Part shown: one piece after another, positions 1-64,000 of the stretch | Numbering within the stretch: position 1 is the stretch's first letter | Layout: each line of letters begins with the position of its first letter | NCBI RefSeq assembly: GCF_002198655.1 | Contig: NZ_MWLN01000191.1 | Span: 1 to 64,000, forward strand | Length of the DNA: 64,000 nucleotides | Source of the DNA: Kineosporia sp. A_224 | GTDB taxonomy: Bacteria > Actinomycetota > Actinomycetes > Actinomycetales > Kineosporiaceae | Direction: 5' to 3' | Program-made: the position numbers and the translations under genes | Notes under the pieces: model-generated | Told to the model about the DNA's origin: nothing | Databases searched by the model: none | What the model saw: only the letters and a program-made list of their open reading frames with translations

Positions 1-987
1 CCGCAGGCCGAGGATGCTCGCCCCGAGGATCGACAGCCCGGTGACGAGCAGCGCGCCCGCCGCCCCGAGCTCACCGTCGGTGTAGTCGATGACGGCCTGC
101 GGGACGACGGTCGCGAGCGCGACGACACCGACGACCAGCACGCCGACGTGCCGGGTCCGGACGTAGGCGACCAGCCCCGCGACGGCCACGGCTGCGAGCA
201 CGAGGTAGCCGACCCAGGCCAGCCCCTCGGCGCTCGTGGCGATCTCGCCGCCGACGAAGGCGAGCGCGCCGCCGACGGTCAGCCCGAGTCCGGCCTCGGC
301 GAGCAGCCCGGCACCGGTGAGGGCGAGCCAGACGACGGCGACGGCGACGACGGCGAGCCCGGCCCAGAGGCCCTCGCGCTGCCAGGTGTCGGAGTACGTG
401 CTCGCGGCGATCGGTGCGGCGGCGGCCGCCGCGACCGCGGTGGCGACGTGGAGCAGCGGGGTGCGCAGCACGGCGTACCCGAGCGCCCCGACGACGGTGG
501 CGGCACCGAAGTACCAGACGGCCTGCCAGTCGCCGGTGCCGCGCGCCGCCACGGCGACGGCTCCGGCGAGCAGGGCGCCGCCGACGACGACGAGGGCGGC
601 CGCGAGCCGGCGGCGGGCGCCGGTGCCGCGCCGGTGCCGCACGGGCCAGCCACCGGGGGTCAGTGCGAGGACGGCGGCCGCCGCGGCGAGGAGCAGCAGC
701 GCCGGGACGCCGAGCAGGACGATCCGCTCGGACTGCCCGAGCTCGCCCCAGCGGGGGCCGGTGAGGACGATCGCGGCGGCGAGCACGAAGGCCCCGCCGA
801 CGTACCCGCCGATCTCGGCGACCAGCGTGGTCCAGCCGGGGCGGTCGGCGGACCGGGGGCCGGGGACGGCGCCGGGGACGCCGGTCGCCTGCGGCGTGAG
901 CTCGCGCGAGACCGCGCGGGCCTGTTCGTCCGTGAGGGTTCCGTCGGCGACGAGCCGACCGAGTGCCTGCTCGAGAGGGGTGCTCAT
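1..987 (-). CDS. DUF2157-like integral membrane protein (partial, C-terminus off window)
   Basis: The reading frame starts at ATG 987 on the minus strand and stays open to base 1, so at least 329 residues are present and the C-terminus lies outside the window. The soluble N-terminus begins MSTPLEQALGRLVADGTLT, a short helical head of the kind found in DUF2157 proteins. It is followed by many hydrophobic Ala/Val/Leu/Gly-rich segments, about ten predicted membrane helices from residue 55 onward. Function is unknown; assignment to DUF2157 rests on the head-plus-multispan layout and is tentative. The opposite strand also holds long open frames, but these are low-complexity Arg/Pro/Gly strings typical of GC-rich shadow frames. 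Confidence 0.6.
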   Translation of the reverse strand, partial: MSTPLEQALGRLVADGTLTDEQARAVSRELTPQATGVPGAVPGPRSADRPGWTTLVAEIGGYVGGAFVLAAAIVLTGPRWGELGQSERIVLLGVPALLLLAAAAAVLALTPGGWPVRHRRGTGARRRLAAALVVVGGALLAGAVAVAARGTGDWQAVWYFGAATVVGALGYAVLRTPLLHVATAVAAAAAAPIAASTYSDTWQREGLWAGLAVVAVAVVWLALTGAGLLAEAGLGLTVGGALAFVGGEIATSAEGLAWVGYLVLAAVAVAGLVAYVRTRHVGVLVVGVVALATVVPQAVIDYTDGELGAAGALLVTGLSILGASILGLR

Positions 988-1035
988 GGCGTCAACGTAC
1001 GCACGGCCGGGGCCGGGGAGCCTGAGTAGGGCGGC

Positions 1036-1653
1036 TCAGCTCCCGGTCCGCGCGTGTCGGCCCGGCACGACGGCCCCGAGGGCCGCGTCGACGTGCCGTT
1101 CGACCCCGGGCCACGGGTACGCCGGCTTGGACAGACGCAGCGAGACGACGCCGTGCAGCGCGGTCCACACCCCGAGGGCCGCGGCGGCCGGGTCCTCCGG
1201 GGGCGGGTCGAGGTCGACGAGCAGTGCGGCGAGGTCCCCGAGCAGGTCGCTGCCGGCGGTGAGCGCACGTTCGTCCTCGGCGCTCAGCTGGCGCAGCGCC
1301 CGGCCCTCGAACACGACGGTGTACGGGCCCGGGTTCTCCAGCCCCCAGCGGACGTAGGCCCGGGCGAGCGAGCGCAGCCGGTCGGGCGCCGGGCGGGACG
1401 TCGTCCGCGAGGCGCTGCGGTGCAACGCCGCCGCGAGGTCGGCGACGTGCCGGCGGACGAGCTCGACGGCGAGCTCGTCGAGGTCCGCGAAGTGGGCGTA
1501 CACGCTCGGGGCCGAGACCCCGGCCTCCCGGGCGACGCCGCGCAGGGTGAGCTCGGCGTCCCGGCCGCCCGCGACGAGGAGCCGGCTCGCGGCGTCCAGG
1601 AGCTCGCCCCGCAGCCGCGACCCCTGGCCCCGCGGGTTCGCCGTCCGCGCCAT
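1036..1653 (-). CDS. TetR/AcrR-family transcriptional regulator
   Basis: This 205-residue protein has an N-terminal helix-turn-helix (about residues 20-65; core LRGVAREAGVSAPSVYAHF), the classic TetR signature. A helical C-terminal ligand domain of the TetR_C_33 type follows. The ATG at 1653 is preceded by GGAGGG. It is transcribed divergently from the SDR gene at 1794, across a 140-bp gap containing an imperfect inverted repeat (1720-1760). The simplest reading is that it represses itself and the SDR gene. The ligand is not predictable. Confidence 0.85.
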   Translation of the reverse strand: MARTANPRGQGSRLRGELLDAASRLLVAGGRDAELTLRGVAREAGVSAPSVYAHFADLDELAVELVRRHVADLAAALHRSASRTTSRPAPDRLRSLARAYVRWGLENPGPYTVVFEGRALRQLSAEDERALTAGSDLLGDLAALLVDLDPPPEDPAAAALGVWTALHGVVSLRLSKPAYPWPGVERHVDAALGAVVPGRHARTGS

Positions 1654-1719
1654 GCGCCCTCCGTCGGTGCAGCGTGCTCCGGTCCGGCACGCCGTCCCGG
1701 ACCCGGGTTGACCTGAAGA

Positions 1720-1760
1720 CTAACACTCGTTAACTTGTCATATCGCTTAACAGTCGTTAG
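1720..1760. promoter_or_regulatory. Candidate TetR operator between divergent tetR and SDR genes
   Basis: CTAACACTCGTTAA (1720-1733) and TTAACAGTCGTTAG (1747-1760) form an imperfect inverted repeat: CTAAC pairs with GTTAG and TTAA with TTAA. It is AT-rich against a GC-rich background and sits just upstream of the SDR start. Assignment to the adjacent TetR protein is inferred from position. Confidence 0.45.
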
Positions 1761-1793
1761 TTGACGGGCCGGGTGCCCGACGGAGGTCTCGAG

Positions 1794-2624
1794 ATGGCAG
1801 CGAACGACCCGGTGCTCGTCACCGGCTGCAGCAGCGGGATCGGCCTGGCCACCACGCAGCGGCTCCTGGCGGCGGGGCACACCGTCTACGCCACGGCACG
1901 CAGGCCCGAGACGCTCGACGGTCTGGCCCGGGCCGGCGCCCGGGTGCTCGCGCTGGACGTCACCGACGAGGCGTCGATGCGGACGGCGGTCGAGGCGGTC
2001 GAGCACGAGCACGGCGCCGTGGGGGCCCTGGTGAACAACGCCGGGTACGGCGTCTACGGCCCGGTCGAGGAGGTCGACCTGGACGACGTCCGCGCCGAGT
2101 TCGAGACGAACGTCTTCGGTCTCGGGCGGATGTGCCAGCTCGTCCTGCCGGGCATGCGGCGCGCGGGCCGCGGCCGGATCGTCAACATCTCCTCCATGGG
2201 CGGGCGGCTCGTCTTCCCGACCGGCGGCTGGTACCACGCGAGCAAGTACGCGGTGGAGGCCCTGAGCGACGCGCTGCGCCTGGAGGTCAAGCCGTTCGGG
2301 GTCGACGTCGTCGTCGTCGAGCCGGGGCTCATCCGCACCGAGTTCGGCACCACGGCCTCCCACGGCCTGACCGCCGGCGACGAGGGCTCCGCGTACGGGG
2401 GGCTGCGCTCCTACGCCGACGAGCTCATGGCGAACGCGTACCGGTCGCGGGCCGCGGCCGAGCCGGGCGTCGTCGCGGACACCATCGTGAAGGCGGTGCA
2501 GGCCCGGCGTCCGCGGACCCGGTACGTCGTCACGGCGGCCGCGAAGCTCCAGGTGCAGACCCGGCGGCTCGCCGGGGACCGGGTCTGGGACATGGCGATG
2601 CGCCAGGCGTACCGGCTGCGCTGA
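1794..2624 (+). CDS. Short-chain dehydrogenase/reductase (SDR)
   Basis: This 276-residue classical SDR has a cofactor-binding VTGCSSGIGLAT near residue 8, the NNAG motif in LVNNAGYG, a catalytic serine in ISSMGG, and the YHASK catalytic Tyr/Lys pair. The ATG at 1794 is chosen over an upstream TTG at 1761 because GGAGG (1782-1786) is spaced 7 bp from it. It acts in the cytosol as an NAD(P)-dependent oxidoreductase on an unknown substrate. Its end touches the stop of the convergent MarR gene, leaving no room for a terminator. Confidence 0.85.
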   Translation: MAANDPVLVTGCSSGIGLATTQRLLAAGHTVYATARRPETLDGLARAGARVLALDVTDEASMRTAVEAVEHEHGAVGALVNNAGYGVYGPVEEVDLDDVRAEFETNVFGLGRMCQLVLPGMRRAGRGRIVNISSMGGRLVFPTGGWYHASKYAVEALSDALRLEVKPFGVDVVVVEPGLIRTEFGTTASHGLTAGDEGSAYGGLRSYADELMANAYRSRAAAEPGVVADTIVKAVQARRPRTRYVVTAAAKLQVQTRRLAGDRVWDMAMRQAYRLR

Positions 2625-3158
2625 CTACGCCTCGTCGCCGCACCCGCGGGCCTGGCCGGGCGGACGGCGCCCCGGCCGCCCCGCGCAGCTCTCGCCGTCC
2701 CGGGCGTCGATCCGGTCGAGGACGACCCGGCAGGCGGCACCGAGCGCCTCGAGCTGCTCCGGGGCCAGGGCGTCGACGACGAGGTCACGGACCCGCTCGA
2801 CGTGCCCGGGGGCGGAGGCGACGATCTTCGCGACGCCGTCGTCGGTGAGCCAGGCCATCGTCGAGCGACCGTCCTCGGCGCTCGGCCGGCGCAGCACCCA
2901 GCCCTTGCGCTCCAGCCGGGAGACGACGTGCGACAGCCGGGACAGCGACCCGTTCGACATCGCCGCGAGCTCGCTCATCCGCACCTCGCGGCCGGGCGAC
3001 TCCGACAGGTGCGCGAGCACGAAGTACTCGAACTGGGAGAGGTCGGCGTCGCGCTGGAGCTGGCTCTCCAGGGCCGCGGGCAGCCGGATCATGAGCGCCG
3101 CGAGGTCGAGCCACGACGCGAGCTGGTCGGGGCTCAGCCACCGGGCGTCGTCCGTCAT
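2625..3158 (-). CDS. MarR-family transcriptional regulator
   Basis: The protein has about 177 residues, with a central winged helix. The core reads QFEYFVLAHLSESPGREVRM, then the recognition region ELAAMSNGSLSRLSHVVSRL, then wing residues RRPSAEDGRST; the D-R pair is typical of MarR proteins. ATG 3158 is used; an in-frame GTG at 3179 would add seven residues and neither has a strong ribosome site. It is divergent from the DoxX-like gene at 3275, and the intervening AT-rich repeats at 3180-3226 are plausible operators. Its ligand is unknown. Confidence 0.85.
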   Translation of the reverse strand: MTDDARWLSPDQLASWLDLAALMIRLPAALESQLQRDADLSQFEYFVLAHLSESPGREVRMSELAAMSNGSLSRLSHVVSRLERKGWVLRRPSAEDGRSTMAWLTDDGVAKIVASAPGHVERVRDLVVDALAPEQLEALGAACRVVLDRIDARDGESCAGRPGRRPPGQARGCGDEA

Positions 3159-3179
3159 GGCGTCATCGTACCCGATCAC

Positions 3180-3226
3180 TTGACGCTTAAACTGTTCGTC
3201 ACTAGCGTTAGTTGAACAGTCAAGTC
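3180..3226. promoter_or_regulatory. Candidate MarR operator / divergent promoter region
   Basis: This AT-rich patch lies between the divergent marR and doxX-like genes. GAACAGTCAAG near its right end mirrors the CTTGAC and CTGTTC elements near its left end, giving interrupted dyad symmetry. The binding protein is inferred to be the adjacent MarR from position only. Confidence 0.35.
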
Positions 3227-3274
3227 CACCCTCCCCGCCGCATCGCGCGGCACCGTCCCCCTGGAGCCTCCCCC

Positions 3275-3637
3275 ATGAACATCGCCCTGTGGGTCGTCGC
3301 AGGCCTGCTCGCCCTCCTCTTCGCCGGCGCCGGCTTCATGAAGGCCACGACACCGAAGGCGAAGCTGCAGGAGAACCCGAACATGGCCTGGACCGAGGAC
3401 TTCTCCCCCGGGCTCATCAAGACGATCGGCGTGCTCGAGATCCTCGGCGCGATCGGCCTCATCCTGCCGTGGGCGCTCGACATCGCCCCGGTCCTCACGC
3501 CGCTCGCGGCCACCGGCCTGGCGATCACCATGGTCGGCGCGATCATCACCCACGGGCGCCGCAAGGAGACCCAGGCGATCGGGATGAACGTCGTCCTGCT
3601 CGCGCTCTGCGTGTTCGTGGCGGTCGGCCGCTTCTGA
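3275..3637 (+). CDS. DoxX-like small membrane protein
   Basis: This 120-residue protein has four predicted membrane helices, beginning MNIALWVVAGLLALLFAGAG. A polar loop with FMKATTPKAKL follows, then GVLEILGAIGLILP; the glutamate in that helix is typical of the DoxX/DoxD superfamily. The ATG at 3275 is preceded by GGAG. DoxX-like proteins are associated with quinone or thiol redox in membranes, but the exact role here is unknown. The divergent MarR gene probably controls it. A strong hairpin follows its stop. Confidence 0.75.
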   Translation: MNIALWVVAGLLALLFAGAGFMKATTPKAKLQENPNMAWTEDFSPGLIKTIGVLEILGAIGLILPWALDIAPVLTPLAATGLAITMVGAIITHGRRKETQAIGMNVVLLALCVFVAVGRF

Positions 3638-3655
3638 GACCGCACCCGGTCCGCA

Positions 3656-3693
3656 CGCAGGGGCCGCCACCGATCCCGGTGGCGGCCCCTGCG
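3656..3693. terminator. Bidirectional hairpin terminator
   Basis: A perfect 17-bp stem (3656-3672 with 3677-3693) closes a 4-nt loop. It sits between the convergent DoxX-like and metallopeptidase genes. There is no long U-tract, so efficiency is uncertain, but the stem is far longer than expected by chance. Confidence 0.75.
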
Positions 3694-3700
3694 TCGTCCG

Positions 3701-4051
3701 TCAGTCCCAGCCCAGCTCGTGCAGGCGGTCGTCGTCGATGCCGAAGTGGTGCGCGATCTCGTGGACCACGGTCACCTGCACCTCCTCGACGACCTCGTCC
3801 CGCGAGTCGCACATCTCGAGGGTCGGGTTCCGGAAGATCGTGATCCGGTCCGGCAGCGAGCCGGCCCAACCGTCGCCGCGCTCGGTGAGCGGGGTGCCCT
3901 CGTAGAGCCCGAGCAGCTCGGGGTCGTCCTCGGGGGCGTCGTCCTCGACGAGGATCACGACGTTGTCCATGAGCCGGGAGAGCTCGGGAGGGACGCCGTC
4001 CAGGGCGTCGGCGACGGCGTCCTCGAACTCCTGGCGGGACATCTCGACCAC
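3701..4051 (-). CDS. Zincin-like metallopeptidase family protein
   Basis: This protein of about 116 residues carries the metal-binding VVHEIAHHFGIDDDRLHELGWD at its C-terminus (HExxH plus a distal conserved acid). This is the layout of the small actinobacterial 'metallopeptidase family protein' (Zincin_1). It is probably cytosolic, as no signal peptide is seen, and its substrate is unknown. A GTG start at 4051 gives MVEMSRQEF; an ATG at 4042 is the alternative. It lies downstream of the aldo/keto reductase on the same strand, with a 29-bp gap. Confidence 0.8.
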   Translation of the reverse strand: MVEMSRQEFEDAVADALDGVPPELSRLMDNVVILVEDDAPEDDPELLGLYEGTPLTERGDGWAGSLPDRITIFRNPTLEMCDSRDEVVEEVQVTVVHEIAHHFGIDDDRLHELGWD

Positions 4052-4080
4052 GGGGACAGTGTGACCCGCGGGCCGACCGC

Positions 4081-4947
4081 TCAGGCCCCCGCGCCGTCCA
4101 GCAGCGCGAGCTCCTCGGCCGTCAGGGTGACGTCCACGGCCTTCGCCGAGTCGAGGATCGTCTTCGGCCGGGACGCCCCGGGGATCGGGACGACGACCTC
4201 GGACTTCGCGAGCTCCCAGGCGAGGCAGACCTGCTGCGGGCTGATCCCGCGGCCGTCCGCGATCTCCTGGAACGCCTTGAACGTCGACCCCAGGCCCGCG
4301 GCCCGGGAGATGCCGCCGAGCGGGCTCCACGGGAGGAACGCGATGCCGAGGTCGTCGCACAGCTCGAGCTCGGGCTCGCTGGACCGGAAGGCCGGCGAGA
4401 ACTGGTTCTGCACGCTCACGAGGCGGCCGCCGAGGATGTCCCGCGCCTGCATGATCTGGTCCGGGCTCGCGTTCGAGATGCCCGCCATCCGGATCTTGCC
4501 GGCGTCCAGCAGGTCCCGGACGGCCCCCACGGACTCGGCGTAGTCGACCGTCGGGTCCGGCCGGTGGAACTGGTAGAGCCCGATGGCCTCGACCCCGAGC
4601 CGCTTGAGCGAGGCCTCGCAGGCCTCCTTGAGGTGGGCGGCCGAGCCGTCGAGCGTCCACGACCCGTCCCCGGGCCGCAGGTGGCCGCCCTTCGTCGCCA
4701 CGAGCACACCCGACGTGTCCCCGGAGTACGTCGAGAGCGCCTCCGCGACGAGCGACTCGTTGTGCCCGACCTCGTCCGCGAACTGGTGGTAGGCGTCGGC
4801 GGTGTCGATGAGCGTGATGCCCGCGTCGAGCGCCGCGTGGATCGTCGCGACCGACCGCGCCCGGTCGGGCCGGCCCTCGATCGACATCGGCATCCCGCCG
4901 AGCCCGATCGCCGAGACCTCGACGTCGCCGATCATGCGGGTGCGCAC
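4081..4947 (-). CDS. Aldo/keto reductase
   Basis: This 288-residue (beta/alpha)8 NADPH-dependent oxidoreductase shows the family tetrad: Asp in LIDTADAYHQF, the following Tyr, Lys in LVATKGG and His in YQFHRPD. The C-terminal VPIPGASRPKTI cofactor loop is also present. The GTG at 4947 is preceded by AAGGAG. The substrate is not predictable. It appears to head a two-gene unit with the metallopeptidase. Confidence 0.88.
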   Translation of the reverse strand: MRTRMIGDVEVSAIGLGGMPMSIEGRPDRARSVATIHAALDAGITLIDTADAYHQFADEVGHNESLVAEALSTYSGDTSGVLVATKGGHLRPGDGSWTLDGSAAHLKEACEASLKRLGVEAIGLYQFHRPDPTVDYAESVGAVRDLLDAGKIRMAGISNASPDQIMQARDILGGRLVSVQNQFSPAFRSSEPELELCDDLGIAFLPWSPLGGISRAAGLGSTFKAFQEIADGRGISPQQVCLAWELAKSEVVVPIPGASRPKTILDSAKAVDVTLTAEELALLDGAGA

Positions 4948-5084
4948 AGTGGTGTCTCCTTCTCGTCGTCCGGACCGCCTGCAGCATCCTCCCCCGGGGC
5001 CCCTCGGGCAGCACGTCCGGTCGGCCCCCGGACATCGTCCCGAGCGGCCCGCGAGGCCCCGCTGAGCACCGCCGGGTATCCATT

Positions 5085-5114
5085 TTGGAGGTGGGGGCTG
5101 GTTACCCCTATGCT
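5085..5114 (+). promoter_or_regulatory. Candidate sigma-70-type promoter for the tRNA cluster
   Basis: TTGGAG (5085-5090) and TATGCT (5109-5114) are separated by 18 bp and lie about 50 bp upstream of tRNA-Glu. They are the best -35/-10 pair in the 220-bp gap before the tRNA genes. Confidence 0.4.
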
Positions 5115-5166
5115 TACCGAGTCCTCGACGGGTCCTGGACGTCTGGGGTTACGTCGCGGAAGCGAC

Positions 5167-5239
5167 GCCCTCATCGTCTAGCGGCCTAGGACTCCGCCCT
5201 TTCAAGGCGGCAGCACGGGTTCGAATCCCGTTGGGGGCA
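5167..5239 (+). tRNA. tRNA-Glu (UUC)
   Basis: The acceptor arm GCCCTCA pairs with TGGGGGC, with one wobble. The anticodon stem CCGCC/GGCGG encloses loop CTTTCAA with anticodon TTC. The T-arm carries GGTTCGAATCC. CCA is not encoded. It is the first of three tandem tRNA genes. Confidence 0.95.
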
Positions 5240-5269
5240 CGGCACGTAGCAAGGCCTTGGCACCATCAA

Positions 5270-5343
5270 GGCCCCGTAGCGCAGTTGGTTAGCGCGCCGC
5301 CCTGTCACGGCGGAGGTCGCGGGTTCGAGTCCCGTCGGGGTCG
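5270..5343 (+). tRNA. tRNA-Asp (GUC)
   Basis: Acceptor GGCCCCG pairs with CGGGGTC. The anticodon stem CCGCC/GGCGG encloses loop CTGTCAC with anticodon GTC. The T-loop is GGTTCGAGTCC. It is second in the tandem cluster. Confidence 0.95.
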
Positions 5344-5367
5344 CTGAGCGGAGAGATCTGCTCGTTC

Positions 5368-5441
5368 GGCCAGGTAGCTCAGTTGGTACGAGCGTCCGAC
5401 TGAAAATCGGAAGGTCGGCGGTTCGACCCCGCCCCTGGCCA
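5368..5441 (+). tRNA. tRNA-Phe (GAA), island integration target
   Basis: Acceptor GGCCAGG pairs with CCTGGCC. The anticodon stem TCCGA/TCGGA encloses loop CTGAAAA with anticodon GAA. This is the only complete tRNA-Phe in the window. Its 3' part from 5400 onward recurs at 8792-8834 and 18773-18815, so this gene is the apparent attachment site for tandem islands. Confidence 0.95.
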
Positions 5442-5442
5442 C
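5400..5442 (+). repeat. attL-like copy of the 43-bp tRNA-Phe direct repeat
   Basis: This stretch, from the anticodon loop through the 3' end of tRNA-Phe plus one base, matches 18773-18815 exactly. It matches 8792-8834 with one mismatch. It would be the left attachment site of a tandem island array. Confidence 0.85.
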
Positions 5443-5449
5443 AACCCCC

Positions 5450-5482
5450 GAAACCCCTGCTGAGCAGGGGTTTCTTCATTTT
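5450..5482 (+). terminator. Rho-independent terminator of the tRNA cluster
   Basis: GAAACCCCTGC (5450-5460) pairs with GCAGGGGTTTC (5464-5474) across a TGA loop, followed by a T-rich run. It lies 8 nt after tRNA-Phe. Confidence 0.85.
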
Positions 5483-6014
5483 GGCGCCCGGTCGCAGACC
5501 CGCGAAAGTGTCCGCGGAATGTCCGCGCCGAACGCCGCTTCCTCCCTCATCTGGGCCGTTGACCTGCGGCTTTGGCCGCCAGTCCGCCCGATCAGCAGCC
5601 GATTCTCGGCACGACCACGAGCCACGTCCCGACGCGTGCCAGTTCGTCCCGGCTCGGCCGGCCACGCGGCGTCTCGAACGGCCTCGTCCGCGGACACTCC
5701 GCTGGCACAGGCCGACGACGACCCGGCCGGCCGCCACGGACGAAATCCTTCCGACCCGGAAGGGGAAGGTCGGTGCGCTCTCGTGAGGGCAGGACATCGA
5801 TAGTGCCGACGAATGCCGATCCGTCCGGGGCAGAAGGCTGGCGTCCGCGGACACACCGTGATGCAGGCATCCCATGATGGCGACGTACCGCTCTACCGAC
5901 GCTGCGTGCGTCCGGGGCGATGCCGGACATGAGGGTCAGCCAGGTATTGCTCCAACCACCCTCACACTGCCTCGTGACTGTGCCGTTGGGCTGTGCACCG
6001 AGCGGCAGCGTCGT
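5483..6014. other. Gene-free left end of island 1 with repeated TCCGCGGA boxes
   Basis: No convincing gene is visible in this 530-bp stretch. It contains three copies of a GTCCGCGGAcac-type box at 5508-5518, 5686-5697 and 5843-5854. Their position beside the tRNA attachment site fits arm-type protein-binding sites of a lost recombination module; that role is inference. Confidence 0.5.
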
Positions 6015-7253
6015 CTAGTCGGTTCGACCGAGAACAGAAGCCATGCGAGCCTCGGCCTCGTCGATGGCGGTGATCTGGGCGATGATCTCGCCGGGTGACT
6101 TCTCGCCGACCTGCTTTTGCAGGAGGGGGGTGTGGTCCAGGACGAGGTCGCGGAGCGGGCGCAGCGGCGCTGGGGCGTGGTGGAACACCTTGCCGAGCAC
6201 CCAGGCGGCCTGGACCTGGGCGGCGGTGTGCGGCTTGCGCGGCGTCTCGAACGCGTCGAGCGCCGCACGGACGGCGGCGTGGTCGCTCAGGTCGACGCCG
6301 GCGAGCCGGCGTCCGAGGAAGAAGCCGTCCTCGGTGGCCATGCCTGCCCCGTAGGCGGCGTACGGGCTGGTGGGGTGCGCGGCGTCCCCGACGAGCGTCG
6401 CACGGCCCTTGGACCACTGCGGCAGGGCGGGTCGGTCACGCAGCACCCAGCGCTGGACGTGGCCGGGTTCGGTCGCGGCGATCAGCTGCGGCAGCGGCGC
6501 GGCGAACCCGGCGCCCATGCCGGTCGCGGTGGCGTGCAGGTCGCCGCTGAAGTCCGGGGACGCGTCGTGGGCGCCGAGCACCCACCACTGGTAGCCGTGC
6601 CGGCCCTTGCTGCGGATGGAGGTCCAGCTGCCCTGGACGGTGCGGCTGTGGGAGACGATGCACAGCCCCCGCTCGGCCTCCGGGACGTCGTCGAAGGTGT
6701 ACCCGCCGAAGATGTGCAGGTTGTGCTCGCGCTTGGGGGCGTCTCCCCACAGGGTGCGCCGGACCAGGGAGTCGATGCCGTCGGCGCCGACGAGGACGTC
6801 GACCTCGAGGGTCTCGCCGTCCGCCAGGTGCAGTCTCACGCCGGTCTCGTCCTGGTCGACCCGTTCGACCGTGCGGTTGACCTGCAGGACGCCCGGCGGC
6901 AGCGCCGCGAGCATCCGCTCGTACAGGTCCGGCCGGAGCAGCCCGATGAACCCGCCGCCGTACGCGTCGACGATCTCCTGCGGCAGGTTGACCCTCACCC
7001 TGGTCCGCCCGGCTGCGGTCCGGAACTCCGAGTAGCAGGGGGCGCCGAGGTCGGTGGTGTCGACGCCCAGCAGGCCGAGCGCCTTGATGGGTGGCGGCCA
7101 CAGGTTGAGGATGTTGCCCGCGGGCCGGGCCTGCGGGTAGCGCTCGAGCAGGACGACGTCGTGGCCGGCCTGGTGCACCGACAACGCGGACGCCATGCCG
7201 GCCGGGCCGGCGCCGATCACGGCGACGCGGCCACGCTTGGGGGTGGGACTCAC
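6015..7253 (-). CDS. FAD-dependent aromatic-type monooxygenase
   Basis: This 412-residue protein belongs to the p-hydroxybenzoate-hydroxylase-like flavoprotein monooxygenases. An N-terminal Rossmann motif VIGAGPAGMASAL (about residue 11) binds FAD. The DG motif is seen in VLVGADGIDSLVRR (about residue 155), and the ribityl-binding GD motif in LVGDAAHPTSPYAAYGAGM (about residue 290). The family hydroxylates aromatic, polyketide or antibiotic substrates with NAD(P)H and O2; the substrate here is unknown. An ABM-domain monooxygenase lies 146 bp upstream on the same strand, with a divergent TetR beyond, suggesting an inducible detoxification or catabolic set. It is inside island 1. Confidence 0.85.
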   Translation of the reverse strand: MSPTPKRGRVAVIGAGPAGMASALSVHQAGHDVVLLERYPQARPAGNILNLWPPPIKALGLLGVDTTDLGAPCYSEFRTAAGRTRVRVNLPQEIVDAYGGGFIGLLRPDLYERMLAALPPGVLQVNRTVERVDQDETGVRLHLADGETLEVDVLVGADGIDSLVRRTLWGDAPKREHNLHIFGGYTFDDVPEAERGLCIVSHSRTVQGSWTSIRSKGRHGYQWWVLGAHDASPDFSGDLHATATGMGAGFAAPLPQLIAATEPGHVQRWVLRDRPALPQWSKGRATLVGDAAHPTSPYAAYGAGMATEDGFFLGRRLAGVDLSDHAAVRAALDAFETPRKPHTAAQVQAAWVLGKVFHHAPAPLRPLRDLVLDHTPLLQKQVGEKSPGEIIAQITAIDEAEARMASVLGRTD

Positions 7254-7399
7254 GGAGGCCTCCTCGTTGAGGGACGGACGGGACGTTCGCGCGCAGGACT
7301 CCCGCCGGAACGGGTGGCGCGAGAGCCGCGGCGGCGATGGACCGGACCGGGCGGACGACGACCGGCGGGATCAGTAGGGATCCATCGGGTCTTCGGGGA

Positions 7400-7696
7400 T
7401 CAGCTGGGATCGGGCACGTGATGGAACGCCATCCGGGGCGTGCCGTCGAGCAGGTCCCCGACCCGGGCGATGAACTGCTGGGTGTGCGGGTGTGACATGT
7501 GCGCGTCCAGGGCCACCTGGTCGCGCCAGGTCTCGATGCTGACGATCGTGTCGGCGTCGTCCAGGGCGGCGTAGAAGCCGTACGACAGGCAGCCGTCGTC
7601 ACCGCGCGTCGCGGCGGCGATGTCGGCCGCTGCGGCCACCAGGTCCTCCCGGCGGCCTGGAAGGGCACGGGCGGTGCCGAGGACGATGAGCACCAT
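7400..7696 (-). CDS. Antibiotic-biosynthesis-monooxygenase (ABM) domain protein
   Basis: This 98-residue ferredoxin-like protein begins MVLIVLGTARALPGRRED. The core YGFYAALDDADTIVSIETW followed by DAHMSHPH is typical of ABM/YgiN-type quinol or anthrone monooxygenases, which work without cofactor. The ATG at 7696 is chosen because GAGGAG lies 3 bp upstream of it. It precedes the FAD monooxygenase and is divergent from the TetR gene. The two oxygenases may act in sequence on one aromatic substrate; this is inferred from adjacency. Confidence 0.8.
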   Translation of the reverse strand: MVLIVLGTARALPGRREDLVAAAADIAAATRGDDGCLSYGFYAALDDADTIVSIETWRDQVALDAHMSHPHTQQFIARVGDLLDGTPRMAFHHVPDPS

Positions 7697-7880
7697 TTCT
7701 CCTCTGGAGTGGCCAGTCATCGAACCGTAGCGTGCGCTACGGTTCAGAGGGAGGGTGCGGTGTGACCCACGCCGCTGTCAACCCCCAGCACCGATTCGAG
7801 GGGACTCCTCGGGCACGTCCGGACCCTGGTGCCCGCGGACGACGTTCCAGCCGTGGCCGGGCATCGAGGAGGATGAGGAC

Positions 7881-8534
7881 GTGACGTCTCCGGCACCCGA
7901 CGACTCCGGCTCCCTGGAGGTGCGCCCACCCCTGCAGAGACGCAGCCGGGAGGCCTGGGGTCGCGTCCTCGACGCCGGCGTGGAACTCCTCGAGGAGGGC
8001 GGCTACGAGGCGTTCACCATCGCCGCGGTGTGCGAACGGGCCCAGGTGGCCCCGCGGGCGCTCTACGCACGGGTCGACACCAAGGACGCACTGTTCCTCG
8101 CGGTCTACGAGCACGGACTGGAACGCGTCCGCAGCGACCAGGCGGCACTCACCCACGAGGCCAGGTGGGCCGGTCTGTCGGCCGAGGACGTCATGGACCG
8201 GGCGGTGCGCGAGGTGGCGGGCATCTTCCGCCGGCACGCCGCGTTCCTCCGGCCAGTGGTCCTCATCTCCGGCGCCCACGCCGAGGTCTACCGCCGCGGC
8301 GGGGCATACAGCCGCGAGCTCGGCGACCAGTTCACCACCCTGCTCCTGCGTGCCGGCGCCGCTGCCGGAGAGCCCGACCCCGAACGCAGCGTCCGGGCAG
8401 CGTTCAACACGATCTTCTCCACCCTGGTGGTGCGTACCGCCTACGGGCCGACCTTCGCAGTGCCGGCCGCCGATGACGAGGACTTCGTCGACTCCCTGGC
8501 CGTCATGGTGAGGCGGTACCTCGCCCCGCGGTGA
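7881..8534 (+). CDS. TetR/AcrR-family transcriptional regulator
   Basis: This protein has about 217 residues from GTG 7881, which follows GAGGAGGATGAGGAC. The helix-turn-helix spans about residues 20-65, with FTIAAVCERAQVAPRALYARV. A C-terminal TetR ligand domain follows. An in-frame upstream extension to 7755 lacks a ribosome site and conserved character. It is divergent from the ABM gene and probably represses the two monooxygenase genes. It is the last gene before the second tRNA-Phe repeat. Confidence 0.85.
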   Translation: MTSPAPDDSGSLEVRPPLQRRSREAWGRVLDAGVELLEEGGYEAFTIAAVCERAQVAPRALYARVDTKDALFLAVYEHGLERVRSDQAALTHEARWAGLSAEDVMDRAVREVAGIFRRHAAFLRPVVLISGAHAEVYRRGGAYSRELGDQFTTLLLRAGAAAGEPDPERSVRAAFNTIFSTLVVRTAYGPTFAVPAADDEDFVDSLAVMVRRYLAPR

Positions 8535-9114
8535 ACGGCACACCCCACAACGTGATCCGGAGCCGAGCTCAGCAGCGGCTCCCTAGCACCATGGAGCTCA
8601 CACCCATTGCCGGCGCCGTCGACCTCCCCGAACCAGGACGCGACGCGAGGCGACGGAGTCCGGCTGTCCACGACCAACACCAGGTCGTTGCGGCAGATCT
8701 CGCCCAGGAGACGCCCAGGACTCCCCAACCCGACCCACCTCAGCCGTATCGCCGCAGGTCAGAGGGCCTCCGATTGGCAATCGACCGTCTTCTGAAAATT
8801 GGAAGGTCGGCGGTTCGACCCCGCCCCTGGCCACCACAAAAGGGCCTCTGATCAGCGAAAACGCGAAGCATCGCCGCTGGGTCACAGGCCCTTTCTCGTT
8901 CTCAGGCTCCCCGTGACGGTCGACGACCACCGGAGACAACCGGACGCCACCGGACAGGCTATCCCTCAAGATCACACCCATAGTGCGCCCACGAGCACCG
9001 TCTCAGCGCCCGCGCCGGAACGGCCATACAGTCATTGACCAGGCACGACGACGGACTCGTTCGCACCCGCCCGCAAGTGATCGTCCGACGAACGATCGGA
9101 AGATCGATGTAGTG
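8535..9114. other. Gene-free attP-like junction between islands 1 and 2
   Basis: No gene is seen in this 580-bp interval. It contains a left arm with boxes of the TCTCGCCCAGGA type (about 8684-8760), the 43-bp tRNA-Phe core, and a hairpin (AAAGGGCCTCTGA region pairing with CAGGCCCTTT, 8838-8894). A right arm at 9058-9109 is about 84% identical to 19036-19087. The same order and spacing recur at the junction near 18.8 kb. Confidence 0.6.
8792..8834 (+). repeat. Second copy of the 43-bp tRNA-Phe repeat (att site)
   Basis: It copies the tRNA-Phe 3' end with a single C-to-T change at 8800. The upstream half of the tRNA is absent, so it cannot be a functional tRNA. It marks the boundary between islands 1 and 2. 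Confidence 0.88.
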
Positions 9115-10086
9115 TCAGGCCTTGCGTTTGGCGGCCTCGTCGGTGGCCTGCGGGAGGACGGCGAACAGGTCGCCGACAACGCCGAAGTCGGCGAGCTCGA
9201 AGATCGGCGCCTCGGCGTCCTTGTTGATCGCGACGATCGTCTTGGACGTCTGCATGCCCGCCCGGTGCTGGATCGCACCGGAGATCCCGCACGCGACGTA
9301 CAGCTGCGGCGAGACCTGCTTGCCGGTCTGGCCGACCTGGTTGGAGTGCGGGTACCAGCCGGAGTCGACCGCGGCCCGGGACGCGCCCACGGCCGCGCCG
9401 AGGACGTCCGCGAACGCCTCGACCTTGGAGAAGTCGCCGTTCGTGCCCCGCCCGCCGGAGACGACGATCGCGGCCTCTGTGAGGTCCGGGCGACCGGACT
9501 TGGCCTTCGGCTTGCGCTCGACGACCTTGACCGCCTTCGCGAGGTCGGACAGCGTCACCGACACCGGCGTCGCGTCGACCGGAGCGCCCGCGACGGGCTG
9601 CGGCTCCACGCTGTTCGGCTTCACCGTGACGACCGGCAGCCCGCGGGTGACGGTGGAGTCGACGGTGAACCCGCCGGCGAACGCCGCCTGGCTCGTCGCC
9701 ACGCCGCCGCCGTCGGCCGCGCGGACGTCGATCGCGTCCGTGATGAGGCCCGAGTCGAGCTTGAGCGCGAGCCGGGCCGCGATCTCCTTGCCCTCCGCCG
9801 AGCTCGGGACGAGCACGGCGGCGAGCGCGGACGCGCCGCCGGCGGCCTCGACGACCGCGGCGAGCGCCTCGGCCTTGGCCAGCACGAGGTAGTCGTTCAC
9901 CTCGGCCGGCACCGTGTAGACCGCGGTGGCGCCGAACTCGGCGAGCGACCCCGCGGCGTTGTCGTAGCCGTCGCCGACGAACACCGCGGCCGGCTCACCG
10001 AGCCGCGCCGCGAACGTCAGCAGCTCCGACGTCGACTTGCGCACCGCACCGTCGACGTGGTCGACGAGCACCAGAACCTGTGCCAT
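9115..10086 (-). CDS. etfA: Electron transfer flavoprotein, alpha subunit
   Basis: This 323-residue FAD-binding subunit has the C-terminal ETF-alpha signature: IVVSGGRGTNGDF, then GQTGKQVSPQLYVACGISGA, then IVAINKDAEAPIFELADFG. These contact FAD and the beta subunit. The ATG at 10086 follows GGAGAG; an N-terminal extension in the same frame overlaps etfB and is rejected. ETF accepts electrons from dehydrogenases such as trimethylamine and dimethylglycine dehydrogenases. It is the last gene of the island 2 operon, which makes it the likely acceptor for the TMADH-like flavoprotein encoded upstream. Confidence 0.95.
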   Translation of the reverse strand: MAQVLVLVDHVDGAVRKSTSELLTFAARLGEPAAVFVGDGYDNAAGSLAEFGATAVYTVPAEVNDYLVLAKAEALAAVVEAAGGASALAAVLVPSSAEGKEIAARLALKLDSGLITDAIDVRAADGGGVATSQAAFAGGFTVDSTVTRGLPVVTVKPNSVEPQPVAGAPVDATPVSVTLSDLAKAVKVVERKPKAKSGRPDLTEAAIVVSGGRGTNGDFSKVEAFADVLGAAVGASRAAVDSGWYPHSNQVGQTGKQVSPQLYVACGISGAIQHRAGMQTSKTIVAINKDAEAPIFELADFGVVGDLFAVLPQATDEAAKRKA

Positions 10087-10124
10087 CTCAGCTCTCTCCT
10101 TGTCCAGGCTCTCTCGATCGACCG

Positions 10125-10916
10125 TCAGACCAGCTTGGCGCCGGCGAGGAACTCGACCAGCTTCGCGCCGCCGTCGCCCTCGTCCGTGACGACCGTGCCG
10201 GCCGCGCGCGGCGGCCGCTGGGTCACGCCCGCGACCGTCGTCCACGCCGCGCCGAGGCCGACCTCGCCCGCGTCGACGCCGAGGTCGGCGAGCGTCAGCG
10301 TCGTCACCGGCTTCTTCTTCGCCGCCATGATCCCCTTGAACGACGGGTACCGCGGCTCGTTGATCTGGTCCGTGACGCTGATCAGCGCCGGCAGCGCCGA
10401 CTCCACGACCTCGGTCGAGGTGTCACCGTCACGCTCGATGACGACCTTCGCTCCCGGCCCGTCACCCTCGATCGACAGCGACCCCGCGAACGTCACCTGC
10501 GGCAGCCCGAGCCGGTCGGCGACCAGCGCCGGCACGACGGACATCCCGGCGTCGGTCGAGGCCATCCCGGTCACGACGACGTCGTACTCCAGCGTCGCGA
10601 TCGCCTTCGCCAGCACCAGCGACGTCGCGAACGCGTCCGACCCGTGCAGCGCGTCGTCCACCACGTGGACCCCGGCGTCGGCACCCATCTGCAACGCCTT
10701 GCGCACCGCGTCCGACGCCGCGTCCGGACCCACCGTCACTACGGTCACCGTGGAGCCGTCGTTCGCCTCGGACAGCTTGAGCGCCTCCTCGACCGCGTAC
10801 TCGTCGAGCTCGGACAGCAGCCCGTCGACCCCGGCCCGGTCCACCGTGTGGTCGGCTGCGAAGCGACGGTCGCCCTGGGCGTCCGGCACGTGCTTCACAC
10901 AGACGACGATTCTCAT
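10125..10916 (-). CDS. etfB: Electron transfer flavoprotein, beta subunit
   Basis: This 263-residue protein starts MRIVVCVKHVPDAQGDRRF. It carries the ETF-beta AMP-binding region around VTGMASTDAGMSVVPALVADRLGLPQVT and the C-terminal SFKGIMAAKKKPV recognition loop. Its AAGGAG ribosome site overlaps the folD stop codon (TAAGGAG), so it is translationally close-coupled to folD. It pairs with etfA 38 bp downstream. Placement beside one-carbon genes rather than acyl-CoA dehydrogenase genes points to a methylamine or N-methyl amino-acid dehydrogenase as electron donor. Confidence 0.95.
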   Translation of the reverse strand: MRIVVCVKHVPDAQGDRRFAADHTVDRAGVDGLLSELDEYAVEEALKLSEANDGSTVTVVTVGPDAASDAVRKALQMGADAGVHVVDDALHGSDAFATSLVLAKAIATLEYDVVVTGMASTDAGMSVVPALVADRLGLPQVTFAGSLSIEGDGPGAKVVIERDGDTSTEVVESALPALISVTDQINEPRYPSFKGIMAAKKKPVTTLTLADLGVDAGEVGLGAAWTTVAGVTQRPPRAAGTVVTDEGDGGAKLVEFLAGAKLV

Positions 10917-10927
10917 AGCGGAACTCC

Positions 10928-11803
10928 TTACGGTGCAACGGATGAGTGTTCAGGCGTCCGGCGTTCGGCGGTCTCGACGACGTTGGTGAGCAGCATCGCG
11001 CGGGTCATGGGGCCGACGCCGCCGGTGGCTGGGGCGAGGTGGCCGGCGACGTGGGTGACGTCGGGGTGGACGTCACCGAGGATGCCTTCCACGGTGCGGG
11101 TGATCCCGACCGACAGGACGGTGGCGCCAGGGCGGACCCATTCGGGGCGGACGAGGTGTGCGACGCCGGCTGCGGCGACCACGATGTCGGCGACGGCGGT
11201 GTGTGAGGCGACGTCTTCGGTGGCTTCGTGGCACAAGGTGACGGTGGCGTGCTCGGTGGGTCTGGTGAGCATGAGGCCGAGCGGACGGCCGACGGTCATG
11301 CCGCAGCCGATGACGCAGACCTGCGCGCCGGTGATCCGGATGTCGTTGCGGCGTAGGAGCTCGATGATGCCCCGCGGGGTGCAGGGTTGGGGCCCGGGCA
11401 TGCCCAGGACGAGGCGGCCGAGGTTGGTCGGGTGCAGGCCGTCGGCGTCCTTGCCCGGGTCGACGAGGTCGAGGACGGTGTGGGTGTCGACCTGGGCCGG
11501 GAGCGGGAGCTGGACGATGAAGCCGGTCACGCCGGCGTCGGCGTTGAGTTGGTGGACGGCGTCCTCGACATGTGCCTGGCTCGCGGTGGCGGGGAGGTCG
11601 ACCCGGGTGGAGGTGATGCCGACCTGCTCGCAGTCGCGGTGCTTGCCGGCGACGTAGGCGTGGCTGCCCGGGTCGTCGCCGACGAGGATTGTTCCCAGGC
11701 CCGGCTGGCGGCCCGCAAGGCGCAGCGTCATGACACGCTCGGCGAGTTCGGCCTTGATGGCTGCGGCCGCCTTCTTGCCATCGAGCAGGGTCGCGGTGAC
11801 CAC
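10928..11803 (-). CDS. folD: Bifunctional methylene-THF dehydrogenase / methenyl-THF cyclohydrolase
   Basis: This 291-residue FolD shows [12 protein letters not shown] with the catalytic Tyr and Lys, [13 protein letters not shown] and [14 protein letters not shown]. The dinucleotide-binding stretch reads [17 protein letters not shown], and the C-terminal motif is [13 protein letters not shown]. It oxidises 5,10-methylene-THF to 10-formyl-THF with NADP. The GTG at 11803 follows GAGG. It lies 27 bp after purU in the same operon. A dedicated copy here would drain one-carbon units produced by demethylation; a housekeeping folD probably exists elsewhere, which cannot be seen in this window. Confidence 0.93.
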
Positions 11804-11830
11804 GGTCTACCTCCCCGGTGCTGTCGGGTC

Positions 11831-12691
11831 CTAGTGGAAGACGACGGTGCGGTGGCCGGCGAGGACGACGCGGTCCTCGGCGTGCAACCGCAGGGCGCGG
11901 GCAAGGACGACGCGTTCGACGTCGCGGCCGATGGCTACGAGGGTGTCGGCGTCCTGGGCGTGGGTGACGCGGACGACGTCCTGCTCGATGATCGGGCCCT
12001 CGTCGAGGTCGGCGGTGACGTAGTGCGCGGTGGCGCCGATGAGCTTGACGCCGCGTTCGTAGGCCTGGTGGTACGGCTTGGCGCCCTTGAAGCCGGGCAG
12101 GAAGGAGTGGTGGATGTTGATGACCCTGCCCGAGAGCTTGCGGCAGGCGTGGTCGGAGAGCACCTGCATGTAGCGGGCGAGGACGACGACGTCGACGGTG
12201 TGCTGCTCGATGAGATCGAACAGGAGCGATTCGGCCGCGGCCTTGCTCGTCGGGCCGTCGGGCATTTGGGTGACGGGGATCCAGTGGAAGCCGATGCCGT
12301 GCCGGTCGGCGATCTCCTGGGTGTCGGGGTGGTTGGAGACGATGATCGGGATGTCGACCGCGAGTTCGCCGAGCTGCTGCCGGTAAAGCAGGTCGACGAG
12401 GCAGTGGTCGAACTTGGACACCATGAGCAGGACTCGCTTGCGCTGGCCGGTGGGGCGCAGGGTGACGACCGGGTCGAACCGTCGGACCCGGTCCAGGATC
12501 TGTGTGCGGACGCCGTCGACGTCGCCGTCCGGGCTGTCGAACTGGGTGCGGACGCAGAAGGTGCCGGTGACCGGGTCGGAGAACTGGGCGTTCTCGACGA
12601 TGTTGCCCCTGACCTCGACGATGCCGTCCGCGAGGGCACGAACGATGCCGGGCTGGTCGGGGCAGGTCAGGGTGAGGATGTACTGCTGCAC
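11831..12691 (-). CDS. purU: Formyltetrahydrofolate deformylase
   Basis: This 286-residue protein starts at GTG 12691 (MQQYILTLTCPDQPGIV), preceded by GGAG; a longer in-frame GTG at 12730 is less likely. An N-terminal ACT domain (residues 1-80) precedes a formyltransferase fold. The latter carries the catalytic region VINIHHSFLPGFKGAKPYHQAYERGVK and ATAHYVTADLDEGPIIEQD. It hydrolyses 10-formyl-THF to formate and free THF. In this operon it would complete methyl group to methylene-THF to formyl-THF to formate and regenerate THF for the GcvT-like enzyme. Confidence 0.93.
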   Translation of the reverse strand: MQQYILTLTCPDQPGIVRALADGIVEVRGNIVENAQFSDPVTGTFCVRTQFDSPDGDVDGVRTQILDRVRRFDPVVTLRPTGQRKRVLLMVSKFDHCLVDLLYRQQLGELAVDIPIIVSNHPDTQEIADRHGIGFHWIPVTQMPDGPTSKAAAESLLFDLIEQHTVDVVVLARYMQVLSDHACRKLSGRVINIHHSFLPGFKGAKPYHQAYERGVKLIGATAHYVTADLDEGPIIEQDVVRVTHAQDADTLVAIGRDVERVVLARALRLHAEDRVVLAGHRTVVFH

Positions 12692-12810
12692 GATGGCTCC
12701 GGGTTCGTGGGTGGTTCCGGGCGGCGGCACGACGGTGCGCGCCTGAAGACCACCTGGCAGCGGTGGACCTGGCGGCGTGGCGGGTGTTCGAGGCGTGGCT
12801 GTGTCAGACG

Positions 12811-13941
12811 TCAGGAGCGGACGCGGGTGCGTTCCGGGTCGTAGACGGGGGTTGCCTTCACGATGGCGGACGTCGTGGCGCCGTCGACGCCGACGGTCGT
12901 GAGCGTGGTCCCGGGCTTGGCGGCGTCCTGGTCGACGCGGGCCATGGCGAGGGTGGCGCCGCCGAGGTGCGGTGACGGGACGGCCATCGTCACGTGGCCG
13001 ACGTCGGTTCCGTCGAGGAGAAGCCGGGCGCCTTCGGCGGCTTCAGGCGCGGCGTCGATCTGGACGGTGACGACGCGGCCGCGGACGGTGCCCTTCTTGG
13101 CGCGCAGGGCGTTCTTGCCGAGCCAGGGTCCCTTGTCGAAGTCCAGGGCCCAGCCCATCCGGCACTCGTACGGGGTGACCGTGTGGTCGTACTCGAGCTC
13201 ACCCATGATCATGCCGGCTTCGATGCGGCACATCATGAGGGCGGCGGCGCCGAAGGGGCGGGCACCGATGTCGGCGCCGGTGTCGGTGACGGCGTCCCAC
13301 AGGGTGAGGGCGTGCTGGCGGGGCACGACGATCTCGTAGCCGAGCTCGGCCGTGAAGCCGACCCGGTTGACCTGCGCCGGGACGCCGGCGACGGTCAGGT
13401 CGGTGCGGAACGTGTAGTACGGGAACGCCTCGTTCGAGAGGTCGGCGTCGGTGAGCCGGGCCAGGACGTCTCGGCTGCGCGGCCCTTGCAGGGTCAGGAC
13501 GGCGGTCTCGTCGCGGCGCTCAGTCACCGTCGTCCCGTTCCCGGTGGCGTCCTGGAGGAGCTCGGCGGTGGTCGGGTTGCCGCCGACGACGAGCACCTCG
13601 CGGGCGGAGAGCACCGAGACGGTGACGTCATCGACCATGCAGCCGTCGGCGTCGGTGACGACGCCGTACGCGATCCGCCCGACCGGCTGCGTGGTGACGT
13701 TGTGGGAGAACACCGCGTCGACAACGGCGACGGCGTCCGGGCCTTCGACGGACCACTTGTGGAGCATGGAGTACTCGCTGAACCCCACCGTGGTGCGGAT
13801 GGCGGCGTACTCCTCGCCGGGATCTCCCGACTCGCTGAGGATCAGTGGGACGGCGTGGCCGTAGACGTCGATCCACTCGGTGACGGTGTCGGCGTAGCGG
13901 GGCGAGAACGGCGTCGGGCGCAGGTTCTCCGGGATGGCCAT
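12811..13941 (-). CDS. GcvT-like tetrahydrofolate-dependent aminomethyltransferase / demethylase
   Basis: This 376-residue member of the GcvT/YgfZ/DmdA/LigM superfamily shows GFSEYSMLHKWSVEGPDA, then the catalytic-type acid in DGCMVDDVTVSVLS. The folate-contacting region GFTAELGYEIVVPRQHA is present, as is the C-terminal domain ending VKATPVYDPERTRVRS. It is not the glycine-cleavage T protein: no gcvH or gcvP is nearby, and it follows a TMADH-like dehydrogenase gene by 46 bp. Expected role: transfer the methylene released by oxidative N-demethylation onto THF. An O-demethylase role of LigM type is an alternative, but the flavoprotein/ETF partners favour N-demethylation. Confidence 0.82.
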   Translation of the reverse strand: MAIPENLRPTPFSPRYADTVTEWIDVYGHAVPLILSESGDPGEEYAAIRTTVGFSEYSMLHKWSVEGPDAVAVVDAVFSHNVTTQPVGRIAYGVVTDADGCMVDDVTVSVLSAREVLVVGGNPTTAELLQDATGNGTTVTERRDETAVLTLQGPRSRDVLARLTDADLSNEAFPYYTFRTDLTVAGVPAQVNRVGFTAELGYEIVVPRQHALTLWDAVTDTGADIGARPFGAAALMMCRIEAGMIMGELEYDHTVTPYECRMGWALDFDKGPWLGKNALRAKKGTVRGRVVTVQIDAAPEAAEGARLLLDGTDVGHVTMAVPSPHLGGATLAMARVDQDAAKPGTTLTTVGVDGATTSAIVKATPVYDPERTRVRS

Positions 13942-13987
13942 GAGTGCCTCTCGTGTGGTGTCGCGGGTCGGCGCGAGGTCGGGCCGG

Positions 13988-16129
13988 TCAGCCGAGAAGG
14001 GTTGCTGCGCCGAGGGTGTAGTCGTCCTCGGTGGCGCCGACGAGGCGGCGTTCGCGGATGTACGGCAGCGGGACGTCGGGGTTCGGTGAGTCGATCTCGC
14101 GGGCGAGGCGGTGCCCGGAGAAGGTGGCCTGGGCGATGATGCCGGGCGAGTGGGCGTCGCCGACGAGGTGGAGCTGGCTGATGCCGGCTTCGTCGAGGGC
14201 GGCCTGGTCGTCGGCGAGCTCGTCGTACAGGGCGCTGTCGCTGTAGCGGCCGGTGACCAGGGCGAGGGAGTCGACGTCGAGGGTGACCTCGTTGCCGCCC
14301 CACAGGTGCACGAGCTGGGCCTTGCCGGGCTCGTAGGAGAGCACGAGGTGCTGGGACAGGATCGTGACGCCGAGCTCGGTGAGCCGCTGGTACATCCGCT
14401 GCTCCTCGAGGGTGTACCGCAGGTAGGGGCCGAGGGTCTCCCAGTGGGTGGCGTAGGTGACTCGTCTGCCCTGCCGGGCGAGGAACTCGGCGGTGGTGGA
14501 GGCCATGTGGTAGCCGTCGCCGTCGACGACCAGGACGTGGTCGCCGAGCTGCTTGCCCTCGACGACGAGCTGCTCCGGGGTGGCGACGTCCGGGCGGGTG
14601 GCGTCGGCCCCGGCGATAGGATCGTGGGTGGGGGTGTTCATCCCGTCGCCGGCCCAGTGGGCGCCGGTGGCGACGATGACGATCTCGGCGCCGTACTCGC
14701 GGACGTCCTGGGCGCTCATCCGGGTGTTGGGAATGAACTGGACGTTGTCGAGCTTGGAGATCTGCCGCTCGCGGTACTCCGCGACCCGGCGCCAGGCGCG
14801 CAGTCCGGGCATGGTCGTCATCCAGTTGAGGTGGCCGCCCATCTCGGACCCGGCGTCGACGAGGTGGACGGCCTCGAAGCCGCGCTTGCCCAGGACGACG
14901 GCGGCCTCCATCCCGGCCGGTCCGGCGCCGACGACGAGGACGGGCTTGTCGGCGTTGCGGGCGGTGCTGAACTTCTCCGGGTGCCAGCCGCGGCGGTACT
15001 CCTCGCCGCTGGTGGGGTTCTGGGTGCACCAGATCGGCGGGCCGCCCATCTCCCAGCGGGAGACGCACACGTTGCAGCCGATGCACTCGCGGATGTCCTC
15101 GAACCGGCCTTCCTCGATCTTCTTGGGCAGGAACGGGTCGGCGATCGAGGGGCGGGCGGCGCCGATGATGTCGGCCTGCCCGGAGTTGATGACGCCGATC
15201 ATGACGTCGGGGTCGGTGAAGCGGCCGACGTTGATGCACGGCTTGCTGGTGGCCTGCTTGGCGACCTTGACGTACTCGGCCTCGTGGTTGGTGTCGAAGA
15301 ACCGGCTGGAGCCGGCGTCCTCGCCCCAGTTCAGGGTGCCGACGTTGAGGTCCCAGTAGTCGACGAGGTGGTCCAGGGCGGCGATGAAGTCCTTGCCCTC
15401 TCCGTTCGCGCGGACCCCGAGGTCGCCGTAGCCGTACGGGTCCTCGAGGGTGTCGATGACGAACCGCATCCCGATCGCGACGCCGTCGACCTCGGAGCGC
15501 AGGTCCTCGAGGACCTCTCGGGTGAACCGGATCCGGTTCTCGAAGGAGCCGCCGTACTCATCGGTGCGCTTGTTGTAGAACGGGTACAGGAAGTAGATCG
15601 GGAAGGTGCCCAGACCCGCGTAGAACGTGAGCAGGTCAAAGCCGGCGTCCTTGGCCCGCTTGAACCCCTCGACGTGCTCGCGGCGCAGCGCCGCGATCTC
15701 CCGCTTGGACAGCGCCCGGCCGTTGGCCAGGTAGTTGATGTCGCTGGCGATCTGGGAGACGACCTTGGCCGGGGCGCGGGTCTCGGCGTTGGCGGCCAGG
15801 CCGCCCGGGTGGCACAGCTCGACACCGGCCAGGGCGTCGTGGGCGTGGATCGCGTCAGTCATCTCCCGCAGGTTGCGCACGTCGCCGGCGTCCCACAACT
15901 TGCTCGCGACCCACGGCATGACGTCCCCGCCGGGGGCGATCGAGCAGACCTCGGTGAAGACCGCCGACCAGCCGCCCTCGGCCTTCATGCCGCGGAACGC
16001 CGCCTGGAAGCCCGGCCGGTCCGACCCGGCGCCGTTGCAGTGCGGGACCTGCCAGAAGCGGTTCTTCAGGGTGTGCGGGCCGATCTGGATCGGCTCGAAC
16101 AGGACGTCATACTTGGCCTCGCGAGGCAT
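13988..16129 (-). CDS. Trimethylamine-dehydrogenase-like iron-sulfur flavoprotein (probable N-demethylating dehydrogenase)
   Basis: This 713-residue protein has the full TMADH/dimethylamine dehydrogenase architecture: an N-terminal FMN TIM barrel, a 4Fe-4S site and a C-terminal Rossmann pair. QVPHC places Cys31 where TMADH forms its cysteinyl-FMN bond. The cluster motif CIGCNVCVSRWEMGG ends with a fourth Cys (PIWCTQNP). Trp and Asp of the substrate pocket are kept in LNWGEDAGSSRF, and Trp in SRWEMGG. However, the TMADH Tyr60 position is Val (FTEVCSI), and the Tyr169/His172 region reads FYAGLGTF, so the substrate probably is not trimethylamine. Relatives (from memory) act on dimethylglycine and N-methylproline. 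Neighbours supply transport, THF and ETF. Confidence 0.85.
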   Translation of the reverse strand: MPREAKYDVLFEPIQIGPHTLKNRFWQVPHCNGAGSDRPGFQAAFRGMKAEGGWSAVFTEVCSIAPGGDVMPWVASKLWDAGDVRNLREMTDAIHAHDALAGVELCHPGGLAANAETRAPAKVVSQIASDINYLANGRALSKREIAALRREHVEGFKRAKDAGFDLLTFYAGLGTFPIYFLYPFYNKRTDEYGGSFENRIRFTREVLEDLRSEVDGVAIGMRFVIDTLEDPYGYGDLGVRANGEGKDFIAALDHLVDYWDLNVGTLNWGEDAGSSRFFDTNHEAEYVKVAKQATSKPCINVGRFTDPDVMIGVINSGQADIIGAARPSIADPFLPKKIEEGRFEDIRECIGCNVCVSRWEMGGPPIWCTQNPTSGEEYRRGWHPEKFSTARNADKPVLVVGAGPAGMEAAVVLGKRGFEAVHLVDAGSEMGGHLNWMTTMPGLRAWRRVAEYRERQISKLDNVQFIPNTRMSAQDVREYGAEIVIVATGAHWAGDGMNTPTHDPIAGADATRPDVATPEQLVVEGKQLGDHVLVVDGDGYHMASTTAEFLARQGRRVTYATHWETLGPYLRYTLEEQRMYQRLTELGVTILSQHLVLSYEPGKAQLVHLWGGNEVTLDVDSLALVTGRYSDSALYDELADDQAALDEAGISQLHLVGDAHSPGIIAQATFSGHRLAREIDSPNPDVPLPYIRERRLVGATEDDYTLGAATLLG

Positions 16130-16272
16130 GGCGGAACCCCCGTCGGGTCATGGGCGGGTCATGGGCGGGATTGGCGGATGGGTGCCACCCGGCCGGCGCG
16201 TGGCTCAGACGTCCGGCCGGGTGGCGGTTCGCGGGGTCGGGCTTCGCGGGGACGGCCTTCGTGGGGCGGTGC

Positions 16273-17742
16273 TCAGGTGAGCTCGCTGTCCAGGTCGGCC
16301 AGGGCGGTGGCGCCGATCCGGGACTCCGTCGCGGCGAAGAGGATCAGTCCGACGATGAACGCTGTCGGCACGGTCAGCGCGAGGATCGTCGGCAGCCCGC
16401 CGGTGCTGCCGATGAGGACGTCGAAGTTGGCGATGATGAGGACCAACGCTGCGCTCATGGCGACCGCTGCGAGCACCGGCGCGATCTTGGTGTTCCACGC
16501 CCGGCCGTCCAGGGTCGGGTTGTTGCGGAAGAAGACGAACGCCGCGACCGCGACAAGGATGTAGAGGGTCACGACGCCCACGACGGCGATTCCCGAACCC
16601 CAGAAGAACAGGGTGAGCACCGGGTCCTTGCCGAGGATCGCGAACGGCAGGACCAGCAAGGCGGCGATCGCGGTCTGGGTGAACGAGGCGATGTACGGGG
16701 CCTTGGTCTTCGGGTGCACCTTGGCCAGCGGTGCGGGCAGCACCCCGTCGCGGGACAGCGTCCACAGGTACCGGGCGATGCCGTTGTGGAAGGCCAGGTT
16801 GCACGCGAACATCGAGGTGATGACGAAGACGGTCATCGCGTGCGGGGCCCAGGCTCCGAGGTAGGTGCCGCCGGCGTCGAAGACGTACGCCGCCGGGTTG
16901 CCGCTCTCCAGGGTCTTGCCCGCGACCTCGATGGCCTTGCTCGGGCCGTAGCCGACGACCAGCGCCCAGGAGTTGAACGCGAAGAACAGCGTGATCGCGC
17001 CGAGCGCGGTGAACGTGGCCCGCGGGATGGACCGCTTGGGGTCGCGGACCTCCTCGCCGTAGATCGCGGTCGACTCGAACCCGAACATCGACGCGAACGC
17101 CATCACCAGCGCGACCCCCGGGGCGCCGGAGAGGACGGCCGACGGACTGAACACGTCACCGACGGCATAGCCCTCACCGGCGCCGCCCTTGGCGAAGATG
17201 ACCACGCTCAGGACGATGATCGTGCCCCACTCCAGGGCCATGAGGACGCCGAGGAGCTTGGCGCCGACCTCGACGTGGAGGTACCCGAAGACCTGCACGA
17301 GGAGCATCAGCCCGAACGTCAATGCCCACCACGGGACCGACACCCCGAACCACTCGGCGACCGCGCCGGAGGCCACCGCTCCGAAGAACCCGTAGACGGC
17401 GATCTGCACGGTCACGTAGGCCCAGATCGCGATGCTCCCCGCGCCGAGCCCCATCCGCAGCCCGAGGCCGCGCCCCACGTACGCGTAGAGCGCACCCGTG
17501 TTGGTCACCTGCCGGGACATCGCCACGTAGGAGACGCCGAACAGGGCCAGGATCAGCCCGACCACGATGTACGCGGCCGAGGCACCCAGACCGTTGCCGA
17601 GGACCATGGCGGTCGGGACCGCACCGGTAAGCCCGATCAACGGGCTGGCCGCGGCCAGGACGAGGAACACCACCCCGGTACTGCTGATGGCGTTGCGTTG
17701 CAGACCTTCTTGCACGGGCTGGGTGTTCACGGTGTCGCTCAC
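16273..17742 (-). CDS. APC-family amino acid / amine permease
   Basis: This protein of about 489 residues has 12 or more predicted membrane helices. It contains the APC N-terminal motif GVVFLVLAAASPLIGLTGAVP and FGFESTAIYGEEVRDPKRSIPRAT, which is typical of amino acid permeases. The GTG at 17742 (MSDTVNTQPVQEG) is chosen because AGGAG lies 7 bp upstream; a frame extension to 17820 has no ribosome site. It heads the minus-strand island 2 operon and should import the methylated substrate for the flavoprotein. Its APC class suggests a zwitterionic amino-acid-like substrate rather than a simple amine. Confidence 0.88.
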   Translation of the reverse strand: MSDTVNTQPVQEGLQRNAISSTGVVFLVLAAASPLIGLTGAVPTAMVLGNGLGASAAYIVVGLILALFGVSYVAMSRQVTNTGALYAYVGRGLGLRMGLGAGSIAIWAYVTVQIAVYGFFGAVASGAVAEWFGVSVPWWALTFGLMLLVQVFGYLHVEVGAKLLGVLMALEWGTIIVLSVVIFAKGGAGEGYAVGDVFSPSAVLSGAPGVALVMAFASMFGFESTAIYGEEVRDPKRSIPRATFTALGAITLFFAFNSWALVVGYGPSKAIEVAGKTLESGNPAAYVFDAGGTYLGAWAPHAMTVFVITSMFACNLAFHNGIARYLWTLSRDGVLPAPLAKVHPKTKAPYIASFTQTAIAALLVLPFAILGKDPVLTLFFWGSGIAVVGVVTLYILVAVAAFVFFRNNPTLDGRAWNTKIAPVLAAVAMSAALVLIIANFDVLIGSTGGLPTILALTVPTAFIVGLILFAATESRIGATALADLDSELT

Positions 17743-17827
17743 GACCACACTCCTGGAGGCGGAGGCCGACCCGGGCAGCACTGCTCGGGCGGACTGCTGG
17801 CGCCGTGCCGGCGTGACCATGAGAATC

Positions 17828-17850
17828 TATCCACATGGATAACTTGTCAA
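17828..17850. promoter_or_regulatory. Operator/promoter of the demethylation operon
   Basis: TATCCA-CA-TGGATA (17828-17841) is a perfect 6-bp dyad. On the minus strand TTGACA (17845-17850) immediately precedes it as a -35 element, so the dyad lies between -35 and the presumed -10. This is ideal for repression by the adjacent TetR (17926). Confidence 0.6.
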
Positions 17851-17925
17851 TAGGCTAGTTCTCGAGGTCCCGGGTGGGAGACACACGGGCCCTGAGCACA
17901 ATGGGGTCCGACAGGGAGGAGCACC

Positions 17926-18546
17926 GTGACCGCAGAGCCCGTCGGCACCGGCCTGACAGCCGAGGACGGCGAGGGCCGAGACCGGCCCCGCTACGGCGAG
18001 GGCCGCGAGGCGCTCCTGCGTGCCGCCATCCGAGTCGTCGCGACGTCCGGGCTGCGCAACCTCACTTACCGGGCGGTCGCCCGCGAGGCGGGCGTCACGC
18101 ACGGCCTCGTCGCTCACCACTTCGGCTCACGCGACACCCTGCTCGAGGAAGCCCTCCGCTACAGCCTCCAGCTCAGCGTCGAGACCAGCTCACTGGAGTC
18201 CGGCACCGGGCAGATCGACGACTTCGCCCGCGACCTGCCCGAGTTCGTCGACAGGGAGCCCGACGTCCAAGCGTTCCAGTACGAGCTCATCCTCGAGTCC
18301 CGCCGCCGCCCCGAGCTGCGGCCTTACGTCGAGGAGCTCTACGACTACTACCGCGGTGCAGCGCGCCGCGAGCTTGCCCGGCTCGGGATCCAGGACCCCG
18401 CACTCGCCGACGTCGCCTATGCCGCGCTCGACGGCCTCGTCTTCCAGCAGATCTCGGTCGCCTCTCCCGAGAACACCCGGAGGTCGGTCGACGCTTTGCG
18501 GACCATGCTGCTGGCGGCCAGAGACGCCCCGCCGGCCCGCGACTAG
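17926..18546 (+). CDS. TetR-family regulator of the demethylation operon
   Basis: This 206-residue protein has an N-terminal helix-turn-helix (about residues 25-70) containing LTYRAVAREAGVTHGLVAHHFGSRDTLLEEAL, and a C-terminal helical domain. The GTG at 17926 follows GGGAGGAG. It is divergent from the permease gene with a palindromic operator in between, so it most likely represses the operon at 9115-17742 until the substrate or a metabolite binds. It is the last gene of island 2. Confidence 0.88.
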   Translation: MTAEPVGTGLTAEDGEGRDRPRYGEGREALLRAAIRVVATSGLRNLTYRAVAREAGVTHGLVAHHFGSRDTLLEEALRYSLQLSVETSSLESGTGQIDDFARDLPEFVDREPDVQAFQYELILESRRRPELRPYVEELYDYYRGAARRELARLGIQDPALADVAYAALDGLVFQQISVASPENTRRSVDALRTMLLAARDAPPARD

Positions 18547-19241
18547 CCTTCGGACCCTGGTCCGACGCCGGATGACCGGGCGGCACCGTCGGCTCAGGTA
18601 CTGGCTCGCTCCTCGGCAGCCCTGTGGTGCCACCGCTCAGTCCGGATGTCTTCGAATACCTCCAGTTGGTTGCGGTCATTCTCGCCCAGGACCCGCCCAG
18701 AACCTCCCGAGGAACGACCCCAGTACCTATCACCCCAGGTCAGACCCCGGTTCACGTAGTCCGGGTGGTCTTCTGAAAATCGGAAGGTCGGCGGTTCGAC
18801 CCCGCCCCTGGCCACCGAAAAGGGCCTCTGAACTGGGGAAACGCAACCGATTCCTCCAGTTCAAAGGCCCTTCGTCGTTGTGCGGTGTCCGCGACGCCCG
18901 ATGACAGCCGTGGTCCGCCGGACACCCGAGAGCCTCCGAACGCCCAAGACTTGCCCATTGTCTGCCCAAGTGCCAGGTCGCCGCGCCCAGACGTGAGAGA
19001 GCGACAGGCCCCTGATCAGCAGCGATGCACCTGATCGTTCGGACCCGCCCGAAAACGATCGTCCGACGATGTGTCGGAAGATCGCTCCCGCTACGCCGGC
19101 GCCCATCCGAACGGCAGAGCATCTCCGGCGCTCCATCGGATCCGGAGCAGTGTTCGGGGGCGCACGACATGGAACGGTAAGTTGCCGGATCAAGGTGACG
19201 GCGGGATTCAGGTGATCGTTGCGACGTTGATAGTGAAGGGT
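18547..19241. other. Gene-free attP-like junction between island 2 and the glycan locus
   Basis: This 695-bp interval has no convincing gene. It repeats the structure at 8.5-9.1 kb: a left arm with TCTCGCCCAGGAC boxes (about 18665-18750), the 43-bp tRNA-Phe core at the same spacing, and a hairpin AAAGGGCCTCTGAAC...GTTCAAAGGCCC (18818-18872). A right arm follows at 19036-19087. Apparent peptide matches of the 'GRGRTADLPIF' kind across these sites are antisense tRNA artefacts. Confidence 0.6.
18773..18815 (+). repeat. Third copy of the 43-bp tRNA-Phe repeat (att site)
   Basis: It is identical to 5400-5442 over 43 bp but lacks the tRNA 5' half. It marks the right end of the demethylation island and the left end of the next segment. 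Confidence 0.88.
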
Positions 19242-19460
19242 TCACACCCGCACCACCGCCTGCCAGTCCGTGAAGCGCAGCTCGACTGCCACGCCGTGCT
19301 CGTCGGCCAGCGCGTCGCGGAGATGCTGGACCGGCTCCGCGACTGCAACGACTCGGAGCAGATGCGAATGGCGGAGCGCGAAGTCGGCGTAGAGCCTTCC
19401 TCTCACACCAGCACCGACCACCACCGCCGTCACGGGACGCGACTCTTCGTCGGCCGTCAT
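19242..19460 (-). pseudogene. Truncated Gfo/Idh/MocA oxidoreductase fragment
   Basis: This 72-residue frame (ATG 19460, ribosome site GGAGGG) reads TAVVVGAGVRGRLYADFALRH and AVAEPVQHLRDALADEHGVA. This is clearly the NAD-binding first quarter of a Gfo/Idh/MocA sugar dehydrogenase, a family of about 350 residues. A stop follows, and no continuation of the domain is visible downstream toward the att site. It looks like a remnant cut when the junction formed. Confidence 0.7.
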
Positions 19461-19613
19461 CCAGCCCTCCCCTCAGCCATTTCCAGGCGTCCCTGCCCGA
19501 CAACCTGCACGCCACGCGTGGGCGACGCAGGTCATCCTGCGCTCCCCTGGCGAGCCAGCAGCTCAGCCTGGACGACGCGGGTGAGCCGGACCCCGGCGCG
19601 TGCAGCAGGCTTC

Positions 19614-20465
19614 CTAAGCACGTGGACCGACCACGGTCTGCCGCTGCGAGCCGAGCCCCTGGATTCCCAGCTCCATGACGTCGCCGGCCCGCAGGAATAC
19701 CGGCGGCCGCAGGCCCATGCCGACACCGGGCGGCGTACCGGTGTTGATGAGATCGCCCGGCTCCAGGACGAAGAACTGCGACAGGTAGTGCACGATGACG
19801 TAGGGATCGAAGATCATCTTGGACGTCGACCCGCTCTGGCGGCGCACGCCGTTGACCTCCAGCCACATCCCGAGGCAGCGCACGTCCGGGATCTCGTCGG
19901 GCGTGACCAACCAGGGCCCGACCGGGTTGAACGTCTCGGCGGACTTCCCTTTGCTCCACTGCCCACCGCGCTCGAGCTGGAAGGCGCGCTCGCTGACATC
20001 GTTCACCACGCAGAACCCTGCGATCGCGTCCGCCGCCTCTTCCGGCGAGCCCAGGTAACTGGTGCGGCGGCCGATCACGATCCCGAGCTCGACCTCCCAG
20101 TCGGTCTTGGTACCGCCACGCGGGATCCGCACGGCATCGTCCGGGCCGATCAGGGTATTGGGCGCCTTGGTGAACACGATCGGCTCCGCCGGCACCTCCT
20201 GCCCCGTCTCCGCCGCGTGGTCGCTGTAGTTCAGCCCGATGCACAGGATCTGGTGCGGACGGGCGATCGGAGCGCCGATCCGCCGACCGCCCAGCGGCTC
20301 GGGCTCCAGGTGACCGATCGCCTCCGCCGCCCGGACCAGGCCACCGGAGGCCAGGAAGCGGCCATCGACCGACGACGTGACCGCCGACAGGTCGACGACG
20401 GTGTCGGGACCGACGAATGCGACCGGCGACTCCGCGCCCGGTTCTCCGACGTGGCCGAGCTTCAT
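19614..20465 (-). CDS. Fumarylacetoacetate-hydrolase-family protein (probable 2,4-diketo-3-deoxy-sugar-acid hydrolase)
   Basis: This 283-residue protein has the FAH core. ILCIGLNYSDHAAE is followed by metal-binding acids in KTDWEVELGIVIGRR and FCVVNDVSERAFQ, then GDLINTGTPPGVGMG near the C-terminus. The ATG at 20465 is preceded by GGGAG. In non-phosphorylative L-fucose/L-rhamnose-type pathways such enzymes cleave 2,4-diketo-3-deoxy acids to pyruvate plus a hydroxy acid. The nearby enolase-family dehydratase and SDR supply the preceding steps, which supports that role. It lies 31 bp after the GH13-like gene on the same strand. Confidence 0.8.
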   Translation of the reverse strand: MKLGHVGEPGAESPVAFVGPDTVVDLSAVTSSVDGRFLASGGLVRAAEAIGHLEPEPLGGRRIGAPIARPHQILCIGLNYSDHAAETGQEVPAEPIVFTKAPNTLIGPDDAVRIPRGGTKTDWEVELGIVIGRRTSYLGSPEEAADAIAGFCVVNDVSERAFQLERGGQWSKGKSAETFNPVGPWLVTPDEIPDVRCLGMWLEVNGVRRQSGSTSKMIFDPYVIVHYLSQFFVLEPGDLINTGTPPGVGMGLRPPVFLRAGDVMELGIQGLGSQRQTVVGPRA

Positions 20466-20496
20466 GTTCGATCTCCCGCGCGAGGGCCGACGACTG

Positions 20497-22800
20497 CTAG
20501 GACAGGTGCTTCAGGTCGAAAGCCGCCACCTGGTAGCCATCGAGAACGATCTCCGCCGCCCAGAGGCCGCCGGGGCCTCGCGCCCACGCCAGGGCCTTGC
20601 CGCCCATGAGGTCCGCCGTGACGACCTGTGCGGCGATCGCGTCGGGCGACCTCACCACCACGGTCGAGACAACCCGCTCGTCGCTGAGATTGACCAGCAG
20701 CAGCCCGCGGCCGTCCTCCGACTCCCGGATGACGGCGTACACGTCGTCGTGCCCGGCCGTCGCGGACCTGTAGTCCGAACGTCCTCGAGCGAAGTTGCGG
20801 TGCTCCCTGCGGATCCTGGCGGTGGCGGCCACCTCGTCCTCGATGCCCACCTCGCCGCCGACATAGGTCATGTACGGCCCGCCGCTGAGGCAGAAGACCG
20901 CCATCAGCGCTGCGGTGGCAGGCAGACCGAACTGCTCCCGACGCCACTTCTGCCCGGGTTCGGGCCACCAGAACGTGTCGTGGCTGTCCAGGTGATGGGC
21001 GGTCAGCGAGCCCCGCGGAAGAGTCGCGTCGCGCACCTCGAGCCAGCGTCCGAGCTCTCGGGCGTTTCGGATCCAGTGCGACTTCCCGGCTCCGCGTTGG
21101 ACGACAGCAGGCACGAGGAACTGCTCGTCGTAGTTGTAGGCCAGATCCATCGATACTCGGTAGAGGGCGCCCGACGGCTCGGTGTAGAGCAAGGACTCCG
21201 GATTGGCGGCACGCATGGCCGAACGCAGCTTCGCGAACATCGGCAGGCATCCGAGCATCGACACCGATGCGTCGGTACGGGTCCGCTCCGACCAGTTCAT
21301 GAAGTAGTTGTAAGAAGGAGCGTCGAACCGGTACCCGTCGATGCCCAGCCGCTGCATGATGCCCACGGCCTTCTCGACGAAGTAGTCCTGCCAGCCCGGG
21401 TGTGCCAGGTCGAACGCCTGCGTGTAGACGCCGGTGATCGCCCCCGCCGAGTCCCGGGTGAACCACTCCGGATGCTCATCCACGAGTGGGTGCCTGTTCG
21501 GCGAGCCGGCACGCCAGAAGGGCTCGAAGTCCTTGACGTGCCGGCTCCAGGCGACGAAGTAGTAGTGCATCTCGTCACGCTCGAGGGTCGTGACGTCAGG
21601 GGTCGTCTCTTCGAGCCGGGCGACGTACGGGCCGGCGTCGATCGCAGCGACGGCGGCGTCCATGGCCTCGTTGTCGATGACGCCGTGCATCAGGATGTCG
21701 AGGATGATCCGCATGCCGCGCGCGTGACAGCCGTCGACGATGCGGCGCAGCATCGCCTCGTCGCACCAGCTCGTGCTGATGTCGTCGTAGTCGTGGACGT
21801 TGTAGCTGGGGTAGGGCTGCTGCGGCATGATCTGCAAGCAGTTGTACCCGAGTCCGACGATGCGGTCGAGGTCGTCGAGCAGGTGCTGCGGCGTCGGGTA
21901 CGGCTCGTACCTCCAGCCCCCTCGGAAGACACCGAAGCCGATCTGCACCTCGTAGAGGTTCACCTCCGCGGCCCACGACGGGGGATCGTCGGGACCGGCG
22001 ATCCCCGAATCGGCGAGCATCGAGGGCACGGTGGAGAGGACGTCGTCGAACGGCTCGGGTACCACGTCGAGCATGAGCGGGCCGGCCACGAGCGACCCTC
22101 CGGCAGTGGGCGCGCCCGCCACATCGGTCGTCCACTGCATCAATGCCCCGCCCGCGGTGGGCCCGAGCGCGATCTCGCCGTAGTTCGAGAGCGACAGCGG
22201 CCACATGAGGAACGACAGTGGCTCCTCGGCCCGCTCGATCACCACCAGACCCGAAGACGACTCCACTCCTGCCACCGTCTGCACCGTCGTGACGTAGGCG
22301 AGGTCACGGAGGTCGAGGTCCGCGCGCACCTTGCTCCCGGGCGCCTGCAGTCTCCAGCCATCGACCTCGCCGACGCGCACTGTCATCTCGACCCGGACGT
22401 TGCGAAGTACCGCGCCAGCGCGCAGGCAGACGACCTCGAGGCGCAATGCCAGCGCAGGCGTCGCCTGACGCATGTCGTAGTGCCAGACAACTCGCCAGTC
22501 GTGGCTGGTCGTCGCGACGTCGATCGAGTGCGTCCGCGAGTCGAGGTGAAGGTGTTCGCGGTCGTAGACGGCGCCCGCCGCGAGGGCGACCTCGACGGTT
22601 CCGAGGTAGTCCAGACCACCCTGGGGCGCGCGAGCCTCGGTGCCCCCCGTGACGAGCGTGACGCGGGTTTCGAGCGGCAGTCGCTGATCGCCGCGGACCA
22701 GCGCGACCGGCGAGCCGTCGACGGGGTCGATTTCCACGACGAGATCGCTGAACTCGCTGGTCAGCGCCACGTTCGCACGGCTGGGCTGGTCCGCACCCAC
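20497..22800 (-). CDS. Intracellular GH13-like glycosidase with large N-terminal beta domain
   Basis: This protein of about 767 residues begins at GTG 22800 (ribosome site AGGAGG); an ATG at 22821 is possible. Residues 1 to about 270 are beta-rich. The barrel then shows RIILDILMHGV (region I), IDGYRFDAPSYNYF (nucleophile Asp, region II), LLYTEPSGALY (acid/base Glu, region III) and LDSHDTFWW (region IV). These four match GH13 regions, but the long N-terminal domain and flanking sequence do not recall a familiar subfamily. No signal peptide is seen, so it should act on imported oligosaccharide. Specificity is unknown. Confidence 0.72.
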   Translation of the reverse strand: MGADQPSRANVALTSEFSDLVVEIDPVDGSPVALVRGDQRLPLETRVTLVTGGTEARAPQGGLDYLGTVEVALAAGAVYDREHLHLDSRTHSIDVATTSHDWRVVWHYDMRQATPALALRLEVVCLRAGAVLRNVRVEMTVRVGEVDGWRLQAPGSKVRADLDLRDLAYVTTVQTVAGVESSSGLVVIERAEEPLSFLMWPLSLSNYGEIALGPTAGGALMQWTTDVAGAPTAGGSLVAGPLMLDVVPEPFDDVLSTVPSMLADSGIAGPDDPPSWAAEVNLYEVQIGFGVFRGGWRYEPYPTPQHLLDDLDRIVGLGYNCLQIMPQQPYPSYNVHDYDDISTSWCDEAMLRRIVDGCHARGMRIILDILMHGVIDNEAMDAAVAAIDAGPYVARLEETTPDVTTLERDEMHYYFVAWSRHVKDFEPFWRAGSPNRHPLVDEHPEWFTRDSAGAITGVYTQAFDLAHPGWQDYFVEKAVGIMQRLGIDGYRFDAPSYNYFMNWSERTRTDASVSMLGCLPMFAKLRSAMRAANPESLLYTEPSGALYRVSMDLAYNYDEQFLVPAVVQRGAGKSHWIRNARELGRWLEVRDATLPRGSLTAHHLDSHDTFWWPEPGQKWRREQFGLPATAALMAVFCLSGGPYMTYVGGEVGIEDEVAATARIRREHRNFARGRSDYRSATAGHDDVYAVIRESEDGRGLLLVNLSDERVVSTVVVRSPDAIAAQVVTADLMGGKALAWARGPGGLWAAEIVLDGYQVAAFDLKHLS

Positions 22801-22824
22801 GGTGCCTCCTGTGTATGACATAGT

Positions 22825-22839
22825 ACTGGTCTGACCGGT
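22825..22839. promoter_or_regulatory. Candidate FCD-GntR operator between divergent glycosidase and SDR genes
   Basis: ACTGGTC-T-GACCGGT is a near-perfect dyad containing TGGTnnnACC, the FadR-type GntR consensus core. It lies in the divergent spacer controlled, by position, by the GntR gene at 23678. Confidence 0.45.
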
Positions 22840-22911
22840 GATACGTGTGTACTTTGGTCGTCGCCCGCGGGACGTGTCAAGGCGTCCTCCAGCACAAGCC
22901 CAGGAGCAGCT

Positions 22912-23694
22912 GTGATCTCGGAGGGACGCCGCATTCTCGTGACGGGGGGCGCCGGCGCCATCGGCTCGGTGGCGTCGCGCCGACTGGCCGACGCCGGAGC
23001 ACAGGTGGTCGTCAACGATCTGCTCGCCCCTGGCGACGCGGCGGTGCGGATCGACGACGGCCGCATCCACTACGTGCAGGGGAACGGCACGACCGCCGAC
23101 GGCGCAGCCACGGTGGTGGCCGCGGCGGAGGACGCGGTGGGAAAGCTCACCGACGTCGTGCTGCTGGCGGGCATCGTGCGCACCGGCGGACTGCTCGAGC
23201 AGACCGCCGACGACATGCGCGCCACCTTCGACACCAATGTGCTCGCCTCCATCCTCACCGCCCAGGCCAGCGTCCGGCGCTGGCGGGAGAACGGCATCCC
23301 CGGCCACCTGGTGTTCATCAGCTCATGGGTCCAGGACGTTCCCTGGCCGGGTATCGCACCGTACGCCGCCAGCAAGGCGGCGGTGCGTTCCGTCGCCCGA
23401 TCCTTCGCACGCGAGTTCGCCGCGGACGGGATCCGCGCCAACATCCTCGCGCCCGGGATCGTCCAGGTGGGTATGGCCAAGCACCAGTGGGACACCGACC
23501 CCGACTACCAACGCCGTGCCCGGCGCGCGGTGCCCCTGGGGGAGCTGCAGTCTGCGGAGTCGGTGGGCGACGCGCTCACCTTCTTGTGCTCGCCACTCTC
23601 CGCCTACATGACCGGATCCACCCTGGTCGTCGACGGCGGCGCCAGCCTCTACCCGATGGACCCGGAGGAGGTCCCCGATGCCGACCGCCACTGA
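22912..23694 (+). CDS. SDR dehydrogenase (probable 2-keto-3-deoxy-sugar-acid dehydrogenase)
   Basis: This 260-residue classical SDR shows the cofactor motif RILVTGGAGAIGS, catalytic Ser in FISSW, YAASK, and the C-terminal GSTLVVDGGASLYP. The GTG at 22912 follows AGGAG. Its stop overlaps the downstream GntR start. Combined with the enolase-family dehydratase (24490) and the FAH hydrolase (19614), it fits the middle oxidation of a non-phosphorylative sugar-acid route. The exact sugar is unknown. Confidence 0.82.
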   Translation: MISEGRRILVTGGAGAIGSVASRRLADAGAQVVVNDLLAPGDAAVRIDDGRIHYVQGNGTTADGAATVVAAAEDAVGKLTDVVLLAGIVRTGGLLEQTADDMRATFDTNVLASILTAQASVRRWRENGIPGHLVFISSWVQDVPWPGIAPYAASKAAVRSVARSFAREFAADGIRANILAPGIVQVGMAKHQWDTDPDYQRRARRAVPLGELQSAESVGDALTFLCSPLSAYMTGSTLVVDGGASLYPMDPEEVPDADRH

Positions 23695-24493
23695 ACCGAC
23701 GCGCCTGTGGACCCGCGACTCCCTGGCCGACCACATCGAGAGCGCGTTCCTGCCGGCATCGCAGCGAACGAGCGAACCGCTGCCGTCCGAGCGATCCTTG
23801 GCCGAATCCCTCGGCGTCTCGCGGTCGCTCGTGCGGGAAGCTCTCCGAGGTCTTGAGCAGCGTGGCCTGCTCGAGGTCGTCCCGGGCAAGGGCGCCTACG
23901 CACGGGATCCCAGCGCCGCCGACGCCGCGCGCGCCATGCGCGACGTCTTCGCCGCCGGCAACCCAACGGCCCGACACCTCGTGGAGGCCAGGGCGACCTT
24001 GGAGGCACAGGCTTGCGCCCTCGCGGCACGACGCGCGACGCAGGACGACCTCGACGCGATCCGCCGGGCACTCACGGACTTCGAGGCCGCGGACAGCCTC
24101 GTGGCGAAGGCACTGGCCGACATCGCGTTCCACTCGCTGGTCGCGCGGGCCTCGCACAACCCGGTGCTGTCCACGATGTTCGAGTCGATCAGCACGTTGG
24201 TGTTCGAGCAGATGCTGCGGTCGCTCGCCGACGCCAGCACGGTGCACCGCGGCGCCCCCCTCCACCATGCCGTTCTCCACGCCCTGGAGAGCCGGGACGC
24301 GGAGGGCGCGGCCGAGGCGATGACCCGCCACATCCGCGTCGCCGAGAGCACCTACGGCGATGACCTCGATGCACGCCTCGACGACCTCGTCGACCACGTC
24401 CTACGGCGCACGTACGGACCGAACGTCGCCCTCGAGCAGATCGTGGCAGACGCCCTCCTTACCTACACGGGCGGAAGGGGCCAGTCCCGATGA
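23678..24493 (+). CDS. FCD-domain GntR-family regulator
   Basis: This 271-residue protein has a winged helix (about residues 12-75; PSERSLAESLGVSRSLVREALRGLEQRGLLEV). An all-helical FCD ligand domain with metal-site histidines follows (FHSLVARASHNP, HHAVLHALESRD, MTRHIRVAE). It overlaps the upstream SDR by 17 bp and the downstream dehydratase start by 4 bp, so the three genes are one translationally coupled unit. FCD regulators usually sense organic or sugar acids, matching the pathway. Confidence 0.9.
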   Translation: MPTATEPTRLWTRDSLADHIESAFLPASQRTSEPLPSERSLAESLGVSRSLVREALRGLEQRGLLEVVPGKGAYARDPSAADAARAMRDVFAAGNPTARHLVEARATLEAQACALAARRATQDDLDAIRRALTDFEAADSLVAKALADIAFHSLVARASHNPVLSTMFESISTLVFEQMLRSLADASTVHRGAPLHHAVLHALESRDAEGAAEAMTRHIRVAESTYGDDLDARLDDLVDHVLRRTYGPNVALEQIVADALLTYTGGRGQSR

Positions 24494-25692
24494 AGATCGA
24501 CGCGATCGAGACCGTCCGGCACGAGGGCTTCCCGAACCTGCTCTTCGTCCTCGTCCACAGTGAGGGGCTGGTCGGGCTCGGCGAGACGTTCTACGGTGCC
24601 GAGGCCGTGGAGTCCTACCTCCACTCCGTAGCCGCGCCCCTGCTCGTCGGCCAGGACCCGCGCCGCATCGTGGCGATCAACCGGTCGCTCGAGGGGTACG
24701 TCGGGTATGCCGGTAGCGGCGTCGAGACGCGCGCGCGGTCAGCGGTGGACGTCGCGCTGTGGGATCTCTCCGGGCAGCGCGCGGGGCTCCCGCTGCACGA
24801 CCTCATGGGTGGGCGGACCCGCGATTCGATCGGTGTCTACAACACCTGCGCCGGGACCCACTACGTGCGACGCGACGGCCAGGCCACACAGAACTACGGC
24901 CGAGGCGTCGACGGTCGGTGGGAGGACCTCGATCGCTTCATGTCCGACGCCGGCGGCCTTGCGGAGGAGCTGCTGTCCGAGGGCATCACCGGCATGAAGA
25001 TCTGGCCCTTCGACGCGTTCGCGGAGGCGTCGCAGGGCATGAGCATCACCCGCGAGCAGATGCAGGCCGGTCTGGACCCGATCCGCAAGATTCGTGCGGC
25101 CGTCGGGGACCGGATGGACGTCATGATCGAGCTTCACGCTCTGTGGAGCGCACCCGCCGCGGCCTCGATCGTGCGTGCCCTTGAGCCCTACTCCCCGTTC
25201 TGGGTCGAGGACCCGGTGCGCTCGGACCTGCTGGGGGCTCTGCACGAGGTACACGTGGCCGCGGAGCGCACCGGCACGATGATTGCCGCAGGCGAGACAG
25301 TGGCCGCCGTGGCGGGCTATGTGCCGCTCCTGGCTGCTCGGTCGATCGACGTCGCCACGGTGGACGTCGTCTGGTGCGGCGGCATCACTCACGCGTTGCG
25401 CATCGCCGCGCTCGCGGACGCACACGGCCGGGCGGTGGCTCCGCACGACTGCACCGGTCCCGTGGCGCTCGTTGCCGCTACCCACCTAGCGGTGAGCGTG
25501 CCCAACGTGCTCGTGCAGGAGACAGTCAGGGCGAGCCTGCGCACGTGGTACCAGGAGTTCGTCACCGAGCTCCCGCCGGTGGCCAACGGGCGCATCCGCC
25601 CTCCGGAGGGCCAGGGTCTGGGAACGGCGCTGCAGCCCGACATCCGGACCCGTCGGGGCATCACCACCCGGCTCACCACGCACGGCACCTGA
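24490..25692 (+). CDS. Enolase-superfamily sugar-acid dehydratase (mandelate racemase/muconate lactonizing type)
   Basis: This 400-residue protein has the N-terminal capping domain (DAIETVRHEGFPNLLFVLV, then SAVDVALWDLSGQRAGLPLHDLMGG). The barrel carries the residues expected of this family: Lys in GMKIWPFD, acidic ligands in MIELHALW, FWVEDPV and IAAGET, and a catalytic His in APHDCTGPVAL. The His after the last strand is typical of D-galactonate/gluconate-type dehydratases. It would produce 2-keto-3-deoxy acids for the SDR and FAH enzymes. The ATG overlaps the GntR stop (ATGA). Confidence 0.85.
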   Translation: MKIDAIETVRHEGFPNLLFVLVHSEGLVGLGETFYGAEAVESYLHSVAAPLLVGQDPRRIVAINRSLEGYVGYAGSGVETRARSAVDVALWDLSGQRAGLPLHDLMGGRTRDSIGVYNTCAGTHYVRRDGQATQNYGRGVDGRWEDLDRFMSDAGGLAEELLSEGITGMKIWPFDAFAEASQGMSITREQMQAGLDPIRKIRAAVGDRMDVMIELHALWSAPAAASIVRALEPYSPFWVEDPVRSDLLGALHEVHVAAERTGTMIAAGETVAAVAGYVPLLAARSIDVATVDVVWCGGITHALRIAALADAHGRAVAPHDCTGPVALVAATHLAVSVPNVLVQETVRASLRTWYQEFVTELPPVANGRIRPPEGQGLGTALQPDIRTRRGITTRLTTHGT

Positions 25693-25807
25693 CCGCGTTG
25701 CCGGCGCCTGACCTGGCGCGTCCCGCGCCGGCATCGCCGCCCTCACCCACCGCCGGCCGTCCGGCCGATAGCCTGCGCACGGGGACTGGAGCGAGGAAGG
25801 AGCGACC

Positions 25808-26554
25808 GTGCCGAACCACGACTCGATGTGGATGCCGTTCGCCCAGGAGCTCATCGTCCGCATCGTGTCCGGCCGCTACCCGGCCGGCTCACTGATCCCC
25901 ACCGAGACGCAGCTGGGCGAGGAGTTCGGCGTCAGCCGCACCGTCGTCCGCGAGGGTACGAAGGTGCTCGCAGACAAAGGCCTCCTGCTCAGTCGCCGGG
26001 GGCTCGGGACGCGCGTGCTCGACCCGTCAGAGTGGCGCACGTTCGACCCGGACGTGCTCGCCGCCCGCCTCGAGCACGGGGACAGGTCGACCGTCCTGCG
26101 CGAGGTGCTCGTCCTGCGCCGCTCGATCGAGCCCGAGCTCGCGGCCCGTGCCGCCGAGCTCGCCGAGGACGATGAGCTCGCGGACCTGACCCAGTTCATG
26201 AGCACTCTTGCAGCGGCACAGAGAGACACCAAGGCCTACATGCGTCTCGACGCCGAGTTCCACGCGCGGGTGGCGGAGCTGGGTCGTAACAGCCTTCTGC
26301 GGGACGTCACACGCTTCCTCGAGCACCCTGTCGCGATCCAGCGCGAGCTCACCGGCAAGATCCCCGGCGCCAGCACCAAGGAGACGCACCGCCAGCACAA
26401 CGCGGTGTTCCTCGCTATCGTCGACCGCGACCCGGAGCGGGCCCGGGTGGCCATGCTCGACCACATCCGCTGGGCCGAGGACCGCCTCGACCGTGTGCTC
26501 ACCGCCTCGAACGGCACAGGCACGGGTGCGAGCAAGCGTCGACGGGCACGCTGA
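25808..26554 (+). CDS. FCD-domain GntR-family regulator
   Basis: This 248-residue protein starts GTG 25808 after GGAAGGAG. The winged helix reads PTETQLGEEFGVSRTVVREGTKVLADKGLL, followed by an FCD domain (FHARVAELGRNSL, HRQHNAVFLAIVDRD, DHIRWAEDR). Its N-terminus (DSMWMPFAQEL) and wing resemble those of the GntR at 42389, suggesting paralogues. It faces the ABC importer operon convergently. Confidence 0.88.
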   Translation: MPNHDSMWMPFAQELIVRIVSGRYPAGSLIPTETQLGEEFGVSRTVVREGTKVLADKGLLLSRRGLGTRVLDPSEWRTFDPDVLAARLEHGDRSTVLREVLVLRRSIEPELAARAAELAEDDELADLTQFMSTLAAAQRDTKAYMRLDAEFHARVAELGRNSLLRDVTRFLEHPVAIQRELTGKIPGASTKETHRQHNAVFLAIVDRDPERARVAMLDHIRWAEDRLDRVLTASNGTGTGASKRRRAR

Positions 26555-26557
26555 GCG

Positions 26558-27484
26558 CTATTTGCCGCTGCCGGCGAACAGACCGGTGACGATGTACTTC
26601 TGCGTGTACAGGAAAAGGATCATCACGGGCAGGGCGGTGAGGACCGCGCCGGCGCAGAAGGTGCCCCAGTTGTCGTTGCGGAACAGCGAGATCATGCCGA
26701 AGAGACCGACGGCCGCGGTCTGGGACCGGGGGTCGCTGAGCACGACCGACGCGATGACGAAGTCGCCCGCGACACCGATGTAGACCAGCATCCCGATGAC
26801 GACGAGGATCGGCCCGACGAGGCGCAGGATGATGGTGAAGAAGATGCGGGCGTGACCGGCGCCGTCGATCTTGGCGGCCTCGTCCAGCTCTCGAGGAATC
26901 GTGTTGAAGTACCCGTACATCAGGTACGTGTTCACCCCGAGCGCACCGCCGAGATACACGAGGACGAGGCCCGGGAGCGTGTCGAGCCCGAGCGAGGGCA
27001 CGGCGTTCCCGATCGAGACCAGCAGCAGGAAGATGGCCACGACCCCCAGGAACTGGGGGAACATCTGCGTGATCACGAGAGTGCCGAGGCCGATGCGCCG
27101 GCCCGAGAACCGCAGGCGAGAGAAGGCGTACGCCGCCAGCGTGCAGAGGAACACCGAGGCCACCGCGGTGAACAGGCTGACGAACATCGTGTTGAACCAC
27201 CACCGTACGAACGGGCGCCCAGGGTCACTGACGAGCTTCACGTAGTTGTCGAGCGTGAAGCTGCGGAACAGCTGGTTGGATCCTGTGAGGGTGCCGCTCG
27301 TGGCGAACGACGTCGACACGACGTAGAGCAACGGGAACACAGCGATGGCTGAGGTGACGATGCCGACGACATGGCGCCATCCGGTGGCCATGAACCAACG
27401 ACCGAACCCGCGACGACGACGAGCCGTGGTCGCCTGCGCCGCGGGCTCCACGGGGACCGTCCTCGCGATCGGGTACGTCGCCAT
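26558..27484 (-). CDS. MalG-type ABC sugar permease
   Basis: This 308-residue inner-membrane permease has six predicted helices. The EAA loop is seen in YFNTIPRELDEAAKIDGAGHARIFFTIILRL (family consensus EAAxxDGA), and a MalG-type C-terminus ends FLYTQKYIVTGLFAGSGK. Its ATG (27484) overlaps the stop of the MalF-like gene. No ATP-binding gene follows, so a shared MsiK-type ATPase encoded elsewhere is likely, as is common in actinobacteria. Confidence 0.9.
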   Translation of the reverse strand: MATYPIARTVPVEPAAQATTARRRRGFGRWFMATGWRHVVGIVTSAIAVFPLLYVVSTSFATSGTLTGSNQLFRSFTLDNYVKLVSDPGRPFVRWWFNTMFVSLFTAVASVFLCTLAAYAFSRLRFSGRRIGLGTLVITQMFPQFLGVVAIFLLLVSIGNAVPSLGLDTLPGLVLVYLGGALGVNTYLMYGYFNTIPRELDEAAKIDGAGHARIFFTIILRLVGPILVVIGMLVYIGVAGDFVIASVVLSDPRSQTAAVGLFGMISLFRNDNWGTFCAGAVLTALPVMILFLYTQKYIVTGLFAGSGK

Positions 27485-29076
27485 CAGTAGACCTCCTCGA
27501 GCGACTTCGTCCGGCGGAACAGCACGATCGAGATCGTTGAGACGATGAAGAAGATGATCACGGCGAAGGCACTCGCCAGCCCGTAGTCCTTGGACCCGCC
27601 GACGAAAGCCAGCTTGTAGACCACGGTGATGAGGATGTCCGTCCCACCCGCGTTGATCCGCGACGTGGGGTCGGTCGGGCCGCCGCCGGTCAGCATGAAG
27701 ATGGTGTTGAAGTCGTTGAAACTGAAGGCGAACGCCGCGATGAGCAGTGGCGACGTCGACACGAGCAGCAGGGGCAGCTTGATCCGGCGGAACAGCTGCC
27801 AGGCCGTGGCGCCGTCGACGCGGGCGGCCTGCTGGATGTCCTCCGGGATGGCCTGCAGCGCGCCGGTGGACACCAGGAAGAAGTAGGGGAACCCGAACCA
27901 CACGCTGACGAGGACGACGCTCAGACGGGCCAGAAGAGGGTCGGTCAGCCACGGGATCTGTGCGCCGCCGAGCAGGACCTGGTTCACGTACCCGAACTGC
28001 GTGTTGAGCAGTCCCGACCAGATGAGACCGGACAGGAACACCGGGAACGCATAGGGAAGAATCATGATCACGCGGTAGATCTGCCGCCCGCGCATCTTCG
28101 GCTCGTTGAACGTGACAGCGAGGAAGGTTCCCAGGGCGAAGGACAGGAAGACCGACAGCAGAGCGAACATGAAGGTCCAGGCGATGACCCCGAGGATCTG
28201 CGTGTCACCGCTGGCACCGAACGCCGTCGCGTAGTTGCTGAGCCCCACGCCTGCCTTCCAGCCGGGCTCGAGCACCTTCCCCTTCCCGTTCGCGAAGTTC
28301 CCCTTGCCGTTGTCGGCGTAGACCACACCCGTCTTGGAGTCGGTCATGGTGCCGTCCTGCTCGGAGTAGACGAGCCGACTCCGGTACACGTAGGCGTTGC
28401 GAGCGTCAGCCGTCTTGAGCAGCCCCTCGTTGAGGTCGGCCGACACAGGTACGGAGAGGGCGGTGACCGTCTGCTGCTGGGCGAGAAGCTGTGGCAGGGT
28501 CAGCGTGGTGTATCCGGGTACGGACGCCGCCTTCCCGTTGTCGAAGGTCGCGTCGGTCACCGTCTCGAGGCTCTTGCCGGCGCTGCCGATCTTCGCTGTC
28601 CCGTCCGGTGCGGTGGCGAGGAGGTAGAGGGTGCCCCCCTTGCTCAGCACGGCCACGGGGTAGGCCGCGGAGCCGGGTACGCGGTCGACGGAGTTGGTGA
28701 GGATCTGAGTGACGGCCGCGGACTTGTCGATGTTGTGGCCGGACCCGTAGTTGGTGAACGACGCGTACACCGTGTAGATGATCACGAACAGCTGGAAGAC
28801 GAGCAGGAAGACGAGACCCGGCAACAGGTACTTGGCCGGGAGGCCGCCTTTGCGGAAGTACGTCACGTTGATCGCGACCAGGATCAGCGCGGCGATGACG
28901 GCACCGGCATTCTGGTCGGTCCGGGCGAAGGCGAGCACGAGGAAGACACCGAACGCGTCGACCACGGCGACCAGGACGGTCGTGATGACGATGACGGCGA
29001 GCGGCGCTCTCGTACTGTCGGGCCGGACGCGGTCGCGCGGGCTGTACTCGGTCGGCGGCGGCGGTGCGATCGCCAT
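27484..29076 (-). CDS. MalF-type ABC sugar permease with extracytoplasmic domain
   Basis: This 530-residue protein is longer than usual CUT1 permeases because about 170 residues form an extracytoplasmic loop between helices, like the P2 domain of MalF. The EAA loop reads AIPEDIQQAARVDGATAWQLFRRIKLPLL. It forms a heterodimer with the MalG-type protein. A P2-like loop is a hallmark of maltose/maltodextrin importers and favours an alpha-glucan-type or similar oligosaccharide substrate. Confidence 0.9.
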   Translation of the reverse strand: MAIAPPPPTEYSPRDRVRPDSTRAPLAVIVITTVLVAVVDAFGVFLVLAFARTDQNAGAVIAALILVAINVTYFRKGGLPAKYLLPGLVFLLVFQLFVIIYTVYASFTNYGSGHNIDKSAAVTQILTNSVDRVPGSAAYPVAVLSKGGTLYLLATAPDGTAKIGSAGKSLETVTDATFDNGKAASVPGYTTLTLPQLLAQQQTVTALSVPVSADLNEGLLKTADARNAYVYRSRLVYSEQDGTMTDSKTGVVYADNGKGNFANGKGKVLEPGWKAGVGLSNYATAFGASGDTQILGVIAWTFMFALLSVFLSFALGTFLAVTFNEPKMRGRQIYRVIMILPYAFPVFLSGLIWSGLLNTQFGYVNQVLLGGAQIPWLTDPLLARLSVVLVSVWFGFPYFFLVSTGALQAIPEDIQQAARVDGATAWQLFRRIKLPLLLVSTSPLLIAAFAFSFNDFNTIFMLTGGGPTDPTSRINAGGTDILITVVYKLAFVGGSKDYGLASAFAVIIFFIVSTISIVLFRRTKSLEEVY

Positions 29077-29175
29077 GGCTCGGACCCCTCGCTCCGGTGA
29101 GGACGTGGACGGACGGCCGGTGGAACAGCACCGGGCAGGGCTCGCCTCGCAAGGCGCCCTGCCCGGTGCCGCAGA

Positions 29176-30465
29176 TCAGCCGCTCTTGGTGATGGCCGCC
29201 TCGATCTTGGCCGCCATGGCCTTCCACAGCGCCACGGGGTCGCCCTGGCCGTTGAGGATAGCGACCTGTGTAAGACCCCACGGGCCCCACACCTGGTCCA
29301 TCGCCGGGATGCTCGGCGACAGGACCGCGGTCGCACCGATCTCGCCGAACGCCTTCATGTTCGGGTCGGCGGAGACCTCGTCGAGCGCGGCCGTGAGAGC
29401 CGGCGGGTTCTGGGCCTCCTTCCAGATGGCCACCTGGGTGTCCTTCTGCGTCATGAAGTCGGTCAGGAACAGGCTCGCGGCCAGGGGGTTCTTGGACTGC
29501 GAACTCTGGTACACGGCGTAGTTGCCCACGAACGGAGCGGCGACCTGGCCACCGGCGGACGGCACCGGGTCGATGGAGAACTTGACGCCGGACGACTTGA
29601 TACCGCCGAGGTCCCAGGGACCGGTGATGAGGTACGGGGTCTTGCCGTCCTTGAACGTCTGCAGGGCGATATCGAGCGTGGTGTTGTTGCTGATCGCACC
29701 TGACTTCCCGGCTTCAGCGAGCCACTTGGCGAACGCCTGCCCCTGCTCGTTGCCGATCGTGAGGTCGTCGGGGTTGAAGTTGCCGTTGGCGTCGGTGCCG
29801 AAGATGGTGCTGCCGAACGACGACTGCAGCGGCATCAGCATGTACGGGTTGCCGCCCTTGGGGTCCAGGCCCACGGCGAAGGGGATCTTGGCCTTTCCGG
29901 CCTTGACGAGGGCCTGCCCCGTCTTGAAGGCGTCGTCGAAGCTCGTGGGTGCAGTGGGGGCGAGCGCCGTGTTGCGGAACATCGCGAGGTTCTCCACCGT
30001 GAACGGCACCCCGTAGATCTTGCCGTCCTGGGAGACCGCGCTGATCGACTCCTTCGAGAAGGCGTTCGCCGTGTCTCCGAGCTCGACCGGCGCCACGACA
30101 CCGTTGCTCACGAGCTTGTTCGTGCTCGCCGGCGAGATGAAGATGTCCGGGCCCTTGCCCGCCGGCACGGCGGCCACGAACTGGTCGCCCATCTGGCCGA
30201 AGTCCTTCGTGACGAAGGTGACCGTGAGGCCGTTCTTCGCCGCCCAGGGCTTGACGATCGGCTCGAAGATCTTGACGTAGTAGTCCTCGGTCCAGATCGT
30301 GAGTGCGCCAGAGACGGCGGGGGCGCTCGAGGTCGCGGCCGACGGGGAGCCGGTGCTGGACGACGGCGACGTCGAGGATCCGCTGCCGCACGCGGAGAGC
30401 AGGAGGGCGGCAGCGAGGCCGACCGAACCGGCGCCGAGGAACCGGCGCCTCTGACTGGATGCCAT
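29176..30465 (-). CDS. Lipoprotein solute-binding protein of sugar ABC importer
   Basis: This 429-residue protein has a signal sequence with a twin-arginine motif (RRRFLGAG) and a lipobox LLLSACGS. A Ser/Thr/Pro-rich linker and a MalE-like fold follow (LTIWTEDYYVKIFEPIVKPW, PYLITGPWDLGGI, NPLAASLFLTDFMT). The ATG at 30465 follows AAAGG. It is the first gene of the importer operon. About 125 bp upstream lies the cluster operator-like site 30590-30605, suggesting control by the locus regulators. Confidence 0.92.
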   Translation of the reverse strand: MASSQRRRFLGAGSVGLAAALLLSACGSGSSTSPSSSTGSPSAATSSAPAVSGALTIWTEDYYVKIFEPIVKPWAAKNGLTVTFVTKDFGQMGDQFVAAVPAGKGPDIFISPASTNKLVSNGVVAPVELGDTANAFSKESISAVSQDGKIYGVPFTVENLAMFRNTALAPTAPTSFDDAFKTGQALVKAGKAKIPFAVGLDPKGGNPYMLMPLQSSFGSTIFGTDANGNFNPDDLTIGNEQGQAFAKWLAEAGKSGAISNNTTLDIALQTFKDGKTPYLITGPWDLGGIKSSGVKFSIDPVPSAGGQVAAPFVGNYAVYQSSQSKNPLAASLFLTDFMTQKDTQVAIWKEAQNPPALTAALDEVSADPNMKAFGEIGATAVLSPSIPAMDQVWGPWGLTQVAILNGQGDPVALWKAMAAKIEAAITKSG

Positions 30466-30589
30466 GTCGGGACCTTTCTGAAGGCCTGGAGAACAACCGT
30501 CGAGTCTAGGGACTGCGTCTGGCCGGTGGTGCAGATGCAGAGAGTGCCGTGCCCACTCTTGGGGATCCCGCACGCCTCGCACGAGTAAA

Positions 30590-30605
30590 CATCGTATGTA
30601 TGACT
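30590..30605. promoter_or_regulatory. Operator-like site upstream of the importer operon
   Basis: CATCGTA-TG-TATGACT resembles the perfect dyad CATCATA-TG-TATGATG at 44569. It shares its left context GAGTAAACATC with the site at 60521. It is inferred to bind one of the locus regulators. Confidence 0.5.
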
Positions 30606-30680
30606 TAAAGAGTCAAGAGCTTCGACCGATCCCCAGGTAACGATGCGGTCACGGGACTGCTCGGGCCGGCGCCCGGCCCG

Positions 30681-32825
30681 TCACGACCGCCGCTCCACGG
30701 TCGTCGTGGGGAGGACGAGCGCAGCGGACCTGGTCGGCAGCTCGATCCACGTCCCCGTGCCGTCCTGCTCTCCGCGGACCCATCCCGCGCCGTCCACGAC
30801 GTGCGAGGAGAGCGGCTGGTCGCAGTCGCCGACCTGCACCAACAGGCGCACCGGCCGTTCGCCGTAGTTGGCGACGGCGACGCCGAGCGGACCCTCGTCG
30901 ACCGGCCGGAACACCGAGTACGGATGGTGCGCCGTCCCGTCCACGTCGACGACGCGAGCGCCGAGGGTGTCCTGGTACTCGCCGTCCCAGAACCAGCGTC
31001 GCCACCTCGTCCTGAGGTCGTCCATCGCTCGGCCGTACGCCACGGTGAGCGGGAAGTCCTCTAGGCGCCCCTGGAAGTGGTACGGCTCGTAGCTCAGGAC
31101 GTAGCGGTAGAGCAGCGCCTGCCCGACGAGGTCGCGGTCATCGAAGCCGATCACCGCCGTCATGAGCGCCGCGTGCGGGTGGAGGAAGCGGGTCAGGGGC
31201 ACGTGGTCGACGGCGAAGCTGCGGTGGTAGCTCAGCTGGTAGGCCTCGAACTCGGTGTCGTAGCAGGCTTCCCCGGCCAGCAGGAAGTCCCGTCGCCGGG
31301 CGGCTGCCAGATCGGCGAAGCGACGCGCGAGCGGGATGTCGTGCGCGAACACGGGAGCGGCGCGCCGGTGCCCGTGCGACGTGTCGAAGCACAGCAGCGC
31401 CTGCCCGTGGTGGAGGCACTCGTCGAAGAGCATCCCGTCGGCGCCGAGGTCCACGATTCCCTCCACGTCGCGCTCGCAGATCGCTCGGTAGGTCTCCGAG
31501 CCGAAGCACATCGGGACGAGTCCGCGCAGATTGATCCCGAGCATCTGGGTGACGGTGTTGTACATGAAGCCCTCGAACACATACGGGTCGCCGTACGGGT
31601 CCTTGATCGCCTCGTGCACCAGCTCGTCGCGATAGCGGCGAGTGGTGCGGTCGGCCCAGGTGAACTTCGCGAACAGCACGACACGCACGTCCAGCTCGTG
31701 GCACCGCGCTATGGCCTCACGCAGGGCCGGCGCACCGCCGAGCCTCGCGTCGGGTGTGTGGTCCGGGTTGTTGCGGTCCTGCCCCCCGGTGTTCCAGCCG
31801 ACGAGCTGGATGGTCCGGACGCCGTGAGCCGCGCACGACGCCGCGACCTCCGGCAGGCGCGAGAAGGGCAGGCGCAGCTCGTCCTCGGGCGAGTTGACCT
31901 GAAGCTGCAGCCACGCGTCCGGCTCCGCTGCCCACGACGGCGGGGTCGCGGGCGTGGACCACGAGCGTCGACGATCCCGGTACATCGCGGCGCCGGACTG
32001 CCAGCCCCCGACGAAGGACGCGAGCGCGATCGGCGTGAGACGGGTCCGCTCCCCCGGCTGCAGGTAGGGGACGTGGACGGCGGCGACGCGGAGGCACGTG
32101 GGTTCGGGTGCCGCAACGTCCGCGGCGGGCACCTGCATGCGCAGCGAGTCGCCGTACCCGGGTCGCAGCTCGGCCACCCACCCGACGATCGCGTCGGCGC
32201 TCTCGTCGACGCCGAGATAGAAGCCGTGCTCACCGTCCTCGACGAGGACGAAGGGGGTCGACGGTGTCGTCGCGTGCTGTCGCATCGGCCCGTTGAGCCA
32301 CGTCGGGGTGTCGACCCCGAAGTAGGGCACGGAGTCCACGAACGTGGGTCGGAAGGGACGCCGCTGCGCGTCGGCGTAGCCCGGCGCGACGCTGAACAGG
32401 GGCCGCTCGGGATCGCGATGCGCGACGTCGCCGAGCCAGGGGAACCGGACGTCCTCGACGACGAGGTCCGACTGGTTGTCGATCTCCATGCCCAGCACCA
32501 GCCGGTCCTCGATCGCTCGGACGGAGACGCGCACCGCGATGTTGTGACGTCCACCGTGCTCGGACACGAGCGAGGGCCACTCGGCCTGGACGCCGTCGCC
32601 GTCAGGCAGCTCGCTCCACACGGGGGCATCCTGCGCCCGTGAGTCGGCGACGTTGTGACGTCGCTCGTCGAGCGGCACGCGCAGCGCGAACCCGAGTCCG
32701 AGGGCCTCGTCGCCGAGCAGGGTCCACGACCCGTCCGCGGTGCACAGCCCGACGATGGACCCGTCGGCGCGCGCGAGCTCGGCCACCAGACTGCGGCAGC
32801 CGACCAGCACCGTCTCGTCGCTCAT
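30681..32825 (-). CDS. DUF6259-like putative glycoside hydrolase
   Basis: This 714-residue protein has no signal peptide. A beta-sandwich-like N-terminal half is followed by WLQLQVNSPEDELRLPF and a TIM-barrel-like half. The latter has VRTIQLVGWNTGGQDRNNPDH, then GADGMLFDECLHHG and FLLAGEACYDTEFEAY. The Asp/Glu pair in LFDEC and the Glu in GEACYD are candidate catalytic acids. The layout recalls DUF6259 proteins, which are putative glycosidases; the recognition is from memory and no specificity is known. The ATG overlaps the upstream GH63-like stop (ATGA). Confidence 0.6.
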   Translation of the reverse strand: MSDETVLVGCRSLVAELARADGSIVGLCTADGSWTLLGDEALGLGFALRVPLDERRHNVADSRAQDAPVWSELPDGDGVQAEWPSLVSEHGGRHNIAVRVSVRAIEDRLVLGMEIDNQSDLVVEDVRFPWLGDVAHRDPERPLFSVAPGYADAQRRPFRPTFVDSVPYFGVDTPTWLNGPMRQHATTPSTPFVLVEDGEHGFYLGVDESADAIVGWVAELRPGYGDSLRMQVPAADVAAPEPTCLRVAAVHVPYLQPGERTRLTPIALASFVGGWQSGAAMYRDRRRSWSTPATPPSWAAEPDAWLQLQVNSPEDELRLPFSRLPEVAASCAAHGVRTIQLVGWNTGGQDRNNPDHTPDARLGGAPALREAIARCHELDVRVVLFAKFTWADRTTRRYRDELVHEAIKDPYGDPYVFEGFMYNTVTQMLGINLRGLVPMCFGSETYRAICERDVEGIVDLGADGMLFDECLHHGQALLCFDTSHGHRRAAPVFAHDIPLARRFADLAAARRRDFLLAGEACYDTEFEAYQLSYHRSFAVDHVPLTRFLHPHAALMTAVIGFDDRDLVGQALLYRYVLSYEPYHFQGRLEDFPLTVAYGRAMDDLRTRWRRWFWDGEYQDTLGARVVDVDGTAHHPYSVFRPVDEGPLGVAVANYGERPVRLLVQVGDCDQPLSSHVVDGAGWVRGEQDGTGTWIELPTRSAALVLPTTTVERRS

Positions 32826-34594
32826 CCGACCTCCCCACGGCTCCGCGCGAACTCGCCCGCGAGGACGAGCGCTACTGCGGCGGTCCAGCTGTAGCCGCCG
32901 TCGCGCAGCGGCGCTCCGCTCAGCGCGTCGAAGTTCTCCGCGAAGCCCCCGTCCCGGCAGGTGCGCAGGAACCGCAGCCCGACATCGTCCGCGAGGTCCG
33001 GGTGTCCGCACGCGCGCAGCCCTTCGGTGACGATGTAGGTCGTCGGCGCCCAGATCGGTCCGCGCCAGTAACCGTCGGGCTCGTACAGCGTGCTCGAGGG
33101 GCTCTCACTCGCCACGCCGTGCTCGGTGAGGTTCGCGAGGGTTTCCGATACGAGGCACTCCCGGACCGCGTCCGGGAGCCGCGCTCCGAGCAGCATGGGC
33201 AGCACGAAGAGCTGGCTCATCCCGCTGCGCCCCGTGACGTCGTCGCCGCCGCGGCGCACGACGAACCGGTCGCCGTCCCAGAGCCTGCCCAGGAACAGGT
33301 CGAGGTGCGCATCCGCTCGCGCGGACCAGGCGCGCGACTCCTCCTGCCGACCGAGCCGTGCGGCGATGTCGGCCAGCACGTCCATCTGAATCACGAGGTA
33401 GGCCGCGAGGTCGGGCGCCGCCGCCGGGAAGCCGACCGCGTCGAAGGCTGCGGAGTTGTCCTGCCCGCTGTCGCAGCCGTGGAAGTACTCGCACAGGCCG
33501 TCGCCGTCGTCGTCGCGGAACCGGAACCACCAGTCGGTCCAGGCCACGAGCGGCGGGTAGACCTGCTCGAGGCCATCCTCGGGCACGGCGCCGGCAGCAA
33601 GCAGCGCCCGCAGTGTCCATCCGTGCACGGGTGGTTTGCAGAACCCCCACATGCGTCCGTTGTCGTGGACGATGTCGGGCAGCATTCCGTCGCGGTGCTG
33701 GTGGTCGAACACGACGAGGAACTGGTCCCAGGCGAGCCCCGGGTCGCCCACGGCGAGACCGAGTGCGACGAAGCAGTTGTCCCACGACCAGATCGCGTTC
33801 ATCCAGTTCTTCGACATGAGGACGCCGGAACGCGTCTGGATCCCCCGGGGTGCGACGGTGTTGGACCAGAGCAGCGCAGCGGCAGCGCGCGCGGTGGGCC
33901 GGAACTCGTCGTCGACCGCGGCGAACCGGCTCAGCCACGACATCAGCTCGGCGGCCACGTCGGCGCGGCACTCGTCGAACGGCCGCCACGCCTCCGGCGC
34001 CGCGTAGCCGGCCTCGTACTGGGTGAGCGCGATCTCGACCGTCCCTCGCGCGTGGGGCCGTGCATCGACAACCTTGCGGTCGAGGGTGTCCGCGGCGCCG
34101 GTGCGCACACGAGGGGCGTCCACACTCAGCTCGCCCGAGATCCGCGTGACTACGTAGTGCGCGTCCTCGCCCATCTGCAGTCGCCACGAGTCGGGCGAAC
34201 GCGGGAAAGCGAGGGCGGCGTCCAGCGGGTCGATGACGCTCTGCTCGAGCCGGATACCCGCGCCGTGCGCGCGCATCCGCATCGTGTTCGTGCCGTCCCA
34301 CGTGATCTCGATGCGACCGTCTCCGACACCGAGCACCAACAGATCCGCTCGAGCGCTCTCGATGGTCGGCTCGACCGCGACGTCGCCCACGAGGCCGCGC
34401 AGGCGGAACACGCCGTTCCAGCGCCACAGCCGCGCACCCGAGACGTCGCACAGGTAGAGCCCCGCCTCGATGTCGTGGTCACGGCCCGGGTGATCGCGCT
34501 TGCCGACGTTCGTCGACAACGTCATGTAGGAGCCACGACGGCTCCAGGCGACCGCAGACAGGTCCAGCTCGGGGAGGACGTCTGAGTGGGTCAT
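32822..34594 (-). CDS. GH63-like (alpha/alpha)6 glycosidase
   Basis: This 590-residue protein shows the GH63/MGH signature in order: MNAIWSWDNCFVALGLA, GMLPDIVHDN, CDSGQDNSAAFD (with a candidate general acid Asp), GYWRGPIWAPT, and GFAENFDALSGAPLRDGGYSWTA (with a candidate base Glu). GH63 members remove glucose or mannose from glucosylated or mannosylated compounds. No signal peptide is seen, so it is an intracellular enzyme. The ATG at 34594 follows AAGGA and lies just after the stop of the ribulokinase remnant, with probable translational coupling. It is co-transcribed with the DUF6259-like gene. Confidence 0.78.
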   Translation of the reverse strand: MTHSDVLPELDLSAVAWSRRGSYMTLSTNVGKRDHPGRDHDIEAGLYLCDVSGARLWRWNGVFRLRGLVGDVAVEPTIESARADLLVLGVGDGRIEITWDGTNTMRMRAHGAGIRLEQSVIDPLDAALAFPRSPDSWRLQMGEDAHYVVTRISGELSVDAPRVRTGAADTLDRKVVDARPHARGTVEIALTQYEAGYAAPEAWRPFDECRADVAAELMSWLSRFAAVDDEFRPTARAAAALLWSNTVAPRGIQTRSGVLMSKNWMNAIWSWDNCFVALGLAVGDPGLAWDQFLVVFDHQHRDGMLPDIVHDNGRMWGFCKPPVHGWTLRALLAAGAVPEDGLEQVYPPLVAWTDWWFRFRDDDGDGLCEYFHGCDSGQDNSAAFDAVGFPAAAPDLAAYLVIQMDVLADIAARLGRQEESRAWSARADAHLDLFLGRLWDGDRFVVRRGGDDVTGRSGMSQLFVLPMLLGARLPDAVRECLVSETLANLTEHGVASESPSSTLYEPDGYWRGPIWAPTTYIVTEGLRACGHPDLADDVGLRFLRTCRDGGFAENFDALSGAPLRDGGYSWTAAVALVLAGEFARSRGEVG

Positions 34595-34596
34595 GG

Positions 34597-34980
34597 TCAC
34601 AGTCCTTGCCCCAGTCGGTGGTACGCCGCGTTGCAGCGCAGTCGGTCGCGCAGACCCTCGGGTGCCGTCCGCGGACCGGGGAGGACGGTGCACGCGGTCG
34701 CGTCGACGCCCACCCCGACGACCTCGGAGGCGTCGGAGGCGTCGACCCCGCGCGTGCGCAACGCGTCCGGCACCGCGCGGGCCCAGCACTGGCGCCAGTC
34801 CGCCGTGTCCTGCGGCACCCGCAGCGGCGGGAGCGCCCGACCTGTCGGGAGGAGGTCGTCGATGACGCCGCATGCGGACTCGTGCACTGCGTTCCCGGGC
34901 TCGCACCCGTCGGCCACGTCCACCACGACGGCACGACCCGACAGCGTGCCGAAGTGGATGCCGATGGTCACCGCGCGCAC
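34597..34980 (-). pseudogene. Decayed ribulokinase (FGGY) N-terminal fragment
   Basis: The frame from GTG 34980 (ribosome site GGAGG) reads VTIGIHFGTLSGRAVVVDV and, later, VGVGVDATACTVLPGPR. These match ribulokinase N-terminal motifs, where IGIDFGTLSGR and GIDFTACTVLP are expected. The first Asp is replaced by His, and the frame stops after 127 residues of a roughly 560-residue enzyme. It cannot be an active kinase. Its ribosome site and stop are kept directly before the GH63-like start, so it may persist only as a leader for coupled translation. Confidence 0.72.
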
Positions 34981-35108
34981 GTGAACCTCCTTGTCCGGTC
35001 CTCCGCAGGGACGGTGCGGGCCGAGACGACTGGCCGGCCCTGCCACGACCCGCACCTCGGCGTCCCGTGTGCCGCGCCCCAAGCCGCGCGCCCTGGCCAC
35101 GTCGCGAG

Positions 35109-35126
35109 GTTAGCGCAAACATCATA
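35109..35126. promoter_or_regulatory. LacI-type operator overlapping cluster motif
   Basis: GTTAGCGCAAACATCA (35109-35124) is the exact reverse complement of 36251-36266. Its centre GTTAGCGCAAAC has LacI-type dyad symmetry around CG. It merges into CATCATA (35120-35126), the half-site of the other locus motif. It sits between the glycosidase operon and lacI. Confidence 0.7.
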
Positions 35127-35218
35127 TGAACCGGAAGACTGTGTGCGGGCGCGCGTCTCAGCAGACGCGTGCTCTACCCTTCGGTCGCCAGCACGCCCAC
35201 GGATGACACGGAGGAGCC

Positions 35219-36253
35219 ATGGATCCGGCCGGCCCCCGGCGTCCCCCGACGCTCGCCGACGTGGCCCGTCTGGCCGGCGTGTCAGCAATGACGGTGTCGC
35301 GCCTCATCAACGAGCAGGGCAAGGTCAGTCGCCCGACCGCCGACCGGGTGCGCCTCGCGATGCAGCAGCTGAGGTACCGACCCAACCCGCTCGCACGAGG
35401 GCTCGCCGGCGGCCGCACACAGACGCTCGGCGTCGTCACCTTCGACACCGCCCAGTACGGGCCTGCCTCTACGCTGCTGGGCATCGAGCGGGCAGCGCGC
35501 GAGCGCGGGTACGGCGTGGCGATCGCGGCGATCGCACGACCGGACCACGACGCGCTGCGCGACGCCGTCCTGTCGCTGCACGACCACCAGGTCGACGGCC
35601 TCGTCGTGATCGCGCCGTTCGTCGCCACCGCCGGCGCGCTACGGGACCTGGAGGGCACAACCCCTGTCGTAGTGGCGGAAGCGGGACATCCGGGAGAGGC
35701 ACCGATCGTCGGGATCGACCAGGGGCACGGTGCCCGTCTGGCCACCCGGCACCTCCTCGGCCTGGGGCACCGGACCGTCCACCACGTCGCCGGCCCGGAC
35801 GACTGGATCGAGTCCCGCTTGCGCGTCGCGGGCTGGCGCGACGAGCTCGCCAGCGCGGCGCTCGCGGCGCCACCCCCGATCGAGACGGACTGGTCGGCGG
35901 CGGCGGGGTACGCCGCAGGCGTGCGCCTGGTCGAGCAGGGCGACGTCACGGCTGTGTTCGCGGCCAACGACCAGATCGCCCTGGGCCTGCTGCACGCCTT
36001 CCACGCGAGAGGCCTCCGAGTCCCGGACGAGGTGAGCATCGTCGGCTTCGACGACACGCCGGAATCGGCGTACTACACGCCAGCCCTCACCACCGTCCGT
36101 CAGGACTTCGGCCGGCTCGGCGAGGTCGCCGTCGCGCTGCTCGACCAGCGCGTCGCCGACCCTTCTCTCGTGGTCGAGAACAAGCAGCTCATCACCCCGA
36201 CCCTCGTGGTGCGCTCCAGCACCGCAGCGCCCCGACACCGAGGGCGTGGCTGA
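35219..36253 (+). CDS. LacI-family transcriptional regulator
   Basis: This 344-residue protein has an N-terminal LacI HTH and hinge: PTLADVARLAGVSAMTVSRLINEQGKVS, then YRPNPLARGLAGGR. A periplasmic-binding-like sugar domain follows (GVVTFDTAQYG, VFAANDQIALGLLHAF, VSIVGFDDTPESAYYTPALTTV). The ATG follows GGAGGAG. Matching operators flank the gene on both sides (35109-35124, 36251-36266), so it probably represses itself, the divergent glycosidase operon and the GH31 gene, releasing on a sugar inducer. Confidence 0.92.
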   Translation: MDPAGPRRPPTLADVARLAGVSAMTVSRLINEQGKVSRPTADRVRLAMQQLRYRPNPLARGLAGGRTQTLGVVTFDTAQYGPASTLLGIERAARERGYGVAIAAIARPDHDALRDAVLSLHDHQVDGLVVIAPFVATAGALRDLEGTTPVVVAEAGHPGEAPIVGIDQGHGARLATRHLLGLGHRTVHHVAGPDDWIESRLRVAGWRDELASAALAAPPPIETDWSAAAGYAAGVRLVEQGDVTAVFAANDQIALGLLHAFHARGLRVPDEVSIVGFDDTPESAYYTPALTTVRQDFGRLGEVAVALLDQRVADPSLVVENKQLITPTLVVRSSTAAPRHRGRG

Positions 36254-36266
36254 TGTTTGCGCTAAC
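36251..36266. promoter_or_regulatory. LacI-type operator upstream of the GH31 gene
   Basis: TGATGTTTGCGCTAAC begins at the lacI stop codon and inversely repeats 35109-35124 exactly. The centre GTTTGCGCTAAC is an imperfect LacI-type palindrome. It lies 69 bp before the GH31 start. Confidence 0.7.
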
Positions 36267-36334
36267 AGAGCGGCTCTGCCAGCCTCAGCGCGACGCCGCG
36301 ACCGTCGGCGCGCGATCACGACTAGGAGAACCTC

Positions 36335-38347
36335 ATGCGCTTCGAGCGGCGGACCACCGGCGTGACGGTGCGGTTGGCCGGCGAGACGCTGCGCATCGAC
36401 GCCTGGGGCGCCGACACCCTGCGCGTGCGCGGCGCGGTCGAACCCGAACCGACCGAGGTCGCACAGGCCGTCGTGTCGTCGCCGACGCAGGCGCGCGTCG
36501 AGTTCGACGAGCGCACGGGGTCGCTGCGCGTCGCCAGCGGATCCCTGTGCGCTGTCGTCGAGCGGTCTGGACGACTCACCTTCGAAGGACGCGACGGAGT
36601 GCTCCTGGGCGAGCCCGCGTTCGACCCGGACGAGCCGCCCCTGCGTCCGCACCGGTGGTACCCCGTCCTCGCCGACGGCCGCCACGGTGCGGAGGCGACC
36701 TTCGCCGCTCACGACGAGGAGCGCTTCTACGGCCTAGGTCAGCACACGCTGGGTCGACTGGATCTCAAGGGCTGCGTCGTCGACCTGTGGCAGCGCAACA
36801 GCCAGGTGGCCGTGCCCGCGCTTGTCTCGTCGCGCGGCTACGGCCTGCTCTGGAACTCGCCCGCGGTCGGACGTGTCGAGCTCGGCGCCAACCACACACG
36901 GTGGGTGGCCCACCGGGCGGCGCAGCTCGACTACGTGGTCTACGCCGGGGAGACGCCGGCCGATGTGCTGCGGCGGTACCACGACCTCACCGGGTATCCG
37001 CCGCCTCTACCGCGGTGGGCGAGCGGATACTGGCAGAGCAACAGCTACTACACCTCGCAGGACGAGCTGCTGTCGGTGGCGCGGGAGCATCTCGCGCGTG
37101 ACCTTCCCTTGACGGCGATGTTCGTCGACTACATGCACTGGACGCGTCTCGGCGAGTGGGAGTGGGACGCCGAGGCGTGGCCCGACCCCGCCGCGATGGT
37201 TGCTGAGCTCGATGCCGCCGGCGTACGGCTCATGGTGGCGGTGTGGCCGCACGTGAGCCCGCGCAGCAAGCACTTCGGCCACCTGCACGACAACGGACTG
37301 CTCGTCGGTTCTGCGGACGGCGGCCCGGCACTGTTCTCCTTCGCCGATCGTGAGGCACCCGAGGGAGTCGCCCTCGCGCTGCTCGATCTCTCGAACCCTG
37401 CGGCCCGCCGCTTCTACTGGGAGCGGATCGAGGAGGGCTACCACCGGATCGGTGTGCGCGCGTTCTGGCTCGACGCCTGCGAGCCCGAGCTGACGGCCGG
37501 CCGCGGTGCGCTGTTCGAGGATTCGGCGCGCTACCACCTGGGCCACGGGACCGAGGTGTCGAGCATGTACCCACTGCTCGACGCGCAGGCTGTCCGGGAG
37601 GGGCTCGACGGCGTCGACGACACCGAGTCGATGCTCCTTGTCCGGTCGGCCTGGGCCGGCAGCCAGCGCTATGGCGCCGCCGTGTGGTCGGGTGACGTGC
37701 AGTCGACGTGGGAGAGCCTCCGGCTGCAGGTCGGGGCCGGGCTCAACATGATGGTGAGCGGCATACCGTGGTGGACGTCGGACATCGGCGGCTTCTTCGG
37801 GGCCGACCGGGACAGCGATGACTTCCGCGAGCTGCTCGTGCGATGGTTCCAGTTCGCGGTCTTCTGGCCGGTGCTGAGGATGCACGGAAACCGTCACCCG
37901 GACTTCTTCGGCGCCGGCATCTTCTCAGCCGGTGGACCCAACGAGGTGTGGTCGTTCGGCGAGCCGGCCTACCAGATCATGCGGGGGCTGCTCGCATTCA
38001 GGGAGCGGTTGCGTCCCTACCTGCACGACGTTCTCGACGTGACGGCCAGCGAGGGCACACCACCGGTACGACCGATGTGGTTCCAGCACCCCGACGACGT
38101 GGTCGCTGTCGGGATCTCGGACCAGTTCCTGCTGGGACCCGACCTGCTCGTCGCCCCCGTGACCGACGCAGGCGTGCGCAGCCGGAAGGTCTACCTGCCG
38201 GACGGTTCGTCCTGGCGCGACCCGCGCGCGGGGACGACCCATGACGGGGGCCGATGGGTGAACGTCGAGGCCCCGATCGACGTGGTGCCGGTCTTCGTCC
38301 GAGTGGGCGGCGCGCTGCAGATGGACGCGAGCTGGTTCGTGGGCTGA
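36335..38347 (+). CDS. GH31 alpha-glycosidase (alpha-glucosidase/alpha-xylosidase type)
   Basis: This 670-residue protein has an N-terminal beta-sandwich (EERFYGLGQHTLGRLDLKG) and a barrel carrying nucleophile Asp380 in AFWLDACEPE and acid/base Asp454 in VWSGDVQSTW. These match GH31 consensus, together with NMMVSGIPWWTSDIGGFFG and RMHGNRHPD. The ATG follows AGGAG. With no signal peptide, it should cleave imported alpha-linked oligosaccharides from the non-reducing end. Control by the adjacent LacI is likely. Confidence 0.88.
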   Translation: MRFERRTTGVTVRLAGETLRIDAWGADTLRVRGAVEPEPTEVAQAVVSSPTQARVEFDERTGSLRVASGSLCAVVERSGRLTFEGRDGVLLGEPAFDPDEPPLRPHRWYPVLADGRHGAEATFAAHDEERFYGLGQHTLGRLDLKGCVVDLWQRNSQVAVPALVSSRGYGLLWNSPAVGRVELGANHTRWVAHRAAQLDYVVYAGETPADVLRRYHDLTGYPPPLPRWASGYWQSNSYYTSQDELLSVAREHLARDLPLTAMFVDYMHWTRLGEWEWDAEAWPDPAAMVAELDAAGVRLMVAVWPHVSPRSKHFGHLHDNGLLVGSADGGPALFSFADREAPEGVALALLDLSNPAARRFYWERIEEGYHRIGVRAFWLDACEPELTAGRGALFEDSARYHLGHGTEVSSMYPLLDAQAVREGLDGVDDTESMLLVRSAWAGSQRYGAAVWSGDVQSTWESLRLQVGAGLNMMVSGIPWWTSDIGGFFGADRDSDDFRELLVRWFQFAVFWPVLRMHGNRHPDFFGAGIFSAGGPNEVWSFGEPAYQIMRGLLAFRERLRPYLHDVLDVTASEGTPPVRPMWFQHPDDVVAVGISDQFLLGPDLLVAPVTDAGVRSRKVYLPDGSSWRDPRAGTTHDGGRWVNVEAPIDVVPVFVRVGGALQMDASWFVG

Positions 38348-39634
38348 TCAGCGTTCAGACGATCCCCGCCGTGCGCCCAGCTGACGCACCTGCGCCTCGA
38401 GGAGGGCGAGCGGCGGCATGGCCGCGAGACCGGCGGCCACCCACAGCACAGGTGCGATGCCGAATGCGTCGACCAGCGGTCCTGCGGCCACCAGTGCCAG
38501 CGGCGAGAGCGCGAAGGAACCGAGCCAGTCGAAGGCGGACACACGCGAGAGCGCCTCGTGGGGCACGTAGCGCTGCAGCGAGGTGTCCCACAGCACGGAG
38601 AAGACGTCGAGCGCGACTCCGGCCACGAAGGCTGAACCGGCAATGACAAGCATCGACGTCGGGACTGCAAGCGCAGCAAGGGGAAGGGCGAAGAGCCCGA
38701 GAGCGGGCATGGCCACGACCAGGGGACGGTGCACACGGATCCGGACGGCCACGAAGGCTCCTAGGACGGTGCCCAGGGCCAGCGCCGACGAGATGGTCGC
38801 CCAGGCGGTGGCACCGCCGAGCGACGCTTTCGACTGCAGCGGGCCGAGGACTCCGAGGGCCGCTCCGACTCCCAGGTTCGACACGGCCCCGAGGATCACG
38901 ATCACGACGACCCACCGACGGCTGCGGAACTCGCGCCAGCCCTCTCGGAAGTCCCCGAGCGGACGCGACGCGGCTGCGCGGGGCACTGAGTGGCGAGGTG
39001 GCACCCACGCGATGAGTGCGGCCGCCGTCACGCTCGCCAGCCCGCTGCCGGTGATCGCCACACCCGCCCCGAGGGACGCCACCAGCACACCGCTGAGCGC
39101 TGCCCCCAGGATGCGCGCGACATTCACGGAGAAGCGCAGCAGGGCGTTGACCGACTGCAGCTGCTCCGGCGCCGCGACCTCCGGGACGAATCCGGTGAAC
39201 GCGGGGTAGAAGAACCCCGTGGCGGCGCCACCGCCGGCGGCGAGGATCGCGAGTTGGAGCACCGTGGCGTGACCGAGGAGCACCAGCGTCCCCATGACCA
39301 GCGTCGCCGCACCAGCCGCCAGCTCCGCCGCGGTCATGAGCCGTCGCCGACTCGTTCGGTCAGCGACCACGCCGCCCGGCAACAGCGCCAGGACCTGTCC
39401 ACCGACAGCGGCGGCCACCACCGCGCCGAGCGTCGACGCCGAGGTGTCGGTCATCCCCAGCACGGCGAACGCCAGTGCGGTGGGCAGCAGGCTAGATCCG
39501 AGAAGTGCCGCGAAACGAGCAGCGGCAAGTCGACGGACCGCGGGGTCGCACAGCGGCAGCAGAAGGGGCCACCGAGGATCCCGTGCGGCGGTCAAGGCCG
39601 GGTCACCTCCGCCCGGCCCGCGGTCACGACCCAA
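38348..39634 (-). CDS. MFS transporter
   Basis: This protein of up to 428 residues has about 12 predicted membrane helices. It contains the MFS loop GGVVADRTSRRRLMTAAEL (G-x-x-x-D-R-x-x-R-R motif A) and a mid-protein cytoplasmic region REGWREFRSRRW, typical of MFS_3/enterobactin-exporter-like proteins. The start is uncertain: GTG 39634 overlaps the SMP-30 gene by 11 bp, and a TTG at 39595 would remove 13 residues. It may export or import a small sugar-derived compound. Confidence 0.82.
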   Translation of the reverse strand: MGRDRGPGGGDPALTAARDPRWPLLLPLCDPAVRRLAAARFAALLGSSLLPTALAFAVLGMTDTSASTLGAVVAAAVGGQVLALLPGGVVADRTSRRRLMTAAELAAGAATLVMGTLVLLGHATVLQLAILAAGGGAATGFFYPAFTGFVPEVAAPEQLQSVNALLRFSVNVARILGAALSGVLVASLGAGVAITGSGLASVTAAALIAWVPPRHSVPRAAASRPLGDFREGWREFRSRRWVVVIVILGAVSNLGVGAALGVLGPLQSKASLGGATAWATISSALALGTVLGAFVAVRIRVHRPLVVAMPALGLFALPLAALAVPTSMLVIAGSAFVAGVALDVFSVLWDTSLQRYVPHEALSRVSAFDWLGSFALSPLALVAAGPLVDAFGIAPVLWVAAGLAAMPPLALLEAQVRQLGARRGSSER

Positions 39635-40520
39635 GCCCCAGGGACACCGGATCGACAGCCACGGTGGGGCTCCCGACCACGTCGGTCGCCACGACGAAGG
39701 TGGCCCCGGCCAGCGGCTGCTCGTCGAGTTCGGTGGCCGAGAGCTCGTACGCCGCCGTCGTGACGTAGAGCTCGGTGAGCGACGACCCGCCGAAGCAGAC
39801 GCTGGCCGCCTGTGTCACGGGGAGATCCACGACGGCCACGAGCTCGCCGTCGGGCGAGTACCGGCGTACGGCGCTGCCGCCCCAGAGAGCGACCCAGACG
39901 CCTCCCTCGGAGTCGACCGTCATGCCGTCGGGACTCCCATCACCGTGATCGATGGCCACCCACGGACGCCGGCCGGCGGCCGCACCCGTCTCTAGGTCGT
40001 AGTCGAAGACGTCGATCCGCCCGGTCGCGGTGTCGATGAAGTACATCCTCGATCCGTCCGGGCTCCAGCCGGTGCCGTTCGCGATGGTGCATCCGGGTGC
40101 GACGGCGACCGGCCCGGAGGGCGTGAAGGAGTAGAGCGTCGAACGACCGGGCGCGTAGTCGTACGCCATCGTCCCGCCCCACAGGCGACCGCGGGGATCG
40201 CACTTCGCGTCGTTCATCCGCACGGTGTGGTCGTCCGCCTCGAGGGGCACGACGAGCGTGGAGTTCGTGTCGTCCCAGGAGTACGTGTGGACGCCGTCCT
40301 CCATCGCGAGGACGAGACCGCCCGTGGCGGAGGGGATCACTGCCCCCGTCGGCAGTGCGACGGATCGGCGCGCGACCTGACCGGACACCGGGTCGAGCCG
40401 GTAGAGGTCGCCCGGCGTCACGTCGACGAACCACAGCACCCCGTCGCGGCCGTCCCACGCGGGGCCTTCGCCGACATCCGCGCGGACCGCCGCGGCGACC
40501 TCCCAGCCGTAGGCGCTCAC
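39624..40520 (-). CDS. SMP-30/gluconolactonase-family sugar lactonase
   Basis: This 298-residue six-bladed beta-propeller has the family's metal ligands: Glu in GEGPAWD (about residue 18), Asn in MNDAKCDPRGRLWGGTM, Asn in NGTGWSPDGSRMYF and Asp in SPDGMTVDSEGGVWVAL. It would hydrolyse an aldonolactone to the aldonic acid, the step before the IlvD/Edd dehydratase (46721). Its stop overlaps the MFS start and its start overlaps the kinase stop, so it belongs to one operon with the kinase and aldolase. Confidence 0.88.
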   Translation of the reverse strand: MSAYGWEVAAAVRADVGEGPAWDGRDGVLWFVDVTPGDLYRLDPVSGQVARRSVALPTGAVIPSATGGLVLAMEDGVHTYSWDDTNSTLVVPLEADDHTVRMNDAKCDPRGRLWGGTMAYDYAPGRSTLYSFTPSGPVAVAPGCTIANGTGWSPDGSRMYFIDTATGRIDVFDYDLETGAAAGRRPWVAIDHGDGSPDGMTVDSEGGVWVALWGGSAVRRYSPDGELVAVVDLPVTQAASVCFGGSSLTELYVTTAAYELSATELDEQPLAGATFVVATDVVGSPTVAVDPVSLGLGS

Positions 40521-41617
40521 CGCTGGACTCTCGCGGATCCCCCGGCAGCAAGGCTCTCGACCTCGGACCGGCTCGCCATCGACGTGTCTCCGGGAGTCGT
40601 CATGGCCAGCGCACCGTGCGCCGCCCCCAGCTCGACCGCCTCCAGCAGCGAGCGCCCCTCGAGCAGACCGAACGCGAGACCCGACGCGAACGAGTCACCA
40701 CCACCCACCCGATCGAGGATGGCGAGCTCCCGACGGTTCGTCGCCCTCGCGAACCCCGCGGCCGCCGACCAGGCGACCGCTCCCCAGCCGTTGACCGAGG
40801 CCGTGTGCACCTCACGCAGCGTCGTGGCCACCACCTCGAGCTGCGGGAACGCCGCGGTCACCGACGCGATCATCGCCTCGAAGTGCGACGGGTCGAGCGC
40901 GGTGAGAGCGTCGTTGACGCCGTCAACCTCGAAGCCGAGAGCGCTGGTGAAGTCCTCCTCGTTCCCGAACAGCACGTCGACGAGCGCGACGAGCCGCCGG
41001 TTCACCTCCTGCGCGCGAGCCTGACCGCCCTGCTCGCGCCAGATGCTCGGGCGGTAGTTCAGGTCGTACGACACGACGGTGCCGTGGGCGCGTGCCGCCG
41101 TCATCGCCGCCTCGGCGACCTCGGCGGTCGCTGCCGAGAGCCCGGCGAAGATGCCGCCCGTGTGCAGCCAACGCACGCCGTCCACCCCGAAGAGGCGGTC
41201 CCAGTCGACGTCGTCGGGGGCCAGCGCGGCGGTGGCGCTGTGCGCCCGGTCGGACACCCCCAACGCGCCACGTACCCCAAAACCGCGCTCGGTGAAGTTC
41301 AGTGCGTTGCGGTTCTCACGCCCGATCCCGTCGGCCTCCTTCCACACGAGGTAAGCCGTATCGACGCCGCCCTGCAGGATGAGGTCCTCCAGGAGCAGCC
41401 CCACCTCGTTGTCACCGAGCGCCGTGACGACGGCCGTGCGCTGGCCGAACGCGCGCCGCAGACCTCTGGCGACGTTGTACTCGCCACCGCCCTCCGAGGC
41501 TCGGAAGCTGCGCGCCGTGCGTACCCGACCCTCGCCCGGGTCGAGCCGCAGCATGACCTCGCCCAGTGCGACGGCGTCGTACCGGCATTCGTCGATCGCG
41601 CGGAGCGTGAGGGTCAT
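40517..41617 (-). CDS. PfkB-family carbohydrate kinase (probable 2-keto-3-deoxygluconate kinase)
   Basis: This 366-residue ribokinase-fold protein starts with YDAVALGEVMLRLDPG and EGGGEYNVARGLRRAFG. It ends with the PfkB signature 2, ILDRVGGGDSFASGLAFGLL, including the catalytic Asp. The pairing with a KDPG-type aldolase (ATGA overlap at 41614) and a lactonase makes KDG kinase the best call: KDG plus ATP gives KDPG. Other ketoses remain possible. Confidence 0.82.
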   Translation of the reverse strand: MTLTLRAIDECRYDAVALGEVMLRLDPGEGRVRTARSFRASEGGGEYNVARGLRRAFGQRTAVVTALGDNEVGLLLEDLILQGGVDTAYLVWKEADGIGRENRNALNFTERGFGVRGALGVSDRAHSATAALAPDDVDWDRLFGVDGVRWLHTGGIFAGLSAATAEVAEAAMTAARAHGTVVSYDLNYRPSIWREQGGQARAQEVNRRLVALVDVLFGNEEDFTSALGFEVDGVNDALTALDPSHFEAMIASVTAAFPQLEVVATTLREVHTASVNGWGAVAWSAAAGFARATNRRELAILDRVGGGDSFASGLAFGLLEGRSLLEAVELGAAHGALAMTTPGDTSMASRSEVESLAAGGSARVQR

Positions 41618-42252
41618 GAAAAGCTCCTGAGCTCGGCGGCGTCGCGGGCGAGCTGCCCGATCCGGGGCCAGTCGTGGGCAGCGACGAGGCCGGCGGGAAC
41701 CATCCAGCTCCCTCCGATCGCGGCGACAGCGGGGATGTCGAGGTACTCGCGCGCGTTGTCGCGCGAGACACCACCCGTGGGGAGGAAGGTCATGTCCGGC
41801 CAGACCGACGACAGCGCGCGGACGAACCCTGCCCCACCGAGGTGCGCGACGGGGAAGACCTTGACCCAGCGCAGACCAAGAGCGCGCGCGGCCATGACCT
41901 CGGTGGGCGTCGCGACACCCGGCAGAACCGGCACACCGGCCTCCTGGCAGATGCGCACGACGCCTTCGTCGAGGCCGGGCGAGACGACGAAGCGGACGCC
42001 GGCCTCGAGTACGCTCTCAGCGTCGCGGACCGTGGTCACGGTGCCGGCGCCGAGCACTCCCGCGCTGCGCGCAGCCGCGAGCGCGTCCAGCGCGGCCGGT
42101 GTCCGAAGGGTGATCTCTACGTAGCGCAGACCAGCAGCGGCGAGGGCGCCCACGAGCTCGGGGGCCGTCGCGGCGTCGGTGACCGTGACCACCGGTACGA
42201 CGCCGACGTGGCGCAGACCGTCGAGCACCAGCTGCTCGGAGCCCTCAGGCAC
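41614..42252 (-). CDS. eda: KDPG/KHG aldolase (2-keto-3-deoxy-6-phosphogluconate aldolase)
   Basis: This 212-residue trimeric class I aldolase has catalytic Glu in YVEITLRTPAAL, GAGTV, FVVSPGLDEGV, the Schiff-base lysine in RWVKVFPV, and FLPTGGVS for phosphate binding. The GTG at 42252 follows GAGGAGG. It cleaves KDPG to pyruvate and glyceraldehyde-3-phosphate, completing the Entner-Doudoroff-like branch. It is the first gene of the minus-strand operon, divergent from the GntR at 42389. Confidence 0.9.
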   Translation of the reverse strand: MPEGSEQLVLDGLRHVGVVPVVTVTDAATAPELVGALAAAGLRYVEITLRTPAALDALAAARSAGVLGAGTVTTVRDAESVLEAGVRFVVSPGLDEGVVRICQEAGVPVLPGVATPTEVMAARALGLRWVKVFPVAHLGGAGFVRALSSVWPDMTFLPTGGVSRDNAREYLDIPAVAAIGGSWMVPAGLVAAHDWPRIGQLARDAAELRSFS

Positions 42253-42287
42253 CGTGGACCTCCTCGGGATCAATGGCGACGACCTAA

Positions 42288-42303
42288 GATAGTACGTATG
42301 ATC
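42288..42303. promoter_or_regulatory. Operator-like dyad between eda and gntR
   Basis: GATAGTA-CG-TATGATC (42288-42303) resembles the dyad at 44569 and lies in the divergent promoter region. It is likely a target of the adjacent FCD-GntR. Confidence 0.55.
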
Positions 42304-42388
42304 TCTACTCTCAACGCCACGGCCGGCGCTACCGGCCGTGGCGATAGCGTGGCGGTCCCGACGAACCCGGCGAGGCGTGGAGATGCGC

Positions 42389-43132
42389 ATGATTGCTCCC
42401 AAGGGCCCGATGTGGGTCCCGGTGATGCACGAACTGCTGGACCGCATCGTCACCGGGGCCTACCCCGAGGGGAGCGCACTGCCCTCCGAAGGACAGCTGG
42501 GCGCCGAGTTCGACGTATCCCGAACCGTGCTGCGCGAGAGCGTGAAGGTGCTCACCGAGAAGGGACTGGTCAGTACCTGGCGGGGCCGCGGCACCATCGT
42601 GGAGCCCGCGAAGCACTGGCGGACGTTCGATCCCGACCTGCTGGCGGCACGGCTGCGACACCCTGGCGGCGAGGTCGTCGTCCGGGAGCTGCTCATTCTG
42701 CGCAAGGGGATCGAGCCGGTGCTCGCCTCGATGGCCGCGCTGGCTGCGGACGACGAGCAGCGCGCCAGCCTGCAGCGACGTTTCGACGACCTCGAGCGAT
42801 GGAAGGACGACCCAGCCTCCTACGTCCTCGCCGACGGCGACTTCCACGCGGAGATCGCAGAGATGTCCGGCGTGGTGATCGCCCGGGACCTGTTCGACCT
42901 CATGGCCGAACCCTTCACGCTCGCCCGACGGGGCACGGCCCTGATCCCAGGCGGCCAGGAGATCGCGCACGCGCAGCACCGCGCGATCCTGGACGGGATC
43001 CTCGCGCGCGACGGGGCCGCGTCGAGCGCAGCGATGTACGAGCATATGCAGTCGGCCGAGGACCGGCTCGCCCAGCTCGAATGGTCGACCGACCGGCTGG
43101 TACTGCCGGCTGCTCCACCCCGCCGCACCTGA
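42389..43132 (+). CDS. FCD-domain GntR-family regulator
   Basis: This protein of about 247 residues starts at ATG 42389, with GGAG at a 6-bp spacing; an in-frame ATG at 42383 is the alternative. Its N-terminus (PKGPMWVPVMHELLDRIVTG) aligns with the paralogue at 25808. The winged helix reads PSEGQLGAEFDVSRTVLRESVKVLTEKGLV. FCD histidines are seen in DFHAEIAEMSG and HAQHRAILDGILARD. It probably represses the divergent eda-kinase-lactonase operon until a sugar acid binds. Confidence 0.88.
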   Translation: MIAPKGPMWVPVMHELLDRIVTGAYPEGSALPSEGQLGAEFDVSRTVLRESVKVLTEKGLVSTWRGRGTIVEPAKHWRTFDPDLLAARLRHPGGEVVVRELLILRKGIEPVLASMAALAADDEQRASLQRRFDDLERWKDDPASYVLADGDFHAEIAEMSGVVIARDLFDLMAEPFTLARRGTALIPGGQEIAHAQHRAILDGILARDGAASSAAMYEHMQSAEDRLAQLEWSTDRLVLPAAPPRRT

Positions 43133-43362
43133 GGCCCGATCCACTCGTGCGGTAGGCGATCGACCCGTGTCCCTCGCCGCGGCCTTCCACAAGGCGGCTC
43201 GCCTGTTCGGGTTGCCGGCACCGTGGACCGATACGACAGGGGCCGCTCCTACGTTGCTCGAACCCCGATTCCGGTGAGGGTCGGGTACAGCGGGTCTCCG
43301 AACCGCCGACGCGTCGTACCCCAGGGGACCTGAACCTCACGACGAGAGAGCCTGGGAGCCTC

Positions 43363-44424
43363 ATGGAGCCGTTCAAAGCCGAGGCGCTGCGGGACCTTCG
43401 CGCCTACGCCGCTCGACACGTGCGCCGGGAGTCTCTGCCGGCTCTTCAACTGGCTCTGGCGCGCGGGCCGCACAACCTCACCATGTCCTTCGGGTGTGGG
43501 GACACGACCCGGTTCTGTGTCTACAGCATCAGCAAGCCCCTCTTCGCCTCCGCGATATGGCGACTGGCCGGCACCGAGGGATTCGAGCTCAGTACCAGCA
43601 TCGCCGAGTTGGTCCCCGAGCTGACGTCGTGCCCCATCGGGGGTGTGCGGCTGAGCGATGTCATGAGCCATACGGGAGGCTTCCCGAACGCCTCCGCGGA
43701 CTTGACGCGACTCGGAGACTCCCGGACTCGCCTGGCGGCCATCGCTGAATGGGAGTTGGAGTGGGAGCCCGGGAGCCGATACGTCTACCACGCCGTTTCA
43801 GCTCACTGGGTGCTGGCAGCCGTCCTGAGCGCGCTCACCGGTGAGGAGCACGGCGACGCGTTTCACCGCCTCGTCACCACGAGCCTCAGGCTCCCCCAAC
43901 GTGTCCTGGGCGTCACGTCTCCGTCCGACTACCTCCCGCCGGTCCTGCCGACGAGTTCGACGCCGGACGACACCGCCTCGTGGGCGTGGCTTCTCGCCGT
44001 CGGGAGCGAACCCGTGATGAGCGCAGGCCTCCCAGGCGCGGGCTGCGTCATGACCGCCACCGAAGTCGCCTCCACCTACCAGGAGTTCCTTCGCAACAGA
44101 AGCGGCCTGTGGCGGCCTGACATCCTCGCTCAGGCCACGTCCGAGGTGGTCAACAGGTTCATGGACGACTACGCGGGGGTCAGCGCGAACAGATCCGTGG
44201 GCTTCGCCATAGCCGGCCCGAGACACGAAGCAGCCCATCGCGGCTTCGGTCGACGGAACTCCGAGCAGGCGTTCGGTCATGGCGGTGCCGGCGGTCAGAT
44301 CGCCTGGGCAGACCCCGCCACCGGACTGTCCTTCGCCTGTGTGTCCAACGGGCTCATGACGGACGGTCGTCGGATCCAGGAGTTCGAATGCGAGGTGAGC
44401 GATCTGGCAACTGCGTGCTTGTGA
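43363..44424 (+). CDS. Serine hydrolase of beta-lactamase/esterase family
   Basis: This 353-residue penicillin-binding-protein-like hydrolase carries the SxxK motif in VYSISKPLFAS (about residue 64), a Tyr motif in RYVYHAVSAHW, and a C-terminal HGG motif in FGHGGAGGQIAWAD. It lacks a signal peptide, so a cytosolic esterase or amidase acting on imported glycans or aglycones is more likely than a resistance beta-lactamase. The ATG follows GGGAG. Preceding 43133-43362 (230 bp) shows no clear feature. Confidence 0.78.
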   Translation: MEPFKAEALRDLRAYAARHVRRESLPALQLALARGPHNLTMSFGCGDTTRFCVYSISKPLFASAIWRLAGTEGFELSTSIAELVPELTSCPIGGVRLSDVMSHTGGFPNASADLTRLGDSRTRLAAIAEWELEWEPGSRYVYHAVSAHWVLAAVLSALTGEEHGDAFHRLVTTSLRLPQRVLGVTSPSDYLPPVLPTSSTPDDTASWAWLLAVGSEPVMSAGLPGAGCVMTATEVASTYQEFLRNRSGLWRPDILAQATSEVVNRFMDDYAGVSANRSVGFAIAGPRHEAAHRGFGRRNSEQAFGHGGAGGQIAWADPATGLSFACVSNGLMTDGRRIQEFECEVSDLATACL

Positions 44425-44568
44425 CAGCGAGGGGCCGGTACCACAGCCCGCCGAAAGGGAGGGAGCACGTACTCGTAGCGGCGACCGGTGGGCATGACTG
44501 CCGAGCCATCGGGTGAGTTCGTCGAGGATGTCGGCCGGGTCCGTTCGGCCAACCTTCCCCAAATTCAA

Positions 44569-44584
44569 CATCATATGTATGATG
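44569..44584. promoter_or_regulatory. Perfect operator-like dyad upstream of second lacI-family gene
   Basis: CATCATA-TG-TATGATG is a perfect 7-bp inverted repeat with a 2-bp centre and is the best copy of the locus-wide motif. It lies about 63 bp before the LacI-family start. Confidence 0.6.
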
Positions 44585-44646
44585 AAGATGCGGTCGGCCG
44601 CACCGGTGGGCACCGGCACGGACCGAGGAGCGTATGCAGGGAGGCG

Positions 44647-45696
44647 GTGGCCATCATCGTGCGTGACACGCGAGTAACGCCGCCCCGCATGCGCGACGTC
44701 GCTGACCTGGCCGGCGTCTCGACGCAGACGGTGAGCAACTACGTGCACGGTCGCACTGCCAAGCTCTCCTCGGGCACGAGGGGGCGCGTCCAGGCGGCCA
44801 TGGAGCAGCTCGGCTACCGGCCGGCGCGCTCGTCCGGCCAGCCAGGTCACCTCCGATCCCGCCGACTCGGCTTCCTGGTTCTCGACGAGAGCGACCGGTT
44901 CCTCGCCGATCCGTTGACCTCGCTCTACCTGTCGGGGATCGGTGACGTCGCACGCGCGCACGACATGAGCGTTCTCGTGCACAGCTCGCTGGACACCGAC
45001 GACGACCTCCTGCGACCCGTGCTCGACCGAGAGGTCACCGGCGTGTGCCTGCTGCTGTCCGGCCCTCGCGGCCGGCGGCAGCGCGTCGCGGAGCGTGTCG
45101 CCGCATCCGGAGTGCCGTTCGTGCTGCTCGACGAGGTCGTCCCGCGCAGCCACGCCGGCTACCTCACGGTGATCGCGAACCAGCGTGACGGATCGCGGAA
45201 GTTGGTTCGGCATCTCGCTGCACAGGGCCATCGGCGTATCGCGTTCGTCGCCGCCGGATCCGAGTGGGCCGTGCTCGAGGAGCGCTACGCCGGCTACCGC
45301 ATCGGTCTCACCGAGTCCTCCCTCGTCGCCGACTCGCGGCTGATCGTGTTCGAGGGCGGCTGGGAGCCAACGGGGATCGGTGTTCACGTCGAGGCGCTTC
45401 TCGGGCTGAGCGACCCTCCGACGGCGGTCGTGTGCGGCAGCGACCTCATGGCGCTGGGAGTCGTTCGCCACCTGCTCGACCGCGGGCTGCGCGTGCCCCG
45501 CGATGTCGCGGTGTGCGGCTTCGACGACTTCGTGTTCGCGCCGCACATGGATCCGCCGCTCACCACCGTGGCCGTACCCGCGTGGGAGATGGGGCGGGCC
45601 GCAGCAGGCCTCCTGCTGACCGCACTGTCGGGACGTCGCATCGCCCAGCGAGAGGTCCTGCTGCCCGTCGAGCTGCGACTGCGCGGATCGGCCTGA
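44647..45696 (+). CDS. LacI-family transcriptional regulator
   Basis: This protein of about 349 residues has an HTH (PPRMRDVADLAGVSTQTVSNYVHGRTAKLS) and hinge (LGYRPARSSGQPG), then a sugar-binding domain (VVCGSDLMALGVVRHLL, VAVCGFDDFVFAPHMDPPLTTV). GTG 44647 follows GGGAGG closely; GTG 44659 is an alternative. Its upstream gap holds the perfect CATCATA dyad. It is followed by the CE7 esterase and the IlvD/Edd dehydratase on the same strand. Confidence 0.88.
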   Translation: MAIIVRDTRVTPPRMRDVADLAGVSTQTVSNYVHGRTAKLSSGTRGRVQAAMEQLGYRPARSSGQPGHLRSRRLGFLVLDESDRFLADPLTSLYLSGIGDVARAHDMSVLVHSSLDTDDDLLRPVLDREVTGVCLLLSGPRGRRQRVAERVAASGVPFVLLDEVVPRSHAGYLTVIANQRDGSRKLVRHLAAQGHRRIAFVAAGSEWAVLEERYAGYRIGLTESSLVADSRLIVFEGGWEPTGIGVHVEALLGLSDPPTAVVCGSDLMALGVVRHLLDRGLRVPRDVAVCGFDDFVFAPHMDPPLTTVAVPAWEMGRAAAGLLLTALSGRRIAQREVLLPVELRLRGSA

Positions 45697-45758
45697 CCTG
45701 CTTCGGCTCGACCCCGGCTGTCGGCACAATCGATCGCGACCCACCCTGAGGAGACTCC

Positions 45759-46724
45759 ATGCCCTGGACCGACCTACCGCTCGACGAGCTGCGTGAGTTC
45801 CGCAGCGCCGTGGCCCCTGCGGCCGACGTCCAGGAGTTCTGGGCGGATCGTCTGGCCACCGCCAGGGCGGCCGCGACGCCGGTGACATCGGCTCCCGTCG
45901 ACTCGCCGCTCACCAGGATCTCGGTCCAGGACCTCGAGTTCAGCGGAGCCGAGGGCCATCGGATCAAGGCGTGGCTGCTGACCCCCGTGGGCGTCGAGGC
46001 ACCGTTGCCTTGCCTGGTCCAGTACATCGGGTACGGCGGAGGCCGAAGCCTCGCCCACGAGTGGACGCTCTGGCCATCGGCCGGGTGGGCGACGCTGGTC
46101 ATGGACACACGCGGGCAGGGATGGGCCGACACCCCGGACCCCGGATATGCCGCGAACCCGCAGACCTCGGGCTTCGTGACGCGCGGCATCCTCGACCCGT
46201 CCACGCAGTACTACGCGCGCGTATTCGTCGACGCGGCGCGCGCCGTCGACGTCGCCCGCGAGCTGCCCGGCATCGACGCCGCGCGCGTCGCAGTCGGCGG
46301 CGGGAGCCAGGGCGGGGCCATCACGATCGGGGCGTCGGCGCTGGTGCCGGACGTGCTCGGCTCGCTCGTGGGCGTGCCGTTCTGGTGCGACGTCGAACGC
46401 GCCTCGACCCTCGTTGCGGGCGACCCGTACAACGAGCTGGCGTTCTACCTCAAGGCTCGGCCTTACGACCTCGACGCGGTCCGTCGGACGCTGTCGTACG
46501 TCGACGGCGTCGTCCTCGCCGGTCTGGCGACCAGCCCTGCGCTGTTCGAGATCGGCCTGATGGACGACATCTGCCCACCGTCCACCTGCTACGCGGCGTA
46601 CAACGCGTGGGCGGGGCCGAAGGAGGTGCGCGAGTACCACTGGAGCGGCCACGAGGGCGGCGACTCCCACCACACTCTGGTGGCGCTGCGGTGGCTCGAC
46701 GAGCTGGCCGGGCGCGCGGGATGA
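45759..46724 (+). CDS. Acetyl-xylan-esterase/cephalosporin-C-deacetylase-type esterase (CE7)
   Basis: This 321-residue alpha/beta hydrolase has the CE7 pattern: RGQGWADTPD (R-G-Q-x), nucleophile Ser183 in AVGGGSQGGAI, acidic residue in GLMDDICPPST and His in GHEGGDSHH. CE7 enzymes remove acetyl groups from short xylo-oligosaccharides or other acetylated sugars inside the cell, and no signal peptide is seen here. The ATG follows GAGGAG. Its stop overlaps the dehydratase start (ATGA). Confidence 0.88.
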   Translation: MPWTDLPLDELREFRSAVAPAADVQEFWADRLATARAAATPVTSAPVDSPLTRISVQDLEFSGAEGHRIKAWLLTPVGVEAPLPCLVQYIGYGGGRSLAHEWTLWPSAGWATLVMDTRGQGWADTPDPGYAANPQTSGFVTRGILDPSTQYYARVFVDAARAVDVARELPGIDAARVAVGGGSQGGAITIGASALVPDVLGSLVGVPFWCDVERASTLVAGDPYNELAFYLKARPYDLDAVRRTLSYVDGVVLAGLATSPALFEIGLMDDICPPSTCYAAYNAWAGPKEVREYHWSGHEGGDSHHTLVALRWLDELAGRAG

Positions 46725-48454
46725 CGCAGCAGACGTCCGCGGACGGTCTGCGCTCCGCCCAGTGGTACGGCGGCGACGACCGCAACGCCTACATCCATCG
46801 TGCCTGGATGCGACGCGGGCTCCCGGACGACGCCTTCGAGGACCGCCCGCACATCGCCATCGCGAACACCGCGTCTGATCTCACACCGTGCAACCGTCAC
46901 CTGTCCGACGTCGCAGCCTCGGTCCGCGACGGCATCCTCGAGGCAGGCGGGATCCCCCTCGAGCTGCCCGTGGTCTCGCTCGGCGAGACGCAGGTCAGGC
47001 CGACCGCGATGCTGTGGCGGAACATGGCTGCGATGGCGACCGAGGAGCTCCTGCGCGCCAACCCGATCGACGGAGTCGTGCTGCTCGGCGGGTGCGACAA
47101 GACGATCCCCTCGCTGCTCATGGCAGCCGGGTCGGTCGACCTGCCGGCCGCGGTCGTACCGGGCGGGCCGATGATCACAGGGTCGTTCCGTGGCGACGAC
47201 ATCGGTTGCGGCACGGACGTCTGGCGGCTGTCGGAAGAGGTGCGTGCCGGGACGATGAGCGCCGCGGAGTTCCGGTCGTCCGAGTCGTCGATGATCCGCA
47301 GCCGCGGCCACTGCAACACCATGGGCACGGCGTCGACGATGGGTCTTCTCGCCGAGGCGCTCGGCATGACGATCCCCGGCGTCGCCGGCACTCCGGCGCC
47401 GGACTCGAGGCTGCTCGTCGCCGCCAACGCCACGGGGCGCCTGTCGGTCGAGCTGGTGAAGCGCCGTCGCACACCGAGCCAGGTACTCACCCGTGCGTCG
47501 TTCCACAACGCGATCGTCACGCTGGCCGCGATCGGCGGCTCCTCGAACGCCGTGGTGCACCTGCTCGCCATCGCCGGTCGTCTCGGTGTGCCGCTGACGC
47601 TCGACGATCTCGACCGGATCGGTCGTGGCGTCCCGTGCCTGGTCGACCTGCAGCCGGCTGGGCGCTTCCTCATGGACGACCTCCACCGCGCGGGCGGCCT
47701 GCTCGCCGTGCTCCGCGAGGTCCGCGACCTGCTCGACCCCACGGCGATGTGCATCGACGGCCGTCCGCTCGTGGAACACCTCGACGACGCCCGCGTGTGG
47801 GACGCAGATGTGATCCGCAGCTGCGGCGAACCCGTGCTCGCCGATGCCGGCCTCGCGGTGCTGCGCGGAAACCTCGCCCCGGACGGCGCGATCATCAAGC
47901 CCGCCGCGGCCTCCCCGCACCTGCTCCAGCACCGCGGGCGGGCGCTGGTGTTCGACTCCGTCGAGGACTTCCACACACGCATCGACGACCCGGACCTGGA
48001 CGTGGACGCGGACACGGTGCTGGTGCTGCGCGGATGCGGGCCGCGCGGCTACCCCGGGATGCCCGAGGTGGCCAACATGCCCCTGCCGGCCAAGCTGCTC
48101 GAGCAGGGGGTCCGCGACATGGTGCGGGTCTGCGACGGCCGGATGAGCGGCACGGCGTACGGGACGGTCGTGCTCCACGTCGCTCCGGAGGCAGCGGCGG
48201 GCGGGCCGCTCGCCCGCATCCGCACCGGCGACGTCGTGGTGCTCGACGTGGCGCGACGCCGCATCGACATCGAGCTCGGCGACGACGAGCTGGCCGCGCG
48301 GGAGCCGTCGGCGGAGGCGCTCGCGGCGTACGCACGACCCCTGCGCGGGTGGGAGAAGCTCTACGTCGACCACGTGCTGCAGGCCGACACCGGTGCCGAC
48401 CTCGACTTCCTCCTCGGGTCCAGCGGGTCGGTCGTGAGCCGCGAGTCGCACTGA
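46721..48454 (+). CDS. IlvD/Edd-family sugar-acid dehydratase
   Basis: This 577-residue Fe-S dehydratase has cluster cysteines in LTPCNRHL, LLGGCDKTIPSLLM and RGHCNTMGTASTMG. C-terminal active-site stretches are VLRGCGPRGYPGMPEVANMP and CDGRMSGTAYGTVVLHV. In context (lactonase, KDG kinase, KDPG aldolase) it most likely dehydrates an aldonic acid such as gluconate, xylonate or arabinonate rather than serving branched-chain amino acid synthesis. It is translationally coupled to the CE7 esterase. Confidence 0.85.
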   Translation: MTQQTSADGLRSAQWYGGDDRNAYIHRAWMRRGLPDDAFEDRPHIAIANTASDLTPCNRHLSDVAASVRDGILEAGGIPLELPVVSLGETQVRPTAMLWRNMAAMATEELLRANPIDGVVLLGGCDKTIPSLLMAAGSVDLPAAVVPGGPMITGSFRGDDIGCGTDVWRLSEEVRAGTMSAAEFRSSESSMIRSRGHCNTMGTASTMGLLAEALGMTIPGVAGTPAPDSRLLVAANATGRLSVELVKRRRTPSQVLTRASFHNAIVTLAAIGGSSNAVVHLLAIAGRLGVPLTLDDLDRIGRGVPCLVDLQPAGRFLMDDLHRAGGLLAVLREVRDLLDPTAMCIDGRPLVEHLDDARVWDADVIRSCGEPVLADAGLAVLRGNLAPDGAIIKPAAASPHLLQHRGRALVFDSVEDFHTRIDDPDLDVDADTVLVLRGCGPRGYPGMPEVANMPLPAKLLEQGVRDMVRVCDGRMSGTAYGTVVLHVAPEAAAGGPLARIRTGDVVVLDVARRRIDIELGDDELAAREPSAEALAAYARPLRGWEKLYVDHVLQADTGADLDFLLGSSGSVVSRESH

Positions 48455-48484
48455 GGGTCGCCGATCGCCGGCGCGATGGTCGCG

Positions 48485-50191
48485 TCAGCGCTTGGAGAAC
48501 CTGTCGGCCGCCTTGCCGATGCCGGGCTGCTTGGCGAGCGTGAGGCCCACCTTGCGGACCGCGGGCCTCGACATGAGGCGTTGCAGGAGCGGCGCACGAC
48601 CGACGGCGCGGCCGCTCGGCTCACGCGACGGCGACCACCCTCCCGCCGCCTCATCGCGCAGCAGGGCGTGGGCCGCGTTGTGACCTGGCGCGCCGATCAC
48701 GCCACCACCCGGGTGCGTTCCTGCGCCGCAGAGGTAGAGGCCGGCGACGGGAGTGCGGTAGGACCCCCAGCCCGGCACCGGTCGCGCGTCGAACATCTGC
48801 CCGAGCGTCATCGCCCCGTGGAAGATGTTGCCCTGCGGCAGTCCGTACTCGCGGTCGAGGTCGAGCGGCGTGATGGTGTGGGTGCCGATGACGCGGTCCT
48901 TGATGCCGGGCGAGTAGGTCTCCAGGACGTCGAGCACCCGCGCCGTGAACCGGCCCTTCTCGGTGTCCCATGTGCCCTCGGCGAGCTCGAACGGGAGCTG
49001 CTGGATCCCGGTGCTGAGCACATGCTTGCCCGGCGGGGCCATCGTGTCGTCGTGCACGGACTGGATGATGAACTCGATCGGGAAGTCGTCGGGGATCCGG
49101 CCGTACCGCTGCGCGTCCGACACACGCTCGAAGGCCTCCACCTCCGCGCCGAGGATCGTGAGCCCGCGGTGCTGCGGGCCCTCGCCCGGCGGAAGACCGA
49201 CGAAGTCGGGGAGCGCGTCGAGCGCGAGGAGCACCCGAGCCATCGAGCCGCGCGCGTCGAAACGCTCGGCCCCCACCCGGTACTCGTCGGGCAGGTCCGC
49301 GCCGTCCACCATCCCCAGCAGCGTGCGCTGCGGATCGGCGTTGGACAGCACGAACGGTGCCGTGAACTCGCGGCCGTCGGCGAGGACGAGACCGGCGACC
49401 GCGCCCTTGGTGGTGGTGATCCTCTGCACCGCGGCGTCGGTGAGCACCTCGACACCACGGGCCCGCCCCCGGGTGGCCAGCGACTCGGCGATGGAGCCCA
49501 TACCGCCGCGGGGGAAGGCGAACTGGCCCATGTGACCGTCGTACTCGCCGATCGCATGGTGGCCGTAGACGTAGGCCCAGCCCGGGGTTCGCGGACCGCC
49601 CCAGACGCTCACCATCGCGGTGAACATGAGCAGTCCCTTGACGATGTCGCTCTCGAAGTAGCGGTCGACGAGGTCGAGTCCGCTGTAGGTGAAGAACTCG
49701 GTGAACAGGTCCTGCTCACCAGAGTCGATGAAGGTCGCGACGACCTCGTCGAGCGACGGCGGCTCGTCGACCAGCAGCCACTGGTTGAAGATCTGCGCGA
49801 AGCGCTCGAGACGCAGTCCGAAAGCAGTGAGTCGATCGGCCTCTCCGGGGGCCACGCGATCCATCTCCCGGAGGGTGCGACCGAGCTCGTTGAACAGGAA
49901 CAGGTGCCGACCATCCCGGAGCACGTTCGACGCGCCCACGTCGGTCTGGTAGAGACGAAGGCCCGAGCGATGCAGCTCGAGATCCTTGAGGATCTTGCGG
50001 TGCAGCAGGCCCGAGACGTACGAGCAGGACGACGCACGGAACCCGGGCAGGAACTCCTCGGTCACCGTTGCGCCGCCTATGCGGCTGCGCCGCTCGACGA
50101 CGAGAACCTTCTTCCCGGCGTCAGCCAGGTAGTTGGCTGCGATCAGGCCGTTGTGCCCCGACCCGATGACGATCGCGTCGTACTGGCTCAT
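48485..50191 (-). CDS. CrtI/PYROXD2-like FAD-dependent oxidoreductase
   Basis: This 568-residue flavoprotein has the FAD motif AIVIGSGHNGLIAANYLADAG, VVERRSRIGG, a central substrate domain with FPRGGMGSIAESLATR, and the C-terminal FAD motif LYLCGAGTHPGGGVIGAPGHNAA. The family includes phytoene desaturases and the poorly characterised PYROXD2. No carotenoid genes are nearby, so carotenoid synthesis is unlikely. It is the last gene of the PotABCD/SDR operon and may oxidise an imported alcohol or amine. Confidence 0.8.
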   Translation of the reverse strand: MSQYDAIVIGSGHNGLIAANYLADAGKKVLVVERRSRIGGATVTEEFLPGFRASSCSYVSGLLHRKILKDLELHRSGLRLYQTDVGASNVLRDGRHLFLFNELGRTLREMDRVAPGEADRLTAFGLRLERFAQIFNQWLLVDEPPSLDEVVATFIDSGEQDLFTEFFTYSGLDLVDRYFESDIVKGLLMFTAMVSVWGGPRTPGWAYVYGHHAIGEYDGHMGQFAFPRGGMGSIAESLATRGRARGVEVLTDAAVQRITTTKGAVAGLVLADGREFTAPFVLSNADPQRTLLGMVDGADLPDEYRVGAERFDARGSMARVLLALDALPDFVGLPPGEGPQHRGLTILGAEVEAFERVSDAQRYGRIPDDFPIEFIIQSVHDDTMAPPGKHVLSTGIQQLPFELAEGTWDTEKGRFTARVLDVLETYSPGIKDRVIGTHTITPLDLDREYGLPQGNIFHGAMTLGQMFDARPVPGWGSYRTPVAGLYLCGAGTHPGGGVIGAPGHNAAHALLRDEAAGGWSPSREPSGRAVGRAPLLQRLMSRPAVRKVGLTLAKQPGIGKAADRFSKR

Positions 50192-50201
50192 GCGTCAGCC
50201 C

Positions 50202-50969
50202 TCAGTAGCACTTCGAGAGAAGACCGCCGTCGACCACCATGTAGGAGGCGTTGACGTAGGACGACTCGTCCGAGACGAGGAACAGGATCATCTGCGCGAC
50301 CTCGCGCGGGTGGCCGATCTTCTTCGCCGGGTACGCCGCACCCATGTCAATCTTGGCCTGCTCGGGGTCACCGGTGGCCTCCCAGTACTTGATGATCATC
50401 GGCGTCTCCATGTCGCCGGGGCAGACGCAGTTCACGCGGATCCCGTCGAGCGCGTACGCCGCACCTGCGGCACGGGTGAGCCCGAGGACGCCGTGCTTGG
50501 TAGCGGTGTATGCGGGAAGGAACGGGTCACCGACCAGGGACAGCGCCGACGCCGTGTTCACGATCGAGCCGCCGCCCGTCTCACGCATCGCGATGACGCC
50601 GTGCTTCAGGCCCCAGAAGACGCCCTTGAGGTTGACGTCGTTGATGCGGTCCCAGCCCTCGTTCGTCGTCTCGTGCAGAGGCACCTCGAGCTGGGTGCCG
50701 GCGTTGTTGTGCATGAAGTTGAAGCCACCCCAGCGCTCCCGCACCTCGGCGATGGCGTCGATGATGTCCTGCTCCACGGTCACGTCGACCTTGCGGAACA
50801 CGGCGTCCCCACCTGCATCGCGGATCTCCGCGGCGGCACGCTCGCCACCCTCGACGTCGACGTCCACCAAGAGCACGTGCGCCCCCTCCGCCGCGAGCAG
50901 CTTCGCCGTCTCGTAGCCGAGGCCCGAGGACGCTCCGGTGACGAGGCCCATCTTTCCCTGAACGCGCAT
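50202..50969 (-). CDS. Short-chain dehydrogenase/reductase
   Basis: This 255-residue classical SDR starts at ATG 50969 after AAGGA. It has GLVTGASSGLGYETAKLLA, HNNAG, NTASALS, YTATKHGVLGL, and a C-terminus ending YMVVDGGLLSKCY. It lies 10 bp upstream of the flavoprotein gene and 47 bp after a second SDR. The substrate is not known; a polyol, inosose or sugar alcohol is possible given the locus. Confidence 0.85.
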   Translation of the reverse strand: MRVQGKMGLVTGASSGLGYETAKLLAAEGAHVLLVDVDVEGGERAAAEIRDAGGDAVFRKVDVTVEQDIIDAIAEVRERWGGFNFMHNNAGTQLEVPLHETTNEGWDRINDVNLKGVFWGLKHGVIAMRETGGGSIVNTASALSLVGDPFLPAYTATKHGVLGLTRAAGAAYALDGIRVNCVCPGDMETPMIIKYWEATGDPEQAKIDMGAAYPAKKIGHPREVAQMILFLVSDESSYVNASYMVVDGGLLSKCY

Positions 50970-51016
50970 GACTAAGTCCTTCTCTCGTCTCGATCGTGGT
51001 TGGCGGTACGGGTGCG

Positions 51017-51751
51017 TCAGATGGCCGTGGTGCCGCCGTCGATGGACCAGGCGGCGCCGGTCGCGAACGTGCTGCCTGCCATGTACACGACGGCGTCGGC
51101 GATCTCCTCCGGGCTCGCCCACCGCTTCAGCGGAACGCGGTCGACCGCCAGCACGCGGATCGCCTCGGGGTCCGGGAACCACTGGATCTCCGCCTCCATC
51201 ATCGGCGTGTCCACGGGACCGGGGCAGATGGCGTTCACCCGGATGTTCCGTTCGGCCAGCTCGGCCGACATCGCCCTGGTGAGCCCGATGAGGCCGGCCT
51301 TGGAGGCGCAGTAGTCCACGTAGAGGCCCATGCCCATGAAGGACAGCTCGGAGCCGATGTTGACGATCGAGCTGCCGGCCTTCAGCCGCCGGGCGCTCTC
51401 ACGGCTCACGTAGAACGGGCCCGACAGGTTGACACTGATGGTCCGGCCCCATTTCTCGTCGCTCATCTCCAGGAGGTGCGAGGGACCGTCAACACCCGCC
51501 GCGTTCACGACCAGGTCGACGTCGCCGAGAAGGTCGAAGCACCTCTCGATCGATGCTGATACCTGCGCCGGGTCCGAGACGTCGGTCGGCACGGCGAACG
51601 CACGCTCCCCCAGCTCACCCGCGATGTCCTCGAGGAGCCCTGCGCGCGTAGCGAGCAGGGCGACGGTCCCGCCGTCCGCGTGGATGCGTCGCGCCGTCGC
51701 GAGCCCGATGCCGGACGACGCTCCCGTGACGATGGCCTTGTACGCGGTCAT
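51017..51751 (-). CDS. Short-chain dehydrogenase/reductase
   Basis: This 244-residue classical SDR has AIVTGASSGIGLATARR, VNAAG (a variant of NNAG), NIGSELS, and YCASKAGLIGLTRAMSAEL. The ATG at 51751 follows AGGAG. It is the first metabolic gene after the permease genes. Two SDRs and a flavoprotein in series with an importer suggest a multi-step oxidation of one imported compound. Confidence 0.85.
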   Translation of the reverse strand: MTAYKAIVTGASSGIGLATARRIHADGGTVALLATRAGLLEDIAGELGERAFAVPTDVSDPAQVSASIERCFDLLGDVDLVVNAAGVDGPSHLLEMSDEKWGRTISVNLSGPFYVSRESARRLKAGSSIVNIGSELSFMGMGLYVDYCASKAGLIGLTRAMSAELAERNIRVNAICPGPVDTPMMEAEIQWFPDPEAIRVLAVDRVPLKRWASPEEIADAVVYMAGSTFATGAAWSIDGGTTAI

Positions 51752-51821
51752 GACGCTCCTTCGGTGGTGGAGCCGACTCGGTCGTCGGCTGTCCTAGGGA
51801 TCCGTTCAGGCAGAGGGGTTC

Positions 51822-52682
51822 TCATGCACCACCCCCGTCGGGGCGGTCGTAGTTGTCGGGCTCGATGTCACGTGTGATGACTCGCGTCGCGACGACGATC
51901 AGGACCATCGACACGAGCCCGATGATCGTGACCACGGCATTGATCTCGGGTGTGAAGCCGAACCGTGTCTGGCTCCAGATGAAGATCGGGAGGGTCTGCT
52001 GGGCCCCGACGAGGAAGAACGTCACGATGACCTCGTCGAAGCTCAACGTGAAGGTGAGCAGGGCCGCGGCGAGGATCGCCGTGCGCACCTGCGGCAGGAC
52101 AACGAGAATTCGTGTCCGCCACGGACCCGCGCCGAGATCCATCGCCGCCTGCGCCTGCGACGGGTCGAGACGCTGCAGCCGGCTCAGGACCAGGAGGGTG
52201 ACCACCGGAACGTCGAAGACCAGGTGGCCGAGGACGACGGTGGCATAGCCGGGCGTCAGCCCCAACGAGCGGAAGGTGATGGCGAGGCTGAGACCGAGCA
52301 CCATCCCCGGAACCACCACCGGGACCACCATCAGGCCCCGCGCCGCGCGTGCCACCCGGCCGGTCCGCTCGTGCAGGGCGAACGCGAACCACGTGCCGAG
52401 CAGGGATGCGATCGCCACAGCGGCAATCGCGACGGTGAAGCTGAACACGAGCGCCGAGATCAGGAGCCGGTCCTTCGGGATCGCCTCGAACCAGCGCGTC
52501 GTGAATCCTGCCCACGGGAGCGCCTGAATGGTGGAGTCGTTGAACGCGAAGACGGTGATCGCGACCAGTGGCGCGTAGAGGAACAGGTATACGGCGCCGA
52601 AGCCTGCCCAGGATGCGCCTCGCCCGAGGATCGCGGCAGGTGAGCGACGGTGGACCGGCCTCACGACCGAGGTCTCACTCAA
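51822..52682 (-). CDS. PotC-type ABC permease
   Basis: This 286-residue permease has six predicted helices and the EAA-type loop region LDPSQAQAAMDLGAGPWRTRILVVLPQVR. A TTG start at 52682 is supported by GGAGGG with 5-bp spacing and overlaps the upstream permease by 8 bp. It belongs to the spermidine/putrescine/amino-acid-derivative ABC class; the actual substrate cannot be read from sequence. Confidence 0.88.
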   Translation of the reverse strand: MSETSVVRPVHRRSPAAILGRGASWAGFGAVYLFLYAPLVAITVFAFNDSTIQALPWAGFTTRWFEAIPKDRLLISALVFSFTVAIAAVAIASLLGTWFAFALHERTGRVARAARGLMVVPVVVPGMVLGLSLAITFRSLGLTPGYATVVLGHLVFDVPVVTLLVLSRLQRLDPSQAQAAMDLGAGPWRTRILVVLPQVRTAILAAALLTFTLSFDEVIVTFFLVGAQQTLPIFIWSQTRFGFTPEINAVVTIIGLVSMVLIVVATRVITRDIEPDNYDRPDGGGA

Positions 52683-53577
52683 GGTGGCCCTCCGTCCGGG
52701 TGAGCCTCGCGACGGCCAGGAGCAGGGCGCCGACCACGACCATCAGCACGACGGACAGCGCTGCACCCAAGGGCCAGTTGTTGGCGATGCCGAACTGGGA
52801 CACGACGAGCGAGCCGTACATGGTCCCCCGCAGCCCACCGACCAGTGACGGCGTCAGGTAGTCACCGACGGCGATGAGCAGCGCGAGCGAGAAGCCGATA
52901 GCCGCGCTCTGCCGTGACAGCGGCCAGATCACGTGGCGTACCACTCGGAACGGCGACGCGCCGGAGTCCTCGGCGGCCTCGAGGAGCGACGGGGGGATGC
53001 GCTCCAATGCCGTGTACGAGGTGACGAAGACGAACGGGATCGACACGTAGGTCAGTGTGATGAGGACCGCGAAGCGCGAGTAGAGGAGGAACGACAACGG
53101 CTCGTCGGTCAGTCCCACCGCCGCGAGGGTCGAGTTGATGACACCGCTGTCGCCCAGGATGATCTTCCAGGCGTAGACGCGCACGAGGTAGCTGATCCAG
53201 AGCGGCACGACCATCAGCAGCACGGCCAGCGTGCGGTGACGCCCGAGGTTGCGCAGGGCGAACAGCGCCGCAGGATAGGCGATCACCGTGGCGAGGGCGG
53301 CCGCAGCGACCGCGGTCACGAGCGTGCGACCGAGCAGGAGCGGCGTGACATCCGACGTGACGACCGAGACGTAGTTGTCGAGTGTCAGCTGGGTCGTGGC
53401 CCTGCCCGACCGGTTGGTGAGAACGCTGTAGAACAGTAGGAGCATGTTCGGTGCGACGACCAGGACGGCCACCCAGGCGAGGACTGCCACGAAAGACACC
53501 GACGGCCGGCGCTGGGCATGGTGCCGACCCACTGCAGGAGGCTGGTCCGCCTCGACGCGCACGTCGACGTCAGTCAC
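52675..53577 (-). CDS. PotB-type ABC permease
   Basis: This 300-residue membrane protein has six predicted helices and the cytoplasmic coupling loop RIPPSLLEAAEDSGASPFRVVRHVIWPLS (EAA motif). The GTG at 53577 overlaps the ATPase stop by 8 bp. It forms the channel with the PotC-type protein. Confidence 0.88.
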   Translation of the reverse strand: MTDVDVRVEADQPPAVGRHHAQRRPSVSFVAVLAWVAVLVVAPNMLLLFYSVLTNRSGRATTQLTLDNYVSVVTSDVTPLLLGRTLVTAVAAAALATVIAYPAALFALRNLGRHRTLAVLLMVVPLWISYLVRVYAWKIILGDSGVINSTLAAVGLTDEPLSFLLYSRFAVLITLTYVSIPFVFVTSYTALERIPPSLLEAAEDSGASPFRVVRHVIWPLSRQSAAIGFSLALLIAVGDYLTPSLVGGLRGTMYGSLVVSQFGIANNWPLGAALSVVLMVVVGALLLAVARLTRTEGHLE

Positions 53578-54646
53578 GCAGGATCACCGCTCCGGTCGGG
53601 TGGATCGCGAACTCGACCGAGTCACCGCGCTGGACCCGGAGCCCACGCTGACCGCCGGTCCGGGCGACCAGCACCGTCGCGCCCGTCCGGCCGATGATCT
53701 CGACGGCGTCGCCGAGGAAGACGACCTCGTCGACGGTCACCGGGAAGCCTCCCGATGCTCCGCCTTCCGTCAGCGCGACCGACTCGTACCGCACCGACAG
53801 CAGCGCCTGGCCGGCCGGCGTGCCGGCGGGGAGCATCACGGTGATGCCGTCACCGCAGTGCGCCAACGACGAGTCGCCCAGGGCCTCCACTGCGCACGGG
53901 AGGAGGTTGGACCGGCCGATGAACGAGGCGACGAAGCGCGTGGACGGGCGGTGGTAGATCTCGGCCGGCGACCCGAGCTGCTCGACCCTGCCCTTGTTCA
54001 TCACCGCAATGCGGTCGGACATCGACAGGGCCTCGCCCTGATCGTGGGTGACGTACACGAAGGAGATGCCCACCTCGCGCTGGAGCCGCTTCAGCACGAG
54101 CTGCATCTGCTGACGCAAGCGGAGGTCGAGAGCACCAAGAGGCTCGTCCAGCAGCAGGACACGGGGCCGGCCCACGAGAGCGCGTGCGAGGGCGACCCGC
54201 TGCCGCTGCCCACCCGAGAGCTGGTGAGGGAGGCGTCCGCCGTACTCCGCCATCTCGACGGACTCCAGGGCCTCGGTCGACCTCGCCCCTGCCTCGCGGC
54301 TCGGGACGCCCTTCATCCGCATCGGGAACTCGACATTGCGCTGGATGGTCATGTGGGGGAAGAGCGCGTAGTTCTGGAACACCGTGTTGACGTCCCGGTG
54401 ATATGGCGGGAGCCCGCTCACGTCCAGGCCGTCGAGGAGGACGCGGCCCTGGGTCGGCTCCTCGAATCCGGCGATCATCCGGAGGGTGGAGGTCTTGCCG
54501 GAGCCGCTCGGGCCCAGCAGCGAGAAGAACTCGCCCTCGCGGATGTCGAGCGACACCCGGTCGACGGCCTTCGTATCCGTTCCCGGGTAGCCCTTCGTGA
54601 CGTCGTCCAGGGAGACGACGGCCGCGCGCTGCTGAGTTGCCGACAC
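53570..54646 (-). CDS. PotA-type ABC ATP-binding protein
   Basis: This 358-residue ATPase has Walker A LLGPSGSGKTSTLRMIAG, signature LSGGQRQRVALARAL, Walker B VLLLDEPLGALD and the switch His in YVTHDQGEA. A C-terminal TOBE-type domain follows. The GTG at 54646 lies directly against the stop of the binding-protein gene. Unlike the MalFG importer, this system carries its own ATPase. Confidence 0.93.
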   Translation of the reverse strand: MSATQQRAAVVSLDDVTKGYPGTDTKAVDRVSLDIREGEFFSLLGPSGSGKTSTLRMIAGFEEPTQGRVLLDGLDVSGLPPYHRDVNTVFQNYALFPHMTIQRNVEFPMRMKGVPSREAGARSTEALESVEMAEYGGRLPHQLSGGQRQRVALARALVGRPRVLLLDEPLGALDLRLRQQMQLVLKRLQREVGISFVYVTHDQGEALSMSDRIAVMNKGRVEQLGSPAEIYHRPSTRFVASFIGRSNLLPCAVEALGDSSLAHCGDGITVMLPAGTPAGQALLSVRYESVALTEGGASGGFPVTVDEVVFLGDAVEIIGRTGATVLVARTGGQRGLRVQRGDSVEFAIHPTGAVILRD

Positions 54647-55819
54647 CTACAGGCCCGCCTTGAACTCGTTCCAGAGGGCCAGACGGTCGTCGAGACGGTT
54701 CGGCGGGACCATCGGGCGCATCTTCGCCCAGAAGGTGCTGCCCGTCTGGTTCTTCACCTCGGTCGCAGCGAGCTTGTCGGCCGCCACGATCGCCTTGGCG
54801 TCGTCGTAGCTGATGATGCCCGCGTTGCCAGACGCCTCGATGAAACGACCCTGCCAGGCCTTGTCCATCGTCGCGTTGACGTAGTCGTAGACCTCCTTGC
54901 GGTTCCCGCCCTGCAGCAGCAGCGAGTTGTCGATCCAGAACGGCGTGCCCTCGTCCGGGTAGCCGTAGGCGAAGTTCTTCCCCTGGGTGGTCAGGTCGTT
55001 GACCACCGACACGTTCTGGCAGTAGCCGATCACGCAGTCGCCCGCACCGTAGAGGTTGACGGCGTCGTTGAAGCCGGTGGTCAGCGTCTTCAGCTGCGGC
55101 CGGAGGTCGGACAGCGCCTTCTTCACGGTGTCGAAGTCCTGGTCGTTCATGTTGTACGGGTCCTTGACGCCCCAGGCGAAACCGATCATCGGCATCCCGA
55201 TGTACGAGTCGTCCGGCAGCGTGACCTTTCCTCGGAAGGTCCGGTCCCACAGCACGCGCCAGCTCGTCGGTGCCTTCGTGACCACGTCCGCGTTCCACAT
55301 CAGGGGCTCGGTGCCCCAGTTGTACGGTAGGCCCCAGAGCTTGCCGTCGATCGTCAGGCCCGGCTCCCACGGAAGCCCCGGCGAGATGTTGGCAACGTTG
55401 GCGACCTGCGATCGGTCGAACGGGACGAGAAGGCCGGCTTCGATGTACCGCGGGATCGAACCGAGGTCGAACTGCACCAGATCGAGCCCGTTCCCTGCGG
55501 TCCTGGCCTTGGCGAACATCTCGTCGACGGAGCCGGCTGTCGTCACGACGACCTCGACACCCGACTTCGCCTTGTACTCGTCGAGCCACTCGGGTTGCGT
55601 GTAGCCCTCGAAGGTCAGGACCCTGACGGTTCCCGTGTCGGCCTCGAGGGCCGCGGTGCCGCCGGCGCTCGCCGGGGCGCTCGTCCCGCCGTCACCGGAG
55701 GAGAGCCCGCACGCCGACAGGGCAGCCGCGCCGCTCACCAGCGCGGCACCACGCAGGAAGCTGCGGCGGTCGAGCGCTGCGGACGTCGATGTCGAGTAGC
55801 CGATGGACCCAGTTCGCAT
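54647..55819 (-). CDS. PotD-type lipoprotein solute-binding protein
   Basis: This 390-residue binding protein has a twin-arginine signal (LDRRSFLRGAA) and lipobox ALSACG, then VRVLTFEGYTQPEWLDEYKAKSGVEVV, the N-terminus typical of spermidine/putrescine-binding proteins. The ATG at 55819 is preferred; an extension to 55939 adds a non-signal leader. It is the first gene of the minus-strand operon, whose promoter region contains the long palindrome 55964-55990. Confidence 0.9.
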   Translation of the reverse strand: MRTGSIGYSTSTSAALDRRSFLRGAALVSGAAALSACGLSSGDGGTSAPASAGGTAALEADTGTVRVLTFEGYTQPEWLDEYKAKSGVEVVVTTAGSVDEMFAKARTAGNGLDLVQFDLGSIPRYIEAGLLVPFDRSQVANVANISPGLPWEPGLTIDGKLWGLPYNWGTEPLMWNADVVTKAPTSWRVLWDRTFRGKVTLPDDSYIGMPMIGFAWGVKDPYNMNDQDFDTVKKALSDLRPQLKTLTTGFNDAVNLYGAGDCVIGYCQNVSVVNDLTTQGKNFAYGYPDEGTPFWIDNSLLLQGGNRKEVYDYVNATMDKAWQGRFIEASGNAGIISYDDAKAIVAADKLAATEVKNQTGSTFWAKMRPMVPPNRLDDRLALWNEFKAGL

Positions 55820-55963
55820 GCTCAGCCTCTCGCTCGGCCTGACGACTTGGCCGTCGTCGGCGATCCCTGCGATGCCGGCTCGCGATACGCGCCGGACCCG
55901 GATGCCGGGACTGTCGCAGTGACGCCTTGACTCGTTCAAGACTTTGAGCTGGAACGGTTCTCA

Positions 55964-55990
55964 CGACTTGGTTGACCGTCAACCAAGTCG
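55964..55990. promoter_or_regulatory. Perfect 13-bp-arm palindrome between divergent operons
   Basis: CGACTTGGTTGAC and GTCAACCAAGTCG face each other around a single C. The 27-bp site is centred between the PotABCD operon (minus) and the aminotransferase operon (plus), the expected place for a shared operator. The binding protein is unknown. Confidence 0.75.
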
Positions 55991-56074
55991 CGTCCGTGCA
56001 TCCGGAGCCATCGCGTTGACCGCCTTCGACGCGGGCTCCTACGGTGCTCGAACGTTGAAGTGAGAGAGGTGACC

Positions 56075-57352
56075 GTGGTGGCAGGATCCGTCCAGGCGTC
56101 GATGGCCGAACGTATGGCCCGGGTCGTCCCCGGTGGTGTGAACTCCAACGTGCGCCTCGAGGTCGCGGACCGCTTCGTCGCCCGCGGGCTCGGGGCACGC
56201 ATCTGGGACGTCGACGGCAACGACTACGTCGACTACGTGTTGGGGCAGGGCCCTGCCTTCCTGGGCCACGCGCACCCGCGGATCCTGGCGCGCGTCCAGG
56301 CCGAGATCGCGCACGGCATGACGTTCGGCGCGCAGAGCGAGGTCGAGCTCCTTGCCGCCGAGGCACTGATCGACGCGCTCGGTTGGGCCGAGATGGTGCG
56401 TATCGGCATGACCTCCACCGAGACGGTGCAGGCGGCCTTCCGCCTGGCCCGCACCCGCACCGGGCGGCCGCTGTTCCTGCGCTTCCGCGGGCAGTACCAC
56501 GGCTGGCTCGACAACGTCCTGATCAGCCCGGCGGAGCCGACCCCTGCCCCTGCGAGCAGAGGCCAGCTCCCGGAGGCTCTCGACCAGAGCATCACCATCG
56601 AGTGGAACGATGTCGCCTCGCTCCGCGGCACGCTCGACCGGCACGGCGACCGCATCGCCGCCGTCATCACCGAGCCGATGATGCTCAACGCCGGTGCGAT
56701 CCTGCCCGAGGCCGGATTCCTCGAGACGATCCGCGCCGAGTGCTCGGCCCGAGGGATCCTCCTGATCCTGGACGAGACGATCACCGGCTTCCGGCTGGGC
56801 CCGCGAGGGGCGGTCGGCAGGTTCGGTGTCGTCCCCGATCTCGCGATCTACGGCAAGGCGGTCGCGGGCGGCTTCCCTGCCAGCGTCCTCGCGGGCAGCG
56901 CCGAGCTCATGTCCGAGTTCGCCTCCGGCACGAACCACTCCGGCACGTTCAACGCCAACGTCCTCGCGTGCGCCGCCATCGTGGCGGCGATGGAGGTCAT
57001 GGCCGACGGCGAGGTCCACGCGACCGTCGAGGCGACCGGCTCGGACCTCATGGACCAGATCCGGTCGCTGCTGTCCGAACGGGATCTGCCCGTCCAGGTG
57101 CGCGGCCTTCCCGCTGCCTTCCACCTGTCGTACGACGACGACCTGCCGGTGCGGAACTACGCCGACCTGCTGCGCGGCGACGCGGCACGATACGGCCGTC
57201 TCGTACACGCTGCTCGCGACCACGGCCTGTGGCTCACGGGGCGTGGCATCTGGTACGTCTCGGCTGCCCACGACCGCACGACCACCGCGGACACCCTCGA
57301 ACGCCTCGCCCGTGCGATCGCCGTCGCGGAGACTGGAGCCGTCCGCGCATGA
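56075..57352 (+). CDS. Class III (glutamate-1-semialdehyde-type) aminotransferase
   Basis: This protein of about 425 residues starts at GTG 56075 or 56078 after GAGAGG. It shows VPGGVNSNVR, DVDGNDYVDYVLGQGPAFLGHAHP, the PLP Asp region LLILDETITGFRLGPRG, and the Schiff-base lysine in AIYGKAVAGGFP. HemL-like enzymes outside haem synthesis transaminate amino sugars, beta-amino acids or other amines. Here it is divergent from an importer/SDR operon, so it may amino-transfer the oxidised product of that substrate. A housekeeping HemL role is unlikely. Confidence 0.85.
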   Translation: MVAGSVQASMAERMARVVPGGVNSNVRLEVADRFVARGLGARIWDVDGNDYVDYVLGQGPAFLGHAHPRILARVQAEIAHGMTFGAQSEVELLAAEALIDALGWAEMVRIGMTSTETVQAAFRLARTRTGRPLFLRFRGQYHGWLDNVLISPAEPTPAPASRGQLPEALDQSITIEWNDVASLRGTLDRHGDRIAAVITEPMMLNAGAILPEAGFLETIRAECSARGILLILDETITGFRLGPRGAVGRFGVVPDLAIYGKAVAGGFPASVLAGSAELMSEFASGTNHSGTFNANVLACAAIVAAMEVMADGEVHATVEATGSDLMDQIRSLLSERDLPVQVRGLPAAFHLSYDDDLPVRNYADLLRGDAARYGRLVHAARDHGLWLTGRGIWYVSAAHDRTTTADTLERLARAIAVAETGAVRA

Positions 57353-58410
57353 TCACCACCGAGCCGTTCGGGCACGTCCACGGACAACCCGCGCGGGCGT
57401 TCGGCATCAGCGACGGTGGGTCGGTGAGCCTCCGGCTCACCGACTACGGCGCTCGCCTGACCGAGCTCCACGTACCGGGCAGCGACGGGACGACGGCCGA
57501 CGTCGTGCTCGGCTTCGACGACGCCCAGTCCTACGTCGAGTCACCTGCATACTTCGGCGCGACGGTCGGACGGTTCGGCAACCGGATCACCCGAGGCCGC
57601 TTCACCCTGCTCGGCAGCGATCATCAGGTCGACGTGAACGAGAAGAACAACCATCTCCACGGTGGCAGGCACGGCTGGGACAGCCGGATCTGGGACGTCG
57701 ACACCGTCGACCCGGCGAGCAGTTCGATCACGTTCCGCACCAGCAGCGCGGACGGCGAGATGGGGTTCCCCGGCTCGTGCACGGTCAGGAGCACCTACAG
57801 CCTCTCGGGGGAGCGGCTGCGCATCACCATGGAGGCGGTGCCCGATGCGACCACCGTCATCAACATGGTGCACCACTCGTACTTCAACCTCGCCGGGCAC
57901 GGCATGGGCGACGTGCTCGCCCAGCGGATGCGCCTCGCCGGCGACTTCTACATCCCGGTCGACAGCGAGCTGATGCCGACCGGTGAGGTGCTCGCCGTCG
58001 CAGGGACGCCGTACGACTTCCGCGATGCCCACCCGATCGGCCAGTACCTGCACGACCTCCCGGCCGTCGGCGCGGACGTCTTCGAGGGCGGTGGGGGCTG
58101 GGACCACAACTGGTGCCTGGGGATCCCCGACTCGCGGGGACTGATCGAGGCGGCGGATATCGTCGACCCGGGGTCGGGCCGACGGATCCGGCTCTGGTCG
58201 ACGGAGCCCGGTCTGCAGATGTACACCGGCGGCTACCTCGACGAGAGCATCATCGGCAAGGGTGGGGTCCCATACTGCCAGTACGCCGGATTCACCCTGG
58301 AGACGCAGAAGTTCCCCGACTCGCCGAACTTCGGGCACTTCCCGAGTACAACGGTGGGAGCGGGCGACACCTACCGGCAGGTGATGGAGTTCGACTTCAC
58401 GCCGGTCTGA
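57349..58410 (+). CDS. galM: Aldose 1-epimerase
   Basis: This 353-residue GalM has FGATVGRFGNRITRGRF, NNHLHGGRHGWD, catalytic His in MVHHSYFNLAGHG, GWDHNWCLG and catalytic Glu in FTLETQKFPDSPNFGHFP. It interconverts alpha- and beta-anomers of aldoses released by the glycosidases. Its ATG overlaps the aminotransferase stop (ATGA). Confidence 0.93.
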   Translation: MITTEPFGHVHGQPARAFGISDGGSVSLRLTDYGARLTELHVPGSDGTTADVVLGFDDAQSYVESPAYFGATVGRFGNRITRGRFTLLGSDHQVDVNEKNNHLHGGRHGWDSRIWDVDTVDPASSSITFRTSSADGEMGFPGSCTVRSTYSLSGERLRITMEAVPDATTVINMVHHSYFNLAGHGMGDVLAQRMRLAGDFYIPVDSELMPTGEVLAVAGTPYDFRDAHPIGQYLHDLPAVGADVFEGGGGWDHNWCLGIPDSRGLIEAADIVDPGSGRRIRLWSTEPGLQMYTGGYLDESIIGKGGVPYCQYAGFTLETQKFPDSPNFGHFPSTTVGAGDTYRQVMEFDFTPV

Positions 58411-58464
58411 TCGCACGGCGCACGCCCTGGCGCATCCGACGACCGGTGCAACGAAGGAGCCCCG

Positions 58465-60519
58465 ATGTGCTGCGAGGACGAGGTCGCCGACTTCCCGGCG
58501 GTGGTCGCGCAGATGGTGGCGAGCGCGCGACAGCGGTTGCGATCGCCGCAGTCGTGGGGCGCCGACGTGTGGAACAGCGCAATCGTCGCGCGGCCGCTGC
58601 ACCACGCAGGTGACGCGGCTCTGGAGACGCTGTGGTCGGGCTTCGCGGACGACCGCGTGCTCACCACGCAGGACGTCGCTGCCGCGCTGGTCGGTGCGAG
58701 CGACCTCGACGCCATTCCTGGTCTCGTGCGCCTGAGTCTGTCCGACGCAGGGGTCACCTGGAACAGCCACGCTCGTGCGGTCGCCGCCGTGGGCGTCGTC
58801 GTGGACGTCCCGGTCCTGGTGTCCTGCGTCTCCACCGTCCCCGTTCGCGTGAGCATCGGTGACGAGTCGCTCGTGCTCTCGGCGGGCGAGCACGCGCTGC
58901 TCGAGGATCACCTCCATGACGACGCGAGGGTGGTGGTCGTCGAGGTCGACGGTGCACCCCACGCCTCCCCCGACGCCGTCGAGCGCGTCGCGGGCGCGGT
59001 GCTGCGCCTCACCGCCGAGGCGACCTGTCGGTGGTCGGTGACCGACGACGACGGCGCCGCGCACTTCCCGCACGGCGCACTGCGCAAGTGGGACGTCCAC
59101 GGCCGCGGCTACGCGCACGGCGACGACCTCCAGGTGGTCGTGCCTCCGGGTGAGTACCGAGTGCGCGCCGTCCGGGGGGCGGAGTACGTGCCCCACGAGT
59201 CGGTCCTCCGCGTCAAGGCTGGAGGCACGGCCGACGTCGTCGCGGACCTCGTGCGCCGGTTCGACCCGCACGCCGAGGGCTGGTGGTCGGCCGACCTGCA
59301 CGTGCATGCCAACTACGGCGGAGAGCACGCCGTCGGCGCCGACCACGCGATGGCGATGCAGCGCGGCGAGGGCCTGGACCTCATGAACCTCGTGGCCGCC
59401 AACCAGCTGACGGCGCACGTGCACGACGTCGGCCTGTTCCGTGCGGCGCTGGACCACCAGCTGCCCGGCTCGAACGAGATGCCGGCGCACGCGGGCCTGG
59501 AGTACCGCAACGATCTGTACGGTCACGTCCACGTGACCGGCGCTCGTCGTGACGTCGGTCGCTACCAGACCGGGCACGCGCAGGGCGCCGTGTCTGTCGA
59601 CGTGCCGTTCAACCACGAGGCTGCCGCCGACTTCCGCTCCGTCGGAGCGGTGGTCGGCTACTGCCACCCCGTGTTCCCCGTCTGGGGCGAGGCGCCGCAG
59701 GACGTCCTCGAGCGAGTGATGGGCCGCACCGATCCGAGGAACAGCGAGGCCCGCTGCTCGGTGCTCGACGCCACGCTCGGCGTCGTCGACTCCGTCGACG
59801 TACTGTCCAACGCCGACGACCTCGCATCCGCCGAGCTCTACCGGCGGATGGTCGGCGCAGGCCTGCGCGTGGCAGCCACCGCAGGAAGCGACGCGATGCT
59901 GTCCCTGCGCCACATGGGCGTGCACTCCAACCCACCCGGCTGGGTGCGCATGTACGCGAGGACCGGCGACTCGGTCTCGCTGGGCTCGCTGCAGGCGGCG
60001 ATCCGGGCAGGCCGCACGGTCGCCACCAACGGGCCGTGGCTCATGCTCGACGTCGACGGGCACGGGCCGGGTGACGACCTCGACGTCGTCGCGCCGACGA
60101 CCGTGCTCGCCACCGTCCGGGCCACCACCGAGGGGCCGTTCACCGTGCGCCTGCACCGAGGGTCTGACCTCGCCCACGAGTGGCACGTCGCCGAGGGCGA
60201 GGCGACGCACGGATGGTCGGCCGACGTGCGGCTGCCCGTCACGTCGCCCGACGCCGTCACCGCGGAGCTGGTCGGTGGCGCCGACCCACTGGTCCTCGAC
60301 GACTTCGCCTACGCCCACAGCAGTCCGGTGCACCTCGTCGTGGCAGGGCAGCGCGTGCGACGGGCCGACGACGTCGACTGGTGCCTGCTCTGGCTCGAAC
60401 GGCTTCGCGTCTTCGTGGCCCAGCACGGCCGCGGTGTGCACGAGCACCTGGCGCGGTTCGACGCCGAGATCGACGCTGCCCGCAGCTGGTTGCGGCGGCC
60501 GCCGAACTCGCTAGAGTAA
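58465..60519 (+). CDS. CehA/McbA-type PHP-domain metallohydrolase
   Basis: This 684-residue protein has an N-terminal beta-rich region and a PHP domain from about residue 272 (WWSADLHVHANYGGEHAVGADHAMAM). Further conserved residues lie in AHAGLEYRNDLYGHVHV, VGYCHPVFPVWG and AATAGSDAMLSLRHMGVHSNPPGW. CehA-like proteins are metal-dependent hydrolases found beside glycosidases, but their natural substrates are poorly known. The ATG follows AAGGAG. It sits between galM and the GH38 gene. Confidence 0.75.
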   Translation: MCCEDEVADFPAVVAQMVASARQRLRSPQSWGADVWNSAIVARPLHHAGDAALETLWSGFADDRVLTTQDVAAALVGASDLDAIPGLVRLSLSDAGVTWNSHARAVAAVGVVVDVPVLVSCVSTVPVRVSIGDESLVLSAGEHALLEDHLHDDARVVVVEVDGAPHASPDAVERVAGAVLRLTAEATCRWSVTDDDGAAHFPHGALRKWDVHGRGYAHGDDLQVVVPPGEYRVRAVRGAEYVPHESVLRVKAGGTADVVADLVRRFDPHAEGWWSADLHVHANYGGEHAVGADHAMAMQRGEGLDLMNLVAANQLTAHVHDVGLFRAALDHQLPGSNEMPAHAGLEYRNDLYGHVHVTGARRDVGRYQTGHAQGAVSVDVPFNHEAAADFRSVGAVVGYCHPVFPVWGEAPQDVLERVMGRTDPRNSEARCSVLDATLGVVDSVDVLSNADDLASAELYRRMVGAGLRVAATAGSDAMLSLRHMGVHSNPPGWVRMYARTGDSVSLGSLQAAIRAGRTVATNGPWLMLDVDGHGPGDDLDVVAPTTVLATVRATTEGPFTVRLHRGSDLAHEWHVAEGEATHGWSADVRLPVTSPDAVTAELVGGADPLVLDDFAYAHSSPVHLVVAGQRVRRADDVDWCLLWLERLRVFVAQHGRGVHEHLARFDAEIDAARSWLRRPPNSLE

Positions 60520-60520
60520 A

Positions 60521-60527
60521 CATCATA
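60521..60527. promoter_or_regulatory. Half-site of the locus operator motif before the GH38 gene
   Basis: CATCATA at 60521-60527, within AGTAAACATCATACTT, repeats the left half of the motif seen at 30590 and 44569. It lies two bases after the PHP gene stop and 24 bp before the GH38 start. The right half is degenerate. Confidence 0.4.
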
Positions 60528-60551
60528 CTTTTCACCGAGATCGGAGCCCGC

Positions 60552-62666
60552 ATGAAGGCCGTCCTCGTCCCGCACAGCCACTGGGACAGGGAGTGGTACG
60601 AGCCGTTCGCGGTCTTCAAGCTCAGGCTGCGCGACACGCTCGACTCGGTCCTCGACCTGCTCGGGAGCGAGACCGGGTTCACGCACTTCCACCTCGACGG
60701 CCAGAGCGTGATGCTCGAGGACTACCTCGGCATGCGGCCCGAGCGTGCCGAGGAGGTCGCCGGCCACGTTCGCGCGGGGAGGCTGAGCATCGGCCCCTTC
60801 TACACGCTGTCCGACGAGTTCCTGGTGTCCGGCGAGGGCATCATCCGCAACCTGGAGAAGGGGCTCGAGCAGGCCGCCGCCTATGGCATCGACACCCCCG
60901 TCGACGGACCGTGGGCGGGCTACATGCCCGACCAGTTCGGGCACATCGGGCAGTTCCCGCAGATCCTGCGGATGTTCGGCATCGAGCGGGCGGTGATCCT
61001 GCGCGGCGCACCCGCCTCGCTCCACCGCTCCGAGTTCGTGTGGCGCTCGCCGAACGGCAGCGAGGTGCTCACCGACTACCTGATCAACGGCTACTACGTG
61101 GGGGCCGACGTCGGCCACCCGAAGGCCGGTATCGACCCCGACTACCTCTCCCTCGACCAGGCGATGGAGCGCGTCGCGTCGGTCAGCGATCGCGACGTGT
61201 TGCTGCTGCCGGTCGGGGCCGACCACTCCACGCCCGTGCCGGGCAGCTTCGACCGCGTCCTGGAGCTCGCTCAGCACGCGCCGTACGACGTCGAGGTGGG
61301 ATCGCTGGCGCGCTTCCTGGAGCTCGCCGGCCGACCCTCTGAAGCGCAGGTGTGGACCGGTGAGCTCCGGGCCGCGTCGACGTGGGTCCTGTTGCCGAAC
61401 ACAGTCGCCAGCCGCGCCTACCAGAAGCGGCGGCGCGGCCTGCTCGAGTCGCGCCTCGAGCGGTACGCCGAACCGCTCTCGGCGCTCGTGCCCGGCGTCC
61501 CCTGGCCCGCGGAGCGGTTGGCAGTGGCCTGGCGCGACATGATGCTCAACGCCGGCCACGACTGCGCGTACGGCGCCGCGGCCGACGCCGTCGCGCACGA
61601 CGTGGACGCCCGCTTCGACGCCGTTGAGGGCATCACCGAGGGCCTGATCTTCGAGGCTGCGACTGCACTCGCCGCCGACGCGGCGCCCGGTGTGCTGCGC
61701 TGGAACCCCTCCCCCTTCGAACGCGAGGGCGTGCCCGGGCTCGGGTGGGGGGTCGTGGCCCGCGACGAGATCCCCCTGGCCGAGCCGGTGGTTCTCACGG
61801 TCGTCGACGGGCACGTCGTCCTCGACGACGGCACCGCGCTATTCGTCACGGACGAGGACGACGACGGCGACCTGTTCACCTTCTGCGCACCGGAAGGCGG
61901 GACTCCGAGACAGCCGACGGGCGTGACGTCGACAGCGACGGGTGCGCGCTTCCAGTTTGACGGGGTCGCACTGGAGCTCGACGCGGCACGTAGGGAGGGC
62001 GAGCGCTTCATCCGGCTCTCGGTCCGCGTCGACAACCGGCGCGACGACCACCGTCTGCGGCTCTGGGTCGGTCTGGGCGAGACGGCGACCGGGTCCGTCG
62101 CCCTTTCGCCGTACGAGATCGTCGAGCGTCCGTTGGTCGGCGAGGGTTTCGCGAGCGAGATCGGCTCCCCCACCTGGCCCGCGCGAGGTGCGGTGCTGGC
62201 CGGCGGGACCGCACTGCTCACCGAGGGGGTGGTGGAGTACGAGGTCGACGGCGACCGGCTCGGTGTCACGCTGCTGCGCTCGGTCGGTGTCATCGCGAAG
62301 CCGATGCTCGCCACGCGACCGATCTGGGCCGGGCCCTCCGTGCCTGCACCGGAGGGCCAGTGCCGCGGTGAGTCGAGGTACGAGCTCGCGGTACTGCCGG
62401 AGGCGGTGCCCGGCGAGCTCGTGGAGCAGTGGGAGCGATTCGCGCTCCCGTTACTCGAGACGACTTCACGCGGCGGCGGCGTCGCACGGTCCGGACAGCT
62501 GCTGCGCGTCGACGGCGCGCATCTGTCGTCGGTTCGCCGCGTCGACGGCGAGCTCGAGGTGCGCCTCTGGAACCAGAGTCCCGATGAGCTCCACGTCACG
62601 GTTGGCGGATCGTCAACAACCCTGGCACCGTTCGGAATCGAAACTGTCCTACCGCCGACCGCCTGA
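60552..62666 (+). CDS. GH38 alpha-mannosidase
   Basis: This 704-residue protein opens with the GH38 zinc motif VPHSHWDREWYEPF. The nucleophile Asp127 is in AGYMPDQFGHIGQFPQIL, and the sequence continues with ERAVILRGAP, DVLLLPVGADHSTP and HDVDARFDAVE. Length is shorter than the 850-1000 residues common in the family. No signal peptide is present, so it trims alpha-mannosides in the cytosol. It is the last gene of the plus-strand operon that begins at the aminotransferase. Confidence 0.88.
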   Translation: MKAVLVPHSHWDREWYEPFAVFKLRLRDTLDSVLDLLGSETGFTHFHLDGQSVMLEDYLGMRPERAEEVAGHVRAGRLSIGPFYTLSDEFLVSGEGIIRNLEKGLEQAAAYGIDTPVDGPWAGYMPDQFGHIGQFPQILRMFGIERAVILRGAPASLHRSEFVWRSPNGSEVLTDYLINGYYVGADVGHPKAGIDPDYLSLDQAMERVASVSDRDVLLLPVGADHSTPVPGSFDRVLELAQHAPYDVEVGSLARFLELAGRPSEAQVWTGELRAASTWVLLPNTVASRAYQKRRRGLLESRLERYAEPLSALVPGVPWPAERLAVAWRDMMLNAGHDCAYGAAADAVAHDVDARFDAVEGITEGLIFEAATALAADAAPGVLRWNPSPFEREGVPGLGWGVVARDEIPLAEPVVLTVVDGHVVLDDGTALFVTDEDDDGDLFTFCAPEGGTPRQPTGVTSTATGARFQFDGVALELDAARREGERFIRLSVRVDNRRDDHRLRLWVGLGETATGSVALSPYEIVERPLVGEGFASEIGSPTWPARGAVLAGGTALLTEGVVEYEVDGDRLGVTLLRSVGVIAKPMLATRPIWAGPSVPAPEGQCRGESRYELAVLPEAVPGELVEQWERFALPLLETTSRGGGVARSGQLLRVDGAHLSSVRRVDGELEVRLWNQSPDELHVTVGGSSTTLAPFGIETVLPPTA

Positions 62667-62818
62667 GGCGACCGCACACCAGTTCAAAACGCCCAAGCGA
62701 CTCCTACCCGTGACTTCCAAGCGCCAGACCTCGCCGGCAAGACGCACGGCCGTGACCAGCGACGGTGGCCATCTGTCGCGTCGGATTCCGACTTGGCTCC
62801 AGACAAACAGGGGCGGTT

Positions 62819-62860
62819 CGCCTTGACGTGACGCACTATTCGCCTGGACGTGACGCACTA
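62819..62860 (+). repeat. Tandem 20-bp direct repeat with 22-bp period
   Basis: CGCCTTGACGTGACGCACTA (62819-62838) is repeated at 62841-62860 with one mismatch. It lies in the 283-bp gap between the GH38 gene and the amidohydrolase; nothing else is recognised there. It could be an operator pair or the scar of a mobile element. Confidence 0.6.
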
Positions 62861-62949
62861 CACGGACGACCGACAGCACCTGTCCCAGTCGACCAAGCGA
62901 GTCGCCGTCGAGCACACGTGCCGTCGAAGACACGGGCTAGAGTCCGCGC

Positions 62950-64000
62950 ATGGCGCTCAGGCTGCCCGCGATCCTCGCCGACCACCGCCCGGCGTCCGGG
63001 ATGGCCGCTCTCGTCGGGGCGCGCCTGTTCGACGGCACCGGTAGCGGTGTCGGCGGCCCCGTCACCGTCGTCCTGCGTGACGGGCGCATCGAGCGTGTGC
63101 AGGACGTCGCCGAGCCCGTGCCCGCCGACGTGCCCGGGCTCGACCTCGCCGGGCGGTACCTGATGCCGGGGCTGGTCGACGTCCACACCCACCTGTCGAT
63201 CCTCGAGCACGTCGACAGCTTCCCCAGGCCGGAGCACGGTGCAGAACCGCTGCTGCCAAACCTCACCGGGCACATCGTGGCGCAGACCCTACGCCGCAGC
63301 CTTCGGATGGGAGTGACCACCGTCCGGGACGTCGGGGCGTACGGCGACACCGTCCTGGAGGCCCGGCAGGCGATGCGCTACGAGGTGTTCGCCGGCCCGC
63401 GGCTGTACGCCTGCGGCCGGATCGTCTCCGCAACCGCGCCCGGCGGCCGCTTCTTCGACGGCATGTACCGCGAGGCCGACGGACCGGACGACCTGCGCCG
63501 GGCCGTCCGGGAGCAGTTCCGCCGCGGCGCCGACTTCATCAAGCTCATGACCACCGGCGCCCGGTCCGTCGAGATCGAGGACCCGGACCCGGCGCAGCTG
63601 ACCCCGCCGGAGGTCGCCGCCGTCGTCGACGAGGCGCACCGCCTCGGCTACCGGGTCGCCGCGCACTGCGAGGGCCTGGCCGGTTCCGAGCTGGCGATCC
63701 TCGCCGGCGCCGACAGCATCGAGCACGGGATGTACCTCCACCGCCGCCCGGACCTGCTCGACGCGATGGCCCGGCAAGGGCAGGTCCTCGTGCCCACGCT
63801 GACGTTCCTGCACGCGGTGGCCGAGAACGGCACCTGGACCCCCGAGCTCGTCGAGCAGGGCAAGTTCAACGTCGAGGAGGCCCACGAGACCCTCCAAGCA
63901 GCCCACCGGGCCGGCGTCACCATAGCCCTCGGCCAGGACGGACCCGCACCCGAACGCGCCGCCGACGAGCTGGTCCGTCTCATCGAGCACGGTCTGCCCA
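62950..64000 (+). CDS. Amidohydrolase-superfamily metal hydrolase (partial, C-terminus off window)
   Basis: At least 350 residues are present, open to the right edge. Motifs in order are HxH in LVDVHTHLS, a probable carbamylated Lys in DFIKLMTTGA, His in VAAHCEG, IEHGM, and an acidic site in ALGQDGPAPER where GTD is more usual. These match imidazolonepropionase/prolidase-like amidohydrolases. ATG 62950 is used; a later in-frame ATG near 63001 is also possible. It has no evident link to the glycan locus, from which it is separated by a repeat-bearing gap. Confidence 0.78.
   Translation, partial: MALRLPAILADHRPASGMAALVGARLFDGTGSGVGGPVTVVLRDGRIERVQDVAEPVPADVPGLDLAGRYLMPGLVDVHTHLSILEHVDSFPRPEHGAEPLLPNLTGHIVAQTLRRSLRMGVTTVRDVGAYGDTVLEARQAMRYEVFAGPRLYACGRIVSATAPGGRFFDGMYREADGPDDLRRAVREQFRRGADFIKLMTTGARSVEIEDPDPAQLTPPEVAAVVDEAHRLGYRVAAHCEGLAGSELAILAGADSIEHGMYLHRRPDLLDAMARQGQVLVPTLTFLHAVAENGTWTPELVEQGKFNVEEAHETLQAAHRAGVTIALGQDGPAPERAADELVRLIEHGLP

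Follow-up and report, generated by a model that had tools for sequence, protein, structure and literature searches.

An operon of Kineosporia sp. A_224 that is probably devoted to folate-coupled N-demethylation appears to form an integrase-less, att-flanked cassette in a tandem array behind tRNA-Phe, a proposal to which, taken whole, we give a probability of roughly two in three. The operon lies in the window, the whole 64,000-nucleotide stretch analyzed here (assembly GCF_002198655.1, contig NZ_MWLN01000191.1, positions 1 to 64,000, forward strand). A sequence-only reading had drawn the unit from 9,115 to 18,546. Its true extent is about 8,805 to 18,815, since it is flanked by conserved ends and by 30-nt repeats that reproduce the 3' end of tRNA-Phe exactly (Table 1). 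Every gene named in that reading proved to be an open frame of the stated family, and independent gene calling made 10,086 the most likely start of etfA, as opposed to 10,245 earlier. By the gene-call coordinates, the intergenic gaps in the operon are 11 to 143 bp, so that a single transcript is plausible.

Table 1. Features of the operon cassette and its anchor, in window coordinates
Feature	Coordinates	Strand	Evidence or remark
tRNA-Phe (GAA)	5368..5442	+	ARAGORN; array anchor; 3' half is the repeated core
Left att-like core, direct copy of tRNA-Phe 3' end	8805..8834	+	30/30 nt identical
Conserved cassette left end, terminator-like hairpin in first ~60 nt	8836..9134	+	nhmmer (copy is part of its own model); fold z-score -5.05
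etfA, ETF alpha subunit	9115..10086	-	PF00766, PF01012
etfB, ETF beta subunit	10125..10916	-	PF01012
folD, methylene-THF dehydrogenase/cyclohydrolase	10928..11803	-	PF00763, PF02882
purU, formyl-THF deformylase	11831..12691	-	TIGR00655 above cut-off; alternative start 12730
GcvT-like THF-dependent aminomethyltransferase, 376 aa	12811..13941	-	PF01571, PF08669
TMADH-type 4Fe-4S flavoprotein, 713 aa	13988..16129	-	best solved relative TMADH 1djn, 738.5 bits
APC-family amino-acid/amine permease	16273..17820	-	PF13520 (AA_permease_2); start 17748 also possible
Candidate operator TATCCACATGGATA (weak)	17828..17841	.	beside TTGACA of leftward promoter
TetR-family regulator, divergent	17926..18546	+	PF00440, PF17940
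Conserved cassette right end	18597..18773	+	nhmmer (copy is part of its own model)
Right att-like core, direct copy of tRNA-Phe 3' end	18786..18815	+	30/30 nt identical

Judged by its genes, the operon most likely serves the oxidative N-demethylation of an amine, in which THF takes up the C1 unit and formate is the released product. This function, proposed earlier, is the best reading of a TMADH-type enzyme with its key residues in the company of a GcvT-like partner, PurU, FolD, and ETF. The permease, by its family, would import an N-methylated amine or amino acid, and the flavoprotein would oxidize the N-methyl group and pass electrons through FMN and a 4Fe-4S cluster to the operon ETF. The GcvT-like protein would load the C1 unit onto THF as methylene-THF, FolD would convert this to formyl-THF, and PurU would release formate and regenerate THF. 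Repression by TetR would be lifted when the substrate is present. The description of the module as self-contained was too strong, because genes for ETF:quinone oxidoreductase and formate dehydrogenase are absent from the operon gene list. No operon gene points to a named substrate.

The flavoprotein is composed of an Oxidored_FMN domain, an OYE-like second domain, and Pyr_redox_2. Among solved structures TMADH (1djn) was the best match at 738.5 bits, followed by histamine dehydrogenases at 556 and 526 bits. The homology to TMADH spans the full length, and the covalent-FMN cysteine (Cys30), the four Fe-S cysteines, Trp264, Asp267, and Trp355 are all retained, which identifies a TMADH-type Fe-S flavoprotein. 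Tyr60 and His172 are active-site residues of TMADH; in the aligned columns they are replaced by Val61 and Leu173, and we therefore class the protein as a relative of trimethylamine dehydrogenase rather than as that enzyme proper. It also differs from TMADH in that a GcvT gene adjoins it.

The flavoprotein falls in a clade of 16 rows from Actinomycetota, Pseudomonadota, and Acidobacteriota that shares these residues: Cys30, Trp264, Asp267, and Trp355 kept, valine or isoleucine at 60, and leucine at 172 were found in all 16 rows and in none of the 18 other aligned rows. A GcvT gene lies beside 14 of the 16 clade flavoproteins. Sorted by identity, 12 of 14 loci at 59% or more have this neighbor, as opposed to none of four at 40 to 42%; the remaining two of the 14 showed no GcvT gene within the sequence stretch examined. 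Both annotated plasmid matches (60 to 61% identity) likewise have an adjoining GcvT gene, and purU is present at three loci. The nearest flavoprotein, from Aeromicrobium, is 77% identical and members of the host family at most 51%; by these identities the flavoprotein looks foreign to the host family. Marine Thioglobus and Rhodobacteraceae genomes also hold members of this subfamily.

The GcvT-like protein contains GCV_T and GCV_T_C domains, and its DD motif aligns with that of GcvT, as expected of a GcvT-type acceptor. Its best solved relatives are GcvT (1woo) and TMAO demethylase (9q5a), although with the whole-protein model of the latter (NF053776) it scored 235.9 bits, below the cut-off. 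The C-terminal half of the Methylocella TMAO demethylase is as near to it as GcvT is, but that enzyme is a single fused protein with another N-terminal half, whereas the operon encodes a separate GcvT-like protein. We know of no flavin dehydrogenase partner of the TMAO demethylase. Against a phage collection the GcvT-like protein matched 13 records, every one below 60% identity. PurU reached 322.9 bits with the NCBIfam model TIGR00655 (cut-off 285.95), and FolD passed one NCBIfam model, NF010789 (423.9 versus 401). The genome has two folD copies, the other being on contig C14.

Two other readings of the chemistry have to be weighed. The flavoprotein might be an amine deaminase resembling histamine dehydrogenase or pseudooxynicotine oxidase, which frees ammonia or methylamine from some larger compound while the folate genes serve another reaction. 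The rank of the histamine dehydrogenases among solved relatives favors this reading, as do the glutamine-synthetase-like, aldehyde dehydrogenase, and LigB genes near the marine relatives and, in the available part of one report, a TMADH-like nicotine-pathway enzyme that frees methylamine and clusters with etfAB (PMC5500553). We consider it unlikely in view of the conserved pairing with GcvT, the three loci with purU, and a sister-species cluster, described below, that employs a dimethylglycine oxidase-like FAD and GcvT protein. Still less probable is that the GcvT-like protein acts independently of the flavoprotein as a direct O-, S-, or N-demethylase like LigM or DmdA. Its scores with the DmdA, DesA, and LigM models (93.4, 44.6, and 37.3 bits) indicate weak similarity and fall short of every cut-off; it is far nearer to GcvT, as well as to TMAO demethylase over the latter's C-terminal half, and its gene adjoins the flavoprotein gene across phyla.

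In the sister species G012, a core copy is followed by purU, an 815-aa protein with DAO, FAO_M, GCV_T, and GCV_T_C domains, which we take to be the domain set of dimethylglycine oxidase, and etfBA. By its gene content, this cluster is a solution to the same task with a different demethylase. Its EtfA shares 93% and its EtfB 87% identity with the operon subunits. Between the operon EtfA and further ETFs of the genus identity is 91 to 93%, and the operon pair is a copy of an ETF native to the genus. Since the operon EtfB is nearer to its remaining counterparts in the genus (95%) than to the one in G012, one shared ETF duplication is not required for both clusters.

The sequence-only reading knew of no described mobile unit with this gene combination. 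The combination is neither unique nor confined to a mobile unit, as nearly the same set occurs in Aeromicrobium (flavoprotein, GcvT, PurU, FolD, and permease, plus a TetR) and Gemmobacter (TetR, permease, flavoprotein, GcvT, and purU). No cores, at up to seven mismatches, were found near the relatives' operons (L039-L057, L078, L096-L099). Flanking the marine relatives are sulfatase, LigB dioxygenase, aldehyde dehydrogenase, and glutamine-synthetase-like genes and a transporter, presumably of the tripartite tricarboxylate type; Aeromicrobium has P450, FAD oxidoreductase, and Peptidase_C26 genes and an aldehyde-dehydrogenase cluster member. The two neighborhoods disagree on one substrate, and prediction of the substrate from neighbor genes was dropped. 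Among the literature matches listed, homarine and hordenine, both still candidate substrates, had no link to the TMADH-GcvT gene pair, and the pair was not named in titles and abstract beginnings, which does not prove its absence from print. The available parts of PMC12478193, on a cobalamin route, and PMC13390433, on TMA regulation, do not describe it. In what is available of two reports, glyA-soxBDAG-purU operons for dimethylglycine and sarcosine bring together flavin N-demethylation, capture by folate, and PurU within one cluster (PMC3691474, PMC3534580), with sarcosine oxidase and purU on a genomic island in Colwellia (PMC3691474). Their demethylase is a sarcosine oxidase, whereas in the operon an Fe-S flavoprotein of the TMADH type is paired with GcvT as a distinct protein.

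The operon does have its own TetR, as proposed, but the accompanying operator is weak taken alone: when the intergenic region was shuffled 300 times, 124 of the shuffles contained a palindrome as good as TATCCACATGGATA. Among five relatives' regions scanned for this 14-mer, that upstream of the Aeromicrobium TetR gene matched at 12 of 14 positions (0 of 1,000 shuffles), one matched at 10 of 14 (p 0.04), and three were at chance level (p 0.15 to 0.79).

Counting the tRNA gene, the 3' end of tRNA-Phe occurs nine times in a single orientation over 125 kb, and the operon lies between the second and third copies. Besides tRNA-Phe, the 180 kb of contig scanned contains eight cores on one strand, seven of them identical at all 30 core nucleotides. 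The exactly repeated stretches are about 34 to 43 nt, and longer matches around the cores are 71 to 82% identical. Most inter-core segments have conserved ends in common, and those sampled carry metabolic genes. The left-end and right-end nhmmer models each match six of eight junctions; only one of these matches is independent, because the models were built from six (left) and five (right) of the same junctions. A hairpin follows the core at six of eight junctions (z-score -5.1 to -7.0). The hairpin is missing from cores 102349 and 85680, the first of which is also without either conserved end, and one interval of 45.6 kb is long for a single cassette. Thus, the array may be fixed in part.

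The left-end hairpin of an inserted cassette would stand in for the displaced tRNA-Phe terminator. In Kineosporia sp. A_224 tRNA-Phe retains a native-type terminator, which counts against the array proposal, since simple stacked insertion would predict otherwise. In nine chosen copies of the hairpin, the paired cells, the cells changed on both sides, and the covariation score exceeded all 500 shuffles; the three pairs changed on both sides were reached in 344 of 500 and the six further pair types in 112 of 500. Sliding the structure along the alignment gave lower scores than in place. As possible arm sites of the recombinase we considered an inverted motif, CTCTGACCTG / CAGGTCAGAG, that surrounds the cores. 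Its downstream half, present at 21 of 27 junctions with up to three mismatches (p of 0.04 or less at 20, 0.14 at one), is equally well explained by the hairpin; the upstream half was found at 17 of 27, 11 of these at chance level (p 0.27 to 0.41). The stretch at 8,700 to 9,110 matched four records of a plasmid collection, within the core only.

The suggestion of a mobile island gains from the flanking tRNA-Phe copies, better support than it had, and loses from the lack of an integrase inside: no PF00589 match lies between the two cores, and the eight genes called there all belong to families other than integrase or transfer genes. The sole PF00589 recombinase of the contig is in a different segment, 67 kb from the operon, and its element (C103:85.7-89.1 kb) is a candidate helper. 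This element is small and carries AbiE as well. At E <= 1e-60 the recombinase occurs in 4 of 28 near genomes, its own included, always adjoining tRNA-Phe or a core; the relatives in the three other genomes adjoin tRNA-Phe. With two att-like direct repeats of the target and a recombinase in one segment only, the operon looks like an integrase-less, putative cis-mobilizable element (CIME) in an accretion array. From this anatomy, a trans-acting tyrosine recombinase would recombine the tRNA-Phe 3' half with its copies, and the segments between could thereby be excised, inserted, or carried along.

The proposed chemistry would also be compatible with cores that are relics, the segments, operon included, being old arrivals and now fixed chromosomal catabolic genes. 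This is a real but lesser possibility. It is suggested by the drift around the cores, by a segment GC content of 0.697 to 0.730, near the 0.734 of the contig beyond 140 kb, by the one decayed core, and by the recombinase element standing alone; yet the other seven cores are exact to the last 30 nt of tRNA-Phe despite drifted flanks, and inter-core genes differ among three species of the genus despite about 94% identity in the flank to the left of tRNA-Phe. That the repeats are an assembly artefact, fusing unrelated contigs at tRNA-like sequence, is highly improbable even for a draft genome of 242 contigs: the identical stretches are shorter than ordinary sequencing reads, and the same array design recurs in two further species of the genus and one species of another genus.

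Tycheposons are tRNA-linked cargo elements. The array is not classed here as an integron; its repeated core is the tRNA-Phe 3' end, and the recombinase relatives adjoin tRNA-Phe. A literature query joining all array terms gave no match, which is not proof of absence from print. Att-flanked, integrase-less elements in accretion arrays, the kind that the operon resembles, are already known from the ssrA islands of Dehalococcoides. As far as the available part of that report goes, these stack catabolic operons in tandem behind one RNA gene within 100 kb, bounded by direct 3'-end repeats; 15 of the islands have no integration module, and cis-mobilization was suggested for these (PMC3146451). Their recombinase is of the serine type and their repeats, at tmRNA, measure 20 bp, whereas the present array, in an actinobacterium, has just one segment with a tyrosine recombinase match, repeats of about 40 nt at tRNA-Phe, and a hairpin after most cores. 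Similar stacking at a single tRNA gene, between direct repeats that are identical, is described, in the available parts of two reports, for AICEs of Streptomyces and Frankia, where some defective elements are thought mobilisable with a helper (PMC9513070, PMC3218068); those sites hold one to three conjugative elements with integrases, plus remnants, in contrast to mostly metabolic segments without a tyrosine recombinase here.

The flavoprotein thus belongs to a cross-phylum TMADH-type subfamily mostly paired with a folate acceptor protein, and the cassette is a bounded unit whose mobility is open to simple PCR. The G012 cluster, with a related ETF pair and another demethylase, suggests that pathways are assembled by part-swapping beside the tRNA gene. 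More tentatively, the array may be a tRNA-Phe-anchored, integron-like system, peculiar to one actinobacterial lineage, in which one recombinase-plus-AbiE element serves many integrase-less catabolic operons in trans and species swap cassettes, the operon joining an imported demethylase from a folate-coupled TMADH subfamily to a copy of the host genus's ETF. If so, substrate pathways would be assembled and swapped between species as cassettes with tRNA 3'-half and terminator-hairpin ends.

Family searches upheld the gene families that the sequence-only reading had assigned to the operon of this draft genome (7.2 Mb, GC ~70%; actinobacterial, judged by its nearest relatives), whose contig C103 (335,770 bp) contains the window as bases 1-64000: a permease, an Fe-S flavoprotein of the trimethylamine dehydrogenase (TMADH) type, a GcvT-like protein, PurU, FolD and both ETF subunits, with a divergent TetR gene. 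Since the intergenic gaps are only 11-143 bp, the operon genes likely share a single transcript.

Coordinates of the operon, its cassette ends and the tRNA-Phe core copies
Feature	Position	Remark	Basis
Operon	17820 to 9115	minus strand	family searches
TetR gene	17926-18546	divergent from operon	family searches
Operon cassette, left end	8836-9134	extends to etfA end	left-end model
Operon cassette, right end	18597-18773	begins 51 bp after TetR	right-end model
Core copies on contig C103	8805, 18786, 64435, 85680, 89074, 102349, 112994, 130868	all one strand	match to tRNA-Phe 3' end

Among solved structures, the flavoprotein matched TMADH best (1djn, 738.5 bits), followed by two histamine dehydrogenases (556 and 526 bits). 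By alignment to 1djn, it retains Cys30, the four Fe-S cysteines, Trp264, Asp267 and Trp355, and has Val for Tyr60 and Leu for His172. Cys30 is the covalent FMN site of TMADH; chain 1djq in the same structure table has Ala in this column. In a 33-row tree (quick search, SH-aLRT without bootstrap, some long branches elsewhere), the flavoprotein groups with an Aeromicrobium homologue (77% identity) within a 16-row clade (SH-aLRT 99). Its members come from Aeromicrobium, Solirubrobacterales, Acidimicrobiaceae, Thioglobus and other gammaproteobacteria, Rhodobacteraceae and other Rhodobacterales, and Rhizobium and Vicinamibacterales MAGs. All 16 clade rows and none of the 18 other alignment rows combine Cys30, Trp264, Asp267 and Trp355 with Val or Ile at 60 and Leu at 172. 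An Azoarcus plasmid relative, which adjoins a GcvT gene and has ETF genes present, carries the TMADH residues at every signature position. Because the signature is confined to the clade and the plasmid relative retains the TMADH residues, the clade is, judged by its residues, a separate subfamily. Its substrate presumably differs from trimethylamine; the smaller side chains hint, speculatively, at a larger one.

Five marine loci of flavoprotein relatives (L041, L042, L044, L047 and L050) have common transporter genes adjoining the flavoprotein gene; in four of them, genes for a sulfatase, an amidotransferase and a LigB dioxygenase occur as well. These neighbours point to a methylated substrate. 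On Aminobacter plasmid pAA02 (9001-11149), the annotation splits the homologue into two overlapping frames, possibly a broken gene or a sequencing error.

The GcvT-like protein scores about equally against two solved structures: 151.7 bits with glycine-cleavage T protein (1woo) and 150.7 bits with the C-terminal half of TMAO demethylase (9q5a). Among loci with at least 59% identity, 12 of 14 have its gene next to that of the flavoprotein, versus 0 of 4 at 40-42%, a count that leaves out a fragment (L057), includes a locus with little upstream sequence (L052) and draws on non-independent loci, several being near relatives of one another (Thioglobus group). Both plasmid matches at 60-61%, the Aminobacter one included, show the same adjacency. 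The gene order is flavoprotein-GcvT-PurU-FolD-permease in Aeromicrobium, with a TetR of the same kind, and TetR-permease-flavoprotein-GcvT-purU in Gemmobacter; Solirubrobacterales have PurU, GcvT, flavoprotein, TetR and distant ETF genes. The idea that this gene combination is peculiar to a mobile island thus did not hold: given these similar sets, it is by gene content an established module and no novelty of this island. No cores were found beside the relatives' operons.

No flavoprotein relative above 51% was found elsewhere in the family (13 genomes), and across 394 sampled genomes of the class just four, this genome among them, have a relative at E ≤ 1e-190. For the operon EtfA, identity is 91-92% with a second ETF carried by each of the three genomes of the genus, 73-75% with ETFs of two other genera and 51-52% with those of two more; one of the 13 family genomes lacked an EtfA match at E ≤ 1e-40. 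Trees put both operon ETF subunits within the genus (support 99/99 and 99/97). There are two folD copies, the second on contig C14. These comparisons are most simply read as a demethylase module of outside origin combined with a copy of the genus's native ETF.

In the sister genome G012, a core copy is directly followed by purU (57%), an 815-aa DAO, FAO_M, GCV_T and GCV_T_C protein, and etfBA genes whose products share 93% (A) and 87% (B) identity with those of the operon; no second core was found on this 14.5-kb contig. As the operon EtfB resembles the genus's second ETFs (95%) more than it does the cluster copy (87%), and the trees leave the forks open, the two pairs need not stem from one common ETF duplication.

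The core, the last 30 nt of tRNA-Phe (5413-5442), recurs on the same strand at eight further positions in the first 180 kb of C103, with one mismatch at 102349, and once in the 20 kb scanned of contig C144. A whole-genome query with 8700-9000 found at least 10 places (40 of 62 candidates scored): nine on C103, counting tRNA-Phe and the query stretch, and one on C144. Core-to-core intervals are 3.4, 10.0, 45.6, 21.2, 3.4, 13.2, 10.6 and 17.8 kb. The exact 32-nt core pattern occurs in 7 of 13 family genomes: nine copies here (eight on C103, one on C144), seven and two in two congeners, two in G001 from another genus (four with one mismatch allowed) and one in each of three others. Across the class it occurs in 45 of 394 genomes, nine of which have two copies; this genome alone has more.

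One 10-kb stretch of G001 (contig C131) holds four core copies and a fragment resembling, by look, the C-terminus of an integrase. The Paenarthrobacter conjugative plasmid pTC1 carries the core with one mismatch (15010-15039), then GCAGGTCAGAG...CTCTGACCTGC. Genes of ~60 and 104 aa, toxin-antitoxin-like by look, lie near sister-genome cores (G011 contigs C238, C194 and C103; G012 contig C541), as a pair or singly and in either orientation; two tested from G011:C238 had no Pfam match.

Of the seven intervals besides that of the operon, five supplied a sample of ten proteins; 89104-102348 lay outside this sample, and the recombinase segment was scanned separately. Nine had a family match and one had none; the families were FAD monooxygenase-type (two), FAA hydrolase, dehydratase, aldehyde dehydrogenase, PhyH, agmatine-deiminase-type, copper amine oxidase and TPP-enzyme. 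The agmatine-deiminase-type gene (105400) shares its segment (102683-112685) with, by look, a second similar gene at 111696 and ABC-transporter-like genes.

The left-end and right-end models each match six of eight junctions (cores with their flanks), having been built from six and five of the same junctions, with 85522 as the sole independent match. Neither end matched at 102349. The 66 nt 3' of the core fold strongly at six of eight junctions (z -5.1 to -7.0), a fold lacking at 85680 (z -1.6) and 102349 (z +0.7); the native flank of tRNA-Phe has its own hairpin (z -3.2). The core hairpin has 18 predicted pairs, three with both-side changes (nine chosen copies from two species, 27 junctions examined). 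Its paired cells, both-side-change cells and covariation score were above those of every one of the 500 shuffles and of the slid structures; the number of both-side-change pairs was not above chance (reached by 344 of 500 shuffles). Because an inserted element would part tRNA-Phe from its native terminator, we infer that the hairpin behind the core would substitute for it.

The segment at core 85680 (85710-89073, outside the window) encodes, between two cores, a tyrosine recombinase and an AbiEi_4/AbiEii pair, which may stabilise the array. The recombinase is the sole PF00589 match on C103 (17 genome-wide), with matches at E ≤ 1e-60 in 4 of 28 near genomes, this one included. The three matches outside this genome, in G012 (85%), G011 (53%) and G010 (59%), lie directly 3' of tRNA-Phe. 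A type IV secretion coupling-protein gene ~12 kb beyond the G011 recombinase suggests that a conjugative element probably occupies tRNA-Phe there. Micromonospora plasmid pMR2 has an identical 30-nt core adjoining an integrase gene, the product being merely 30% identical to the array recombinase over part of the protein.

The 5 kb left of tRNA-Phe share ~94% identity with both congeners; to the right, the compared stretches differ in gene content, and the backbone common with G011 resumes at ~160 kb of C103. Since 2.4 kb of G011 beside that backbone matches 97.3-100.0 kb (86-89%), interval 89104-102348 may contain old chromosomal sequence. The 45.6-kb interval may be composite. At 64435, the first gene within the left end encodes PhyH; its G011 counterpart (84%) likewise lies immediately within a left end of that genome. 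The native-type terminator (5443-5800) directly follows tRNA-Phe here and another core in G011 and G012, so the array order, as compared, is no simple stack of insertions. This order, the missing ends at 102349, the possibly composite 45.6-kb interval and the lack of cores beside the relatives' operons count against a mobile array.

A Colwellia genomic island is described as bearing sarcosine oxidase and purU (PMC3691474). For Dehalococcoides ssrA, one account includes tandem elements at one RNA gene, some integrase-less with catabolic operons and suggested to be cis-mobilizable (PMC3146451); accounts of Streptomyces and Frankia include tandem accretion at one RNA gene with conjugative elements (PMC9513070, PMC3218068). 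The present case was absent among the literature matches listed on arrays, though it may have been published. This array is actinobacterial, at tRNA-Phe, and consists of largely metabolic segments with a recombinase in one. By this comparison, it is best regarded as a variant of the known tandem accretion at RNA genes.

What the first reader, a model, noticed from the sequence alone, without database searches (positions are those of the whole stretch)
13988..16129. TMADH-like enzyme with a re-built substrate pocket
The cysteinyl-FMN Cys, Fe-S cysteines and two pocket Trp/Asp positions are conserved. The residue aligned with TMADH Tyr60 is Val, and the Tyr169/His172 segment is replaced by Gly/Leu-containing sequence. 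The cofactor machinery is therefore intact but the methylamine-binding aromatic bowl is altered, predicting a new specificity.
Basis: partly seen in the sequence, partly recalled or inferred. Interest (0 to 1): 0.7.

Follow-up and report, generated by a model that had tools for sequence, protein, structure and literature searches.

The report
TMADH-family demethylase with rebuilt active site
This actinobacterium carries a relative of the enzyme that strips methyl groups from trimethylamine, but in this relative and its kin in three bacterial phyla the substrate pocket and a key histidine are changed in the same way, so it very probably demethylates a different, still unknown, larger methylated amine.

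Summary
The gene (window 13988-16129, MINUS strand, 713 aa) is real and is a TMADH-family 6-S-cysteinyl-FMN/[4Fe-4S] enzyme: best PDB match TMADH (738 bits; model TM-score 0.92). It was wrong on Tyr169, which is kept. What is lost is His172 (Leu) and Tyr174 (Thr), so the Tyr-His-Asp triad is broken as well as the bowl. A Trp gained at TMADH Arg72 partly re-supplies an aromatic wall. Sixteen orthologues (59-77% identical) from Actinomycetota, Pseudomonadota and Acidobacteriota form one clade (100/100 support) with Val/Ile60, Trp/Phe72, Leu172 and Thr/Asn174 throughout, outside TMADH, DMADH, HADH and StcD/HpbA. Nearly all sit beside a co-evolving, separately encoded T-protein (Tdm/DMGDH-like folate domain). 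The window operon is APC permease, demethylase, T-protein, PurU, FolD, ETF-beta/alpha. Best reading: an N-demethylase of an unidentified, bulkier N-methyl amine or N-methyl amino acid; formaldehyde is caught by tetrahydrofolate and oxidised to formate, electrons go to ETF. Substrate untested. New variant of a known kind.

The parts
13988..16129 (-). TMADH-family flavin/[4Fe-4S] N-demethylase, 713 aa (the finding)
   Evidence: phmmer TMADH 738 bits; Foldseek TMADH 2tmd TMq 0.92, rmsd 2.3; Pfam Oxidored_FMN + Pyr_redox_2
16037..16039 (-). codon for Cys31 = TMADH Cys30 (6-S-cysteinyl-FMN)
   Evidence: gap-free alignment
15947..15949 (-). codon for Val61 = TMADH Tyr60 (bowl residue lost)
   Evidence: Val/Ile in 16/16 clade members
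15911..15913 (-). codon for Trp73 = TMADH Arg72 / HDH Phe72 (aromatic gained)
   Evidence: Trp 15/16, Phe 1/16; HDH Phe72 lines the pocket (PMC10180351)
15620..15622 (-). codon for Tyr170 = TMADH Tyr169 (kept; Phe in most proteobacterial members)
15611..15613 (-). codon for Leu173 = TMADH His172 (triad His lost)
   Evidence: Leu in 16/16 clade members, His in all others but one
15605..15607 (-). codon for Thr175 = TMADH Tyr174
15317..15328 (-). codons for Trp268 to Asp271 = TMADH Trp264 and Asp267 (kept)
15026..15085 (-). [4Fe-4S] motif C349-x2-C352-x2-C355 ... C368, with Trp359 = TMADH Trp355
12811..13941 (-). stand-alone T-protein (GcvT-like folate enzyme), 376 aa
   Evidence: GCV_T + GCV_T_C; best NCBIfam match TMAO demethylase C-domain 236 bits over GcvT 180, below GcvT cut-off 300; co-evolves with the demethylase
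11831..12730 (-). PurU, formyltetrahydrofolate deformylase
   Evidence: TIGR00655 323 bits, above cut-off
10928..11803 (-). FolD, methylene-THF dehydrogenase/cyclohydrolase
   Evidence: NF010789 424 bits, above cut-off
10125..10916 (-). ETF beta subunit
   Evidence: 95% identical paralogue elsewhere in the genome
9115..10086 (-). ETF alpha subunit (likely start 10086; the open frame runs up to 10245)
   Evidence: PF00766/PF01012; start and ribosome-binding site read from sequence
16273..17820 (-). APC-family amino acid/amine permease, first gene of the putative operon
   Evidence: TIGR00909 and related models, below cut-offs
17926..18546 (+). divergent TetR-family regulator
   Evidence: PF00440, PF17940; TetR genes also flank several orthologous loci

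Best explanation
It is the dehydrogenase of an N-demethylation operon. An N-methyl amine larger than trimethylamine (most likely an N-methylated amino acid or a bulky, possibly aromatic, N-methyl amine; the substrate is not identified) is imported by the APC permease. The 6-S-cysteinyl-FMN oxidises one N-CH3; Trp268/Trp359 still hold the methyl-amine end while the space freed at Val61/Cys106/Leu173/Thr175 takes the larger substituent. Electrons pass through the [4Fe-4S] cluster to ETF. The released formaldehyde is joined to tetrahydrofolate by the separate T-protein; FolD and PurU oxidise and hydrolyse it to formate, regenerating THF. Shown here: family, fold, cofactor residues, pocket and triad changes, clade, gene order, co-evolution with the T-protein. 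Inferred: reaction, substrate size, electron acceptor, formaldehyde route, co-transcription.
For: Fold and family. Cofactor residues invariant. Pocket set Val/Ile60, Trp/Phe72, Gly/Ala/Ser74, Cys/Val/Ala/Thr105, Thr167, Leu172, Thr/Asn174 shared by 16 orthologues in one 100/100 clade, separate from TMADH (Y60/R72/S74/W105/H172/Y174) and DMADH-type Q60/T74/F105. Operon with folate C1-oxidation genes and ETF. T-protein adjacent in nearly all clade loci, one good copy per genome in 11 of 12 genomes; distance matrices correlate r=0.92, 0 of 2000 permutations as high. PurU also near the gene in Aeromicrobium, Gemmobacter and a Solirubrobacterales genome. GbcA-like Rieske oxygenase (betaine demethylase type) near the gene in two phyla.
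Against: No activity data. Model confidence is low exactly at pocket loops (residues 69-74, 265-276, 352-373) and coordinates could not be superposed, so pocket geometry rests on sequence alignment. Distances are shaped by the shared clade tree, so the co-evolution test alone does not prove a functional pair. One Thioglobus genome has the enzyme without a T-protein. Neighbouring catabolic genes differ between lineages and do not converge on one substrate.
Confidence: 0.72

Rival explanations
1. Still a trimethylamine or dimethylamine dehydrogenase: the pocket drifted but the substrate did not change.
For: TMADH is the closest characterised enzyme, about 48-50% identical; Trp264, Trp355, Asp267 kept; Aminobacter aminovorans carries a (frameshifted) copy.
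Against: Canonical pockets are kept unchanged in Azoarcus (L039) and G073 (L009) relatives of similar divergence, and Paracoccus aminovorans keeps Q60/T74/F105. The clade has its own conserved set including loss of the triad His, hard to explain by drift.
Confidence: 0.1
2. N-demethylase of an N-methyl amino acid or of the dimethyl intermediate of a betaine; the product enters central metabolism without further enzymes.
For: The window, Aeromicrobium and Gemmobacter modules hold essentially transporter, demethylase and C1 genes; APC amino acid permeases or carboxylate-type TTT transporters; GbcA-like Rieske oxygenases adjacent in L020 and L032.
Against: No conserved Arg/Lys appears among the changed pocket positions to bind a carboxylate; StcD/HpbA, the known N-methylproline demethylase, is only 29% identical.
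Confidence: 0.35
3. N-demethylase of a hydrophobic or aromatic N-methyl amine (phenethylamine or aryl amine type).
For: Pocket changes are to small or hydrophobic residues plus a new conserved Trp72 and Phe57. Ring-cleavage genes near clade loci: HpaD-like LigB in Thioglobus, gentisate-type cupin plus FAH hydrolase in three alphaproteobacterial loci, gamma-glutamyl ligases in L026/L036.
Against: These neighbours are several genes away, differ by lineage, and are absent beside the window gene; chance proximity in catabolic islands is possible.
Confidence: 0.3
4. An amine dehydrogenase that deaminates (as histamine dehydrogenase does) rather than demethylates.
For: Same fold; position 72 aromatic as in HDH.
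Against: T-protein, PurU and FolD linkage means one-carbon units are made; HADH-specific Gln/Glu60 and Glu74 absent and Trp355 present. The genome already has a separate HADH.
Confidence: 0.07

Closest known systems
Trimethylamine dehydrogenase (TMADH, Methylophilus methylotrophus, PDB 1djn/2tmd)
   Same: Fold, domain order, Cys30-FMN, [4Fe-4S] Cys set, Arg222, Trp264, Asp267, Trp355
   Different: Tyr60->Val, Trp105->Cys, His172->Leu, Tyr174->Thr, Arg72->Trp, short insertion near window residues 229-235; separate clade
Dimethylamine dehydrogenase type (Paracoccus aminovorans L038, Q60/T74/F105)
   Same: Same family and cofactors
   Different: Val60/Ala74/Cys105; His172 lost; L038 falls with TMADH, not with this clade. 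That Q60/T74/F105 marks DMADH is from memory of the Hyphomicrobium sequence paper
Histamine dehydrogenase (3k30, 6de6)
   Same: Fold, cofactors; aromatic at position 72
   Different: HADH keeps the Tyr-His-Asp triad, has Gln/Glu60, Glu74, no Trp355; own paralogue in this genome
6-hydroxypseudooxynicotine dehydrogenase Pno/HisD (6l6j)
   Same: TMADH-family enzyme acting on a bulky N-methyl amine, ETF as acceptor (PMC7688666)
   Different: FMN not covalent (Ala at 30), triad His kept, HADH branch, deaminates to methylamine
TMAO demethylase Tdm, dimethylglycine dehydrogenase/oxidase, heterotetrameric sarcosine oxidase
   Same: T-type folate domain catching formaldehyde from N-demethylation
   Different: There the folate domain is fused to an unrelated catalytic domain; here it is a separate protein beside a TMADH-fold enzyme
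StcD/HpbA N-methylproline demethylase
   Same: OYE/TMADH superfamily N-demethylase
   Different: 29% identity, no Cys30

Membership tests
TMADH (EC 1.5.8.2) | Three-domain TMADH fold | tested here: met
   AF2 model, Foldseek TMq 0.92/TMt 0.90 to 2tmd
TMADH (EC 1.5.8.2) | Cys30 for 6-S-cysteinyl FMN and four Fe-S Cys | tested here: met
   C31, C349, C352, C355, C368
TMADH (EC 1.5.8.2) | Aromatic bowl Tyr60/Trp264/Trp355 | tested here: not met
   Tyr60 is Val; Trp264 and Trp355 kept
TMADH (EC 1.5.8.2) | Tyr169-His172-Asp267 triad | tested here: not met
   Tyr and Asp kept, His is Leu in all 16
TMADH (EC 1.5.8.2) | Groups with characterised TMADH to the exclusion of other specificities | tested here: not met
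   Separate 100/100 clade; TMADH groups with Azoarcus and the DMADH-type protein
TMADH (EC 1.5.8.2) | Trimethylamine activity | not testable with these tools
   needs enzyme assay
DMADH | Gln60/Thr74/Phe105 | tested here: not met
   Val/Ala/Cys; the signature itself is recalled, not looked up
Histamine dehydrogenase | Gln60, Phe72, Glu74, triad Tyr-His-Asp (PMC10180351) | tested here: not met
   Only the aromatic at 72 is shared
StcD/HpbA | Orthology to N-methylproline demethylase | tested here: not met
   29% to the only pSymB homologue, which is 74% to annotated HpbA
DgcA | Orthology to Pseudomonas DgcA | not tested
   No verified DgcA sequence was reachable in the collections used
GcvT (glycine cleavage T-protein), for the neighbour gene | NCBIfam GcvT cut-off | tested here: not met
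   180 bits vs 300 (PRK00389) and 150 vs 236 (TIGR00528); Tdm C-domain scores higher, 236

The most novel reading that the evidence does not exclude
A triad-less TMADH-fold N-demethylase whose substrate is neutral at physiological pH (low-pKa N-methyl amine, for example an N-methyl aryl amine): loss of the cation-binding Tyr60 and of the His that would deprotonate a cationic amine would both follow, and the enzyme would work as a two-protein system with a detached folate domain.
Probability: 0.2. Interest if true: 0.65.

Novelty: new variant of a known kind. Interest (0 to 1): 0.45.

Why it matters
It marks out an unnamed subfamily, spread over three phyla and into marine Thioglobus and freshwater/soil Rhodobacterales, that general annotation calls 'FAD-dependent oxidoreductase'. 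Its substrate would be a piece of the unknown methylated-nitrogen cycle. It also gives a natural experiment on whether the TMADH His172 triad residue is needed for amine oxidation, and a case of a folate domain kept as a separate partner instead of fused to the demethylase.

Tried and rejected
StcD/HpbA identity: rejected, 29%. HADH identity: rejected; the real HADH is a paralogue on contig 109. DMADH: rejected by pocket and tree. A single substrate from synteny: not reached; neighbours (APC, TTT, PotABC-like transporters, sulfatase, LigB, gentisate-type cupin, gamma-glutamyl ligase, Rieske) differ by lineage. Homarine pathway, looked for in papers: nothing usable. Mutant kinetics of TMADH H172Q/Y169F: not in the held library. 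Side-chain volume sums give about 95-270 A3 less side chain than TMADH at ten aligned positions (154 A3 for the window), but without coordinates this is only a hint. The orthologue scan used peptide seeds such as FWQVPHCN, YFLYPFYN and DHLVDYWD, so invariance at TMADH positions 25, 181 and 253 is partly ascertainment; the seeds do not cover positions 60, 72, 105, 167, 172 or 174.

Full report
Observation. The ORF lies exactly at 13988-16129, but on the minus strand, 713 aa, with strong coding signature (GC3 0.97). Pfam finds Oxidored_FMN plus Pyr_redox_2. No curated NCBIfam model reaches its cut-off (best TIGR03997, 336 of 793 bits), so it is an unclassified member of a known superfamily. phmmer against the PDB puts TMADH first at 738 bits, then histamine dehydrogenases at 556 and 526. 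An AF2 model from 20 window/locus sequences (pLDDT 81.5, pTM 0.83) matches TMADH 2tmd with TMq 0.92 and rmsd 2.3.

Residues. In the gap-free alignment to TMADH, Cys30, the four Fe-S Cys, Arg222, Trp264, Asp267 and Trp355 are kept; Tyr60 is Val61. His172 is Leu173 and Tyr174 is Thr175. Also changed: Tyr167->Thr, Trp105->Cys, Asp69->Val, Arg72->Trp. In Rhizobium histamine dehydrogenase the active site is Gln60, Phe72, Glu74, Tyr171, His174, Arg225, Trp263, Asp265 with triad Tyr171/His174/Asp265 (PMC10180351); these correspond to TMADH positions 60, 72, 74, 169, 172, 222, 264, 267. So here the triad is Tyr-Leu-Asp, and the aromatic at 72 is an HDH-like wall that TMADH lacks. (In 6de6 and three relatives the automatic alignment shows Cys at 267 because of a gap shift; the paper's Asp265 is the equivalent.)

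A clade, not a single oddity. Scans of genome contigs and plasmids gave orthologues of 59-77% identity: Aeromicrobium, Acidimicrobiaceae, Solirubrobacterales, four Thioglobus-type gammaproteobacteria, another gammaproteobacterium, Vicinamibacterales (Acidobacteriota), and alphaproteobacteria including Fertoeibacter, Tabrizicola, Rhizobium sp., and Gemmobacter and Aminobacter plasmids. Sixteen full-length sequences, the window's included, form one clade with 100 UFBoot / 100 SH-aLRT. All have Val/Ile at 60, Trp/Phe at 72, Thr at 167, Tyr/Phe at 169, Leu at 172, Thr/Asn at 174, and Trp264, Asp267, Trp355 and Cys30. Relatives of similar divergence keep canonical pockets: Azoarcus L039 and G073 L009 are TMADH-like (Y60, S74, W105, H172, Y174); Paracoccus aminovorans L038 has Q60/T74/F105. 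His172 was lost only twice on the tree: in this clade and in a Rhodococcus plasmid protein (L037). The gene is rare: in a sample of 396 genomes of its order and 396 of its phylum no other genome had a close copy (best 51-52%), so horizontal spread is likely.

Not other named enzymes. The only TMADH-superfamily protein found on S. meliloti pSymB, where stcD is reported (PMC12239276), is 29% identical and itself 74% identical to annotated HpbA N-methylproline demethylase. The genome's true histamine dehydrogenase is a separate gene on contig 109, 1051 bits to 3k30. Pno/HisD (6l6j), a family member for a bulky N-methyl amine, lacks Cys30 and is on the HADH branch (PMC7688666). DgcA was not tested.

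Gene context. Minus-strand order: APC permease, demethylase, T-protein, PurU, FolD, ETF-beta, ETF-alpha, with gaps of about 11-143 bases, and a divergent TetR gene. The T-protein is closer to the C-terminal folate domain of TMAO demethylase than to glycine-cleavage GcvT, keeps the Asp-Asp and Glu-Leu-Gly-Tyr-Glu motifs aligned with the folate site of T-proteins and the Tdm-like C-terminus, is the only good copy in 11 of 12 orthologue genomes and lies next to the demethylase. Its distance matrix follows the enzyme's (r 0.92, 0 of 2000 permutations), which shows shared history, not proof of interaction. PurU with THF-dependent sarcosine oxidase is a known pairing (PMC3691474). The window ETF pair is a duplicate of the host's own ETF: 89% DNA identity over 1.8 kb to contig 176, and that housekeeping copy is present in sister species.

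Mechanism. Shown: family, cofactor residues, pocket/triad changes, clade, synteny. Inferred: oxidation of an N-CH3, electron flow FMN -> [4Fe-4S] -> ETF (by analogy with TMADH and Pno), formaldehyde capture as methylene-THF, FolD/PurU to formate. Since Trp264/Trp355/Asp267 stay, the N-methyl end probably binds as in TMADH; shrinkage at 60, 105, 172, 174 leaves room for a larger group. From general knowledge, TMADH mutants at His172 and Tyr169 keep some activity, so loss of the His need not abolish catalysis; this could not be checked in the library.

Substrate. GbcA-like Rieske oxygenases beside L020 and L032, and APC and TTT transporters, favour betaine or N-methyl amino acid intermediates; the hydrophobic pocket and nearby ring-cleavage or gamma-glutamyl ligase genes in some loci favour aromatic or bulky amines. 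A Streptomyces canus plasmid carries a 69% identical T-protein with PurU and FolD but no TMADH-like gene annotated nearby, close to P450s and a dihydroxyphenylacetate dioxygenase, so the C1 part can serve other demethylases. The evidence does not decide; I put about 0.35 on the amino acid type and 0.3 on an aromatic/bulky amine.

Verdict. A real, clade-wide rebuilt active site in a TMADH-family N-demethylase; new variant of a known kind; substrate open.

Noticed in passing
window 9115-10916 and L086 (contig 176) 4317-6120: The operon's ETF alpha/beta pair is 89% identical in DNA to a second ETF pair that sister species also have, so a host ETF seems to have been copied into the demethylation operon.
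   Followed up: partly
L044/L045 (Streptomyces canus plasmid NZ_CP107732.1): T-protein (69% identical)-PurU-FolD cassette without a TMADH-like gene nearby, in a catabolic island with P450s, glutamine-synthetase-like ligase, APC permease and a dihydroxyphenylacetate dioxygenase.
   Followed up: partly
L037 (Rhodococcus sp. NBC_00297 plasmid) 10001-12166 and L041 (G534): Two sister sequences with different rebuilt pockets (A60/L74/M105/M169/I172 and L60/L74/G105/Q169/H172), the Rhodococcus one beside a P450 and a VanB-type reductase.
   Followed up: no
L010 and L011 (G095, G084): TMADH-like proteins with Ser in place of the Fe-S ligand Cys348, pocket otherwise near TMADH.
   Followed up: no
L036 12001-14149 (Aminobacter aminovorans pAA02): The orthologue is split into two annotated ORFs, apparently a frameshift, downstream of a cluster that looks like heteroaromatic-ring catabolism.
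   Followed up: no
L090 (G534 contig 541) 2729-10711: A sister species has another likely demethylation operon: APC permease, a second ETF pair (87-93%), distant T-domain protein, PurU.
   Followed up: no
window 6015-8534: Downstream unit: TetR gene (+), ABM monooxygenase and FAD aromatic-hydroxylase-like gene (-); relation to the operon unknown.
   Followed up: no
L018/L019/L021/L027 and L022: Thioglobus-type genomes and a Vicinamibacterales genome share a TTT transporter and a PehA-like sulfatase/phosphoesterase near this demethylase.
   Followed up: partly
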